The notes under the pieces: model-generated
What the model was told of the DNA's origin: nothing
Seen by the model: only the letters and a program-made list of their open reading frames with translations
Database searches by the model: none
Made by a program: the position numbers and the translations under genes
Assembly: GCA_000827495.1 (NCBI GenBank)
Contig: KN817609.1
Span: forward strand, 96,708-160,707
Length of the DNA: 64,000 nt
Reading direction: 5' to 3'
DNA from: Hypholoma sublateritium FD-334 SS-4
Lineage: Eukaryota; Basidiomycota; Agaricomycetes; Agaricales; Strophariaceae
Shown: one piece after another, positions 1 to 64,000 of the stretch
Layout of the letters: every line of letters starts with the position of its first letter
Numbering within the stretch: position 1 is the stretch's first letter

Positions 1-3000
1 ATGACTAAGGAAGGTAGGCCGGCGCCAGAAAGTACATCCACCAAAGCTACGGCGCATCCATCACGACTATAACGTACGATAGGTGAAAGCCGGGAGCGAG
101 GAAGAGTTCAGTTTGGGGAGCTGCGATAGACGGTGTACAGGCGGATCAGTGCGTTAACTCTGCGATATGGATAGGTGTAGCGGATTGGGTACGTCGTCTG
201 CTTCGAGCACGGGCGCTGATATGCAAATCGCTGGTTACGAGTTCCAAGAAAATCGAAACCTAATTAGAACATGAGAAAAAGGCAGCCAGGCGTACATAGG
301 TTGGAAGTCGTACCATTGAGGTAGATAGCGCACGGGATACGAAATTCTCTATCGCCATGCTTCCGTGTCTCTTTTATCCGACATGAATGCGTATGAACTA
401 GCTGGAATCCTCACTGAAGTCGTGGACAAAGGGGTCGCTGAGATCGCAGGCGGCCGCGCGACCTGGTTGAACCTTTTGAGATGCAGGGAGATCGCGACGC
501 TTTAGAGGCACTGCCTACGTGGAACGGAGCGTCTTTGAGCGAAAAGGGACGCGAGAAGACTGTTGCGTCGTTGGGAGAATCTAAGTGATGACCATGGTCC
601 AGAGCCAACCATGAGGACGTACGTATCCATTTTATAAACCACCCGTCTTCTCGCCACCTCCTGCGCCCTGGACGTACAGTTCCCGAGAACCTTCGCCAGA
701 GTACCAGCCGCTGCGATCTAGAGAATCAAAGGGCACGCCAAGTTCCAACAAGAGGCCACCAAAGAGATCGTGCAGAATAGGCGCAGGAGATTCGAGATAT
801 AGCAGATAAATTGGATGCGGGTTCGTTGAGGCGACGCTTCAGCCTCGGTGATCGATGTTGGCCAGTGGCAGGTACATCTACAGGAAGAGATGGCGTGGTT
901 CAGGTTGGAAACTCGCGTCGACATGGAGGCACACTTGACTGTAACACGTGGCATCGGCTACCGGCAAGTTTGCACCCCGGGAGCCGACTCTCATCGGCGG
1001 GCGTATGCATACGCATGGCAGCGGGGCGCAGTCTCGCGCAGCGACACGCACAAGGGCAGATGCACTGGCGGGACGCGGGAGATGACGCGTAATACATGCG
1101 CGTCGCGTCGTGTCCTCCTAGGACGACGACGGCGTCGCGGTGGAAGACGCGTTGCTCCGCTCGCGGGGGATCGACGTGCGTGCCTTTCCGCAGCGCGATC
1201 GGCCTGAGAGTGATGTGTTCGCAGACGACGCAGGTGTGTTGTAGGCGGGACTTTCTGGGGCAAGCGAGCAGGAAACCCTTAAGTGGCCCGCGGAGGAGGG
1301 GTGGCGGCCGCCGTAGCGCGCCAGCGCGGGGGGGGGGTGCGCGGTAGAGCGGTATCATCGTGTACATTAGCTTAGTTATTGGATGGCTTAGTATTTTCTG
1401 TATTCAACGGATATGGAGAGCTTAGACGGCGTAGTATAAGTAGTTTAATGTATTTTATTTAAGTATTACTACCGGTGGTGACGAGTCTGGGCCAAGGCCG
1501 GCATGTGCTAGATGCCTGCTGGCCCAGACGATGCGCTGTTGCGTACAGACGTATACACTTCTGTGCAACGTTTTCTTTGCGCTCATGGCCGGTGAGCGAA
1601 GTAACCAATGGTGATACCGGGACATGCGATGCTCGCGCGATATTTGAAGACGAGATCTGACGCATCTGACGCATCTCTTTCAATTTGTGGCCACTATCAT
1701 GATGGAAAAACCAATGGGATATCGGGAAGCATAACGGTGTCCCCAAGTGCATTATCATTCGCCTTTAACAACTGTGCGACCAATTTTTTAAAAAGTGACT
1801 AAGAAGGAACGAGAACGTTGCCGAGCAATTGCCTAGTAACAGGCTTAACAATCACTGTTGGGCCCAATGCGACGCGAGACTTCTCCCTGATGAGTGTTAA
1901 CAACATTTGATTTAATGCATAACCGTCTTTGAACAGTCTCAATACTATACTTTCTAGGCGATTATCATGCTCTCGACGCTTACTTCCCTTGCGGACTCCA
2001 CGGGCCGGGCCGACCGTGGGCGCTTATCCGCGACCTAATTGATGGACCTTTTGTTTCTTTTTTGGTAAGTCACATACGATCATAAGGAATCCAGCTCAAG
2101 CGATACGGGAAAGTACACGGCAGGGTCCTTATCGCGGCAAGGTGGCAGGAAATATTAATGCGCGTCGATTTGACGAAGGCTTTACGGTACAACTTGGAAC
2201 TACTATATAGCGAGGTACAAACAAATAGGAAGTTGGGAACAGAATTCTTGGAAGGTACGAGATAATGGAAGTGGATGGACAAAAGCGAGTTGTTGTAGTA
2301 CGATAAAAGGGAGAAGCAAGCCGAAGATGAAGGTAGGGCTGTCACGAAGATATTGACCTGAACACCAAGTTCAAATAGAAAGCCTTCCTGCCTGCATGCT
2401 ACGTTATTCCCCCTGATTGAATATCGACTATGTGCCTCCCTGTACAGAAGACGAAGATTTGGCAACGTGAATGCTGTTGCGGTGTCGAGCCAAGTCCGAT
2501 TTGTAGGTTGTTGAGTATCCGCACTGCGAGCAGAAGTGACGTATCTGCTGGCCGTGAGGGGGGTGGAAGCGGTTTACGTGACCTTGCAATGAATGACGAT
2601 CAATATAGTGTAGAGAAGTTAATATTTATAGACAAAAATACTGACTGGCTAAACGCTGTTTACTACTAAAATTATGAGAACAGGTACCAACTGAACATTT
2701 GAATCGGTTGGGAACCGCCTCCGTAGACTGTACAAGGAAGACATCAAGCAGTTACAGTACATGTAGGTATAGTCGAAAGCTCACATCCTGAGGTATGTAT
2801 TCTTCCAAGACTATAACTGGGGGTGGATAGCCATTCTACATACGAAGGGGTCAGCAATGGTGCAGGGAAAGCGCCGCTATAAAATGCAGAGCTTACCGCG
2901 TCGCTACCAAACTCAGGACTGGTTTTGCTTTCGGTAGACATTTATTTTTCGTAATGATCTTTGTATAGCGGATTAGTCGGCTTGAGACTTTTATGAGGAA

Positions 3001-3923
3001 GAAATTGGATAGAAACTCGAGTCATTATATATTCACCTCTGTAAACCTCTCCCGGCTGTTTCTGTGCCATCCCTTCCATTAGGGGAGGGGGTATCGGTTG
3101 TAGATTAAATGAAATGGAAAAGTCTGTTTTCCGATAATTTTCAGATGCTGTTATGATATTTGAAGTGGCGGATTTAATCCCTCTTGTAGTGTGAAGAGCG
3201 ATACGTTAGGAAATCCCGTATTTTTATAGTGGCAGGTGCTCATCCTACACTTTGCTACGGATGTCTCCGTTTTCGATTCAGGTATTCAGCATGAACGCCC
3301 CCTCAGCAGAAGCTGCAAGTTGCAACGTTTCTCGTAGGTACATGTGTTCGTGCTGAGCGCCAAGGAGTGTTGTTCTCTGCGTCAAACAGTTCGTTCTGTT
3401 GTAACTAAGATAGCTAAACAACCCCGGCAGGATATCGAGTGTATTGAGCGCACAACGCGTGCGGTATGGTGTAAAGTCGCAGCTGTGCCAGGGTCTTCTC
3501 GTACTGTAGCACAACGTCAACAACCGGCTGGCTGGGGGTATTTATTTCGGCAATTCATGTAGACTCCGAGTCCGATCCGGTGCCCTGCTGCTGCACGAGT
3601 GCACGTTCTATCAATTAAATTACAGCAACAGCTATCAGGCTGCGTGATATATACCAGGCCCCGCCCCAGACGTAACGCGTAAAGCTTTAAAGCTCAAAGG
3701 CCCGCTGTTATGCGTGAGAAGATGCGGGACCGACTGAAAGCCAAAGACATTCTCAAAGGCAGACGAAAGTCGATCTCCGACTCAAATTTCCGCGCCTTGC
3801 CGGGTACCGAACACAGATATTGATAATTGAGCCGTGATAATTAAGTCGATCGGTACTAAAGAAATATCACAGAGTCTGATCTCGAAATCGTCTGGCCCTT
3901 TGATCTGCAGCAAGATTATATTT
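1..3923. other. Region without a supportable gene
   Basis: No reading frame here has recognisable domains or a coherent exon chain. A GC-rich patch at about 1080-1350 has a plus-frame stretch (DDDGVAVEDALLRSRGIDVR, about 1110-1180) that looks like the end of a decayed gene but cannot be named. A stretch at about 190-350 weakly resembles 18890-19100. The rest is AT-balanced sequence with many stops in all frames. A short gene with small exons could have been missed. Confidence 0.4.
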
Positions 3924-4664
3924 CTAGGGCTGGATTTTAGTATTTCCGTTTTTTTGCGCTCTCCCGCGGTCCAGTAAGCCCTTCATCATTTTCCACTCTA
4001 CGTTTTTCAACGGTTTCCTGTCATGGTTTCCAACTGAGCTAATACAGTATTGTTTAGAGCGTGACACGTCAAGGAGGAACTTAAGAAGTGAGGCATGTCG
4101 AAATACTATGTGGTCGTCCCGAAATTCAATTATGGAGGTGAGTCCAGCCAGAGCGGTATAAATGACAGTCGTGGGTATGTCGAGGGCGGAGGAAATTAGA
4201 GAAGTAGAAGTGATATTTTTCAGGATAATATATCCCAGAATGCGGATAGAAAGATCTATGATATTTTTGTCCACTTGTGAGAATATGTGGAAGAATAGTT
4301 TGTCCAGTTCCTCGAAAGGTGTTGATGGGCTATATCGGCAGCTCCGACTTTCCAAAACTGCCTCCAGTTGGTCCGGAGGATGCGAATAAGGCGATGAAAT
4401 GAAGTTCACAACGGCAGATGCGTAGATAAACTGCCCAGATGATTCGGACAGGAGGTCGTCAATTTGTGAAGGAGCAGGCCAACCGCGATCGATATGATTT
4501 CTGGCAGGATGCGTCTTCTTGATCTCGTCGAAACTATCAATGAGATAACGACGTATATCCTGATCAGAAGTGTAGTCACTATCCAAGGACAGTCGATACA
4601 AGACATTGTCAATGTTTGTGGAATTGAAAGCCATTGTTAGATGGCGTTCCTCCCGGCTCGAGAT

Positions 4665-4673
4665 GACGAGGAC
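4665..4673. repeat. Target-site duplication, left copy
   Basis: GACGAGGAC directly precedes the TIR of the element; the identical right copy is at 6216-6224. The site lies in the codons for the strand after the NACHT Walker B motif. Confidence 0.85.
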
Positions 4674-4681
4674 GGGCACGA

Positions 4682-4766
4682 GTAAATGTGCGTGCATGTG
4701 CGTGCGTGTGCGTGCGGTGCGTGCGGTGCGTGCCACGCACAGGCTAATGTGCGTGCGTGTGTATGC
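4682..4766. repeat. GTGCGTGC minisatellite, left terminal tract
   Basis: Imperfect GTGC/GCGT units with a near-palindrome GTGCGTGCCACGCAC, followed by AGGCTAATGTGCGTGC. The same motifs occur in opposite orientation in the middle (5230-5376) and right (6109-6206) tracts, so this is subterminal structure of the element rather than a chance microsatellite. Confidence 0.8.
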
Positions 4767-5229
4767 TCGTCATTCATANGGTCTTGAGCCATATTTGACC
4801 ATCTTTCTGTCTCTGAGTAGCTTATATCAATAATATACACTCAATATCACAGAATTCTGGCTCCTGGGGAACGGTGCTGGGCCAAACTGAAATATGCGTC
4901 TGTGTGACACAATGTGACACCGTGACTCACTGACTAAAAATGACGTCCGAGGTCTTCATTCACAAAGCCTTGGAGCGTATCAGCTGAACATATCAGTCGC
5001 TCTTAAAGGTACACGGTATTGGTTGTAAACTGCAGTGCTTAAATTACATTTCTATTGCGTTAAATTCTTCAATATCAATTGGCAAGATTAAGCTTGCATA
5101 TAAGTACCCTACACCAATTGAACACCAAATATTATCAGCCTAAACAGTGATAACTTATCCAAGTACTTAAAATCAAGTATATGAGGCGTAAATCTGGGTT
5201 TTTCTCATACATTATCAGTCGATTTCCAA

Positions 5230-5376
5230 TGTGCGTGCAGGCGTGACAAACTGCACGCACACGCACGCACATACACACGCACACGCACGCACACGCACGC
5301 ACGCGCACGCACATGCACGCACATGCACGCACATTAGCCTGTGCGTGGCACGCACATCACGCACACGCACGGATTT
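5230..5376. repeat. GTGCGTGC minisatellite, internal tract
   Basis: Tandem GCACGCACAC-type units ending in a GTGCGTGGCACGCAC hairpin. It is inverted relative to the left tract and lies near the middle of the 1.54-kb element. Confidence 0.75.
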
Positions 5377-6108
5377 GCATTAGTGTAAAATTAAGATATT
5401 TGAGCGGTATTACGAGGTAGACGGCCCTAATCTTTGGACGTGCAGCGAACTAAGAAAATACAGTTGTCGAGCCTCAGGTACGTACTCTATGGCATTTTTC
5501 ATGGGGCGCTCAGCAGCACAGGTGCCTGATATCGCACTCACAAATCTCACTCACGCATTACTCCCCCTGAAATCGCCCGCATTTGGGGACGCCTGCAACT
5601 AGGGAACAAAGAAGAACCGCCATGCTGCGGTCGATAGGCGCCCAACGGCGCTTAGTATGGACGTACCGTCTGCTCGTTTTGAATGTAATTATCGCTCCCG
5701 ATTCCAGTGCTCGCTTGTGGAGATAGCGGAGTCGGGGTATCACAATCTAATATATAGCTTAAAGTAGCAAATATTTTCTCTTACTTTATATATTATACGC
5801 AACAAAGTCTGTAACGAAAGGACTGGGACCTCTTCGAGTTTATTTAAGCATATCACCAGCAAGGTACGCTTATTATATGGGCCCGTACATGAAGATGAGA
5901 CTTGGACGCGACAGCTGTGGGAATTGTGGAAAAGAGGAAGTCGGAGAACTTTGGGATAAGTAGTCATAGGACTCGTTTCCAACTTGTTTCCATCAAGATT
6001 TTTTTCACTCCATATGAAATAAACACCTAAAACTGTATTAAAACAGCTCAACGGATACTGGACTGCCCCTGCTACAAGTGAATATATCAAGGACGAACCT
6101 CAGAGAAG

Positions 6109-6206
6109 TACAAGTACGTGCATGCACATTGGCCTGTGCGTGCCACGCACAGCACGCACGCGCACGCACATGCACGCACCATGCACGCACAAGCCACGCA
6201 CATTTC
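6109..6206. repeat. GTGCGTGC minisatellite, right terminal tract
   Basis: GCACGCAC units with the hairpin GTGCGTGCCACGCAC near 6134, adjoining the right TIR. In the interrupted NACHT frame it would encode a meaningless CACA/RACACA peptide. Confidence 0.8.
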
Positions 6207-6215
6207 CTGTGGCCC

Positions 6216-6224
6216 GACGAGGAC
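6216..6224. repeat. Target-site duplication, right copy
   Basis: GACGAGGAC directly follows the right TIR and is identical to 4665-4673. Confidence 0.85.
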
Positions 6225-7423
6225 TATCTGTGGACTTTGGAGAGCCAAGGATTTTGCCAACGCATGGATGAGTAAGACTTGACTGTGTTTCCCATTGGTA
6301 CATTCATCGATTCCGTCCAAGATTACGAGGAGTTTCCAGGGAGCGCCAGAGGCGTGTCCGTAAATCTGCTGGAGTGGTTTGATCACTAACATCTCCAATT
6401 GATATTCGAGGGATTGATTAAAAATGAGAGGATTGCAGTCGATGGTCTGTGTGATGATAGGTTTGGTCTCCGGGACGAGTTGGATTATCTGGTACGCGAT
6501 GGTGGACACCAAGGTCGCGATTGTGTTGCATAATGGGTCTGTGCGGCGGAAGAAGTATTTTGCGACAGGAATATTATTCTCTGCACACAACTTTACTATA
6601 GATCTTGATATTGTGGTTTTCCCGGATCCCGCAGCACCTTTGAGCCAAAGTATCCAAGTATCTCGGACGCCAGTGCCATTTATCCAATTATATATGTCGT
6701 TTAGCACAGACTCTCGCGTGTGCGGATGACATGTCAGCTGGCTCACATCGTGTGGAGCGTTATGCATAGCAGATGTTGAAACATGATCCTGCAGCAGTTC
6801 AAATCCACTTTCGTCTAGATATTTCACAAGCGATGGTCATATACGTGCTCTATTAATTTCATGAAACCAATATCGTACCACATTTTGTGAAACTCTGATT
6901 AGTGAATTGGCCACCAGTTATAACAATGTCTCTCGAATTTGCAAAGAAACCAGCAGTACCTGGTCGGTAGTGTTGATACAATTCTGAGATCATCATCGTG
7001 CATTTCTCCAAAAGATCATGCGTCGTAGGGGATGGCTGCGAATGCACGAATATATCTGTACCACCTGAGTCAGCGACTCGAGAATAAAATTGTAGTATAT
7101 ATTCTATAGGATCCGTACCTCCTTGACCATTACTTTCGAATTTATATTCGCTCAATCCGCGCGATTTCATGTATTATTCTTTCTGCACATGAACTGAGAT
7201 GATGCGCTAGAGCTCAATAATGAGCCTTTGGCAATTAATTGGTACGTACTTTGCAAGTTTATATCCTTTGGTGTGTATGAAAACATTTGAATGGTTGCTA
7301 TATAACTGAAATTCTTCATACTATTACAGGTTTGTATGTACCCAGTGTTTGAGAATAGGGTCATATGTTGTGCTTGCATCTACCCGTCTCCGTTGTGAAA
7401 TTTCACAACCATCGCTGTTGAGA

Positions 7424-7440
7424 CCCAGCGAGAAATCCGG
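7424..7440 (+). repeat. Left terminal inverted repeat of the Tnp2 element
   Basis: CCCAGCGAGAAATCCGG, matching the reverse complement of 16489-16505 at 16 of 17 positions. The flanking 7-mer GTTGAGA lies at 7417-7423. Downstream subterminal sequence (to about 7700) is rich in AAACC-type motifs that also occur inverted near 16420-16480. Confidence 0.85.
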
Positions 7441-7994
7441 AAAACTATGCCAAACATCGCTAAACCGTAGCAGGCATTTGCATTTTGTTTGGCAATCTGG
7501 CTGTAGGCGCCTTTGGTTCAGTTGAAAAGTAAACCATATAAAACAAATGTGAACAAATTCATTAAACCACAGTAAACGAGAGGGAAACAAATGTACATAT
7601 AATGCTGTACCAGCTGCTACAGTGCACCAAACCATATCTAACCAGATAAAACCCAGTGAAAACCAAATCGAACCGTACGAAACCGAATCTATAATCTAAT
7701 CGGATCACAATCAGATCACGAGAAGGCGCAAAATACAACTGAACTCACCATCGAGAAGCCAAGCGCAATCAAAGGCAGCGAGCAGTCCAATACCACAGAG
7801 AAAGCCATAAGAGAATAACCACGTAATAGAGAACAGCAAGGTAGTGAGAAACGCAGTCCGGATCCAGGCGAGCGGTGCGTGAGAAGACAGGACAAGAATA
7901 CAGCCAAGTGCGTCGAGGGCCAGTGCAAGCGCGAGCGAAAAGTTTTCAGGTAGCAATAAGATCACAACGAGAGCTTCCAGTACGGCGAGAGGTA

Positions 7995-10231
7995 TTATTT
8001 GCGCTCTTTGCTGAGCTGAGCATATTCCTGCAGAAGCAATTTTGGATTGTTAGAAAGGGAACAGATGAAGCGATGGTATAGACCTTTTGAGCGGTTTTAG
8101 GGAGCGCGCTCCACAGTACGTCGAATGAGGCAGGAGAAACTGGGTCATTTGTCTGCAAATACTTGATGTAATAGAGATTTCTAAACGAAAGAAATTACCA
8201 GCGAAGTCTCAGATGAAATAGGTACGGACTCACTTTGCCGAAGAGCTATTCGTTATTCTCTTCATTCCAGGTCCAAATACCTTTGAACGGGCGAATGCTT
8301 CCGCTTCGTCGTTACTATCTGCTACTCCCACCGAATCCGATCCTTTCACTGTGGTTTCGGGCAGCTTTCCGTCGGGCTTCATTGTATCTTTCAGAGAATC
8401 GGCTCGTCCACTGGGGCCCGCTGCTGGCCCAAACAAAGCAGCACTGTAAACGCAAGAATCAGTAAATGAACAAAAGGCCTAGGATGTCTTACAACGGATT
8501 CTCGATGGCAAGAATGGGGTTGTTGACCACTGGGACTGCTGTTGTAGAAGGAGGTGGAGCATCTTGCGATACGGAGGTGGCAGCGAATACCGGGACTGCT
8601 GGTATGGCGGTGGCATGTGACGGAGCAGTGGCAGACCTATTTTCGGCTTCGTTCACGGAGGTTGCAGCCACACTGGGGGAAATGCTGTGGGTGTTGTTTT
8701 CAAGCGCATTTTGAACTGTAGGAGACGATTCCGCGGACGTTGGTGGAGATGGAACTGGAGGAGGGGCTGCGTTACCTGCAACTACCTTGTGATGCTTGGT
8801 AGCAGGCTGTGAGTACTCACAGGGCTGTAGTTAGACTGCTTGTTTGCTATACGAGATGGCACTCACCATTTCCACAGCATCATCGGCATCTGAGCATGTG
8901 AGATCATATACGAGGGGAGGGTTTGATCGTTTACCCAGGGACTGAGAGGGAGCTTCTGCTTTACGCTGGCTGGTGGTCAAGGAGCGAGGGACGTAGATGT
9001 CGTCGTCGTCGTCGTCGTCGTTGGCATGGCGAGCTGCCGCACTGCCGCCATCGTGGTCCCACGCACCCATTGGCGAATCGCCCGCCGGTTCCATTTTGAC
9101 TCGAATCATCTCGGACTTGATTTGCTGGTGCGTCTTTTCGGTCTTGCGTGTGACTGCTCGACGGCATTGGGAAACAGCAGTCGATCCAAGTTGTCGGACC
9201 TTCCAGTCATCCTCGCACAGCCAAAGATAGGGATATTTAGCATACATTTCACGAATAAAAAACTTGGTCTCAGTAATTCCAAAATCGCCCCACTTTTCCG
9301 GAAGTGGACAGTTGCTGTCTTTGCCCATCTGTATGAGAATTGCGCGAGCAGCAGCACAGATATTCTTGGCCGTATCCCCAGTGACAATCACACCATGCTC
9401 GTCTTCGATAAAGTCGTTAAGAATGTTCTCGTTATTGAGTGCGAGCCGCGTCCCGCCGCACTGCTTTTTCTGCTGAATGGGACTTTGTGTGGGATCCAAT
9501 ACTGTTTGCTGCTTGGCTTTCGACTCGTTATATAGATTATATTGTCGTTTGGTGGGAAATCTGATCGCAGGGTAATTAGCCGAAATAAACTTGCCAGATG
9601 TTGGGATCCGAAAGGCTGCATGAGGTCCAGAATCAGCCATAGGATTGGTCTTCATTGCGTCAAGCAGTCGTTCGTAAGAATTCCTGCCGCATATATGATT
9701 AGAACGTGTAATTCGCGCATATATTTAGCATATACGCACTTCAGTTCCTTATTTTCTCCGCGCATGGACACATATGCCTTGTATAAAGACTCATATGCCT
9801 TATTTCCACAAGCTAAGAGCTCATGATGTGTAGCCGACGCCAAATCAGAGCCACGGTGTCCCTTCAAAAATCGGATTATCAACCGAGTTTCACAGAAAAC
9901 ATCACATTCTCACCAATTGTCTGTTCTCTTTGTTAGCATAGGAATCTCGACCGTGACGAGCCCACAAGGGGCTAGAGGATTTCTGGCTGCCGGCGTGCGG
10001 CTGTGCGAGAGATTGATATGCGAGATGGCTCGAAGTGCCGGCTGTGAATCCTGCAGGTTCTGTAACATCAAATAAGTCACCGGAATCATCCTCGTCAAAG
10101 TCCAAAGAGTCCCACTCCCTCTGAGTGAAGGGATGAACAGCTGTGCGAGAACTCGTTGATCGGTACATGGTAGGAGGATAAAGGAAAGAACCGGGTGTGT
10201 AGCCGGGTTCTCGTATTCCCATTTTGGTCAC
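7995..10231 (-). CDS. Transposon accessory protein with HMG-like tail
   Basis: A seven-exon gene inside the Tnp2 element. Exons are about 9914-10231, 9740-9861, 8867-9683, 8493-8815, 8234-8443, 8063-8180 and 7995-8027, with introns of about 50 bp in consistent phase. The last intron is either 35 bp or, using an earlier donor in the same phase, 57 bp. The product is about 640 aa. It has an acidic/Ser-rich N-terminus, a helical segment (ERLLDAMK), a conserved-looking block LPEKWGDFGITETKFFIREM, an Asp run (DDDDDDDD), a Pro/Ser/Ala-rich linker, and an end (FDVLWSALPKTAQK..EYAQLSKERK) that resembles the back half of an HMG box. No enzyme motif is visible. I believe similar proteins accompany DNA transposons in agaricomycetes; a DNA-binding or regulatory role is inferred only from the HMG-like tail. 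Confidence 0.7.
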
Positions 10232-10350
10232 AAATATTTGAAGTCCAAAATTTCAAGCCCCAGTTCACAAATGCATAGAACTGTAGCATAAAATGATACA
10301 CATCATATTTTACAGCTGTAGTTTATAGTACAAATTCAATTGCCAATTTA

Positions 10351-11104
10351 TCAATCTGTTTCTGATTCCGTCTTGTCTGGGTCGGTTTCTGATTCTGTCT
10401 TGTCGGGGTCAGTTTCCGATTCCGTCTTGTCAGGGTCGGTTTCTGATTCCGTCTTGTCGGGGTCGGTTTTTGATTCCATCTTATCAGGTCCTACGTCATT
10501 TTCAGGGCGCTCGGCGCCTTTAATATCTGTGGCAAATGTAACCGTTTTTTGCTCTACGACCTTCTGACAGACTGCTGCATTTGGTTGCTTCTCGGTGTCT
10601 TCAGGGAGCCCGGGAGCTTCGGTATTGGAAAGTGCTGCATTTCTCCTGGTATTTTTGCTGGTCTCGCGCAGTCGACGCCATGCAGTAAATTCAGGGAAGA
10701 TATTGTCCAGATTTTCCCACATGGCGTCCATCTTCGCCTGAAATACAGGGTCCTAAGCCTCCAGTGAGATAAATAAAAGTATGCTATCAAAGTACGACCT
10801 CACCAAGATATCAAATGATGAGCCTAATGATGAGCTGGAATCATATTCATACCGACACTTTGTGGTAGTAACTTTTGCACTGTTTTTGGATTTGACTTCG
10901 GCATTGTATTGCACTTCCGGGGCCTTGGGCATCTACAATAGCTATGAGAAAGTGATATGGACAAAATAAAATTGATACCTCTAGCTCAACCTCATCGGGA
11001 TCAGAGGTAGGAATTATTTCTCCGTCACCGACGCTCGGATGAGGACGAGGGTGCCAGATCCAGTCAGGCACATTGTCCGCTCTTGGGTCAAATAACTTAG
11101 GCAT
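10351..11104 (-). CDS. Small transposon-borne protein with DPDKTESET repeats
   Basis: Three exons (10979-11104, 10804-10932, 10351-10752) joined by 46- and 51-bp introns in phase 0 give about 218 aa. The start MPKLFDPRADNVPDWIWHPR is Trp/Pro-rich. The middle holds MWENLDNIFPEFTAWRRLRE, a likely amphipathic helix. The C-terminus is four to five tandem copies of a 9-residue acidic unit (DPDKTESET). It lies just upstream of the 7995-10231 gene on the same strand and head-to-head with the captured-fragment block. No family recognised. Confidence 0.65.
10352..10487. repeat. 27-bp coding minisatellite
   Basis: Five imperfect 27-bp units (core TCTGATTCCGTCTTGTCGGG) in frame at the 3' end of the 10351-11104 gene, encoding DPDKTESET-type peptides. 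The unit is a multiple of three, so copy-number change keeps the frame. Confidence 0.9.
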
Positions 11105-11423
11105 TTAAATAGACTAAGGAACGTCAATTGTCCATGTGTTGAAGAGTTCAAATAAGTAATGTAAGAGCAAAATTGTACAGGGAGGTATTAAATAAAGGAA
11201 AGGACTTAGAAAGCAAAGAATGCAGCCCGGGACAAACGGTCACGACGTGACGGCAGTGGACATCATCGTGACACCGCCTTCATCCCCACAACCACATTGA
11301 CACCGACATTCCATCTCGTTCTCTCTCACACAAGCACGGATACGGAACGACCTCTGGATGTGGGGAGCTTGTGTGTGAGCTGCAGACACGTCGCAACAGC
11401 AGGAGAACTCAAGAACTCACCGG

Positions 11424-11620
11424 GTGTGTTTTGCACCGCCGTCGAGAAAGGTACGCCCCACTTTGAGCTCCCAGACAGCACGACCCCAACGAGCGCACCG
11501 CCCGCCCCGCCGCTCTTGCCGATACGCACCTCCCGCTGCCCGCCGCGAGCAGCGCCAGCTCCGGCACCGCCCCCGCCCCGCTCACCCAGCTCGAGCAGGA
11601 GCGCCTCAACTGCCAAGTGT
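11424..11620 (+). pseudogene. Unidentified GC-rich gene fragment in the Tnp2 element
   Basis: GC-rich coding-like sequence (plus frame ends APLTQLEQERLNCQV) that stops just before the J-domain fragment. Its composition differs from the AT-richer transposon genes on either side, as for the neighbouring captured fragments. The source gene was not recognised. Confidence 0.35.
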
Positions 11621-11637
11621 TAATATGATATCACAGT

Positions 11638-12037
11638 CCACAAATCGGCCTCTGATAAGGACATTCGAGCCGCATATAAACGCCTGAGCAAGAAGTTTCA
11701 TCCCGACAAGAATAAGGACCCAGACGCGGAAAATAGATTCGTAGATATTGCGCGAGGTGCGTACTACATCCTTTAACCAAGNCCGGCTCGCCTGACGTGA
11801 ATACCTGCAGCATACGAGGTTCTTTCAGACGAATCAGTGAGCACTATTTGTCGTGCATGACAAGCATTCGTCTGACGATATGCCTCAAAGAAACGTCAAA
11901 TATACGATAGACATGGAGAGGTGGGACCCACAAGCCGGAATATATAATCACAATGCTAACATGACGCGTATTTCCAGGAAGGACTGAAAGCACACGAGGG
12001 AGGCCAGAATCAGCCAAACCCATTCGACGTGTTTCAG
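11638..12037 (+). pseudogene. Captured J-domain fragment (ER DnaJ, SCJ1-like)
   Basis: Four exon pieces (about 11638-11756, 11811-11836, 11891-11920, 11978-12037) with intact GT..AG introns spell most of a J-domain. They include DIRAAYKRLSKKFHPDKNKD with the catalytic HPD, IARAYEVLSDESKRQIYDRH, and the Gly-rich start EEGLKAHEGGQNQPNPFDVF. The last phrase fits the ER Hsp40 class (Scj1/ERdj3). The fragment lacks its signal peptide and all client-binding domains and runs straight into STE12 sequence. Retained introns show capture from genomic DNA, not cDNA. One ambiguous base lies at about 11782. Confidence 0.85.
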
Positions 12038-12039
12038 AC

Positions 12040-12466
12040 ACTGCGCCATCGCGCTGGGACTCGGCCGCTGCGAACGCTGCGCCGGGCGAGTACACTGCGG
12101 GCGGGTACGGCGCAGACCCGCTCGGGCTGGGAGGCATGGACCTCGCGGTGCCGCTCGGGTACGCCGCGCCGCCCGCGCATCCCGCACTCAACCGCTTCCT
12201 CCTCCCGAACCAGGAGTACGTCACCTGCGTGCTGTGGAAGGGCCTGTACCACATCACGGGCACGGACATCGTCCGCGCGCTTGTATACCGCTTTGAGGTC
12301 TGTCTTTTTTTTTTTTGCGTCTTGTGCCCGTCGACCTGTCGTACTGATAAGGATGACACAGGCCTTTGGCCGTCCAGTGCGCAACATGAAGAAGTTCGAG
12401 GAGGGCGTGTTCAGCGATCTGCGCAATCTCAAGCCCGGCGTCGATGCCTGTCTTGAGGAGCCCAAG
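12040..12466 (+). pseudogene. Captured STE12 DNA-binding domain fragment
   Basis: Two exons split by a 64-bp intron (12298-12361) encode the front of the fungal STE domain: LNRFLLPNQEYVTCVLW, LYHITGTDIVRALVYRFE, then AFGRPVRNMKKFEEGVFSDL and LRNLKPGVDACLEEPK. STE12 proteins are the mating/filamentation transcription factors below the MAP-kinase cascade. The rest of the domain and the C-terminal zinc fingers are absent. The fragment follows the J-domain piece in the same orientation and its frame is open across the fusion point near 12038, so a chimeric transcript is conceivable. Confidence 0.88.
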
Positions 12467-12495
12467 GTGCGGGTGTTACGCCGCTTGCTACGGTA

Positions 12496-12830
12496 CTAAC
12501 GATAGACGGCACTCACCAGGCACAAATCCCGGCAACACTCACGACGGCGAAATGCACAACTAATGTCAGCGTGCACGACACGGCGAGCGGAGAGCGGATT
12601 GGGTGAGGGCGTGCCGTTGGGCAGCGCAACGAGTATCTCAAGGGCTTTTGGGGGGCTGATGGAGAGCTCGGAGCATGGTGATCGACGGGTCGACACTGCT
12701 GAGACGGTCGAGCCTTGCGCAGGCGCACGGCCTCCTCGACGGGCAGTGAGCGCGCGAGTATCGTGTTGGCGTAGCGCTCATCTGTATACGAGACAATCAA
12801 CAAGGATGTACGTCTATATATCAAGTAGTG
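12496..12830 (-). pseudogene. Third captured gene fragment, unidentified
   Basis: Minus-strand coding-like stretch beginning YTDERYANTILARSLPVEEA (about 12720-12790). In another frame it continues as LEILVALPNGTPSPNPLSAR, suggesting an exon with a frameshift or a small intron. It is in the opposite orientation to the two preceding fragments and lies between them and the transposase 3' end. The parent gene is not recognised. Confidence 0.5.
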
Positions 12831-12857
12831 GAATCTATATATCTGAATATATTACAT

Positions 12858-15800
12858 TTACTCATTCTCTTGCATCCCTCCCAAACATGCCATGTCCAGT
12901 CCCATCTTTTCACATACAAAGTACCTACCATTGTGGGGATCTTTAAAAGGCACCATTGCAATGCAGCTAATGATGTTTTTCACCCGGATTACCTCGAGGG
13001 AACTGATGCCTTGGTATTTGCATACCATGAGCGCTCCGCTGGACTCTGTGAGTAAAACAGGATCAGGAGGGCTGTAGATGGACACAAGGGCGAGCGTTTC
13101 CTCGTTTCCGTCCAGTTTAGCTCGAAAAAAATACTGAATCTCGGCAAAACTTGGAGCCTTTGTGACCATATTGCGGAAGAACTAAATCTTGAAATTAGGC
13201 GAGTGTTTCCAAAAGCACTGAATAACCTGAGCTTACCATAACATTCCGTGATATACGAACTTTTTTCAGCCCTTTCGGTGCTTCCTTCCATGCAGTTCGA
13301 ACAAACTGAAGGTTTGGCAGACGGAGCCGTGCCCATTTGTGGAGGGAAAGATTGTGAGTGATCCTAACATTGTGGCTTGCGTAGAAGACTTCAACTGCTT
13401 GCCTTTCTACTTCAGATATTGGATGAGCGCAAGAATCTCCCATCAATAAAACAAAACCATCCCCGATATCTACAGTAGTGCGGGGAACGGACTGAGAGGG
13501 ATCGAGTTCGGGAACCAAGGCAACAAGGGCATTCATTTGTGCTCGTCGAGCTCCATGTTCTGCTAAATTTGCATATGGCTGGGAATGCTGCTTTATTTCC
13601 TCTGTGAGATTTCCGATAGACCGCTCCATTGGCCACTGCGTATATGTACTGCCTGGTCCGAGACGTGGGACTTCCGGGGCAAGATGTAGAAGCGCGTGAA
13701 TGCTCTGCCGACAGAAATGTATGCGAGAAGCTTTACGCTGATAGTAGAGGTCTTCAAATTCTAGAACAAATTGATGTAAAAGAGTATGGGCGTGGACAAG
13801 CTGAGTTTTTGTAACTGAGCGCTGGTGGAGAATGCGAAACCCAGCAACAAGTTTACAGTGGTTTTTCCAGTACTTGGGAGGAAGCAGCCCATAGAACAGA
13901 CCAGGTCCTAAGCCAAAAAGATAAGTCAGGAATTCCCAAGCCTTGTATCCACTGTTCATTTTCTCGGCTGGATTCCGTGGAGGTCTGTCAAAGGAGCCGG
14001 GTAGATAAGGTGTCGCATCAGCCACCCGTTGCCCGTGAGCCTTCCAGATGTCTCCAACAAGAACAAGCCAATCCCATGTTTGCTTGCTGTCTTCTGGATC
14101 ACATTCCATCGTTCCACGCCAGAGTGCAAAAAAAAGAGCGGCGAGGTTGATAATAAGGTGCATGAGATCCCCACCAAAACACCTAGGAACTGAAAGTGTA
14201 CGAGGTAAAGCACTAAAAATACTTGGCCGTGTGATTCCAGTCATTCTCCGCATACGCTGATGCTCTGCTTGGGTCTTTGATTTAAGGATAGAATTTAACC
14301 CCGCAAGATATTCAGAAACTTTGCCGATAGGAAGGTGTTTTGCATCGACGTCACCGTGATTGCATCCACCAACGTCGTAGTTTTCTGGCTTCAATAAAGC
14401 AGGATAATAATGATTAGCTCCTTCTTTCCTTCGTCCTTTCACTGGGCAGTATAACCGACATCCATAAGCCCCAGAGTGCCCAGTAAGCCCATTTAAGTAG
14501 GTGAGGCCAGGTCCGTCGGCTAGTCCCAAAAGAATAAATATGTTTGAAGTGAATGTTTTATTCTCGGCCGCATCCCAGATGGCCAAACCTTCTTTCATAA
14601 GAGCCGAGGCGTGATGAAGACCTGGGAATAAAAATGACTCGACATTGCCAGGTTTATTTGGCCCGGGAAAAAATCCCCCAGGGAATATATAGCGCTTTTT
14701 ATAACGTAGATCCGGTGCGAGATCGAGGATAATCCAAATGTAAATCCAACAATCAGATTGTTTGCTTTGGTAGAGCTGTGCGCCGTCAATTGAAAGCATA
14801 AGAACCATGTCATCATCTCGGATAGCGCCAGATTGGATGCTCTCAAGGTATTCAGACCCATGAAATATATCTTCGTATTCTTCCAGAATAATCTTCTTGT
14901 CGGGTCGGCTAGCTGCTTTTTCAAATAGAGATCGGGTGATATTTCGGCGGTATCGCATAGCCCTGGCACCCTCAGGAGTGCGCCAAAGCGACTGTAGCTG
15001 TGGGCCAATAGGAAGCGTGAGGAACTGACGCTGAGGCACTTTCTTGGTCCCACTGCTTGTTGCGAGCGCCTCGGGATCATAGCGAGGTGTCTGACATTTT
15101 GTGCATGTTTCAAGATGCGAAAACGGCCCAGTGTAAGCCATACAGGTGTTTGGACACATGTCGTGCATAATGGGGTAAACTCCAGTAATTTCTTTGATAT
15201 TTTCTTTGACTTTGTAGAGCGATGGGAGGGGTTCAAAGGCATCACCAAGTTCTCGTGACATAGCTCGATTGAAAACATCGCGTGATTTATTAAAGACCTC
15301 TTCTGATGCTGTGGTGGTGGCAGAAAAAAGTTCTATAGCTGTTCGAAGGCTCCCTTGATTATCAAATGTGAAGATCTCGGTCAATGGGTTCTGTAGTCTA
15401 TCAATAACTTCAGTGGGAAGGCAGTCATCGTCGAGGGAAGCTTGCTGGATGCGTTCCATAAATTGTTGGACAACTTTAAGTTCTTCGAGAGTAGCAATTA
15501 CAGGCGGTGTTTCAAAGTTTTCTTCAAGACCTGGAATCGGAGGATTATCTTCGTGAGGTTGGTTCAAGTCATTATGAGGTGGTTCCTGGGATTGATCGCT
15601 GGCAGCAAGTTCACGAAGGCGAACATCATCTAAGCTGCCCGCATCAGCCGAGTTTTCTCTCTCGTGCTCAAAGTCACCCTATACCGTGCATTTAGTATAT
15701 TATCCATTGCTACACATCACTGTAGTCTACATACACTATTGTAATTTTCATTTTCTAGGCCTGAAGTGTTGTCACCCGGGACATTGCCGTCGTGTCCAAA

Positions 15801-16268
15801 GAGCGGCACCGTCTGTGGCACTGGCACACCGGCGCCTAAATCCTCCAAGTCCTGTACATCTCCCAGATCTTCCCCATTTGGATTCACACCGGGGGCATCC
15901 ACGTCCATTTCATCGCCTAGGTCATGGCCCATCTCTGCTGTATATTCTGTAGTTGATTGTGATGTTGTTTGCTCTTGTCCACGTCGACATGTCAGAGGTA
16001 TGTCAGATCCTGAATGCAGCATTGGAGGGCCGGGAACGGAGAGCGGTTGAGCTTGAGAGTCTTCACCACCGCCAGAGCTTATCGACATTTGGTTTTCCTC
16101 CGCAAAAGCGGTATATGAGCCGATTGGCCCAATTCGGGCTCTAGAATGTGCGTTGTAGGTGGAGCGCGCAACCATTCGCGGCTCTGTGCGACCGCCGCGC
16201 ATGCATTGAGGACAGTCACAGGGGAAACGTGCGGGAGTAGACGAGACGGAGGTGGGGCGCGGAGCCAT
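12858..16268 (-). CDS. Tnp2-family transposase
   Basis: Three exons (15735-16268, 13237-15678, 12858-13181) with 56- and 55-bp introns in phase give about 1,099 aa, normal for this family. The start MAPRPTSVSSTPARFPCDCP precedes a Cys-rich zinc-binding-like motif CDCPQCMRGGR. An acidic Gly/Pro linker follows, then a second Cys cluster (DMCPNTCMAYTG...CTKCQTPRYDP). The Tnp2 core has DDDMVLMLSIDGAQLYQSK, CWIYIWIILDLAPDLRYKKR and GPNKPGNVESFLFPGLHHAS, then GGDLMHLIINL and QWPMERSIGNLTEEIKQHSQ. The C-terminal exon carries FAEIQYFFRAKLDGNEE and YQGISSLEVIRVKNIISCIA. No stop or frameshift is visible, so it may encode a working enzyme. It would act on the 7424/16505 ends in the nucleus. Confidence 0.92.
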
Positions 16269-16488
16269 GTTGGTCGGCAGTCGTTCAAGTTGCGGGAGGG
16301 CCAGCTATGCGAGGTTAGTCGTACGAGCTTTGCATCGGGTTTGCATCGGCTCAGAAGTACTCGATTTCATTTCAATGCTACTTCGATTACTCTACGATCA
16401 AATTGAGGTGTTTCTACACCTACGGTTTGATTTGGTTGTGTAGTGTTGTGCCACGTTATACGATGTTAGCGCGGTTTGGCCCGGATTT

Positions 16489-16505
16489 CCGGATTTCTCA
16501 CTGGG
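16489..16505 (-). repeat. Right terminal inverted repeat of the Tnp2 element
   Basis: On the minus strand it reads CCCAGTGAGAAATCCGG inward. GTTGAGA follows immediately at 16506-16512, duplicating the 7-mer at the left end. Confidence 0.85.
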
Positions 16506-16512
16506 GTTGAGA

Positions 16513-17477
16513 GCTCGGCCCGGTACTAGCTGTGTCTGTTTCTCTACTGTTTCTCAGCGCCAATTTTCTCACGCCACATAGCTGGAATCTGTCACTGATC
16601 TATCCGTCGGTCTCTGGAACGTACATACCTGCCCTACGATCATTGTATGATTGCTGTTTTAGCGTGCCTGTATGGCAAGGAGTGTGCACCATCTGTGATT
16701 AGTCCTTAAGAGGGTTTCTGACAAGTTTCTGAGCAAGGCCGCGGATCGTTGAACCGGCCCGCCGCGGTCGTGTGGTGGCATCGACTCCGAGGACCGTTGT
16801 TACACAAGTGCAGCGCCGTTATCGCACTGGAAATCAGTGAGTAGATATACTGGGTGTATCGTCTGGTGGAGTATAGCGATGCAGGCTGCTGGAAGGTCGA
16901 AAGTCTACTATGAGGACGGAATGCACAAATGGCCGAATTATAACAACGTTCAAGTATTCCAATTTCATGGGTGCCCAGATAGAAATCTGAATAGAAGTTA
17001 CGGTACGTTGGGCACTGCCCCGGTGCGTACAACCCCTTCACAGGCTAAACAGCTGCAATTTGTGTTGCTGTTGCTGTTGCCGTGGAAGTCGGACATTCTA
17101 AATATATGCTGTTGTGTGATCTGCCACCACCCGGCCACAACGCGACACGGTTGTGCACAACGGGGCCCGCCTCGCACGGAGAAACAGCATTATATAAGCA
17201 GAAAGGTGGGCACATAAAGCCGATACGACTGTGTCTGCTGTTTTGGTGTGGAAAGTGGAAGCTGTTACGACCAGAGTCTGGAAAACACGTTCATACAGTG
17301 TGGTCGACCATCCATGAACAGATGTGAATACTAACAGTCAGCACCAGCATTGAGCTCTTGATTGTCCCCTGCTGTTGAGGTGTTTTTAAGTCAGAGCTGA
17401 ATACAGAGGGGTTACTTATAATCAGTCATATTCCCCCGAAACCATACACTCAGTATCCAGAGTAGCCGATTACCTCA
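16513..17477. other. Upstream region of zinc-finger gene copy A; empty hAT site
   Basis: No gene seen. From about 16900 the sequence is a diverged relative of 50110-50287 plus 51543 onward. A single GGAAGTCG at 17084-17091 is the unoccupied counterpart of the site holding the hAT-like element in copy B. From 17146 onward it appears identical to copy B. Likely 5' flank and promoter of the gene at 17478. Confidence 0.6.
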
Positions 17478-18557
17478 ATGAACTTCTCCGATTCGTCGCA
17501 ATATTATCAGGCATACGTCCCAGATTCTACGTCACGGAGAGAAGAACCCATATATTTTCATGCTCCTTCGGATGACCATGAGCAAATGGGCAGTCACGGA
17601 CTCAATGTCCCTGCAGAGTTTGTGGGCTCTATCATCCTCTAATAATATTCGCAAATGTTCATGCTATTCTCGTTCAAGATGGACATGAACAATCTGGACG
17701 AAATTCTAGATCAATTCCTTGCTACGGTGCCGATTGTGAGTTTATATGCTATCCTTCGACTACATAATTCATATCAACGTTTCGCAGCCAGAGATGCTCG
17801 CTGGTTGCGAAGGCCCCCAAGTGCTTGAAGTACAAAGAACCTCGTACTCATGGGGACCATTAAACGAGGAATTGCCAGATGAATATAAATCTTACTCATT
17901 GTGTTCGCCTCAGACGCAGGGGTACGGAACGGGAATCGACAACCAGATATGCAACCATACTGATATGAACTTTGTATGTCGCTTGTTGGTTTTATTCTGC
18001 AACTGTGCTATAATTTCCGAGTTCTCATGCTCCCTTCATTTTTAGAATAGCCGTACCTTTCGTCCCCCCTCGTCCTCAGAGCAGAATAAATTTGCTAATT
18101 TATTTCAGACTGTAGGATACTCGTTCGTAACGGTTTACTGCGACTGATACATTCATACCTAATAGCAAACCCAGGAAGAGCTACTCCCTACAAATATTGC
18201 TCCTCTAGGCAATGAACTAGACTCCACATTTCTACAGGAGCGAAAGCATGACCGTTCGAATTCTTCATCGAGAGGGAGGACAGCCAAAAACACGGATAAG
18301 AGGTTTCAGTGCTCTGAAAATACGTGCACACGGAAATTCACCAGTAAATATCGCTTGATAAGTATGTGCTTGCCGTATGTGTGTGATTGCGCGCTTGCTC
18401 ACAATTATCCCGTTTCTTAGCTCATGTGAACCGGTTCCACAGACCCGCGGGCCTTCAAGTCATATTTCGCTGTGACGAATGCTGCATGTACTTGACTCCT
18501 TACTTCTCTGCCCTGTCCCGTCATCGAAAGAGCTGCGTAAAAACAGTGAGGCAATAA
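17478..18557 (+). CDS. C2H2 zinc-finger protein, copy A
   Basis: Six exons (17478-17621, 17679-17735, 17788-17973, 18046-18111, 18166-18361, 18421-18557) with introns of 52-72 bp give 261 aa. The start is MNFSDSSQYYQAYVPDS. The C-terminus has two zinc-finger modules: C-x4-C...H-x4-H (FQCSENTCTRKF...THVNRFH), interrupted by the last intron, and a C-x2-C...H-x3-C module (FRCDECCMYLTPYF...HRKSC). The N-terminal 170 residues are polar and low in domain signal. It is a putative DNA-binding regulator by fold. It diverges from the downstream minus-strand FunK1 gene. An apparently identical copy lies at 51939-53018 and a diverged one at 32647-33475. Confidence 0.8.
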
Positions 18558-18690
18558 GGCCGATTGACATCCATCCAGCCTCGTTCAGGGCTTCGCGCGA
18601 CAGCTACATATTACAATGAATATTTGTTTATAAAATATATCTAATTTTACCGCCAATAGTGACTGGGTTGTAGGGTTGCAGTGGTACAGC

Positions 18691-19284
18691 TTAAGCGACG
18701 CCGGTCCCCTGGAAGACTCGTCCTGCTACGGTCTTGCCCTGATCAACAAGGGCCTCGAAGCTGGGCTTGAGGAGACGTTTAGGTGGAGGTGAACAAGGAT
18801 ATGGGTTGTTAGCACAGGCGCGCCGGTGTGCTGGACGTGGTATGGGGTAGGTCAACTCGTCGGAATCAATAGGTGCCGCGGAGGATGTACATCGTCTGCT
18901 TCGCGACTGGGAGCCAATATGCAATCGAAGTCGCTGTGAGCGTTGTGTGAGCGCGCCAGCCTCCCACAGCGTGCTCGGGACCCGGGCCGGTGTTTCGTAC
19001 GCCGCAAAATGCGGAAGCCAGTTGGAAGCCAGTGCTGCCTGATTCGAACAGATGAGTGCAGGAAAGGTGACGCGCCGCGGAGGAAGATATCTCACAGGAT
19101 ACGAAGCGCTCTTGAGTCTATGTATACGGGTCCAGGTCTTTCGTTTCAAAGGGACGAGTGAGAGCCGATATTGCACAAATATTGAATATTGAGGCCTTGA
19201 GGGGCCGCACGACTTCGCAAATCCGTTCTGGTCCAGGAGATTTTGTGACAGTAAATTACTGCTTGCGAGCTCAGGACGGCGCAC
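18691..19284 (-). CDS. Unidentified 197-aa ORF, copy A
   Basis: An open frame (MRRPELASSNLLSQNLLDQN...) rich in Arg, Ser and Pro, lying between the 3' ends of the zinc-finger and FunK1 genes. It has no domain, signal peptide or clear intron structure. Its preservation in copy B (53152-53745) says little, because the whole tract is identical. It may be a relic or a chance ORF. Confidence 0.25.
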   Translation of the reverse strand: MRRPELASSNLLSQNLLDQNGFAKSCGPSRPQYSIFVQYRLSLVPLKRKTWTRIHRLKSASYPVRYLPPRRVTFPALICSNQAALASNWLPHFAAYETPARVPSTLWEAGALTQRSQRLRLHIGSQSRSRRCTSSAAPIDSDELTYPIPRPAHRRACANNPYPCSPPPKRLLKPSFEALVDQGKTVAGRVFQGTGVA

Positions 19285-19534
19285 GCGGACTATGTTGGAA
19301 TTGGAAACATGCCAGTACGTCAGACCGAATTAGAAGCTAATTCAGAAGGCGGCGGCGTAGAGAGGTCTTTTTGAAAACGAACTCAGTCGTTGAGGATGAT
19401 AACTTGAACAATAGATACACAAATTTCTTTAAGTATAAAATTAAATACAATAGCTATGATGATATAACTCTGATATTACAGTTACATGAATACAAGGGAG
19501 GGCGGGGGGTGGAAGCTGTCATGAATAAAGTGAA

Positions 19535-21878
19535 TCATGCGGTATCGACGTCTGGGTTGAGACCGCGCGGCGTCTCTCCAATTGCCGCCATAAATCTTTC
19601 GAAGGTGATTCTGCCATTGTAAGTAGTAAAATCGTAGTCTGTATCTTCGTCGTCGCCGGCAGAGCTAGCCTCGCTTATTCCATTGCGGAACATGCGAGAT
19701 AAGGGAGTGATCCATGCACGCCAGAGGTCAGAGAACTCCGGGAGGCAATATTCCATCGATTTCGACGGGGGCATGAATAAAAATGCTAGTTTCAGCTTTT
19801 GTGCGTCCTCTCCGTTCCACTTGGCGAGTTCGGGAGCCGTGACGAGCGCCCCTCTACTGTATTTGTAATGAGCAGCGGCCCAAACGAGAATATAAAAGAA
19901 CGACTCGAGGTCGTGGCGATAAAGGTGGACCGTAGGGGTGGATGAAGGTGCGTCCAGAAGGTCATATGCCATGAAAGGACGCGTTCCTGTGAGGTGATGA
20001 TGGTGGCTATTTCCGGAGTTGATGGCTTCATCCTCGTTTAGCATCGACGCCATATCGAAATCGTTCAATATACCGTGCGATGGCTGAGGTTTGTTGAGCT
20101 CCGGAGCATTTGTTCCAGAGTGCACGAAGTACTGCTCGCTGACTTCGTCTGGCACCCGGTCCGTCTCGCCTGGTCGGTATATCATGAGGTTATTCTCGCT
20201 GATGTCGCGGTGGAGAACTTTCCCGGTTGTGTAGCAATGGTAATGACCTGGATGGAGAACATCAGTCGAGCCTGGCAATAATGTGCGATTCGCACTCACA
20301 CTCAAGGCAGTCAAGGAACGCCTTCTTGAATTCGTCAACGTTACGCGCTTTCCATATGTTGGCATAGCCCGGGTTCACGATGACATGCAGATCGCGGTCG
20401 ATAGTCCGGACATGCTCGTCATCATTTGTGATCTTTCCCGTATCACGAACAGCATCGCGCATTCTCGACCTCGGGAGATCCAATTGAGCAGCCGTATATT
20501 TTGCAGAAAATACCGGTTGGGGAAGGAATTTTCGCCAGTACTCCGGAAGGGCGCCGCGAAGGTGTGAAAGAATTTCGGCTTCCGATTTACGCGTATTGTA
20601 TTGCCAGCTCATCTTGAGCGCGTGTAGGTTGGCGAGAATAATTGCGTCCCGTATACCGACAAGCACTGTAGCGACGCAGGTACCGCGACCTACAATACCG
20701 GAATATCTGTAAATATAGGCGACCAAAGGGAATATATACTGTTTGATGGAGCTGGAGCCAGAGATGGGGAACATGTAGCATTTCTCCTTGGGGCTCGCCG
20801 AGGGTTTCAGGAAAGGAAGAACGGATCGTTCGGTGATGGGTTTACCGGGCTGGGGAGTGACGAGTTTGTATAGGTACGGATCGAAGCCAGCTTGCTTCAT
20901 GGTACACTGACTGAGGGCAAAAAGAGAGAGACCGAGCGATAAAATCCCATCGTCGGTGCTGAAATCGAAAGTCGTCGTTCGCTGGACGGCTGTTCTGTCG
21001 AAGTACCAGATCGTGATCCAGGATTTGTCAATCAGGAAGCCAGTGGTGTAATGTCGGCTTCCTGTAGCTAGGCATTCGAGGGCGTATGTGAAAAGCTGCG
21101 CATCGTCACCGTTGACTGCAATACGCCGCCGTTTCGTATTGTTTTGGGTGGTCGATGTAGCATGCGCGTCGGATATTTGAGAGTGTGGCCTCTTCAAGCC
21201 TCTGCGCGCAGTACCACCTGAAGTAGTGCGTTCCTTTGCATTCGTTAAATATAGACCCTCAGAATGGGTGGCGACCACACCGGAAGAAGACGAGGCGCCT
21301 GAAGACGGGGAAAGATGACGAGCCACATCTTCGCTCTCTGCGATTGGGTCCGGCGCCGGCACCCGAGCATCCTTCTTTTTGAATTCAAAACTACATCGTA
21401 CATCGTCCCACTCGGGCTTGTAGCCTTTGGTTTGCTTGAACATGTCCAACATATCGGGCTTCCTCCTCCTGTCGTGCATGAAGAACAGGTTACTCGAGAG
21501 CTCTCCGTTGCCTTTGTTGTCCCAGAATTCCGTGGTAATCGCTTGGTCTACGTCCAGCCCCAATGTCTGGCAGATACTAGCCACCAACGTCCCAGCCAGC
21601 TTTCGGAACGGAAAATGAAGAGCAGGTTCTCGCTCGCGATTGAGTATCGATGTGTTGTAGTCGGAAATGAAAAGCTCGACATTCGGTGATGTATGGAGCT
21701 TCGATTCGCTAATAGTCGAGATGGTGGCTGCAGAGAGGCCCCAAACCTCCGTCACAAATGTCTTGATATCGACCTCGCGAAGGATATGGCCCTCGACATC
21801 CTTTCGTAACAATGCTTTCATTAAGTCGGCGTTGGCACTGTTGGAACTAGCACTTCTGCTGATCGTTGGTGTAGACAT
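19535..21878 (-). CDS. FunK1-type protein kinase, copy A
   Basis: Two exons (20300-21878 and 19535-20247) joined by a 52-bp intron give 763 aa. ATG at 21878 is chosen because the longer open frame to 21926 begins with GTG, and copy B starts at the equivalent ATG. FunK1 is a fungal expansion of atypical protein kinases. Seen here: an N-terminal helical region, a nuclear-localisation-like KRRR, the motif CHYHCYTTGKVLHRDISENN (HRD catalytic loop, about residue 540), LNDFDMA in place of DFG (about residue 590), and TGTRPFMAYDLL as the activation-segment end. Residues typical of the family are present, so activity is plausible. Its 5' third differs from copy B by about 10%, while the rest is identical. 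Confidence 0.9.
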
Positions 21879-21926
21879 TGAGCCGGAAGCTAAGGAATTG
21901 AGACGTCTATTTAGAAAAGTCGACAC

Positions 21927-22567
21927 TGTCGATAATCTCTACGTAACGTACATGAACTTGAAGTTGTTGAACGTGTATCAGTCGACTGAAGAATTGAATC
22001 CGGCGAAGGATCAGAGCAAGGATGGGAGAATAGAGGCATCAAGTAGCCATGTTTCTTCAAGGACGATGCAATTTATACTATGAGGGGTCTTGGTGGATCG
22101 AAATTGCAAGAAGGTTGACCGTGGCCGAAAGGTGGCATCGAGTGGCAATGGAATTCGACAGGGTTAGGTTTCGAAAGTTACGACGGGCGGCCACCGTGAC
22201 GGATAATTTCTGGCCATCAACCACGTGACCGCGTAAGCGAGAGACGACAGTCACAATGTGAATTTCGGGAGTTCCTCTGACTTCGACTACAACTATCTTG
22301 CAATTACCATCGGACGCCAACCGACTTCAAGCACGATTCCTCAGAAATCGGACACGCAGCTCATTACGAACGTTTGGCCGCCCTTAAAGTTGGTGGGTGG
22401 TCTGTGAATCTACACGGCGAACGGTACGCGAATGTACGTTCAACATTGAAGTCTGCAAATTCCAAGTGCGTCACCTTCCTTGTTCATATCCTCTCTAGCC
22501 TGATACACGGCCACCAGTCCGTTCTTAAGCGGTATATGTTCCAGTCTACTCTATAAACTCGCCACAC
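21927..22567. other. Intergenic region, bidirectional 5' flank
   Basis: Holds the upstream flank of the FunK1 gene (recognisably homologous to 56340-56790 in copy B) and the 5' flank of the gene at 22568. About 22310-22640 is also homologous to 30240-30560, including the start of the 22568 gene. No separate gene seen. Confidence 0.55.
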
Positions 22568-23661
22568 ATGCTATCATCGTCATTCGCCCTTCATTTGACA
22601 ACGAACCTACGCCAGACCGCGCGCACATCCGCTCACGCACGCGTTCTCCCGCATACATGCACATGGGCAAAAGTCTCCACCTTGAATGTTAAGAAAAAGG
22701 TTAAAGCGAAAGCTATACTACGCACGCTACGCCCCGACCGCATTGTCGAAACTGGACAGGAGATCATCGATCTCAGCGGGAAGTGCGCCAAAACTGTCCG
22801 CGTGCCGCTGACCCATCCGCGCTGGCCAAGCGCGCTGGGGCCCCGAGTGCTCCTACAAGCTTCGGCCGACCTCGTTCGCACCACTAAAGAAAGGTTTCCA
22901 GACGACACACGGGGTTTCTTCTACTACCACCGCGGCGTCCCTGCACTTGCTGGTGGTGTGCGATTCCGAGTGTGCGACGATGCGGCCGGGTTCGACGCAG
23001 GCCGCGATTTGGAGCTCCGTTCTGGACTTTGGCAGGCGCAACCGTTGGATGTCGCGCGTGTAGCCAAATTCCGTGGCTTTATCCCTCTCTTACTACAAGA
23101 AAGACTCGTCGACGAAGACTTGCTCGCGGACGCGGCGAAAATCAAGGCCAAAAAAAGATATCGCTTTTACTCCTTTTCGGATCCGTTCTTGTTCAGCGCG
23201 AAGAGCGACGGCTTCAGACTACACTTTATCACTCGAAAGGGATCCAACGAACATAGGTTCACCAATCCGCTTGAAGACACACGAGACGACAAGCCCGCTT
23301 TTCCGTATACAGGTGGGGTTGTGGTGACTTGTTCTTGTACGCTGAATCTATCTTGACCGACACCTTAGGACGACTGTGGGCCTGCTTCGAGATCTCCAAG
23401 ATGCCAGAGCACGCGAAGAAGGGGCCATGCTTGCTCTTAAGGTGCCTGGAAATTGTGCAGCCCATTGAGTGCGTCGTTCCGGGCTATGATGGCCACGTAT
23501 ATCCTCCATCACCGGGAGAATATGTGATGCGGAATGGGCGACCGTGGTACCACCGACTGCTGCGACAAGAAGAAAAGTTTCGCGACATGATGGAGCAAGA
23601 AGGGATCTATCCCTCCGCGGAAGAGTGCGCCCTGATCGTCATACCGCGACCGACAGCGTGA
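22568..23661 (+). CDS. Conserved-looking hypothetical protein
   Basis: Two exons (22568-23312, 23369-23661) with a 56-bp intron give about 345 aa. The N-terminus is basic (TWAKVSTLNVKKKVKAKAIL). A central block DDTRGFFYYHRGVPALAGGV followed by RFRVCDD resembles, from memory, hypothetical proteins common in agaricomycetes. The end is EGIYPSAEECALIVIPRPTA. No enzyme motif or membrane segment is seen. All frames are open and GC-rich third positions support coding. A truncated relative of its 5' end lies at about 30240-30620. Function unknown. Confidence 0.7.
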
Positions 23662-23950
23662 AGAAACACACCTCGTTTCGCTTTGTGGTGGCGCAACGTA
23701 GCGTAATTCTCGAGGTGCGTGCTCAGTGCTTACGTGGAAGATCCAACCTTACATTGGCATCGTAGATCTATCTCTACCAATCTCTACATATTTATCCGTA
23801 TGTTTTCGCTTTCCACTATACGACTGGACCGTCATTTTTGAATCAGGCCCCAGGGAGAATTTATTCGCACTGCCTGTGCTGTGGACGTATTGATACCAAG
23901 ATATGCCTTCGGTGGCAGCGATCCCACGCTTTCGCCCTCGGCGTCTGAGC

Positions 23951-24262
23951 TCAGATCAGACCCCCGCGTCCCCATACCCACGGCGGGGGTGGTGGCGGCG
24001 TCCACCAGGGGATCTGGCTCGGCTCCGTGGCGTACATGGGCGGCGTGGCTCCTAGGTTATTCGCGCTCATGGCGACGACGAGAAGTCGAGGTCTGCACGA
24101 CGGACGGGCGTGTCTCTGACGCTTGTTCCAGCTACGCCTTCCGTCGGCGTCGAGGCGCTTCTTCACGCGGTCTGGGCGGTCGAGCTCCTCTTCGAGGAAC
24201 GCGACGCGTTCGTCGATCGTCGGTTCGTTGGGTTGCAGGTCCTTGCCATAGAATGTGAGGGG
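23951..24262 (-). pseudogene. Relic of C2-domain gene, EF/linker part
   Basis: Minus-strand remnant with FYGKDLQPNEPTIDERVAFL (about 24200-24255), EEELDRPDRVKKRLDAD, and a tail MSANNLGATPPMYATEPSQI. The YGKD...DE..ACLEEEL pattern recurs in the neighbouring relics. By memory it resembles the linker after the C2 domain of fungal phosphatidylserine decarboxylase (PSD2-type). No intact start or splice chain. Confidence 0.45.
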
Positions 24263-24342
24263 AGCGGATAGAGTCGAGCGTGGAGCTAAGTTCGATGCAG
24301 GAGGGGTCCAGAAGCGTTACACAGAGCGTCGTAAATTGAGGT

Positions 24343-25100
24343 CTATATTTTGCCCTTCGAAGTAAGCATGAGTATAGAAACATACGACAACTTTGTTAAC
24401 GTACTTGTAACTCCGTTGGTGCCGACCTCAACTCCAATCTCGTCGCCGATGTCGTCCTTCGAAGATAATTGGTCCCAGTCGAGGATGGCGAGTGGAATAC
24501 GGAGCGCCGTTTCGTACCGCGCGTGCGGAAGACCTTCCTGACGGAGATCACGACGGATGGCCATGTCCCACTTGGGCATGCCACTGAAGAGCGATAAGCG
24601 AAAATCAAGCTGATAGAATAGAAACTCACAGGCACGGCCCGCCTCCCGCGGGAAGTCGTCCGCGCGGCAAATCGCCAACATCGCGGTCCCCACAGCGTCA
24701 TTACATGGCGCCCTTGAACTCCAAATCGCGCTGTCGCGTGCACCCCGTCTTTAATCGCGTCTGCCTCTGCCTCTGCCTCTGCGCGCTTGGCGATACCCGG
24801 GCGCAGCAGAACACCCCTTTCCCGTGTACCTGGCCGTCGCTGGTGCCTGCGCTTCGACAACGCTCGCCGTTCCCTGAGCTGACCCACCGAGCCGACATCG
24901 GGTACAGTCGCACAACCCGCTGGCGTCGTCGACGACGTAGTCGCGACAGTCGGGGGCCCAGAGAACTTAAGACACGCGATGCCCTCGTCGCCCGTCAGTT
25001 CGCCGCAGTGGGGATCCTTGCCGTAACGTTTGGAGAACGAACAGATCGTAGCATGCGCGAGAGTGGCGCAGAAGGACTGGAGCACAGGTGCTCGTCGCGG
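24343..25100 (-). pseudogene. Relic of C2-domain gene (PS decarboxylase-like), unit 1
   Basis: Minus-strand decay product. About 24400-24590 reads as PFVVIS-V-RKVFRTR with a frameshift, then RYETALRIPLAILDWDQLSS and KDDIGDE, the strands of a C2 domain as found in fungal phosphatidylserine decarboxylase proenzymes. About 24960-25060 carries RYGKDPHCGELTGDEGIACL, the EF-hand/linker exon. The frame changes between these parts and the catalytic decarboxylase domain is absent. Homologous to 28500-28960. Confidence 0.5.
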
Positions 25101-25735
25101 GGGTCGGATTCCCCTCTAAAAAACAGCATAAGCACGGAAATAAAGAGGGATGAACGAACATACGAATCAACCGCCCGCGCGAGCTTCGTCCCACTGCAAA
25201 CAGCAACGCCTCATCCCGCAAGGGCGAGCAGGAGGGACAGGCGCCGCGAGTTTGAACACCCATTTTCTCCAAAGAGAGATGCCAACGAACGGATCTACGT
25301 CCGAACCAGTGCGCGCCCCCTGAAAACGACGAGAAAAGAACGGAAGATTAAAAGTAGGAACGTACCATTCGCCCGACGCTGCATCGTGTCACAACGTCCA
25401 CGCGAATTTGCCATAGCGCTCGCGCCCACCGCACCCTCTACTATCTCCGCGCTCGGCGACGCCGGGCTCGCCTGAGTTCATGCTCCTCCGCGTGATGTAC
25501 CGTGTAGCGCCCGCTTCCCGCCGCTGCTTGAGCACCAACGACACCGAGATTGATCTAGGGGCTAAAACTCTCCACGCATATATCCGACGTCTTCGCGTCG
25601 GCCGCCGGGCGACGGCGGCCAGAGCTGCCCGGCGCCGACTGCGGGCGGGTGGGCCACGCCTATGCCCTCCGCTAGCGCTGTTCGCACCGCGCGTGCGGAA
25701 GACCGTCATGCCGACGGAGATCACGACGAATGGGT
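25101..25735 (-). pseudogene. Relic of C2-domain gene, unit 2
   Basis: Minus-strand remnant with LRDEALLFAVGRSS (about 25190-25235) preceded by a diverged DPFV..ISL strand, corresponding to the WDEALLFHV region of the same C2 domain. Upstream pieces to about 25700 match 29230-29700 closely in order. Stops and frame changes prevent a continuous product. Confidence 0.45.
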
Positions 25736-26340
25736 CCATGTCCCACCCCGTGCATGTGGGGATCCTTGCCGTAACACTTGAAGATTGATCAGATCGTGGA
25801 ATGCGTGAGGGCGGCGCAGAGAGGGTCGAGCACAGGTGAGCGCCGCGGGGGTGGCATTCCACTCTGGGAAGACAGCATAAGCACAGAAATAAAGCATAAA
25901 GATAGCAACAAAGCGTAGATGAACGAACGTACGAAACAAACGCGCGAGGCGAGCTTCGTCCCCCAACACGTCTTTTTATCGAAAGCGCCTCGGAAACTCC
26001 GCAGTGCCTTCCTCTGCTGTGGTGCCGTCGGTGCGGTCCGTGTACGACGATGGAGCGACTGGCTCTGTCGTATCCAGCCGCGGCGCCGATGCTGATGGTT
26101 CGTCCATATTGAGGGCGGTGAGTTAGATGCGAAACGCCTCATCGCGCAAGGGCAAGCGGGGGGACGGATGCCGCGCGTCCGAAGACCCGTCGCTCGCGAA
26201 AGGCGGCTGCGGGGCTGGGGACGGGGGCAGCGACCAGTCTGCGAAGGGGTTTTGGCACGTCCGGTCCTTCGCAAGCGCGTCGAAGAGCAGAGGCCCGGGC
26301 GGCCGCGGAGTTGACTTGAACGCGTGAGCTATGTGGAGGC
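25736..26340 (-). pseudogene. Relic of C2-domain gene, rearranged unit 3
   Basis: Begins with YGKDPH joined directly to DMDPFVVISVGMTVFRTRGA (about 25690-25790), two parts that lie far apart in the other units, so this copy is rearranged. Further along is DEAFRIQLTALNMDEPSASA in an alternate frame (about 26080-26140), then an exon-like phrase FKSTPRPPGPLLFDALAKDR (about 26270-26330) also found near 29950. No open gene. Confidence 0.45.
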
Positions 26341-26762
26341 GGCGCAGACATGAGAGATGACGCGCATGAGAGAGGTTCGAGCGCGGAAAGATAAACAACG
26401 ACAAATGGAGCAGCCACACTGCGCTAACGCGTGACCCGGCGCGTGCGACGCGTCGCGCCAACGTCGCGCCGGTCTGCCATACGCGCGTGCCCGAGCATGT
26501 CAAGGTGGTATAGCGTGACGCACCTGCGCTCATCTGAGTGGCGCACGTCTGCCACACATGCGTAGGATATGGCGGACAACGCACACGTTACTTATGGGGA
26601 TAATACTAAATAGAAAGACGACGACTCATCGCGCTCGACATATCTACATGCAGAATTTTTATCATACGACCATGATCTAAATACAACAGTTATAAAACTA
26701 AAACAAATTAATGCGATCCTACAAAAGCTCCAAACACACCGGACCGCACCCCCCACACAACC
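26341..26762. other. Region with no gene seen
   Basis: GC-rich decayed sequence grading into an AT-rich spacer (26590-26710). No coherent exon. Confidence 0.4.
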
Positions 26763-27461
26763 CTACGCCCCCCCACCCCCACCCGGCCCAACGCGCCAGT
26801 CATAGTGTCCCCATATCGGCTCCTTCCCCCCCGCCTCGACCGCGCGCTGCACCTCCCCCCCTCCCCCTCCCACCGCCCGCCGCGCCCCACACCGCAGGCG
26901 ATGCACAAAAAACCGCGCATTCCACACCTCGTCCTCCTCCAAATGCCGCACCCGCTCCCCACACCCCGCGCACACAATCTCCCACCCCCGCACTGCCCAC
27001 CGCCGCCCGCCGCCGTCCGGCACACCAGCATCGGGCGGCATCAGCCCCGCCAGCGTCGCGCGGAAGCGCGCCTCCCCTATGCGCATGCTGCACACGAAGT
27101 CCACGCGGCACACTTCGGTCTCGTGCAGCGCGCGGTCCTGCCCGTGTGTCTCCGCGCGCCGCGCGTGCGCGGCGAGCATGCTGTGGATCTGCGGCTCGCG
27201 CATGAGGGCGGGTGGGATCGCGCCGCGCGGGAGGTGGTGTACGATCACGGGCCCGCAGAAGTGAACCCGCACTTGGACGTCGTCCGTGGTGGTAGGGTCA
27301 GCGGGGGCACTGGGACGGTGAGTAGAGCGTGCTGCAGCCATGTCCTCGACGGGTGGGTCGGTGAGCGCACTTGCATGGCGCGTAGCGCGCTCCGGCGAAT
27401 AGGACGCGACAAAAGAACTCCTTGCGTTTGGTTGCGGTGAGTTCGTACGAGACGCCGGCAT
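26763..27461 (-). CDS. Possible GC-rich hypothetical protein
   Basis: A 232-aa open frame. It contains VRVHFCGPVIVHHLPRG, a hydrophobic strand pair, and one CxxC pair (VCAGCGERVRHLEEDEVWNA), then a low-complexity Gly-rich end that could be read-through. Other frames in this GC-rich block are also long, which weakens the call. Not recognised. It sits between the two arrays of C2-gene relics. Confidence 0.35.
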   Translation of the reverse strand: MPASRTNSPQPNARSSFVASYSPERATRHASALTDPPVEDMAAARSTHRPSAPADPTTTDDVQVRVHFCGPVIVHHLPRGAIPPALMREPQIHSMLAAHARRAETHGQDRALHETEVCRVDFVCSMRIGEARFRATLAGLMPPDAGVPDGGGRRWAVRGWEIVCAGCGERVRHLEEDEVWNARFFVHRLRCGARRAVGGGGGEVQRAVEAGGKEPIWGHYDWRVGPGGGGGA

Positions 27462-28499
27462 TTCTGTGCTTTAGTTGATGGTTTGTGTATACTATTTTCG
27501 CGTGCAGTGCACGGTTCTTATACGCCTGAGATATATGCCACCACGATCCATTCCAAGTGGCCCCCCGAACCATAAGCCACGGCCACTGAGGCACTCAACA
27601 ATGGCTTCAGTCTGGCCGAGCACAAGAGGTGGCTGCAGACTTATTCTATTCGATCTACATAGATATCCCTCCAAAAGAAGCCACCCTCCGAAAGTCGCAT
27701 TTCTAATTTCTGAACTGCAGCTCAGCTTGGATCCAACGCGGTACTTTTCTGGAAAGGAAAAGCTATAAGTACATCAACGCACGATACAACTTTCTACTGC
27801 GCATATAAGTAACCAGCGGGACTTGCGGAATCTGTGAAATTGGGAAATAACCAGCACAGCAAGAATGCCATCAAGGGAGACACGGTGACGTCTGGTCAGG
27901 ATATTTGCCGCACCCGACTTCGCGGCGCGACATACTTATCGAGCACAGCAACGGCGTCCAAGTCAACAAGATACGCAATATCGCAAAAATCTAGACACCA
28001 TTATATATACTCAACGTCAAGCACATCCTACATTCTCACTCCCCACACCTCCCACGTCTTACGTCCTGCTTCCCGCCGCTTGCCCCACGCAACCCAAGAT
28101 TCTCGACATACCCCCCATTCCGCGCGAATCCGCATACATACGTAGAAGCGCTCAACAGCCGCCCCGCAGCGCCCGCCAGTGCACACGAAACCCACTGCGC
28201 AGCGCGCCCCGCTCTCCGGCGCGCAGCGGCATACGCATCGAGCAGCGCCCTAAACCGTGACGAATCCCGCCCCGGGAACGCGCGCATGTCGCGCCCCCTG
28301 TCTCCACAGCGCAGATCGCCGTGCGTGGGTGCCCCCGTGGGACGAGGCCCTGCCGGTGCGCCGTGAGGACGAAGTAGCCGTGTCCCTCGCCGTCGGGGCG
28401 CAGCGCGCGAGCGTTGGGTCTGGCGTTGCACTAGATAAGTAGGCGGCCGCGGTACTTGATGCGGAGTTCGAGTTTGAGCATGACGAGTGGAGGCGATAT
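27462..28499. other. Region without a supportable gene
   Basis: Short frames only. 28240-28480 is GC-rich and on the minus strand reads MLKLELRIKYRGRLLI before a stop, possibly another decayed exon of the neighbouring family. 27900-28060 is AT-rich with no structure noted. Confidence 0.35.
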
Positions 28500-29230
28500 A
28501 TGCCACTGAAGAGCGACGAGAGAAATCAAGCTGACAGAACAGAAACTCACGCGCGCGGTTAGCCACCATCGATCATCTCCAACATCGCGATCCCCACAAC
28601 GTCATCAGCGCCCTTGAACTCCAAGGCGCTCTGCCACCTGCACCCGCGCCTGCGTCTGCGCGTTGGGCGATACCGCGCAGACCAGAACACCTCCTCCTTA
28701 CGTACCTGTCCCATGTCGCGCCCGCTGCTCGTCACCGCCGCGTGAGCTTCAACATCGCTCGACGCCCTTCGCTGACCCGCTGAGCGGACATCGCGGCCCG
28801 GAGAACTTGCCGCACGCGATGCCCTCGTCGAGTGTCAGTTCGCCGCGGTGGCAATCCTTGCCACAGTATTTGAGAAACGAAAATACATTGGCACGCGTGA
28901 GGGGAGTCGCACATAAAGATGAGCGTCGGAGGGGTCGAATTCCCCTCTGAAAAGGCAGCATACATAAGTATGGAAATAAAGCGAAGATGAACGAACGCAC
29001 GAATAAAACGACTTGGAGAGCCTCGTCCCACGGCAGGCTTTTTCTAGCGAAGTGACCTCGGAAGCTCCACAGTGCCTTCCTCTGGTGTAGTGCCGTCGGC
29101 GCCGTCCATGTGCGACGACGTAATTGAATCAGCCTGCCAGCCCGCGGCGCCGATGTGGATGCTCGATGGTGATTTGTCCAAATTGCGGGCTGTGAGTTGA
29201 ATGCGAAGCGCTGTTTCGTACCGTCACACG
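28500..29230 (-). pseudogene. Relic of C2-domain gene, second array unit 1
   Basis: Homologous in order to 24590-25200 (shared phrases include the 28590-28625 and 28800-28870 stretches), then to 25980-26150. In an alternate minus frame it has a stop inside LLFHV*RYETALRIQL (about 29200-29250), then TARNLDKSPSSIHIGAAGWQ and DGADGTTPEEGTVELPR. The internal stop marks it as broken. Confidence 0.5.
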
Positions 29231-30010
29231 TGGAACAGCAAAGCCCATCCCGCAAGGGCGAGCAGGAGAGACAGGTACCGCGAGCCCGAAGCCCATTGTC
29301 TCCAAATAGACGATGACGAACGGATCCATGTGCGATCCAGTGCGCGACCCTTGAAAACGATGAGAAAAGAACGAAAATTCAAAACAGAAATGTACCATTC
29401 GCCAGGCGCACAATGCGCACGCGAATTCGACATAGCTCGTGTGCCCACCCCATCCTCAGCCCATCTCCGCGCTAGGCGACGCCGGGCCCCTGCATCCTAC
29501 TTCCCCATGTGATACACCCGTGCAGCTCGGCGCCCGCCGCTGCTTGAACACCAACGACGCTGAAACTTGGTCGGGGAATGACGTTCTTCGCGCATATATT
29601 CGGCGTCTTCGCCTCGGCCGCAGGCGGATGACGGCGGCACGAGCTGCGCGCTGCGTCGACTGCGGGCGGGCCACGCCTGTGCCCTCCGCTGTCGCCGCGC
29701 GGTCTACAGAAGTGGCCCATTGGAACAGGCGCGGGATGAGTGCGGAGGGCGGCGAGCAAGGCGGCTGTGGGGCTGGGGACGGGGCAGCGCCGAGTCTGCG
29801 AATGGATTTGGTACGTAGCAGCGTAGAGTAGTGGTCGACTCTCAAATCATTCAGTCCCGGAGGTCCTTTGCAAGCGCGTCTGTGTATCTAGGGACATGCA
29901 GTTTGAGCGCGATGACTGGAGGGGGCAGGACGGTGCATCCAACGCTGGCTCTGTCTGAACGGAGAGAAGGGGTCCGGGCGGCCGCGGAGTCGACTTGAGC
30001 GCGAGAGCTA
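29231..30010 (-). pseudogene. Relic of C2-domain gene, second array unit 2
   Basis: Minus-strand MDPFVIVYLETMGFGLAV (about 29270-29330), a diverged C2 strand, followed 5' by sequence matching 25260-25700 almost feature for feature, then ALKSTPRPPGPLL (about 29950-30005). Multiple frame changes. Confirms that the array at 24-26.3 kb and this one derive from the same unit. Confidence 0.45.
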
Positions 30011-30239
30011 TGTTCTTGGCCTCGGGCAGACATGAGAGAGTGGTCGAGGTGCAGGAGCCTCGTCGCCGACGGCGACGTGCCGGAGCCGGTAAACTTCGGG
30101 CCGCCTCCCGACGACAAATCACGAGACGACGGGGCGGACCGGGTCTTCCTGACTCTTCCAACCAAGTTCCAACCGCCTCGTTTCCGCCTCTTTGACTTCA
30201 AATACCTCGCAAAGATCATCGCTCTCCTTTGCGGTTGCG

Positions 30240-30950
30240 ATCTACATTGAATTACGAGCACCCGAAATCATATACGTGGTTAAAGAGGTCTGCACAGCCT
30301 GGACTCTACACGGTCAAGGGAACGCGAACGTTCAATATTCAAATATTCAAAGTGGATGTGCCGTGCGTCCTTTACCTCGTTCAGATCCTCTCTAATTTAT
30401 CTACAGACTATACTCCGCTCTTATTGGGCTTGTACTTCACGTACTCAAAACAGCTACGAAGTCGCCTCGAAGTTTCCACATGGCACACATGCTCCCACTT
30501 TCGATCGCCCTTCCACTGAGAACGAACCTACACCAGACCGCGCGTGCCTGCGCATGCGGAAGAATGGGGCCCTCCTGACCTCACGGCGCAGGAGCAGTAC
30601 CGCCCCTTCGCGATATGATTAAGATGGAGCTGGAGGGAATCGCCCCCGCCTCGTAAGCAGCACTGGCGGCGGCGAGCGTCTCGCCCGATGCAGCCAGCTC
30701 GTGATGGCGCGACGTACGTCGTGCGTTACGAAGCATCTGCGCCTGTGCTTGCGCAGAGGACGGGGGACGGTGGAACGGAAGGTCAGATGTGCATACTCGG
30801 TATCTACGCTGCAGCGACCACTCAAAAGGCTCTGCGTGAGCGATGTAGTGCTGTCGATACCCAAGCTCACCGTGTACTCTGGATCTCGCGCCAGTCCGTA
30901 ATCGTAAAATTGGGGAGGAATACTATTCGACCCACCTGTGCTGTGGCCTC
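30240..30950 (+). pseudogene. Truncated duplicate of the 22568 gene and its promoter
   Basis: 30240-30560 matches 22310-22640, including the upstream region and the segment around the start codon (shared CGAACCTACRCCAGACCGCG). Homology then stops, and a short match to the 3' flank (CACCTGTGCTGTGG near 30935 versus 23870-23885) suggests a large internal deletion. No intact frame. Confidence 0.5.
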
Positions 30951-30970
30951 CGAAAATTCGGTAGCAACCG

Positions 30971-31246
30971 TTATAGATGATTGTTCCAGCGGGAGCGCAG
31001 ACGTACCTTCCGAATAATTTTTTCTTGGCGGCATACCAGGAAATTCTGTATGATCGTATTATATCTGAAAAATTGTGTTCTCAGCGAGCGCAAAAGTTTG
31101 AAATTACCACGGCTATGAAAACCTGAGAAGTAAGTAAGTTCCCTAACGAAAAAGGAGGAAGCGTCGTGGATTATATGGGCTGCGTACCCACCCTTGTACT
31201 GCATATGACTCAACCGATCTTCAAGAGATCTCCATTTCTCTTCCAA
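30971..31246 (-). CDS. Possible exon of an unidentified gene
   Basis: A 91-aa frame with protein-like composition (DRLSHMQYKGGYAAHIIHDA, then SSFFVRELTYFSGF). No domain recognised and no neighbouring exons traced. It may be a relic. Confidence 0.25.
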   Translation of the reverse strand: MEEKWRSLEDRLSHMQYKGGYAAHIIHDASSFFVRELTYFSGFHSRGNFKLLRSLRTQFFRYNTIIQNFLVCRQEKIIRKVRLRSRWNNHL

Positions 31247-32646
31247 GGAAGGTTAGTGGGGACGAAATCAAGATGAGAACCAGCTGTGAAATGCTCTGAA
31301 AGTGCTGTGAATGCAAGTGCCAGCGACACTGACAGTTCGCTGTGTAGCTTTTCATTCTTAAGCATACCTGTATTACATAGCACTTTCACAGCATCAGAAC
31401 GCACCGTAATCTATTCATATTGCCTATAGGGGATAAAGCCATATTGAAGTCATTCGCTGATGTCACTGGCCACTGGTGGGCGATGAGAAAGGAAAACGCC
31501 AGACAGCAGGTTGTCGTCCTGCAGTAGCTTATAGGTATATCTCTACAGATCCATGTAAATAAGCATGCTATAATGGGTATTTCACCAAGCATTGATAGTC
31601 CACCAAGTCGTCCCGATAGCCGGGAAAGCGTTTAAGAGATTTCTGTTTCGCAAAGACACACACCCATCGCACAGCGTTTATACTGACAGCTGCTATCCGA
31701 TCGGAATAGTGAACGCTGAGTATCACTGCCTCTTGCAGTGCTTAGGAAGGCCGGAAAAAGGTAGCTGTTCCGGCGTGTACGCACTTCTCTGTGCAACCAA
31801 GTACAGATCCATTCCTGATCTGCTATTTCTATTTCTGTTTTTATTTTTACAGGTACTTCGTGAAGGCTGAAGAAGTATGAACAGTGCATGATAGTAAACT
31901 TGTCACTGAATGCGTTAAGTTGATGCACCGAGTGTTATGCACACCTATCTCCCATTCGGCAGTGCACTTCGCCGAATATATAAGCCTGCATGGATTCCTC
32001 CGCAAAGTCATTACCGTCTCCTGTACTTTCGGTATCGATCCACTGCTCACTTTTTCTCTTAGAAAGACGCCGTTCCACCGCCCCACGTTTCCTGGTGCCA
32101 GGAAATTCTGCATGGGGAGTTTGTAGCTTTTATAGTTCAAGACACACTGGTCTGCGTATATCATATGTATTAACACGATTAACGAAGGCAATCTTTGGGC
32201 GATGGAACTGCAATATGTGAGTTTACTGTTTCATTTCGATTAGTTCATCGAAGATGTTGGATGGGGTGCAAGATGTGGTCATGTTCAACGAGACCACTGA
32301 GATAACGCGTAAGTCAATCAACAACGTATAAATATATTGGATAGTCTTAAACTAATTGATCTAATAGGTTTGAACGGCTTTAAATGAAAATAAAAATATA
32401 TATCTGAATTCGATCTATTTTGGGGCCCAAGGCCACGCCACCGATGTCGACCACGCCCGCTCCCCAATCGAAATGGTACAGTAATACCGTGCTAATTATC
32501 AAGCCTAATGATTTTTGACGTATAGCTATAATTCTAGCACCCAAAGTCCATTGTATCTAAAAAGAAAATAATGTACAACAAAATGATATCTATCGTTCTT
32601 CACTCCGCGATTTAAAATCACCAATTGCCCAGATTGAATCCGTACA
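31247..32646. other. Region without a supportable gene; contains a MITE end
   Basis: No coherent coding frame. A 14-bp CCAGGAAATTCTG-type direct repeat occurs at about 31040 and 32098. At 32468-32485 an 18-bp sequence (TCGAAATGGTACAGTAAT) is identical to the right end of the MITE at 56832-57140, suggesting a truncated related copy. Confidence 0.4.
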
Positions 32647-33475
32647 TCACGCTTTTCCGCACCTCTTTGCATGACGAGTCCGGTCCGACGGGTAACAGGT
32701 CTTGTAGATCCCACAATTGTTGCAACGGTATTGCATTTGCTGACCCTCCGGTGTATGGAACCGGTTCACATGAGCTGGAAAGGAAACATTCAACAGCTGA
32801 GAGAACGAAATATCACAGATTTAACTGACCCTTGAATCTATAATTTGTGGTAAAATTCATCTGGCAATTCGCATAGTGGCAGAAGAATTTCGGTGGTTTT
32901 CTAGCTGCTTTCCCTCTCTTAGGATCGCCGACATTCTCTGTTTGAGTGATATCCGGCACTTGGTGAATAGACTCGTTTCCAGGTAAGCTATGTGCCGCCT
33001 CGAGTTCACCTCCCTATATTGATACATAGTATTCAAATTCTACGCAGGCTCATCCCTAGTCGCATGACGCTTACAATAAAGGGAATGGTAGCAACTTGCG
33101 AGCCCGTCGCTGAAATGTTATGTATGTCGCCTATTCCGTCGCGAATCGATACAAATCCACTCGTTCCGTAGTCACTCATTCCACAGCCATTCTGAGTCCA
33201 CAGTTAGCTCAAAATAGCGAGACGCTTTTTCTGTCAGTTGTACACGACTTACTAGTTCTTCGCCAAAGTAGTTTGTTGTGGTGTGGGACCACGGTAAAGG
33301 AGACGTGAGACGGGGGAATACATCTTCGCTGTAGGGGCTGTTGTCCTATATATAGACCAAACTACATTAAAACGGGTTTTCGGAGGCAGGATCAGTGTAT
33401 TTTACTCGCCATTGTACCAGGCCATTGCTCAGGAGGCCGATGAAGAGGTTGAGGGTTGGAGGACGCGGCGCTCAT
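32647..33475 (-). CDS. C2H2 zinc-finger protein, diverged paralogue
   Basis: Small exons traced by splice sites: 32647-32774, 32830-33013, 33075-33191, 33253-33345, and a likely first exon starting at ATG 33475 whose junction is uncertain. The C-terminus reads FFCHYANCQMNFTTNYRFK, intron, AHVNRFH, then QYRCNNCGIYKTCYPSD and RHAKRCGKA. This is the same finger pair, with the same intron position inside finger 1, as the genes at 17478 and 51939, but only moderately similar. It has no adjacent FunK1 kinase. A sequence-specific DNA-binding role is inferred from the fingers. Confidence 0.7.
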
Positions 33476-34594
33476 ATTTGTCCCCTAGTGCAGAACGTTA
33501 GCGAATGTTGTCAATGATCTGTTGCAACTTACAGAAGAATCAAAATACTCGACCAACCGCGAATAATCCTCCAGCTGATCGCCGAATATGCGAGCCGTAC
33601 AATTCCTGTTGTAATCCATGGGGGAAAGAAAGAATGTTCTCGTTACACATTATATCTATACCCATACCCAAAATTATACGCTATACAGCATGACTGTGCG
33701 GTGCATCTAGAGGGTATGAAGATCTGACGTGCAAGGCATTCTAACTGAACTTCCACCATACTGGCACATATTTTGAATACTCAAACAGCAAATGTAACTA
33801 CAATGTTAAACATAGTACCAGGGTAATGGTGTCCGCTCATCCGAGTACCAGTCACCCTATCAAATGAGCTTATGAGCTGTGCTATCTGACGTTTGGGGTG
33901 GTGACCTCGGGCAGGATCTTCGCCTAGATCAGATGGACTCGGATTAGGTAAAAGTCTCAGTTTTGGGAATTCTGGCAGTCCGCCAGCTCGGCGGATTGGT
34001 GACTCGGCCGGCCGTACACAGTCCACCGTCGCCATGCATTAAGGCAAAGGTTCGTCATCTTTCCAGGACTCTTTTCAAGCGTTCCCGCCGGGTATAAAAG
34101 TGGATGGGCGGGCTGTGAAGCCCATCCCCAAGCCCCCCAGATTTATTTTTTCTCGTGTCTGGCTCCCGTTGGGCGAGCGAGCCTGGTGACAATGCATATT
34201 GACTCTTCACGAAGTCTTGCCTATTAGCTAATGTCACATTGGTGCAATATCATTGAAAGAGTTAAAAGGCTCGTTGAATATAAGAGCACTGGCACAATGC
34301 AGAAATTTGCTTTTACCAATTTACCTGTGAGTAGTTTGGTAGAAAATAAATACAACACTGCTGAAAAAATTAAAGAATCACTCTAAGAAAGATTGTTTTT
34401 TTGCCTTATCCTCAAGACTCCAAGATAACCATATGGGGGTGGTGAGGATGAGGTAAACTGTACGAATCTTTCAGGAGATCACCGTCAGAGATCATCGCTA
34501 GGCGTCGGAGACATGTCATATGATATCAAACGGAGCATCCAGAGGACAGCTATGGAGTTCAGGCGGTGCGTGCGACTTGTTGCTTGCGTAAAAG

Positions 34595-34890
34595 TTGCCG
34601 GAGGAATCGCAGTAGGTCAGGCAGAATCGGGGGTCGAGTCGAATATGTGTGGGCCGAGATGTACTCAGGGGTCATGCTGGAAGTGAGCGGAGAAACTGGA
34701 AACAGAGTTGTTCGAAAAGTGCTGTTAGCGAAGAAAAATACGGGCGACGGCATCGGTGTGGACTGACGTCGTTGATGAGCTGCATCTACGGGTTCGCGCG
34801 TCGCGGTTTCCTCATTTTCCGGGAGCGATGTCCTCACCATCCTGTACATCCCCTGATATTCCTCCCTTCGTCTCATATGCCGTTCGATCC
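34595..34890. repeat. Diverged direct repeat, first copy
   Basis: Shares phrases such as CTGGAAGTGAGCRGA and CGATGTCCTCACCATCCT with 35215-35530, in the same order and orientation, with small indels. No coding meaning recognised. Confidence 0.65.
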
Positions 34891-35214
34891 GCGCACTGTC
34901 CCGTTTTCTGAAAGTTTCATAAGTCCTGCGCTGCCTGCTGTGAACATTAGGAGAGAGAACGAAGTTCAGGTTACGCTACGCACCATTAGGTGGATACTTC
35001 CCGGGATACGAGGCACCGTTTTCGTACATGCACCGCAGATTTCACGCGTCCGCATTAGCTGGCTGGTTGTCGGTGGTGACGCAACCCACTCAAATCGCTT
35101 CGCGGCTTTTCGTGAGGCGTAGGAAGTACACGCCGCGGCGAGGAGAACCATCTAAAGTACACCCTTGTCGAGTTAAGGTGGGGCAAGCGGTTTTCTCCAA
35201 CGGTGGACAAATCG

Positions 35215-35530
35215 CAGTGCACATGGCAATTTCTGGGGAAGGTCGAATAATCGTGGGGTCGAGGGCAGATATGTACTTGGACGTCTTGTTGGAAGTGAGC
35301 AGAAGGATCGGAAGCAGAGTTGTTCGAGAATATTGTCAGAGAAGGGAAAGAGGGAAGAATACGAGTCTAAAACGCAAGCGGGCGACGTCATCGGTGTGAG
35401 TTGACGGCATCGGTGAGCTGAATCTATGCGTTCATAAGTAGCGAGTTCCTGATTTCGGGAAGCGATGTCCTCACCATCCTATGCATTCCCTCGATATTCG
35501 CCTCTTCCCCGATATGCCGTTCCGCCAGCG
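35215..35530. repeat. Diverged direct repeat, second copy
   Basis: Second copy of the 34595-34890 sequence, about 0.6 kb downstream. Confidence 0.65.
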
Positions 35531-36094
35531 TAGAGTACCCTGGAGCAACAGTACAGAGTCTCCCTACGCATAAGGGCATGTCCCAAGATGGATGGCTATT
35601 TCAACGAGGGCGAGTAAGGAGGCACAGGAAATGTCGAAGGCGGCATTGAATGTCATCAAAAGTGCAGCGATTTGTATCCACAATTGCAACGGTATGCCCG
35701 GATTGAGAGCTGCTTCAAGCCTTGCGGCGTAGATTCCCATGCTGCCTAGGAACCAAAAGAGACGATGTAGTCGGAGTAACCACGGGTACTCCTTCAGGAC
35801 TCAGGAACCTGGAAGACTGAGTTTCGGCGCCTCGGTTTTGCACGTCGTCAAAGTATAACTTGAAGTTCGATTCATGGTGGATTAATGACAGTGGATGCAA
35901 ATTATTCCGAGACACAGATATATCAGATCGGGCAGAATCGTGAAGGATGATGTCTACGAGAAGTAGGCAGCGGGAAGTCGTTGGGACAACGTTGGGAAGG
36001 GAGGGCGCGGTTCGGAAACCCGCCACGTAAACAACGCGTAAACTGCTTTGGAATGTTTGGTATTACACACGTGATGTGCCATCACCGTTAAGCG

Positions 36095-36608
36095 CTAAGC
36101 GATCAATCGATCACTTGTCTCCGGCAACTCGAGAGAAATTGGAGAGAAACCAAAGAGAAACGGCTGAAATTTGACTGAGTGTACATAGATTTTTGACACA
36201 GGAAGTAAACAAGTACTTGAATATATACTATATTGTTTGGAAGGCCGAGATTTCTGCCCGAAATTTAGCGCCTCAGGCATTTTTTCTGTTCTAAGGATTG
36301 AGCAAACCGCTTCGTAAGTACTAAGAACGCTTTTGCCTGCACCCGCGTCCTTCAGACAGAGAGGAAACGCTATACGTCTGAAATGCCGGTCAGAAAGAAG
36401 ATATCTTCCAGAACCTTCTATGAGGGTCCATTGCGCCATCTTCGTCATAAAATACAAGGCAAATTTGTTTTCGGCGGGCTTCCAATGTCAGTCCCTGCGC
36501 AGGTAACCACGACGCTTTATTGCTGCTGATCCCTTGCACAAAGCGAGGCAGATATTCCCAGACTACGTAGGTTGGATTCGTCCCCTTCTGCATCAAATTG
36601 TGGGTCAA
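36095..36608 (-). pseudogene. Possible P-loop NTPase remnant
   Basis: Two minus-strand frames. The 3' one contains CLKDAGAGKSVLSTYEAV (about 36305-36360), a partial Walker A like that of fungal NACHT/ankyrin proteins (GAGKS), but no Walker B or other NACHT segments follow. The 5' one (QKGTNPTYVVWEYLPRFVQG) is unrecognised. Weak. Confidence 0.2.
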
Positions 36609-37338
36609 TTCATGTCAGGTCCTATCATTTGTCAGAGAAAAAGCGCGACGAGGGAAAATTTGGACGGGTCTACAGCAAATATCTCGGTCTAAATTGCAGG
36701 GACTCGGATATGCCCATATGTACTACATTCGTTTTCCGCTATCCTTCTCCCTTTACAGAGAAGATTCAGTTTGCGGTAGCGTATCCGCGATATCTATATT
36801 TCATAGACTCTTAAAACCTCAAGTAGGCGGTGGCCTGCAGTAGCTCGATCCCATCGATTACTCTTGTCGGAGAAAGTAAATAGACGGCCTAACTCCACAC
36901 AAACGTTGAAAAGCCTTCAGAGCGTCGGCAATCGCGACAAAATCGTATGCAAATAAGTATGGCTTTCCCACACAACGTCTTCTTGGCAGCTTCACCGGTC
37001 CTAAGTCTAGGGTCCTGGACACGAGACTAGAAAAATGCCGCGCTTCAGCTGGTATAAATACGCGGACATTGTGAAAGGTACTCGCTATCTTCCTTCCTTC
37101 CCCCCCCCACCCCCCCATCTACGGGTTGCATACAGGCGCGCCTTCGCCCTCTTCGCGGCTCTCAGACGTTGTCTTCATCGTGCGCATGCTATCATCATCA
37201 TCAACGCTACTCGTCCTAATCATCAGTCTGTTTGGATAAGGTTGTCCTCACAGGATTAATGTATGAGCGCCCACTTTTTCGACTCTATACGATAACTCAC
37301 GCCTGTCTTCCGGAATATTACCTGTCTTTTGACCAGTC
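36609..37338. other. Region without a supportable gene
   Basis: Short frames only; a poly-C-rich stretch lies at 37095-37120. Confidence 0.4.
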
Positions 37339-37775
37339 CAACGGAGCAGAGCACGACGCTCGAAATTTCGAGTCGTTGATCCTGCAACAACAGCCGCTGC
37401 AAATTTCGGAGTGGTTCTCTCCCAACGGGAGATCGAGCTGCGCTTGCTGCGGCTGGCCATCGGCGGCGGGGATGTAGACGCACCCACTAAGGTGCTGGCG
37501 ACATTCCCCGTCGATGGGCCCCTTGGCCATCGGCCTTACCTACAGGTGCAGGTTATCGACCTGCCCGGCGGAGCAGAGAGCGACGCTCGAAAACTCGAGT
37601 CGTTGATCCTGCAACAACAGCCGCAGTAAATTTCGGAGCGGTTCTCTCCCAACGGAGATTGAGCCGCGCTTGCTGCCGCTGGCCAGCGGCGGCGGGGATG
37701 TAGACGCACCCACTCGGGCGCGGACGACATTCCACGTCGATGGGCCCCACGGCCATGGGCCGTACCTACGTGAGT
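37339..37775. repeat. Tandem repeat, two units of about 220 bp
   Basis: Unit 1 (37339-37566) and unit 2 (37567-37775) share GAGTCGTTGATCCTGCAACA, GGATGTAGACGCACCCACT and GTCGATGGGCCCC in the same order. A diverged partial unit follows at about 38150-38260, and the GAGTCGTTGATyCTG core also recurs near 37859. GC-rich; no product recognised. Confidence 0.8.
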
Positions 37776-38149
37776 GTCAGGCCACCGTACGATGCAATTT
37801 TCCTGAGCTAACAGCGCATATCGTTTAGTTACTAGATAACCGATGCTCGCGCTTGCGCGAGTCGTTGATTCTGTCATAATGGCCGCGGCAAAGCTCAATA
37901 GCAGCTCTCTTCATGATGGAGCAGCACCTGCCGCGGCTGCTCCTGTACTCGCACGAATCGGCTTCTTGCTTTGTCATGAACGTCCAGACCCTGTCTCTGG
38001 GTACTATCCAGTATTTGTGTTAATCCTATCCCGCCTATCCTTGCGGTTTTTCGGTATAAACCACCCTATTTCAGTGAGTGTCCAGAGTGTTATGTATCCT
38101 CTTCCGCAGTTTCTGATAACTTTCCAGCGTTCTGGTCAAATATATCCGG

Positions 38150-38260
38150 CGGAGACCGACGCTCGCTACTGCGAGACGTTGATCCCGCAACAACGGCCGT
38201 GGTAAACGATTGTGGCTCTCTCTATAACACAGAGATCGTGCCGCCCTTGCCGCGACCGGT
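38150..38260. repeat. Partial third tandem unit
   Basis: Carries GACGCTCGCTACTGCGAGAC and GTTGATCCCGCAACAACGGC, a diverged version of the start of the 220-bp units at 37339-37775. Confidence 0.6.
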
Positions 38261-38319
38261 CATCGACGAACCCGAAATGAGCCCCTCCCAAGGAGCGCGT
38301 GTCATTCGGGCGCCGTCTC

Positions 38320-39127
38320 TAGCTTGCGTCTGAGCGCACGTTACACAGCGACGCCTCGCCCCTGCTAATGGACACCCTTCGGGGTGTCAGAATCCATTCT
38401 CCAATACGCATACAAGTACGTATTCTTTTCCCAGAGATGGTGAGCCCGCCGCGCCTCGTGCGCGGTGGAGCGATGTATGCGCCGCGTGCCATCATCCAGC
38501 TCACCCCGTGCTCCCTTGTCGTGGGCTCTGGGCTTAGGCGCGCACCTCACCGGCCGATGGGCACCCCACCGTCGGCAGGCGGAGTGCGCGCTGACCAAAG
38601 CACGTTAAAATCTGTCTTTTCAGGCTATATACTCCGACTGCATTTCTCAGGTCGTCGACTACCATGCGTGTCTTCAGACAGATTGTGGCCCTCATCTAAT
38701 ATACAATATACAATATAATTTGAAAATGAAGTGACTTCAACGGGCCTCGGAAATCTCTCTTTTAGCCCTACCTACGACAAGTAAAAATCCGTTTGGGGGT
38801 TGATTAGCACTATCATGCTGTCAGCCCCGTTTTCACCCTACACACACCGCGTGACCATCAAACAGCCGTATAAGCATTGGTGGGGTAATAGGTATCAGAG
38901 ACCGTTTTGAATTTTCCAGCTCTCGATGACATTCCGCCTATGACATGCTAAGGGCTCGGCGCATGTAAGGACTTGATGAAGACGAGCTTTCAGCGCTGTA
39001 GCGCGCATTGAATAAATCCAATCTCTGAATGTGGGAAAAGGTATGTGGTGCCGCGGATTCTGCTCGAGCGAATATTCAGATAGCATAAGCGATCGCAAGG
39101 AGCGCGACGCATTCGGGATGCGATTTA
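38320..39127. other. 3' flank of the first glycosyltransferase relic
   Basis: No gene. 38623-38700 is homologous to 44524-44620 (shared CAGACAGATyGTGGCCCTC), which lies at the same position relative to the glycosyltransferase relic there, so it is duplicated 3' flanking sequence. Confidence 0.5.
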
Positions 39128-39980
39128 TCACCCCGCATCCTCGAGATTGAGAAGCTCAGACTCTTCAGCGCGCCGCACGGGCGCCACGCCGCCGCCTTCA
39201 TCGCCTGCCACGCGCGCACCGCCGGCGTCGCCGGGATGGTCGCAAACACATACACCGGCGCCGTGCCGGACCACATGAGCGCGATCAGCGCCACGCCTAA
39301 CACCATCACCACGCCCGTGCCCGCGCCGCGCGGACATCGCGTCCGCCGCGGCGCCCACCAGCGCGCCACTGCGTCCGGGCGCCATCACACGCACGCCGAG
39401 CAAGACGAGGAAGCCGCTCGCGCAGAGCGCGACGATGTCCGCGGGCTCGCCCTGCGCGCGCTTGACGACACGACGAGGCCGAGTGTCTCCGACGCGGACG
39501 CGTGCACGAACACGCCCGCGCGCAGGCCGCCGTCGACGGAGACCGCGGCGGGCGCGAGAGCCGGGAGCCCGCACGCGACGTGCGGCGCGTGCGCGCCGTC
39601 CGCGTGGAAGTCGAAGCTTTTCTCGGGGGAGAGGCGAGGAGGACGAGCGGTACGCACGCGCAGGACGCCGGCGAAGGAGGCCGCGTCGGGCGGGAAGCGC
39701 GCTAAAAGGCGCGCGATGGCGGCGGCGGCGGCTGCAGGCGCGGGGTTCCCGCCGCGATGCGAAGGTGGAAGGGGAGGGGGCAGCGCGTGCGCTCCGTACG
39801 CGCGGAAGTCGAAGCCTTCCTCGGGGGAGAGGCAGCAGACGCTGACGAGAGCCAGCGTGCCGTCCGGGCCGGCGAGCGACGCCTTGAACTTGGGCGCGGG
39901 GTCGGGCGGGATGGAAGAGCCCGGTGTCGACGGCGCCTTGGAGGAGTCCCAGCTCGTCTTCTTCGCCGTTCGTGTAACAT
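39128..39980 (-). pseudogene. GT4-like glycosyltransferase relic 1
   Basis: Minus-strand decayed gene. Read across frames it gives GAVDTGLFHPA (about 39910-39945), SLAGPDGTLALVSVCCLSPE, FHLRIAAGTP, VFVHASASETLGLVV (about 39470-39515) and GEPADIV..SGFLV. These are the acceptor-side and nucleotide-sugar-binding motifs of a family 4 (GT-B fold) glycosyltransferase. A C-terminal membrane segment (VVMVLGVALIALMWSGTAPV, about 39240-39310) follows. Several frame changes make it non-functional as assembled. Best preserved of the four copies. Confidence 0.6.
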
Positions 39981-41322
39981 GTCAATGTGTACATAACAAT
40001 CTTGGAATATGTGCATTCGTCGCTGATTGGGATTGTCCACCGCCACAGGAGCCTTCTCACAACCCCATATACGTTACGTTTCCCTTGCGCTTGGGAGGAG
40101 GTGTCATCCGAGCGCGGCGACGTCAACCCGCCGTGGCCGTGGACAGTCACGCTGCAGGTGGATGTCGCGCGCAGCACCCACGCGCTATTCCTGGCTGTAA
40201 CGCACGACGTCCCATCGCGTGGCTCTCGTAAACTACGTACTCCACATCGCTCGTGATGCATGCTTATGCGTGTTGCGCCCCCGAATTCCTCGACGGTGCG
40301 ATCACCTCGAATTAGCGGCGCGTTGCATACCATAGGGAGGCCGTTAATTGGACTCAATCATGATCCAGGCACGTTCTGGGGTGATTGGATTCTGTCCGTG
40401 GAGAGGGAATCCAATACCATCTATATGTACGCAGTATAAATATATAGCTTCGTCGTTTCATCATACTTCTCGCCGCGTTGTGACCCGCTTGAGCGCGCCC
40501 CCTCGAAAACGGCACCCGCGGATTGATGTGCCGTTTACTTGAATTCCGAAGCACCTGCGATGAGCGCTGTTCTGGGCGGCGTGTGGATTGGATGGACAAT
40601 CTGCCTCATTGAAGTCTCAGCATGCGTTAAGTTATCGGACGTGTTACTTACTCTCCGACGAGGCAGGAGCAGGCGCCGACGGGCGGTGGTCCCCGCGGCG
40701 TTTTGACGTGCTGGTGCTTTATCCTTATGCTCACTGATACCCTCCCTGCGTGCACACGCCCCCCTTTCTCCTCATCGACCGCCCGCACAAATTTCCGCAC
40801 CGAGAACGCGCACGATCACTCGAGCGTCTAAGGCGCGCAACACCGTGACCTGGGCGCTTTTTTCTTCGGGCGGGGCACCAAGCGCGTGAGTGATGTGTCA
40901 GCGCCCAGTGGGCCTAGGTACAAAAGCGGGTGGGCCAAGCCAAGGGCCCGATAGCACCCGGGCGAATCCGCGCTGATTGATATCCCTCCCCCCTCCTCCA
41001 CCACCGCCAAAATGCGCTCTTTCGCACAGCGGCGGCTACGGGCGCCTGTTCCGCAGGCTGTCAGTGCACGGCGTCGATCAGATGTCATACATATCCGGCA
41101 TGTACAGCACTGCACCCGATCGCTCCCTATCCTCCGCAAGGCTGTGCCCGCCCCGACGAGGCTGTGCATCGCATCACATCGCATCGCACGGCGCGGGGGC
41201 TAAGAAGGGGAGGATCCACGGACCCTTCCCGCGTGGGACCCCGGTGCGTGCGCGCGGTTCCTTTTTTGCGCGGTTTTCCCCCATCCCATGGATGTGGCTG
41301 GCCCGGCGGCGGCCACCTACCG
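39981..41322. other. Region without a supportable gene
   Basis: GC-rich, with many overlapping frames but no recognisable domain. Confidence 0.4.
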
Positions 41323-41328
41323 CACGCC

Positions 41329-42316
41329 TATGGTGATCTATTTGCACATTTATTCCCACCCCCCGCCCCCCCGTCTGATGGCATGCCCCGCGCCCCCCAG
41401 GAAGCTTCAAATCGTTTGATTACCCCTCCACCATGTCCTAGTGCAGTATAAAGCATATAAATAATGTATATAATACCTAAACAAAGATTTAGAACCAGAA
41501 AAAATGACATTTCTGTATTTAGGGTACAAGTATGTAAGTACTCCTGCTGCGAAGGGCGGCGACATGCAAGTATGTAAGTAGATGGATTATTACTTACTTG
41601 TAAATACACAGGTATGATTATAATGTGCACCTATTTCATGGATTCTATTCCGGAAGCCCTTCAGCATGTCGGTTCAGCACCACACGGCCCGCAACCTACT
41701 AGTCGGAGTAGGCGCTCATATGCATCAAACATCCACAGTGGCGCGGGACGGGGACGAGGATTCTGCACTTCTGGTTGGTCGTGGAAGAAGTGTCAATTCA
41801 GTTGGAGTTAGCGCCTACCATAGCTCTGGCTCTGACATGGTGGTTGAGCGAGTCGATAACGCCGGCCTCGATCGATCATCGAGTGCGGCAAATTTGAGCG
41901 CTTATAAAAGGGTTAGGGATGTAGTATCACACACAAACTATGTACACTATGTATTCCATAAATAAGTACCTGATTACAATGATGTCGATGAGCGCTGAGC
42001 GCTGAGTACGCGCTCACACTGACCACGATATTCGACGGGAGACTTCTGCTGAGCTACATAGACATAGTTCCCACGTTCCTCGCCGCATTCCCACGATTCA
42101 CCAAAGAATCAAAGAAGAATTGCCCAACGCCAGTTTCATCACAAATTTACCACCATAGTCTTATTGAAGTGCCATAGACATGATTCATCTACTTGAAATA
42201 CAAGTCTGACCACCGTGGTGTGGTGTTTAAGGGATACAAAGCTTCCTGGGGCGCGCGGGGCATGCCATCAGACGGGGGGAGCGGGGTGGGAATAAATGTG
42301 CAAATAGATCACCATA
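41329..42316. mobile_element. 988-bp inverted-repeat element
   Basis: 79-bp near-perfect terminal inverted repeats (41329-41407 and 42239-42316), starting TATGGTGATCTATTTGCACA. Both sides are flanked by the 6-mer CACGCC (41323-41328 and 42317-42322). The interior is AT-richer than the surroundings and holds no transposase. A run of about 23 C begins right after the right end (42321-42343). Probably a non-autonomous DNA transposon or foldback element; superfamily unassigned. Confidence 0.75.
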
Positions 42317-42343
42317 CACGCCCCCCCCCCCCCCCCCCCCCCC

Positions 42344-43319
42344 GAGCGCTTCGCTGGACAGCAACTGTAACGGCAGCAGCGGTCCAATACCACATCCGAT
42401 CATACCGTGATTGTGCGCTTGGCACGCGCCGGCCGGCGCGCGCAATCATCTGGCCGGGATCGTCAACGGTCGCTGGCTGGAGCATTCATTCGGTGTGGGC
42501 TGGACACTCTCGCTGTCCTTCCTGCCGCTGAGTTGCGTGTCATCAGTGTGCTAATTCCATCCGCGGTCCCGCCGTCCCGTCGGGCCTTCGGCAGATACAT
42601 ACGTTGCTGTCACGGCCGGCGTGAGGCCTGAGATCACTCTTCCGACTCCCGTCTTTGGGCGACTGCTGTAGTACTTCAGATTATCGCATCTTAGTATACT
42701 TATATATTAAATTCCCTCCTATAAACTGTTGCCTTTTGTTCGTAATTAGCGTACATTATCTTCCAGGCTACAGCGAGAAACCGGCTGTAAATACTCATTT
42801 TGGCCATATCATGATACTTTTTACATGGCACCAAAAAGGCAATCGTGGCTTAATTTACTGGACAGAGCATCTCCCAAGCAACATCTTAACTGGGCCTGTG
42901 GCAGTCATCCACAACGCCCTTAAATACCAAAGCGTTGTATTTTGTCGTGTGCATACAACAGGCTTCTGCGTTCCACTGTGAAATCTTTCATGCCACCAGA
43001 AGTACCGGGCACATGCGCGACAGGCCGTCGTCTGGAGTAGACGACAGGAATCCCGCACGGGGTCCTTGTTTTACCAGACGCGCCGTACCACGGGAGGCGA
43101 ACACGACACAGGCGGCAATCTTGCCAGCCCCAGACGCGAGCGCGAGTCTGGATCGCAGGTCATTCAGGGCACTTTATGGTGCGAATCATGTTCCTCGCAG
43201 AACCATTGTAGTGCTGAAGATCGCAAACGCAGAACTCACGCCTCAAGGCGTGTCATACTTGAGATCCCCAGGCGCAAGCAGCTGTACAAATCCCCGGCTC
43301 TCTACACCACACCGTTAGT
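42344..43319. other. Region without a supportable gene
   Basis: No domain-bearing frame. Includes a 42650-42760 AT-rich patch. Confidence 0.4.
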
Positions 43320-44450
43320 GGATTTCATCGGCGAGCCCTTTCTCGGGGAGAGGCGAGGCAGGAGGACGGGCGTGCCGTCCGGGCCGGCGAGCGGCGCCTT
43401 GTGCGCGGGGGCGGCGCGGGCGGGGTGGACGAACACGTCCGCGCAGGACGCCGGCGAAGGAGACCGCGTGCGGCGGGCGGAGGGTGAGGGGGCGGGTGCG
43501 GGTGCCCCGGCGCGATGCGCACCTGGAAGGGTCGCGCCGTCCGCGCGGCAGGCGAACGCAGGTGCGCGGGTGTATGGGGTGTGATGCAGACGCAGCGGAG
43601 GGGTCAGGGGGAAGAGAGCGCCGCCGCGTACACAAGACCACGAGGAAGGGTGCATATATGCGCCCCGCGCAGGGTGGATCACAGCATCATGCGAGGAAAC
43701 TGCTGTGTGCGCCCAGTGCGCACGCCGAACCGCAGGACATCACGGACGCGGGAACATACGCAGTGCGTATGAGTGCTCGGCACCCGTGAGATGACGATTG
43801 GCCTGTGCAGGACTGGGCGAGGAGGCGCGCCGCGGCGAGCGGGAGTACGCGTGAAGGAGGGGCGAGTGGAGATCGTCCTATGGAAGGGAAAGGGGGCGGG
43901 GGAAGGACGTAGACCGGAATGGTATGAGACACGAAGCGCTGAAGGGTTAGTTATTGCACACACAAGGGACAGGGACACACCCGGCGCACATAACATCGAT
44001 TCCACGCGGCGCGGCATCGCGTTGTGCAGTCTTACAGCAGAATGCCTCCAGCGCAGGTCGTCAATGGAGGAAAGAAAAGAGCGCGCGGTCACCAGAGCCT
44101 CGCTTCCCGCGCCCATATCTACCATAAAGGCCTGAACATCGTACGGACCGACGCATGCGCTATACAAGCTGCTGTTGAGATCCCCACGAACGAGCAGGCA
44201 TACGACAGCCATGGGCGCGAGGTGCATTGGACAGCGGGCGGTTGCAAGGGTGTGGGCAGAATGGGAGCTTCGGGACCTATTCATGTCGGATGCGAGTCAA
44301 CGCTGGAAAGTATTGCTAACGGGAGATTCAGAAGGGGTGCACTTCTTAAACTCACCGCAGGTGCAGCAGCAGAGAGACAGCGAAGCATATTGGTGGGCAT
44401 AAGGAAACGGTTGGGAAACGGCCCTAAATCACCTTCCGCTGCATTCCCAC
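43320..44450 (-). pseudogene. GT4-like glycosyltransferase relic 2
   Basis: The 3' part (43320-43560) reads VFVHPARAAPAHKAPLAGPD then GTPVLL.RLSP.KG, a shuffled mix of the acceptor and sugar-binding segments seen in relic 1. The 5' part (43569-44450) is homologous to 45747-46860 and 47686-48640 and contains a phrase PMAVVCLLVRGDLNSSLYSA that I cannot assign. Frames broken throughout. Confidence 0.5.
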
Positions 44451-44523
44451 GCCAGCGCGAAAATCAGCGCTTTCCGGGGCAGGCACCGCTGCCTCACTCG
44501 TTGGATTACTGACCAATCTTTCT

Positions 44524-46860
44524 CGCTGTATACTCCGCCTGCATTCCTCAGGTCATCGACTACTACCCATAATCCGAAGTACATGCGCCTGTTCAGACAG
44601 ATCGTGGCCCTCTAATATACGCTCGAGCGAACATCTACGGCCCAACGCACGCGACCGCATGAAGCGCAATAGAGCCGCACTGCGCCTGACCCTCCCTCAG
44701 CCCCGCGAACGAGGCGCTCAAGCCCTTCAGCGCGCCGCGCGGGCGCCACACCGCCCCCGGCGTCGCCCGCCACGCGCGCGCGCTGCCGCAGGTGGGGCGC
44801 TACGAGCACGTACACCAGCGCCGTGCTGGACCACACGCGCGTGATCCGCCCCACGCTCGACACCATCACCACATCTGCGCCCGGCTAGTGGCAGTGCCGC
44901 GGCGAGCACCGCACCGACGGCGCCAACGAGCGCCCGCGCTGCATGCCCCGCGCATCGCGCCGCCCCGCCCGCGAGAAATGTGTGTGCAACATCTAAATAT
45001 TCCATCAACGTGTTATGAAAGTCCTGACAAGCTAGAAAGCGGTGCGATATCACGACAAAAACGACCCTATGTGCGTGGGATCTCCGGATTTCAGCAGGTT
45101 GCGCGGATATTTTATTTCAGCGCAGTATAACTGCCATACGGACGCCATTGCCGCGCGTGTCCGAACACGTCCGCCCGCGACGGCGCTGTGCATGGGCCCG
45201 CCGTGCGCGCGCACGACGACGGCCCGGCCGGACGCCATCGCCTCGCATACCACGCGGCCGAGCGTATCCGATTCGGACGCATGCACGCACGAACACGTCC
45301 GCGCACGCGCGCAGGACGCCGGCGACGCAGACCGCGTGCGGCGGCAGGCGCGGGCGCGGGCGCGCTCCCGCCGCGATGCGCAGGTAGAAGGGGCGCCGTC
45401 CGCTGGGCAGTCGCAGTTTTTCCCGGGGGAGAGCCGAGGCGGACGGGCCGGCGAGCCGCGCCTTGAGCGTGGGGCGGCGCGGGCGGAGCAGACGATGTCC
45501 GCACGCTCGGCACCAGACCCACCCACACCATAGCGACGAACCAGGACAGGGAACACGAGTCCAGCGCGATGCGCCCTCAGTGATAGACACCCGTCGTGCG
45601 CACACGGCTCCGCATATTCCATATGATTTGACATGGGCGCGAGCAGATGCACAGCGTGTGTGCGCGGTCGGCGCCCACGGGCCAATGGAGAGAGCGGAGC
45701 CGGGCGCGGCGACGGGCTCGGGGAAGGCATATACAGCGGAGGCGCGGGGGTGTATGGGGTGTGATGCAGACGCAGCGGAGGAGTCAGCGGAAGAGACCGG
45801 AGCGGACCCAACGCCGCCGCGTGCATCAGTCGGACTCCTAAATCCACGAGGTAGGGTGCAATGTGCATATATGCGCCCCGCACAGTGTGGATTACAGCGT
45901 CAGTGCGCGCGGCGGCGGGAGGCGCCGCGATCTGCGGAGGGCGCGGGCGGACGTGCGTGCAGATAGGGGGATAGAGTGTATCGGCGCTGCGCGCATTCCA
46001 GGAAGATGCTGTGTGCGCCCAGTGCGCTCGCCGCGGCTATGATCACGGATCCAAGAACACACGCACTGCGTGCGTGTGCTCGGCACCCGTGAGATGGTGA
46101 TTAACAGGTACGAGGCTGGGCGCGGTGGCGTGCCGCGGCGAGGGGGAATAGGCGTGAAGGAGGCGCGCGTGAGGAGTGATGAGATCGCCGATGACAGGGC
46201 AGGGGGCGGGAAAGGACGTAGACCGGAATGGTGTGGGACACGAATCGCTGAAGCGGGGACCCAGCTGGGTATACACGTACGCTGAAGAAAGGTGGGTTAT
46301 CGCACACACAAGGGACAGGCACACACCCGGCGCACATTGTACAACCCCAGCGTAAGTTGTCAGCGGAGGAAAGGCAAGAAACGCGCAGTCAGCAGCTGAG
46401 TCTCGCTTCCCGCGCCCATCGCTATCATAAAGGACTTATCGTAGGGATCAACGCATGCGCTATACAAGCTGGCGTTTAGATCCCCACGAACGACCAGGCA
46501 TACGATAGCCATGGGCGCGGAGTGCAGACCGCGGGCTGTTGCAAGGGTGTGGGCAGGAGGTTTGTTCCGTGCGCAGGTGAATGGGTGGCTGGGAGCGGGC
46601 AGCGGGGCGGAAGATGGGCATTGGGGGATATCGGCCTATTATGTATGTCGGATGCGAGTCGAGGCTCGAAAGTGTTGCTATCAGTTCCAGACCCAGCGGA
46701 CAGGGAGATCCAGAAGCGTACAGTTCTGAAACTCGCCGATGCAGATAAGAAAAGTTGATGTATGTATGATGTGGTGCAGCAGTGCGGCATATCGGTGGGG
46801 CTCGAAGAGACACGGCATAAACAAACGGCCCTAAATCACTTTCACCTGCGTTCCCACGAG
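44524..46860 (-). pseudogene. GT4-like glycosyltransferase relic 3
   Basis: The 5' part (45636-46860) matches relics 2 and 4. The 3' part (45120-45560) reads SPGKNCDCPADGA and HASESDTLGRVVCEAMASGR then AVVVRAHGGP, the diagnostic GT4 donor-binding loop. The C-terminal stretch (44612-44960, RALVGAVGAVLAAALPLAG, then a hydrophobic STALVYVLVAP) corresponds to the membrane end of relic 1. The gene order is complete but frames are broken. Confidence 0.55.
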
Positions 46861-47559
46861 CCTCTACGCCACGTAGCTGAGAGCCGGAGGACACGGATTT
46901 AAAGACACCACCGACGCACGGCTTTGGTACGCCTTCCGCGCTCAGCCGTTCAATAGGTATCAGCTCCCCCGCCTGGTAGGAGCTGTGAAGATCTCCACTT
47001 ATGCCTACGGGCATCGAGAAAGCACGAAGAGCAGATGAGATACGATTGATAAGATTGGTCAATACTGTAGTACTTGCCTGGGATAATCGTGAAATCCAGC
47101 ACGCGGGCTCATATTTCTCAGGATGTAAGGAGAGTGCATCTGGGTATAGCAGCTCCGTGGCACCCAGGCACGGAGGACGAGATGCATCTTGAGGGATTAG
47201 GGCGCATCAGAAGGCCGACGGCACCCATGCATCGAATGCGCATGTATATTATAAGATAGGGGGGATACGCTGCTCAGACACGGCGCAGTGAACCAGCAGC
47301 ATTGCAGAATAGAGGAGACAGCGACCGCAACCGCCGCCCAACTCTGCCATTATCTTAAATCCACAGGACACGGTGCGCCATAGACGCGCCCTGCCCCCAT
47401 GGATTGCGAAAATCTAGTGTGTGAGCGGCGGAGCGCCTGCCGCCCGACCTCGTCGACGACGCTTGGTGGGTATTTCAAGTTGGGAATTGCGAGCGCGCTA
47501 GGCGCTCGTCGGTCGCACGCGGCTGCGCCTCAGATCAGGCTAGCAATGGGCATGAAGAA
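46861..47559. other. Region without a supportable gene
   Basis: No recognisable coding sequence; spacer between two relic copies. Confidence 0.4.
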
Positions 47560-48640
47560 ATGGGCGCGAGCGGATGCACAGTGTGTGCGCTCGGCGCCCA
47601 TTGGTCATGAGCTAGACCGGACGGAGCGGAGCCGGGCGCGGTGACAAGCTCCAGCGGGACGACATATATACAGCACAGGCGCGCGAGGGTGTATGGGATA
47701 GGATCGCGGAGGTGATGCAGATGCAGAGGCAGAGGCAGACGTAGCGCTGAAACGACAGACCAACCGCACGGCATGGGGGGGAGAGGGTGTGCGTGTGCTC
47801 GGCACCCGTGAGATGACGATTGGCCTGTGCAGGGCTGGGCGCGATGGCATGCTGCGGCGAGGCGGATGGGCATGGAAGCGGCGCGCGTGAGGAGTGATGA
47901 GATCTCCCGATAAAGTCGAAAGGGAGGAACAAAGGATGCAGGGGGGGTCGATGCGGGATACAGCGGGGGCACCCTGCATATACACGTTAGCGTGGGTTAT
48001 CGCACCAACAAGGGACAGTGACACACCTGGAGCAGACGTTATCGATACCGCATCAGGCGAGCAGCCAAACGCGGATGTACACCCTGAACCTGCAACGTAG
48101 GTTTTCACCTGAGAGAAGGCAGGGAGCGCGCATTCACCGCGGTGTCGATTTCCGCGCCCAGAGGTAATGTGATGCTTCCGCCTATACGGTATGAATCAGC
48201 GCATGCACAATATAAGCTGCCGTTTTGATCCACCCCCGAGAAGGCACACGACTCCCATGAGCGCGAGGTGCAGATAGCGGGCTGTTGCTAGGTTGTCGGC
48301 ACCATGGGATGTTCGTGTAATGCGAAAGTGAATGGATGGCTGAGAGCGGGCAGCGTAGCGGAAGATGGGGGGATGTCGGCCTATTCATCCAGGACGCGAG
48401 TCGACGCTGGAAAGTGTTGCTGTCAGTACCGCAGGGAGAAGGCGTATAATTTTGAGACTCACCGATGCAGATAACGAAAGGCGGTGCTTAATCTGATGAA
48501 GCAGCAGATAAATAGCTCCCCAATCACTTGTGCTACGTATGCTCCATCGCGGACACCAAGCGGACGCATAAAGTGAAAATCGTAGCCAAAGCTCGGTGGG
48601 GCTCGAGGAGAAACGGCCCTAAATCAGTTTCTGCTGCGTT
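47560..48640 (-). pseudogene. Relic 4: 5' part of the GT4-like gene family
   Basis: Matches 45636-46860 and 43569-44450 in order (for example CTCGGCACCCGTGAGATGAC near 47798 and AAACGGCCCTAAATCA near 48612). The glycosyltransferase 3' half is missing, so this is a truncated duplicate. Confidence 0.5.
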
Positions 48641-50287
48641 CCCACGATTCCCCTCAAGTACACGTGCCTATCAATTCAAAAACACAGGTTGAACGTTCTT
48701 CGCAAATGGTTCAAGAACTCCTCATGCCCGTCCGAAGCTGTAAAACTCCCCGTTCAACCCTCACAGCCACCGCCACCCGGCGTCGGGCCCTGTATTAAGT
48801 CTCTCCTGGAAAAACTCTCCTGATGTCCCCAAGTCCCTGGCGGCCCCAGAAAGTGTTGCGTACATATATAACCAATGGAAACAAAATTTTACCCCGGCTA
48901 AGTATCGCTGCAAGTTGTGTCCTCGATCAGCACTTCAGGGCTCCGATATATATCAATAGCCGGCTTGTACTCTAAAGCTATGAAAATACGGGAGTGCTGA
49001 AGATGGGCGTTGTTCTTTCTTCGACGATCTCACTGCTGACCGTGCCCAATTATACCATGAGCAAAACCATAAACAAATTTATAGCAAGTATATAGAATAG
49101 GAACAATTGAGTAATGTTATATTCTACCCGGATTTTACGACATAGGAAAGGCAATGGCGATTCGGATATTATATCATGTAGTGCTGCTCTATAGTTACTT
49201 GTAAAATGAAAAATATTGCATACAGGCAAAATCGTGTCAANATTTTCCCACCAAAAGTTTGGTGAGAAAATATTGCACCAATTTTGCATATAGGTAAAAT
49301 GGAACATTTTGCGGAGCGGAGAAGGTCAACGACATGTAGAAAAGTGATAGTATTTCCAATATATTTCACAAACTATAAATTTTATTCAGAATGTAGAATA
49401 ATGACATTTGCATGATTTTATATGCCTGCCATAAATTTCTTTACGATTTTACTCAATGCAATATTTGGGGCGGGCAGCAGTGTCTGTATCACAGAAATAC
49501 AGTGTAATATTTATAATTTTACCACGTAGGAAAAAATGACATCGTTCCTAATCAAAGTACACCACTAAAAATAAATTGAAAGAATCAAAAATTCCTTGTC
49601 CCTCCCATCCGAGAACACAACAATGATTGGATAACGTCCGTTGCCCGCCCGGAGCTGTCAAACTCCCCATTCATGTCCATGGGCTCCAGTGTGCATATGC
49701 ACTGTGCTGCACGGATTGAAAGACGTCGTTTATTATATGGCGTGGTCGATAAGCACAGAGCATATGCGAAGGATTTTATTCCATTGGTCAATAAAAAAGT
49801 GCGAATAATATATAAAATAACCGTCACATAGCCACATCGTGCGCGACTGTCCGAGCATTGTCGAGCGTAGCTTAATGGTGGTTCGCTGCGTTTTACCTCG
49901 GGATACAACGTGAATACGCACCTCGCCCGCTCCCCATGCTGCTCGTAGCGCACTTGTACGGTAAACGGATCCCAACCACACTTACACCCCCATTTTCTCC
50001 TCTTCGAGCTGCCTTGTCATCCAACTCTGTGCAATGGATATTGGCTGAGTTTACGCCCACTCTATGTAGACTCGCTTGATCTACGCGAGATCAGCGCTTT
50101 CGCACCCGTGGAAGTCGACGGAACACACGAATGGCCGAGTTATAACAACGTCCAAGTATATCAATTTCCTTCCAGGCGATCTGAATAGAACTCACGGGGT
50201 TAAGTTGCGCAGTCCTCCGGCGCGTACAACCTTCTCACAACTAAACAGCTGCAATTTCTGTTGCTGTTGCTGTTGCCGTGGAAGTCG
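48641..50287. other. AT-rich spacer and 5' flank of cassette copy B
   Basis: No gene. A diverged direct repeat (AGCTGTmAAACTCCCCrTTCA) occurs at about 48735 and 49650, flanking an AT-rich block that includes a hairpin TTTTCCCACCAAA/TTTGGTGAGAAAA at 49242-49269 and one ambiguous base. From about 50110 the sequence is homologous to 16900-17085. Confidence 0.5.
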
Positions 50288-51542
50288 CAATGAATCTGGG
50301 AACTGGAACGAGCGCCGGTCATGACCGGCGATCACGACCGGCGGCAACTCCCGTGTCGCATCGCCAGTGCGTTTCTGCACTCTCCTGGCCAATTCACCGC
50401 CTAAGTCAAGTCCTGCACGAGCAGAAGAACTCGTTCGTTACCTCCGTCCATCGATGCTTCCGAGACGCATGGCGTTGCGGTCCTCACCACCCGCGGTCCC
50501 TCGTGCACTATGCATGCACGCTCGCCATGCGACGCCGCCGACGCGACGTTGCATCACAACCGCGACACGACAACATGACGCGATACGGATGCCGCCTAAA
50601 GGGCCCTCTCGACTTCTGCCGTCAATGCGCGAGACGCCGAGCATGGGCAGACAATATACGATGGGCGTGACGGTGCCGCTCATGTCGCTCTGGGCCGCTT
50701 CAAAACCAGCCGGTGAAGGGTGAGCTCCTCATTCCCGGCTTCGTTCCCCNNNNNNNNNNNNNNNNNNNNNNNNNNNNNNNNNNNNNNNNNNNNNNNNNNN
50801 NNNNNNNNNNNNNNNNNNNNNNNNNNNNNNNNNNNNNNNNNNNNNNNNNNNNNNNNNNNNNNNNNNNNNNNNNNNNNNNNNNNNNNNNNNNNNNNNNNNN
50901 NNNNNNNNNNNNNNNNNNNNNNNNNNNNNNNNNNNNNNNNNNNNNNNNNNNNNNNNNNNNNNNNNNNNNNNNNNNNNNNNNNNNNNNNNNNNNNNNNNNN
51001 NNNNNNNNNNNNNNNNNNNNNNNNNNNNNNNNNNNNNNNNNNNNNNNNNNNNNNNNNNNNNNNNNNNNNNNNNNNNNNNNNNNNNNNNNNNNNNNNNNNN
51101 NNNNNNNNNNNNNNNNNNNNNNNNNNNNNNNNNNNNNNNNNNNNNNNNNNNNNNNNNNNNNNNNNNNNNNNNNNNNNNNNNNNNNNNNNNNNNNNNNNNN
51201 NNNNNNNNNNNNNNNNNNNNNNNNNNNNNNNNNNNNNNNNNNNNNNNNNNNNNNNNNNNNNNNNNNNNNNNNNNNAACGCCTTATACGCAGGAAGACACC
51301 CTCCTGAGTCCTGGGCCACTTCTCAGAGTGCAGGGAAGGCTCTGCGTCCTAGGCCTCCCTCCCCAATGGACACTGCATACTACTACGTACAATAAGTTCA
51401 TAGAATGTATATTTATTTCATTGTTAAAATGCGATGAGCTTGGGAAACGCGCTGTTGAATATGCTTAGGGTCATCGCCGGGAATTGCCGCCGGTCAGGCC
51501 GCCGGTCATGACCGGCGCTCGTTCTAGTTCCCAGATGCCCTC
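50288..51542. mobile_element. hAT-like transposon in cassette copy B, partly unsequenced
   Basis: The 1,255-bp insertion is flanked by the 8-mer GGAAGTCG (50280-50287 and 51543-51550); copy A has a single GGAAGTCG (17084-17091) at the equivalent site. Inverted ends of about 58 bp start 6 bp inside each terminus (50294 and 51536) with ATCTGGGAACTRGAACGAGC. Each contains a perfect 16-bp palindrome GCCGGTCATGACCGGC (50314-50329, 51501-51516) and repeated ACCGGCG motifs. The interior holds a 526-base gap. The size is too small for an autonomous hAT unless the true gap is longer; the visible parts show no transposase. Confidence 0.85.
50750..51275. other. Assembly gap (526 N)
   Basis: Run of N inside the hAT-like element. 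Frames drawn across it are meaningless. The gap lies 332 bp upstream of the near-identical tract. Confidence 1.
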
Positions 51543-51938
51543 GGAAGTCGGACACTCTAAATATATGCTGTTGTGTGATCTGTCCCTCCACCCGGCCACA
51601 ACGCCGCACGGTTGTGCACAACGGGGCCCGCCTCGCACGGAGAAACAGCATTATATAAGCAGAAAGGTGGGCACATAAAGCCGATACGACTGTGTCTGCT
51701 GTTTTGGTGTGGAAAGTGGAAGCTGTTACGACCAGAGTCTGGAAAACACGTTCATACAGTGTGGTCGACCATCCATGAACAGATGTGAATACTAACAGTC
51801 AGCACCAGCATTGAGCTCTTGATTGTCCCCTGCTGTTGAGGTGTTTTTAAGTCAGAGCTGAATACAGAGGGGTTACTTATAATCAGTCATATTCCCCCGA
51901 AACCATACACTCAGTATCCAGAGTAGCCGATTACCTCA

Positions 51939-53018
51939 ATGAACTTCTCCGATTCGTCGCAATATTATCAGGCATACGTCCCAGATTCTACGTCACGGAG
52001 AGAAGAACCCATATATTTTCATGCTCCTTCGGATGACCATGAGCAAATGGGCAGTCACGGACTCAATGTCCCTGCAGAGTTTGTGGGCTCTATCATCCTC
52101 TAATAATATTCGCAAATGTTCATGCTATTCTCGTTCAAGATGGACATGAACAATCTGGACGAAATTCTAGATCAATTCCTTGCTACGGTGCCGATTGTGA
52201 GTTTATATGCTATCCTTCGACTACATAATTCATATCAACGTTTCGCAGCCAGAGATGCTCGCTGGTTGCGAAGGCCCCCAAGTGCTTGAAGTACAAAGAA
52301 CCTCGTACTCATGGGGACCATTAAACGAGGAATTGCCAGATGAATATAAATCTTACTCATTGTGTTCGCCTCAGACGCAGGGGTACGGAACGGGAATCGA
52401 CAACCAGATATGCAACCATACTGATATGAACTTTGTATGTCGCTTGTTGGTTTTATTCTGCAACTGTGCTATAATTTCCGAGTTCTCATGCTCCCTTCAT
52501 TTTTAGAATAGCCGTACCTTTCGTCCCCCCTCGTCCTCAGAGCAGAATAAATTTGCTAATTTATTTCAGACTGTAGGATACTCGTTCGTAACGGTTTACT
52601 GCGACTGATACATTCATACCTAATAGCAAACCCAGGAAGAGCTACTCCCTACAAATATTGCTCCTCTAGGCAATGAACTAGACTCCACATTTCTACAGGA
52701 GCGAAAGCATGACCGTTCGAATTCTTCATCGAGAGGGAGGACAGCCAAAAACACGGATAAGAGGTTTCAGTGCTCTGAAAATACGTGCACACGGAAATTC
52801 ACCAGTAAATATCGCTTGATAAGTATGTGCTTGCCGTATGTGTGTGATTGCGCGCTTGCTCACAATTATCCCGTTTCTTAGCTCATGTGAACCGGTTCCA
52901 CAGACCCGCGGGCCTTCAAGTCATATTTCGCTGTGACGAATGCTGCATGTACTTGACTCCTTACTTCTCTGCCCTGTCCCGTCATCGAAAGAGCTGCGTA
53001 AAAACAGTGAGGCAATAA
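51939..53018 (+). CDS. C2H2 zinc-finger protein, copy B
   Basis: Same six-exon structure and 261-aa product as the gene at 17478-18557, shifted by 34,461. Both zinc-finger modules and all splice sites are preserved. Only the far-upstream region differs, where the hAT-like element sits about 0.4 kb before the start and could affect its promoter. Confidence 0.8.
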
Positions 53019-53151
53019 GGCCGATTGACATCCATCCAGCCTCGTTCAGGGCTTCGCGCGACAGCTACATATTACAATGAATATTTGTTTATAAAATATA
53101 TCTAATTTTACCGCCAATAGTGACTGGGTTGTAGGGTTGCAGTGGTACAGC

Positions 53152-53745
53152 TTAAGCGACGCCGGTCCCCTGGAAGACTCGTCCTGCTACGGTCTTGCCC
53201 TGATCAACAAGGGCCTCGAAGCTGGGCTTGAGGAGACGTTTAGGTGGAGGTGAACAAGGATATGGGTTGTTAGCACAGGCGCGCCGGTGTGCTGGACGTG
53301 GTATGGGGTAGGTCAACTCGTCGGAATCAATAGGTGCCGCGGAGGATGTACATCGTCTGCTTCGCGACTGGGAGCCAATATGCAATCGAAGTCGCTGTGA
53401 GCGTTGTGTGAGCGCGCCAGCCTCCCACAGCGTGCTCGGGACCCGGGCCGGTGTTTCGTACGCCGCAAAATGCGGAAGCCAGTTGGAAGCCAGTGCTGCC
53501 TGATTCGAACAGATGAGTGCAGGAAAGGTGACGCGCCGCGGAGGAAGATATCTCACAGGATACGAAGCGCTCTTGAGTCTATGTATACGGGTCCAGGTCT
53601 TTCGTTTCAAAGGGACGAGTGAGAGCCGATATTGCACAAATATTGAATATTGAGGCCTTGAGGGGCCGCACGACTTCGCAAATCCGTTCTGGTCCAGGAG
53701 ATTTTGTGACAGTAAATTACTGCTTGCGAGCTCAGGACGGCGCAC
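53152..53745 (-). CDS. Unidentified 197-aa ORF, copy B
   Basis: Identical to the frame at 18691-19284. Arg/Ser/Pro-rich, no domain. Conservation is explained by the identical tract and is not evidence of coding. Confidence 0.25.
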   Translation of the reverse strand: MRRPELASSNLLSQNLLDQNGFAKSCGPSRPQYSIFVQYRLSLVPLKRKTWTRIHRLKSASYPVRYLPPRRVTFPALICSNQAALASNWLPHFAAYETPARVPSTLWEAGALTQRSQRLRLHIGSQSRSRRCTSSAAPIDSDELTYPIPRPAHRRACANNPYPCSPPPKRLLKPSFEALVDQGKTVAGRVFQGTGVA

Positions 53746-53995
53746 GCGGACTATGTTGGAATTGGAAACATGCCAGTACGTCAGACCGAATTAGAAGCTA
53801 ATTCAGAAGGCGGCGGCGTAGAGAGGTCTTTTTGAAAACGAACTCAGTCGTTGAGGATGATAACTTGAACAATAGATACACAAATTTCTTTAAGTATAAA
53901 ATTAAATACAATAGCTATGATGATATAACTCTGATATTACAGTTACATGAATACAAGGGAGGGCGGGGGGTGGAAGCTGTCATGAATAAAGTGAA

Positions 53996-56339
53996 TCATG
54001 CGGTATCGACGTCTGGGTTGAGACCGCGCGGCGTCTCTCCAATTGCCGCCATAAATCTTTCGAAGGTGATTCTGCCATTGTAAGTAGTAAAATCGTAGTC
54101 TGTATCTTCGTCGTCGCCGGCAGAGCTAGCCTCGCTTATTCCATTGCGGAACATGCGAGATAAGGGAGTGATCCATGCACGCCAGAGGTCAGAGAACTCC
54201 GGGAGGCAATATTCCATCGATTTCGACGGGGGCATGAATAAAAATGCTAGTTTCAGCTTTTGTGCGTCCTCTCCGTTCCACTTGGCGAGTTCGGGAGCCG
54301 TGACGAGCGCCCCTCTACTGTATTTGTAATGAGCAGCGGCCCAAACGAGAATATAAAAGAACGACTCGAGGTCGTGGCGATAAAGGTGGACCGTAGGGGT
54401 GGATGAAGGTGCGTCCAGAAGGTCATATGCCATGAAAGGACGCGTTCCTGTGAGGTGATGATGGTGGCTATTTCCGGAGTTGATGGCTTCATCCTCGTTT
54501 AGCATCGACGCCATATCGAAATCGTTCAATATACCGTGCGATGGCTGAGGTTTGTTGAGCTCCGGAGCATTTGTTCCAGAGTGCACGAAGTACTGCTCGC
54601 TGACTTCGTCTGGCACCCGGTCCGTCTCGCCTGGTCGGTATATCATGAGGTTATTCTCGCTGATGTCGCGGTGGAGAACTTTCCCGGTTGTGTAGCAATG
54701 GTAATGACCTGGATGGAGAACATCAGTCGAGCCTGGCAATAATGTGCGATTCGCACTCACACTCAAGGCAGTCAAGGAACGCCTTCTTGAATTCGTCAAC
54801 GTTACGCGCTTTCCATATGTTGGCATAGCCCGGGTTCACGATGACATGCAGATCGCGGTCGATAGTCCGGACATGCTCGTCATCATTTGTGATCTTTCCC
54901 GTATCACGAACAGCATCGCGCATTCTCGACCTCGGGAGATCCAATTGAGCAGCCGTATATTTTGCAGAAAATACCGGTTGGGGAAGGAATTTTCGCCAGT
55001 ACTCCGGAAGGGCGCCGCGAAGGTGTGAAAGAATTTCGGCTTCCGATTTACGCGTATTGTATTGCCAGCTCATCTTGAGCGCGTGTAGGTTGGCGAGAAT
55101 AATTGCGTCCCGTATACCGACAAGCACTGTAGCGACGCAGGTACCGCGACCTACAATACCGGAATATCTGTAAATATAGGCGACCAAAGGGAATATATAC
55201 TGTTTGATGGAGCTGGAGCCAGAGATGGGGAACATGTAGCATTTCTCCTTGGGGCTCGCCGAGGGTTTCAGGAAAGGAAGAACGGATCGTTCGGTGATGG
55301 GTTTACCGGGCTGGGGAGTGACGAGTTTGTATAGGTACGGATCGAAGCCAGCTTGCTTCATGGTACACTGACTGAGGGCAAAAAGAGAGAGACCGAGCGA
55401 TAAAATCCCATCGTCGGTGCTGAAATCGAAAGTCGTCGTTCGCTGGACGGCTGTTCTGTCGAAGTACCAGATCGTGATCCAGGATTTGTCAATCAGGAAG
55501 CCAGTGGTGTAATGTCGGCTTCCTGTAGCTAGGCATTCGAGAGCGTATGTGAAAAGCTGCGCATCGTCACCGTTGACTGCAATACGTCGCCGCTTCGTAT
55601 TGTTTTGGGTGGTCGATGGAGCATGCGCACCGGATATTTGAGAGTGTGGCCTCTTCGAGCCGCTCCGTGCGGTAGCACCTGAGGTGGTACGTTCCTGTGT
55701 ATTGGATGATGATAGACCTTCAGAATGGGTGGCGACCACACCGGAAGTGGACGAGGCGCCTGACGACGGGAAAAGTTGACGAGCTACATCGTCGCTCTCT
55801 GCGATTGGGTCCAGCCCCTGCACCCGAGCATCCTTCTTTTTGAATTCAAAGCTGCATCGTACATCGTCCCACTCGGGCTTGTAGCCTTTGGCTTGCTTGA
55901 ACATGTCCAACATATCGGGCTTCCTCTTCCGGTCGCGCCTGAAGAACAGGTTACTCGAGAGCTCTCCGTCGCCTTTGGTGTCCCAGAAGTCCGTGGTAAT
56001 CGCTTGGTTCAAGGCCAGCCCCAATGTCTGGCAGATACTAGCCAACAACGTCGCGGCCAGCTCTCGGAACGGCAAATGCAGAGCAGGTTCTCGCTCGCGA
56101 CTGAGTAGCGATTTGTTGTAGTCGGAGATGAAAAGCTCGACATTCGGTGAAGTATGGAGCTTCGATTGGGCAATGGTCGATATAGTGGCTGCAGAGAGCC
56201 CCCAAACCTCCGTCACAAATGTGTTGGTGTCGACCTCGCGAAGGATATGGCCCTGGACATCCTTTCGCAATGATGCTTTCATCAAGTCGGCGTTGGCACT
56301 GTTGGAACTAGCAGTTCTGCTTATCATTGGTGTAGACAT
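53996..56339 (-). CDS. FunK1-type protein kinase, copy B
   Basis: Exons 54761-56339 and 53996-54708 with the same 52-bp intron; about 763 aa. The catalytic HRD loop (VLHRDISENN), LNDFDMA and the activation-segment end are identical to copy A. The first third of the protein differs at scattered positions (for example SRTASS versus SRSASS at the start, ASLRKDVQGH versus ALLRKDVEGH). The divergence begins abruptly at 55542. The ATG at 56339 matches the chosen start of copy A. No frame damage. Confidence 0.9.
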
Positions 56340-56831
56340 TGATCTGGAAGCTAAGGGATTGAGGACGTCTGTTTAGAATAATCGACGCGTAATCTCGTTT
56401 AACGTACATGAACTGGATGTTGAATGTATATCCGAGTCAGTCGACTGAAGGATTGAGTCCGGCGAGGGATCAGAGAAAGGATGAGAGAATATAACCATGT
56501 TTCTTCAAAGATGAAGTAATTTATACTATGAGGGGTCTTGGTGGCTCGAAATTGCTGGGAGGTGGCCAAAAGGTGGCATTGAGTGGCAATGGAACTTGCA
56601 AGTTGCGTGGTGGACAATTTGTGGCTGGCCATCAACCACGTGACCGCGTACCCTTGAGACGACAACAAGACAACAATAATGAATTTCGGGCAAATTTCGG
56701 GAACACGAATCCAACTTGAATCCAACTTGAATCCCTCTGAAAGTACAACTATATTGCAACTGCCATAAGGCGCCAACCGACTTCAAGTACTATCCAACCG
56801 CTGATGGCTTAGGCAAACAGGAAATACAATG
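56340..56831. other. 5' flank of FunK1 copy B
   Basis: Diverged homologue of 21879-22320 (shared TATACTATGAGGGGTCTTGG). No gene seen. ATCAACCACGTGACCGCGTA occurs in both flanks; CACGTG is an E-box-type palindrome and a candidate regulatory site. Confidence 0.45.
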
Positions 56832-57140
56832 TAATCACTGCGGCCACCATTTCGAATGGTTCGGCCGTCACGCGTCACAAGCGAAGTGGATATGGCCGAA
56901 TTCCATGCTTTGTCCCATGTCACAGGGGCAGTGGCAGGTCACAAAAAGTGGTTCTAAATATAGACCGTTTTTATTTTTATTCTTTGCACTAAAATCGACT
57001 AAAAATGGGCTTTTCAGCGTGGCCGAATCCTCAAGTTGGCCGAATTTTTTCGTGTGCCCCTGGGGTTGGCCGAATTTGAATTTCGTCCACCGTGTCCCAG
57101 GTCACACCCCCGGCCGAACCATTCGAAATGGTACAGTAAT
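56832..57140. mobile_element. MITE of about 310 bp
   Basis: A perfect 22-bp inverted core lies at 56846-56867 and 57111-57132 (ACCATTTCGAATGGTTCGGC at its left edge). The outer ends are imperfect, ATCACTG versus ATTACTG. The interior has four TGGCCGAAT motifs and no coding capacity. The target duplication is unclear (possibly TA). An 18-bp match to its right end is found at 32468-32485. Confidence 0.75.
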
Positions 57141-57601
57141 CTATAAATTCTAAATACTGTACTATTTCGACCGAAGTAGGTTCATGTAACGCACCGCTGC
57201 CCAGAACAAATATCACTGGTTGAATTACGGTGCGCCATCAGCATCTTTTGCTTTTGTTGTTCAGAAAACCCAGCGGAGATTGCGTGCGGCAGGAGCATCG
57301 GCACTGCCTATTTCACCGGTAGTACTCTATGCGGGGCGCACCGAGTGGTCTGAGGCGCATATCTGGGGTCTTTTCAATGGATATTTACAGCGTGGAAACA
57401 GGTATCTGCGTACATTTCCTTCCTGTGTCGCTATTTTCCTGATGCGCTAGGGATAATTGGGTCGATCTAGATAAGCTGTGATGCACACCTTTTCCAGATT
57501 GAGATAAGTCACCATATATACGTCGTGTCTATCGGCCTCGAGCTCACGGTCTACCCATTCCCCCTTTCCTGTATCCCGAATCCCGCTCGGCAGAGACGTA
57601 G
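57141..57601. other. Region without a supportable gene
   Basis: One plus frame (57220-57450) has no recognisable domain. Otherwise the 5' flank of the gene at 57602. Confidence 0.35.
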
Positions 57602-58132
57602 ATGTCCCCCGCTGCTGGGATGAAGAAGGGTGGGCGGTTGAAGGATCCTGACAAGTGCACCTTACTAAATGCCGTCGGCATCATCGAGAACAAATGCCAT
57701 GAAATCGAGGCCGCAAAGAGGGACCTCGCCTCTGCCTTCAATGTAAGTAGTACCGCAGCGTGCATCTGTAACATCGCATTTGACGATCATCCAGCGTCCA
57801 GGCTCCCCGCGAGACCTCGAGCTGGAAACTGCCCTCGATGAGCTATCTGGCGTTGTTCGGATCGCCGCTCGGGCACCCGCGATCTCAGCGATCCCCATTC
57901 TGTACGATAACCTCGAGGATTACCATTCGTGCGTGTACTTCTCTTTTTGAGAACGCACGAAGTTCATCCGATTTTAACCAGCATACTACGGGATCTGCAG
58001 CATAGCCTAACACGGGAACCAGCTTCCGTGACAATATTCAGCGATTTGAAAAGCCGTATTCATTGCCGCGTGGAGGAGTTTAAGGTGCGGTTCCCTGAAT
58101 GGAATCCCTCTCATCTATTCATTCATCATTAG
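57602..58132 (+). CDS. Small helical hypothetical protein
   Basis: Exons 57602-57742, 57795-57928 and 57982-58132 with 52- and 53-bp introns in phase give about 141 aa. The protein is mostly helical (ENKCHEIEAAKRDLASAFN, ELETALDELSGVVRIAARAP, ILRDLQHSLTREPASVTIFS). Helical segments of this kind can precede effector or NLR genes in agaricomycetes, and an NLR-style leader motif follows 105 bp downstream at 58237. Whether they are one gene is unresolved. No named family. Confidence 0.5.
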
Positions 58133-58236
58133 AGGATGATCTCCCCATCGCCGACCGAGGGCTCAATCCCTTCAATGAGTGAGATAATTCACGTCTGCAT
58201 TTGATTACTTGGTCATTTCATCGCCAATTCACAGGC

Positions 58237-58330
58237 ATGTTTCAAAACGCTCGTCACATATTTATTTCTGGTGGTAGCTTCAACCAAATCTCACAAAACC
58301 ATGAAGTGCGCGAGCAAATCGTGAGTCATC
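58237..58330 (+). pseudogene. Orphan NLR-type N-terminal leader
   Basis: MFQNARHIFISGGSFNQISQ, preceded by an acceptor-like AG, matches the F-x-x-x...GG-x-F leader seen at the start of agaricomycete NACHT proteins (compare FFANSRDIVITGGQFTN at about 6910). No P-loop follows within 1 kb, so this is an orphan exon or relic. Confidence 0.45.
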
Positions 58331-59547
58331 GGGTCAAACAAATCAAAGCCTCTAATTTTCTGCGACTTAATCATATCCCGGGCAGGATTCGCTGCGGCGC
58401 CTCAGCTACCTCCAACTCTCCCTACAAGTCACCGTTTTATTTGTCTAAGCGGGCCACGACGGAAGTTCGAAGAGCTGCATTGAACAGATGTGCAGTCCGA
58501 AGCGGTGCCATGTAACCTCCCCTTGGCGCCTCTCGGCTGCTACTTCAATGCGCTTCGAGCCGATGCGTGTTCCCACGGCACCAGCTAAAACGCAGACTTA
58601 CCTACATTTCTTTGCATTTTCCATGGGCTTCCTTTGTTTTTTTCTCGTTTCTAATCGGCTGCGTTTTGGTGTGCGTCTTAGGGGAGGCTAGGACGCCACA
58701 TTATTCGTATCGTTATTGCTGTTGGAGAAAAATGCTCCTCCCGTGATCTGCGAGTAACTTCAATTAGCTACTTGCACATGCCCATATGTTTGTTGCCAGC
58801 TCCTCTAAGGAACTCTCGATTCCGACGGCATCTGTTCTATCAACAGACGACCGTCGCTAACGATACGACGCAGTTTGTCATAAAATGCATAAAATAAAAT
58901 TCGCTTGCATCAGTACTCCCCAAAAAGCGAAGGAAGGAGTTTACAAGCCCGGTTTCACCTCGAACGGTAGGCCATATTTGTGCACAGAATATTTTAAAGC
59001 CATGGTAAATATTAGTATAAAACTGATTACTTACCGTCTTTGATAGAGCCCTCGGGCCCAGCCGTCGAGGTCATGTATACTCTAGCTGATCTATTCACGT
59101 GTGCTCACAACGCCGCAGTACAATGCATTTTGCGTCGTCTTACGCGGACCTTTTCACTTACCATCATGTCTCCTCCTGGTCACAGTGGGTAAGAATGATA
59201 TCCGATAGCCATAGACCCGCTACATTTAGATCGCGTATACTTAATATTCCCAAATACAGTGCCATGCATCAGAGCCTGAGGATCACTTCTGTGTCGTCGA
59301 TACGAATATGCATCGAATACAAGGACTGAATATGTATAAATAAACAAAATACACGAAGACACGGAGAATAAGTGAACACAAAGCATAAGCATGCGGTGCT
59401 CATAAAAATATATACAAGAAGAAGTACACAGAAAAAGAAAAGTTGAAGCATAACGATCAAAGACGGCCTGCAAGTAGCGGACATAGGAGGAGAAGAATAC
59501 ACCAAAAAAATACATGACAGGCATCTCTTTTGAACCATGCCACCCGT
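58331..59547. other. Region without a supportable gene
   Basis: Short frames only; nothing recognisable. Confidence 0.4.
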
Positions 59548-61628
59548 CTATGCCTTCCAATTTCCACCTGCTGTACAGATTTTCGAAATGTGTCTTTGAA
59601 GGCTGTCCGGCCAAGCAAAACCCTTGCCGCAGCTCGGACATCGCACATCTCCAGAGAATGGCATGGGTGGTCAGTTGTCTTCTGGAGGCGACTCATATCA
59701 CCGTAGGATGCAGTGACCTGAGCACAGTCCGGCGCATGCGGGTTGATACACCGGAAGAACGTCTTATTTGTCGCCCTCCCGCTTGATCGCTCGATCCCGT
59801 CGCGAACGAGCCTTTGGGAATTTCCTTCGTGCTTTGTCCAGTTCGAAGCCAATTCGAAGCCAATGGAAGGGGGCGACTCGGATGCGGCAGCGAGAATGAT
59901 CCGGCAATCAGGTGATGCGATATTTTCATCTCCGGCGACGCGCGCTGCCTCGTTTCAATCCATCCTTCCATCGCCATCGATTGACACCCCCACTCTCCTC
60001 ATATCCCGCGTCTCTGTTGTTGGACGACGACGCGGTATCCCAAGCATCTTGTCGCTCATTCTGCTCCAAGGTCGGCGCGACGCTCAACAACGCATGCGAA
60101 GTGCGCATCGGTTCCAGTGCAGTCGAAGCGGTCGACGATCCTGTAGCCACGGTCAGCAAGCGCAGAAAAGCAGGTGCGGCGCACACACCGATTGTATCTG
60201 GTGAGAAATCTTGATCCTGGATGCGCCATTTTCGAGTGCTGGCGTCGCCTTTACTATTCACGCTGCCAACGTGCGTGTAAAAGGTGTACTCCTTGGTCGC
60301 TTTCTCAGCCACGCGGCTGCCGTTCTGCCCCAGCGATGATTCAGGCGCGTGATGGTTCTCAGGAGCCGAGGCCGTATTGAGAACCACCTTCGGAGTGAAA
60401 TGCGTGAAGCATTCATCCTGGTGCGTTTTTGCCTGGTGTTTACTCGTCGAAGAGCCTTGCTGATCACCCTTCACAGGGTGTTCCTCGAAAATGGGAAGGC
60501 ACACTGCAATGGAAATTAGACAATGGCTCTGAAATTGCGACAACAAGCGTACCTCGTTTGTGCGACGGTACATCGCTGTCATCGGCCCACGGTGAGTCAT
60601 CGGCTTTCCTCTTCCCTTTCCCGGCTCCCCGCGAGGCGTCGTCGATGTCGTGGCTGCTATCCTTATCATCAGCCAACTTTCCTTTCGATCATGAGGAGAT
60701 TGCCAAACATGTTTACCTTTGTGCCTGCAGCGCGCTTTGGGTGTAGTGCCCTGCGCCAATCTCGCTGGTGTATGGTTGACCAATGCTAGTGGGCAGTCCA
60801 AATATATCGTGTTTTGTAACAGTCTCCTCGTCATTGAGAAGATTTTGGCGGATCGTGGAGTGTCCGTAGACATTCCAGGTCGCGTGTGCTAAACGAGGAA
60901 TGATTAGTTCGCGCATCATAACCACACACGCAGAAACTCACCCAGATCCCTTCTACTTTGTTCTGGAGGTGGATCTTTGGGGAGATAATTGAATGGATGG
61001 GGCACTGTGATGACCAGTCAGCGACATCTACGAGTTCGACTCGAGACGATACGTACTTGAGTACCCCAAAGATTCCTGGGCCACTGGCAGCCAAGTGCTG
61101 TTCATCGGTGGGCCGCTGGGCGGTGTCGACAGCCCAGCCGACGACGCAGATACCGGGCTGTTGTCCCGGGAATGTGTGACTGTGGCATACAAAAATTGGT
61201 GAGCAAGTTCACGTATCGAAAATCAAAGAGGAACTGACGGATGGGCAGTCCCCAACCGCCACTATGAAGCGATGGGCCCGCTGGATAGAAGCCGTTGCTG
61301 GCGGGTGATGGAGTGGGATGCGCTGCAATCCTTGCCGTCGCTGTGAATGTCGGTGTTGGCACCGATGGGCCCAGCGCGTTCAACAGTGTCGATGAGCCGG
61401 GTGCGAATTCTGGCACCGTAATGAGGGTCAATGTCTGCTTTGTAAATTGTTAGACGGGCTTAGCGCCGACGTACGATGATTCTCTACGCGCTGCGTTGCA
61501 TTGAAACTGTGGGACGTCCGCTCGTTGAGTACTCCTGATGCAGTGGAAATATCCTTGAGGGCTTGGAAGAACCACAGTTCGTTAGGCGACCATTCGGACT
61601 GTTGATTCGGGCAATCAGATTGGGACAT
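59548..61628 (-). CDS. C2H2 zinc-finger protein, multi-exon, with a frameshift
   Basis: Starts MSQSDCPNQQSEWSPNELWF at 61628. Traced exons include 61488-61628, a second from 61437 (QTLTLITVPEFAPGSS), then NSPVSASSAGLSTPPSG, PHPFNYLPKDPPPEQSR, ATWNVYGHSTIRQNLLND, and a Lys-rich SRGAGKGKRKADDSPWADD, with introns near 50 bp. A long Ser/Thr/Glu-rich exon follows (to about 59930). The C-terminus carries finger-like TFFRCINPHAPDCAQVTA...TTDHP and CPSCGKGFAWPDSLQRHISK with the closing Cys. These two fingers are in different frames (about 59640-59700) with no usable intron between them, and a second frame break lies near 59930. A transcription-factor role is inferred from the fingers. Either a recently broken gene or a base-call error. 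Confidence 0.6.
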
Positions 61629-64000
61629 TGTGTGAAGGGTGTGGGGGGAGAAAGTCGCAAAGATTTGTCGAGCCACTGGCCATGGACGGCTTTATATCAC
61701 GCCTGTGCGGCGTTCCTTAGATCTACGCGCCGTACACGAGGATAGGACGAGGACTTGTTATCCCCGGCGGGAACACTAATGGCCCCTCCCGCCCAATACA
61801 CGAGCGCGGATTTCCTGCGAAACGTGCCTGCCCATGTCAAAGGGGAGCCATTGTTCGCGTAAAAAAGCAACAAAGCAACGCGGAAGCGTGCTTCGAATTG
61901 CGCTTTTCTCACCCGTGGTCCTGGCCTATGTCACGCCGGAAGTTCTTTTGTTTTTCTTCCTGGCCCCCGGCCCATGTAATGTATCTATCAATGGCCCTCC
62001 ATGTCATTGGACCCGTTCCCCGGCTCATCATAGCTGAATGGACCCAGCTCCTATCACTGGACTTCTGCCACTCCTTCTGCCACTCAAACGCTATACTTGC
62101 AGGCTGGCCAGTGACTCCGCCAGTGGCGTTATCAAACATGTGCACGAATTTTGCACCGCCTTGCTTTTTTCTTGCTTATCAACGCTCGCAAATCACGGAT
62201 TCGCCGTGTGGTGTGAAGGTGTCTGCCTGATGCTGCGTTAATACCACTCATCTGACACGATGCGGACTCATGCGGGCGTGCAGGATTATGACGAGCGCTT
62301 ATTATGACAGTGGCGTTCTTACGGCTACTATACGGCATGTGTCAATTTATGAATAAGTTCTATCTGTGACGGTCGTACTGAACAATCAGTGATGTTCGCC
62401 ATTTCCCCCAAGACCCATTGCATCAACACCAATCGTGATCATTTGAACCTAAGAACGACGCTCGTGAAGTTGCTACTTCGAATACACGGATCAACTAAAC
62501 GCTTATCGCCTAGGCGTAACATAATTCCAGATCACCCGTCGCGGGATCTTCCATGCGAGGTTTTGGAGCTTTCAATAACGCAAAGCAGAGTGACAGGCGG
62601 TTCTAGATCTCATCTGGTATGCATGCGACTCTCTTTCCCCTAAACGCTAGTTGAGAGCTACGCCACTCTCCCTCCCATTTGTGATTATACGCTGCCGATC
62701 AGGTCCACAAAAATACCAAAAGTCTAGGACATCGTTTAGTGACTCTTGGGCTTCAAGTGTCTTACGGTATGATTGTCTTTTCACAAAATGAATTCGAACT
62801 ACGGTCGATTTAAAGCTTGCCATTGTCATCGCACGCATCTAAAAATAAAATACACTCCGTGACAGCTTCCTTTCAGAGCTCGAAGTAGTCTCTAGCACCA
62901 TATATTGCTCCACTGTACAAAGAGATCGGGGAGAAGCACCTTCGCAATCATATAAATAACTTCCAAATTATACCATCCAGACACTAGTTCTCCTGGCATA
63001 CATTTTTCTGTGCTACCTTGCGCCCCAGTCTTTGACGATGCCGTCTGGAATATACAAGCGATTATCACCTCCGCATTCTGGCCAAACTGAAGATACACAC
63101 TCCTCGAAATCACCCCAACCTGATTACACAAACTCAGCCGTCTGAGTATAGCTTTATGGTCCATTACGACCACATGGCAGACTATGATCCTCACTCAGGT
63201 TTCGCCACACACATTTTCGGCATCGTCCTTTCCAAGTTCCAGTTCCCCTATCGTAAACGAAATCGGCATTCGTCCCCGACCTTCATATCCGCAGCTCGCA
63301 TCTGTCGCTAAATATCGTTCCTAAAACCTTCCAATATTCTGATCATGAGACCTTGCTCAAGTGTAGCTGGCCCTAATTCAGGAGCTCACGACGCTGGTTC
63401 GCGGAGTCCATAGCCTACAAGTACCGTAATATAACTATCAAGTACACTATCAACGATCACGGCTTTGTACAGTCCGGAAACTTTATGGACAGCTTTCCTA
63501 TTGTACACGCTAAGCATTAAAATCAGCGATTTCGCTGAGTCCTCAGCAGACTTTTTTCTTGCTCATGCCACTCTCGGGACGTCCGCGCCGGTACAGTTCG
63601 GCAACTACCGACCACTTCGCCCAGTAAGTTCGGGAATTGGAAACTGCGGCAAACTGTGCGGCGATCACACTGCGGCGGCTATACCGGGCCACGCTACCGG
63701 CCGGTCGATCTTCATGACATGCGTCATCGCTTCATGGAACGTCGCTGAANGGTGCAGGACAGTCGCATTATTTCAAATAACACTTGAATAGCACCCCCTT
63801 GTATATCNATACCTCTGAAATGGATCTGATTTTCCTCCTTTCACAACTACAAGCCCACCCTGTTCTTTGCCNNATGACATTGGACGGACTTGTTACATTT
63901 TCTCGCTTAGTNGGGCACCTCAAGCGCGACATCATCCAGCCCCAAGCCATCGTTGACAGCAATCCGAGGAAGCCGCCACCCGCGCTTCCGAATTCTATTG
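61629..64000. other. Region without a supportable gene
   Basis: No domain-bearing frame found on either strand. The 62892-63194 minus frame and the 63465-63791 plus frame have protein-like stretches but no recognisable motif. Several ambiguous bases (63750, 63808, 63872-63873, 63912) show reduced sequence quality at the end. Confidence 0.4.

Follow-up and report, generated by a model that had tools for sequence, protein, structure and literature searches.

A Tnp2-type DNA transposon of Hypholoma sublateritium carrying a mosaic of host gene fragments, with a DnaJ piece nested in a STE12 piece

The window analysed here is a 64,000-nucleotide stretch of the Hypholoma sublateritium FD-334 SS-4 genome (GCA_000827495.1, KN817609.1, positions 96,708 to 160,707); it sits on contig C92 of the 281 contigs (46.1 Mb) that were searched. 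An apparently complete Tnp2-type (PF02992) DNA transposon spans positions 7424-16505 of the window. It has terminal inverted repeats (TIRs) flanked by 7-bp target duplications, and the frame of its Tnp2-type transposase is open once spliced (Table 1). The main exon of the transposase gene, tnp2, matches Transposase_21 (PF02992) at 1.7e-9 (37.7 bits against a cut-off of 28.6), and the predicted model, whose splice sites were picked by hand, reads through 1,099 aa over two introns without an internal stop. An alternative choice of exon and donor was rejected as it produced 57 stops; the other donor site gave the open frame. Within the accessory gene of the element, a 27-bp tandem repeat of about five copies (window 10355-10516) encodes a repeated SETDPDKTE motif.

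Table 1. Features of the Tnp2-type element and of its cargo (positions in the window)
Feature	Position	Strand	Remarks
Left target site duplication GTTGAGA, 7 bp	7417..7423	.	Same bases as 16506-16512
Left terminal inverted repeat (CCCAGCGAGAAATCCGG...), 40 nt	7424..7463	+	83% complementary to 16466-16505
Open frame in the element, 297 aa	8831..9724	-	Without Pfam match
Accessory gene of the element	10351..11104 (ATG 11104-11102)	-	C97 and C197 elements have related sequence in the corresponding place
Cargo interval	11250..12840 (borders approximate, set by eye)	.	Not present in the sisters C97 and C197
Fragment of STE12 exon 1 (5' part)	11477..11607	+	73% to C10:510573-510703
DnaJ fragment: exons 2-4 with introns 2-4, preceded by the 3' end of intron 1 and followed by a portion of exon 5	11607..12038	+	Matches C11:387113-387544; PF00226
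STE12 fragment: remainder of exon 1 (up to 12297), its intron (12298-12361), exon 2 (12362-12466) and the beginning of intron 2	12039..12474	+	73% to C10:510138-510540
Electron transfer flavoprotein beta (ETFB) fragment, decayed	~12559..12771	-	Aligns to C107 gene
tnp2 transposase gene, 1,099 aa	12858..16268; exons 16268-15735, 15678-13237, 13181-12858	-	Spliced translation; PF02992
Right terminal inverted repeat	16466..16505	-	
Right target site duplication GTTGAGA, 7 bp	16506..16512	.	

The ends of the element, CCCAG..CTGGG, recur in four short elements: C75:107725-109359, C29:208615-210251, C28:36463-38106 and C113:129078-130554, the last of which is truncated by the contig end, shows only one end and was left out of the count of target duplications. 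All four elements with both ends visible (those of the window, C75, C29 and C28) are flanked by a 7-bp duplication. Among PF02992 elements with these ends, the duplications read GTTGAGA, ACTTACA, ACTGACA and GTTGAGC (window; L041, L043-L046). The interiors of the four short elements match one another at a rounded 100%, so these copies appear to have moved recently, perhaps by means of the transposase of the window element; a DNA search of the genome with the interior of these 1.6-kb relatives returned those four places only. By transposase identity, the two closest relatives of the window element lie on C97 (76%) and C197 (71%). A 474-aa transposase piece from an NCBI assembly (P0133) is 97% identical over its alignment, which covers 55% of the query; a near relative or another strain thus probably has the same element family.

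It is the interval between the accessory gene and tnp2 that sets the window element apart from these two sisters: from the accessory ATG (11104) to the tnp2 stop (12858) it measures 1,753 bp here, whereas the corresponding distance in C97 and C197 is 110 and 132 bp, respectively. Because the intervals of both sisters examined are so short, about 1.6 kb would have been gained by the window element or its lineage; the alternative would be a loss in each of the two relatives, the direction of the change being judged from these two elements. The additional DNA is a mosaic: a STE12 fragment on the plus strand, with a DnaJ fragment of the same orientation nested in it, is followed by an ETF-beta fragment on the minus strand. 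Three stretches, at about 11250-11476, 12475-12558 and 12772-12840 and amounting to approximately 380 bp of cargo, matched no source, and one protein search with its left part (11210-11476) matched only itself. No direct or inverted repeats of at least 12 nt bracket the cargo. A preliminary description made from the letters of the window had proposed that an SCJ1-like J-domain with three introns, a STE12 DNA-binding fragment with its intron and at least one further fragment in opposite orientation had been captured, as genomic DNA, from separate host genes within the transposon. This outline agrees with what we found for each of the pieces. It had also advised looking for the same fragments in other copies of the element. 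The two closest sisters are devoid of the cargo, and neither the cargo nor the complete element, when searched against the whole genome, revealed the STE12/DnaJ composite a second time.

The DnaJ fragment is nearly indistinguishable from a gene still present in the genome: its 432 positions and those on C11 comprise 430 identical letters, one shared N (window 11782) and one mismatch (11986). In its spliced form the piece matches PF00226 at 1.7e-17. It begins within intron 1 and stops in exon 5, such that three introns (2-4) are kept whole alongside the 3' end of the first. The C11 gene, modelled over its first five exons, has an open frame, a hydrophobic first exon and a whole J-domain (of the two acceptors tried for its exon edges, one left the frame open), and we take both it and the captured J-domain to be SCJ1-like. 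Since the captured piece is near-identical to the C11 gene, introns included, it appears to have been copied recently and from the DNA of the same species. As the gene remains in place on C11, the DNA was copied rather than moved, and the kept introns point to genomic DNA as the source of the captured pieces. The preliminary description had placed the J-domain beside the STE12 piece; instead, it lies between two parts of STE12 exon 1, where it replaces 32 bp, and its junctions show an overlap of about 1 bp or none with the two comparison genes, the 32-bp loss and the junction microhomology being measured against the C10 STE12 gene and not against the actual donor.

The STE12 fragment, which matches PF02200 at 6.8e-31 and has 121 codons of DNA-binding exons without a stop, has a more distant origin. 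Comparison with the STE12 gene on C10 over 116 codons gave a dN of 0.073 and a dS of 1.14 (NG86) or 0.079 and 1.25 (LWL85), and the 73 codons of the DNA-binding part gave a dN of 0.018 and a dS of 1.65; these dS values above 1 are near saturation, and the estimate of constraint leans largely on the DNA-binding part. The C10 gene as direct donor is ruled out by a dS above 1 with a dN of 0.07. Thus, of the two donors that alignment to the genome's own genes had been expected to reveal and date, that of the recent DnaJ piece was found on C11, but the present STE12 gene is not the other; the two loci nevertheless make clear that the pieces come from separate genes and not from a single host gene. 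Given that under free drift dN would approach dS, the low dN caps drift since the departure from the C10 gene at a few percent, so the source had probably been separate from that gene for long, under selection, and was captured late.

The captured STE12 protein is closest to the C10 gene of its own genome (86%, as against at most 74% for others among the 40 best-scoring sequences from a set of the own gene and 120 of 2119 matches), and the two form a clade with a support of 0.986 in a tree that took in the 49 of these 120 matches carrying both anchors, the remaining 71 being dropped. The best protein matches of the STE12 gene are from gilled mushrooms, e.g. Agrocybe, Cyclocybe, Panaeolus and Gymnopilus. 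The protein branch leading to the captured piece (0.27) is longer than that of the C10 gene (0.07), which would speak against a simple clock. The source would be either a lost or unassembled STE12 copy of the lineage or the gene of a near relative. Further STE12 copies did exist, as decayed remnants on C10 and a weak match on C187 attest. The remnants on C10, two in number, broken and reordered, lie within 50 kb of the gene at C10:510 kb, in C10:461.7-463.7 kb (L042; at 462.5 kb) and in C10:491-500.9 kb (L038; at 496-497.7 kb). Over 201 ungapped columns with the remnant at C10:496 kb, the window agrees with the remnant alone in 22, with the C10 gene in 31, the gene with the remnant in 26, and all three differ in seven, no pair being clearly closest. 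Beside this remnant, 21 single Ns fall within 2.2 kb (L038 7090-9287), perhaps a collapsed repeat.

The antisense piece was assigned by several lines of evidence. Its frame-merged reading reached the ETFB gene on C107 at an E-value of 0.12 only; alignment at the DNA level then gave a local score of 39, where 300 shuffles reached no more than 20 and the other strand gave 13, while the C107 gene itself matches PF01012 at 9.7e-31 and ETF-beta chains in the PDB, which confirmed the assignment. The frame-merged query (88 aa) had no Pfam match and found no relative in a protein-database search limited to proteins of 0.55-1.75 times the query length, a range that excludes full-length ETFB, and in the genome one translation of the piece hit nothing beyond its own sequence and one chance match. 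Indels that break the frame, together with a 39-bp gap, suggest that the ETFB piece is either older or derived from an already broken copy. As regards parent genes elsewhere in the genome, the DnaJ gene is found on C11, and for the STE12 and ETFB pieces the genome yielded no direct donor, only the diverged relatives on C10 and C107.

Taken together, the cargo was probably assembled by stepwise copying of host DNA into a Tnp2 element during break repair, resulting in a mosaic of STE12, ETFB and nested DnaJ. Host DNA would have been taken up in the short interval between the transposase gene and the next gene of the element, with the pieces entering in steps, copied from unrelated templates by abortive gap repair or as templated filler. 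Such copying is suggested by the gene left in place, the kept introns, the 32 replaced bp, the nesting and the near-absence of microhomology, the repair mechanism being read from the junctions only. The STE12 piece would stem either from the gene of a relative or from a STE12 copy that had diverged, the DnaJ piece would have come last, in this species, and the whole would be passenger DNA. The captures in this one fungal element seem to differ in age: the ETFB piece is decayed, the STE12 piece is from a diverged donor, and the DnaJ piece is very recent, with its source persisting on C11. Captures of this kind make it possible to read the copying mechanism from junctions.

In its present state the STE12 sequence is continuous with the DnaJ piece, an arrangement that would also fit a one-step capture of a STE12 pseudogene that was chimeric beforehand: DnaJ sequence would have patched a decaying copy while this was still at the STE12 locus, and the element would have taken up the chimera afterwards. 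In favor of this scenario, broken remnants are found at C10:462.5 kb and at C10:496-497.7 kb, not far from C10:510 kb, where the full-length STE12 frame lies; however, no other STE12 match in the assembly has a DnaJ patch, and the captured DNA-binding exons, stop-free and with very low dN, are unlike the decayed remnants, and we consider it unlikely. Lower still do we rate the chance that the cargo is a separate nested mobile element, e.g. a Helitron, that landed in the Tnp2 element. Its mosaic nature and mixed orientation would be in keeping with this, as would the gene capture by Helitrons described for Pleurotus in the available part of PMC4289320, whereas no stretch of the cargo is repeated elsewhere in the genome and no repeats of at least 12 nt bracket it, though Helitrons need neither. 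An assembly chimera, in which the DnaJ stretch was wrongly joined into the element, is very improbable. The same single N occurs in both DnaJ copies, as if the assembler had handled them as common sequence; the 9.9 kb of locus L037 contain a single N, and it falls within the duplicated 432 bp. Yet single Ns are also common to other near-identical pairs (L011/L012, L030/L031, L034/L035), a habit that is not strict, since the identical pair L027/L028 has no Ns and L038 has 21. Moreover, the DnaJ piece is cleanly nested, its copies differ at 11986, just 52 bp from the right junction, and the overlap of its junctions with the sequence that was replaced is about 1 bp or nil, which leaves no common word that could have caused a misjoin.

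There is also the question of a functional chimera, with a J-domain/STE12 fusion product or an antisense regulator under selection, as the preliminary description had raised the possibility of a fusion transcript. An open reading frame (11960-12499) does run across the junction at 12038, as had been noted, and the DNA-binding exons of STE12 are open. However, the frame beyond the junction is not that of STE12: a fusion protein was rejected because the DnaJ frame does not continue into that of STE12 exon 1, and exon 2 comes back into the DnaJ frame only if the 64-nt intron is retained. The captured J-domain also misses exon 1 of its gene, and with it the start codon and first helix. A spliced product would accordingly be predicted to hold no STE12 domain, and the sequence encodes no in-frame product joining both domains. 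With the composite being single-copy and its ETFB part decayed, we give a selected function hardly any credence, and stepwise copying of passenger DNA is preferred.

The position of the cargo relative to tnp2 has a parallel elsewhere in the genome. At 28 of the 55 Tnp2 matches, a kinase match to PF17667, which we take to be the FunK1 family, lies within 4 kb 3' on the same strand, in 27 cases at a distance of 1.2-1.9 kb (e.g. L018/L050, C205), and at none of the 55 is there one within 4 kb 5' or on the opposite strand; the 55 include at least one likely redundant contig pair (C44/C64), and some are at contig ends, where neighbors are invisible. As 107 out of 192 candidates were scored, the 121 PF17667 hits, in about 81 clusters, are a lower bound. 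Of nine frames adjoining tnp2 that were scanned directly against Pfam, three were above the PF17667 cut-off and two more matched it weakly. The window element has its mosaic where other Tnp2 matches have the kinase. At one such tnp2-kinase locus, that of C205, an inverted-repeat search found no convincing element ends. The window itself has two PF17667 kinase genes (about 19877-21119 and 54338-55577), 34 kb apart and neither inside the element; their scores are equal or nearly so, and thus they are likely a recent duplication.

These associations raise the prospect that FunK1 may be a standard cargo of Tnp2 elements, which, if true, would help explain the expansion of FunK1 in mushrooms. Lineage-specific duplication is mentioned in the accessible portion of PMC3203195, which makes no tie between FunK1 and transposons, and among the open-licence papers searched none was found that brings together FunK1, transposable elements and Agaricomycetes. 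Tentatively, and with more doubt than conviction, one might go further and view the region 3' of tnp2 as a recurrent cargo bay, occupied by a FunK1-type kinase in half of the cases and here by a growing mosaic of host genes, in which STE12 sequence from another species or a lost paralogue was followed by a local DnaJ patch.

With regard to known types of transposons, the element combines features of several. Carriers of the Pack type are non-autonomous and without a transposase of their own. The preliminary description had likened the cargo to Pack-type transduplication, and the likeness extends to the presence of fragments between TIRs; but the composite was found once in the genome, with no multiplication of a fragment along with the element, and the carrier keeps a tnp2 gene whose spliced model is an open frame of 1,099 aa. 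Helitrons, typified by a Rep/helicase protein and 5'-TC..CTRR-3' ends, are devoid of inverted repeats and target duplications, both of which are present in the element as a whole, and for an element nested within it this distinction is inapplicable. The Transposase_21 domain is as in CACTA/EnSpm elements, while the 5'-CAC..GTG-3' ends and the 3-bp duplication of that group are absent. For Plavaka, the excerpted text of PMC12730594 gives the ends TGT..ACA or CATCA..TGATG with duplications of 2-3 bp, and for the CMCT clade 2-5 bp, and the window element (CCCAG..CTGGG, 7 bp) shows neither these Plavaka ends nor a 2-3 bp duplication. By its ends and target duplication it is therefore neither a typical CACTA nor a Plavaka element, as these are described in that part of PMC12730594.

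Among the open-licence papers listed, no report of host gene fragments in a fungal Tnp2 element was found. The present element shows how such transposons pick up and shuffle host DNA. The following comparisons refer to the available portions of the papers cited. Like the plant CACTA (En/Spm) and Pack-CACTA elements, it is a Tnp2/Transposase_21 element with unrelated host gene fragments outside its coding sequence, and for the plant elements fragment capture has been attributed to abortive gap repair (PMC8978399). It differs from them in its fungal host, in having CCCAG...CTGGG ends and 7-bp duplications instead of CAC-type ends and 3 bp, and in that one fragment is nested in another and occurs in one copy only. 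With the Helitrons of Pleurotus and other fungi it shares the presence of captured host gene pieces in a mushroom transposon (PMC4289320). A TET/JBP gene has been captured by EnSpm, Plavaka and further transposon lineages of fungi, and these, too, are Tnp2-related elements in Agaricomycetes that took up a gene; however, they encode a dioxygenase gene thought to aid escape from silencing (PMC12730594), whereas the window element carries non-coding fragments. Among the literature compared, the nearest fungal case of captured host sequence is that of the hAT elements with histone H3 in Pyrenophora and Pseudocercospora, where host gene sequence likewise lies inside a fungal TIR transposon (PMC6710886). 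Those elements carry one gene, intronless in Pseudocercospora, in tens or hundreds of copies (PMC6710886), whereas the window element, with its different transposase, holds genomic fragments of three genes, with introns kept and without amplification.
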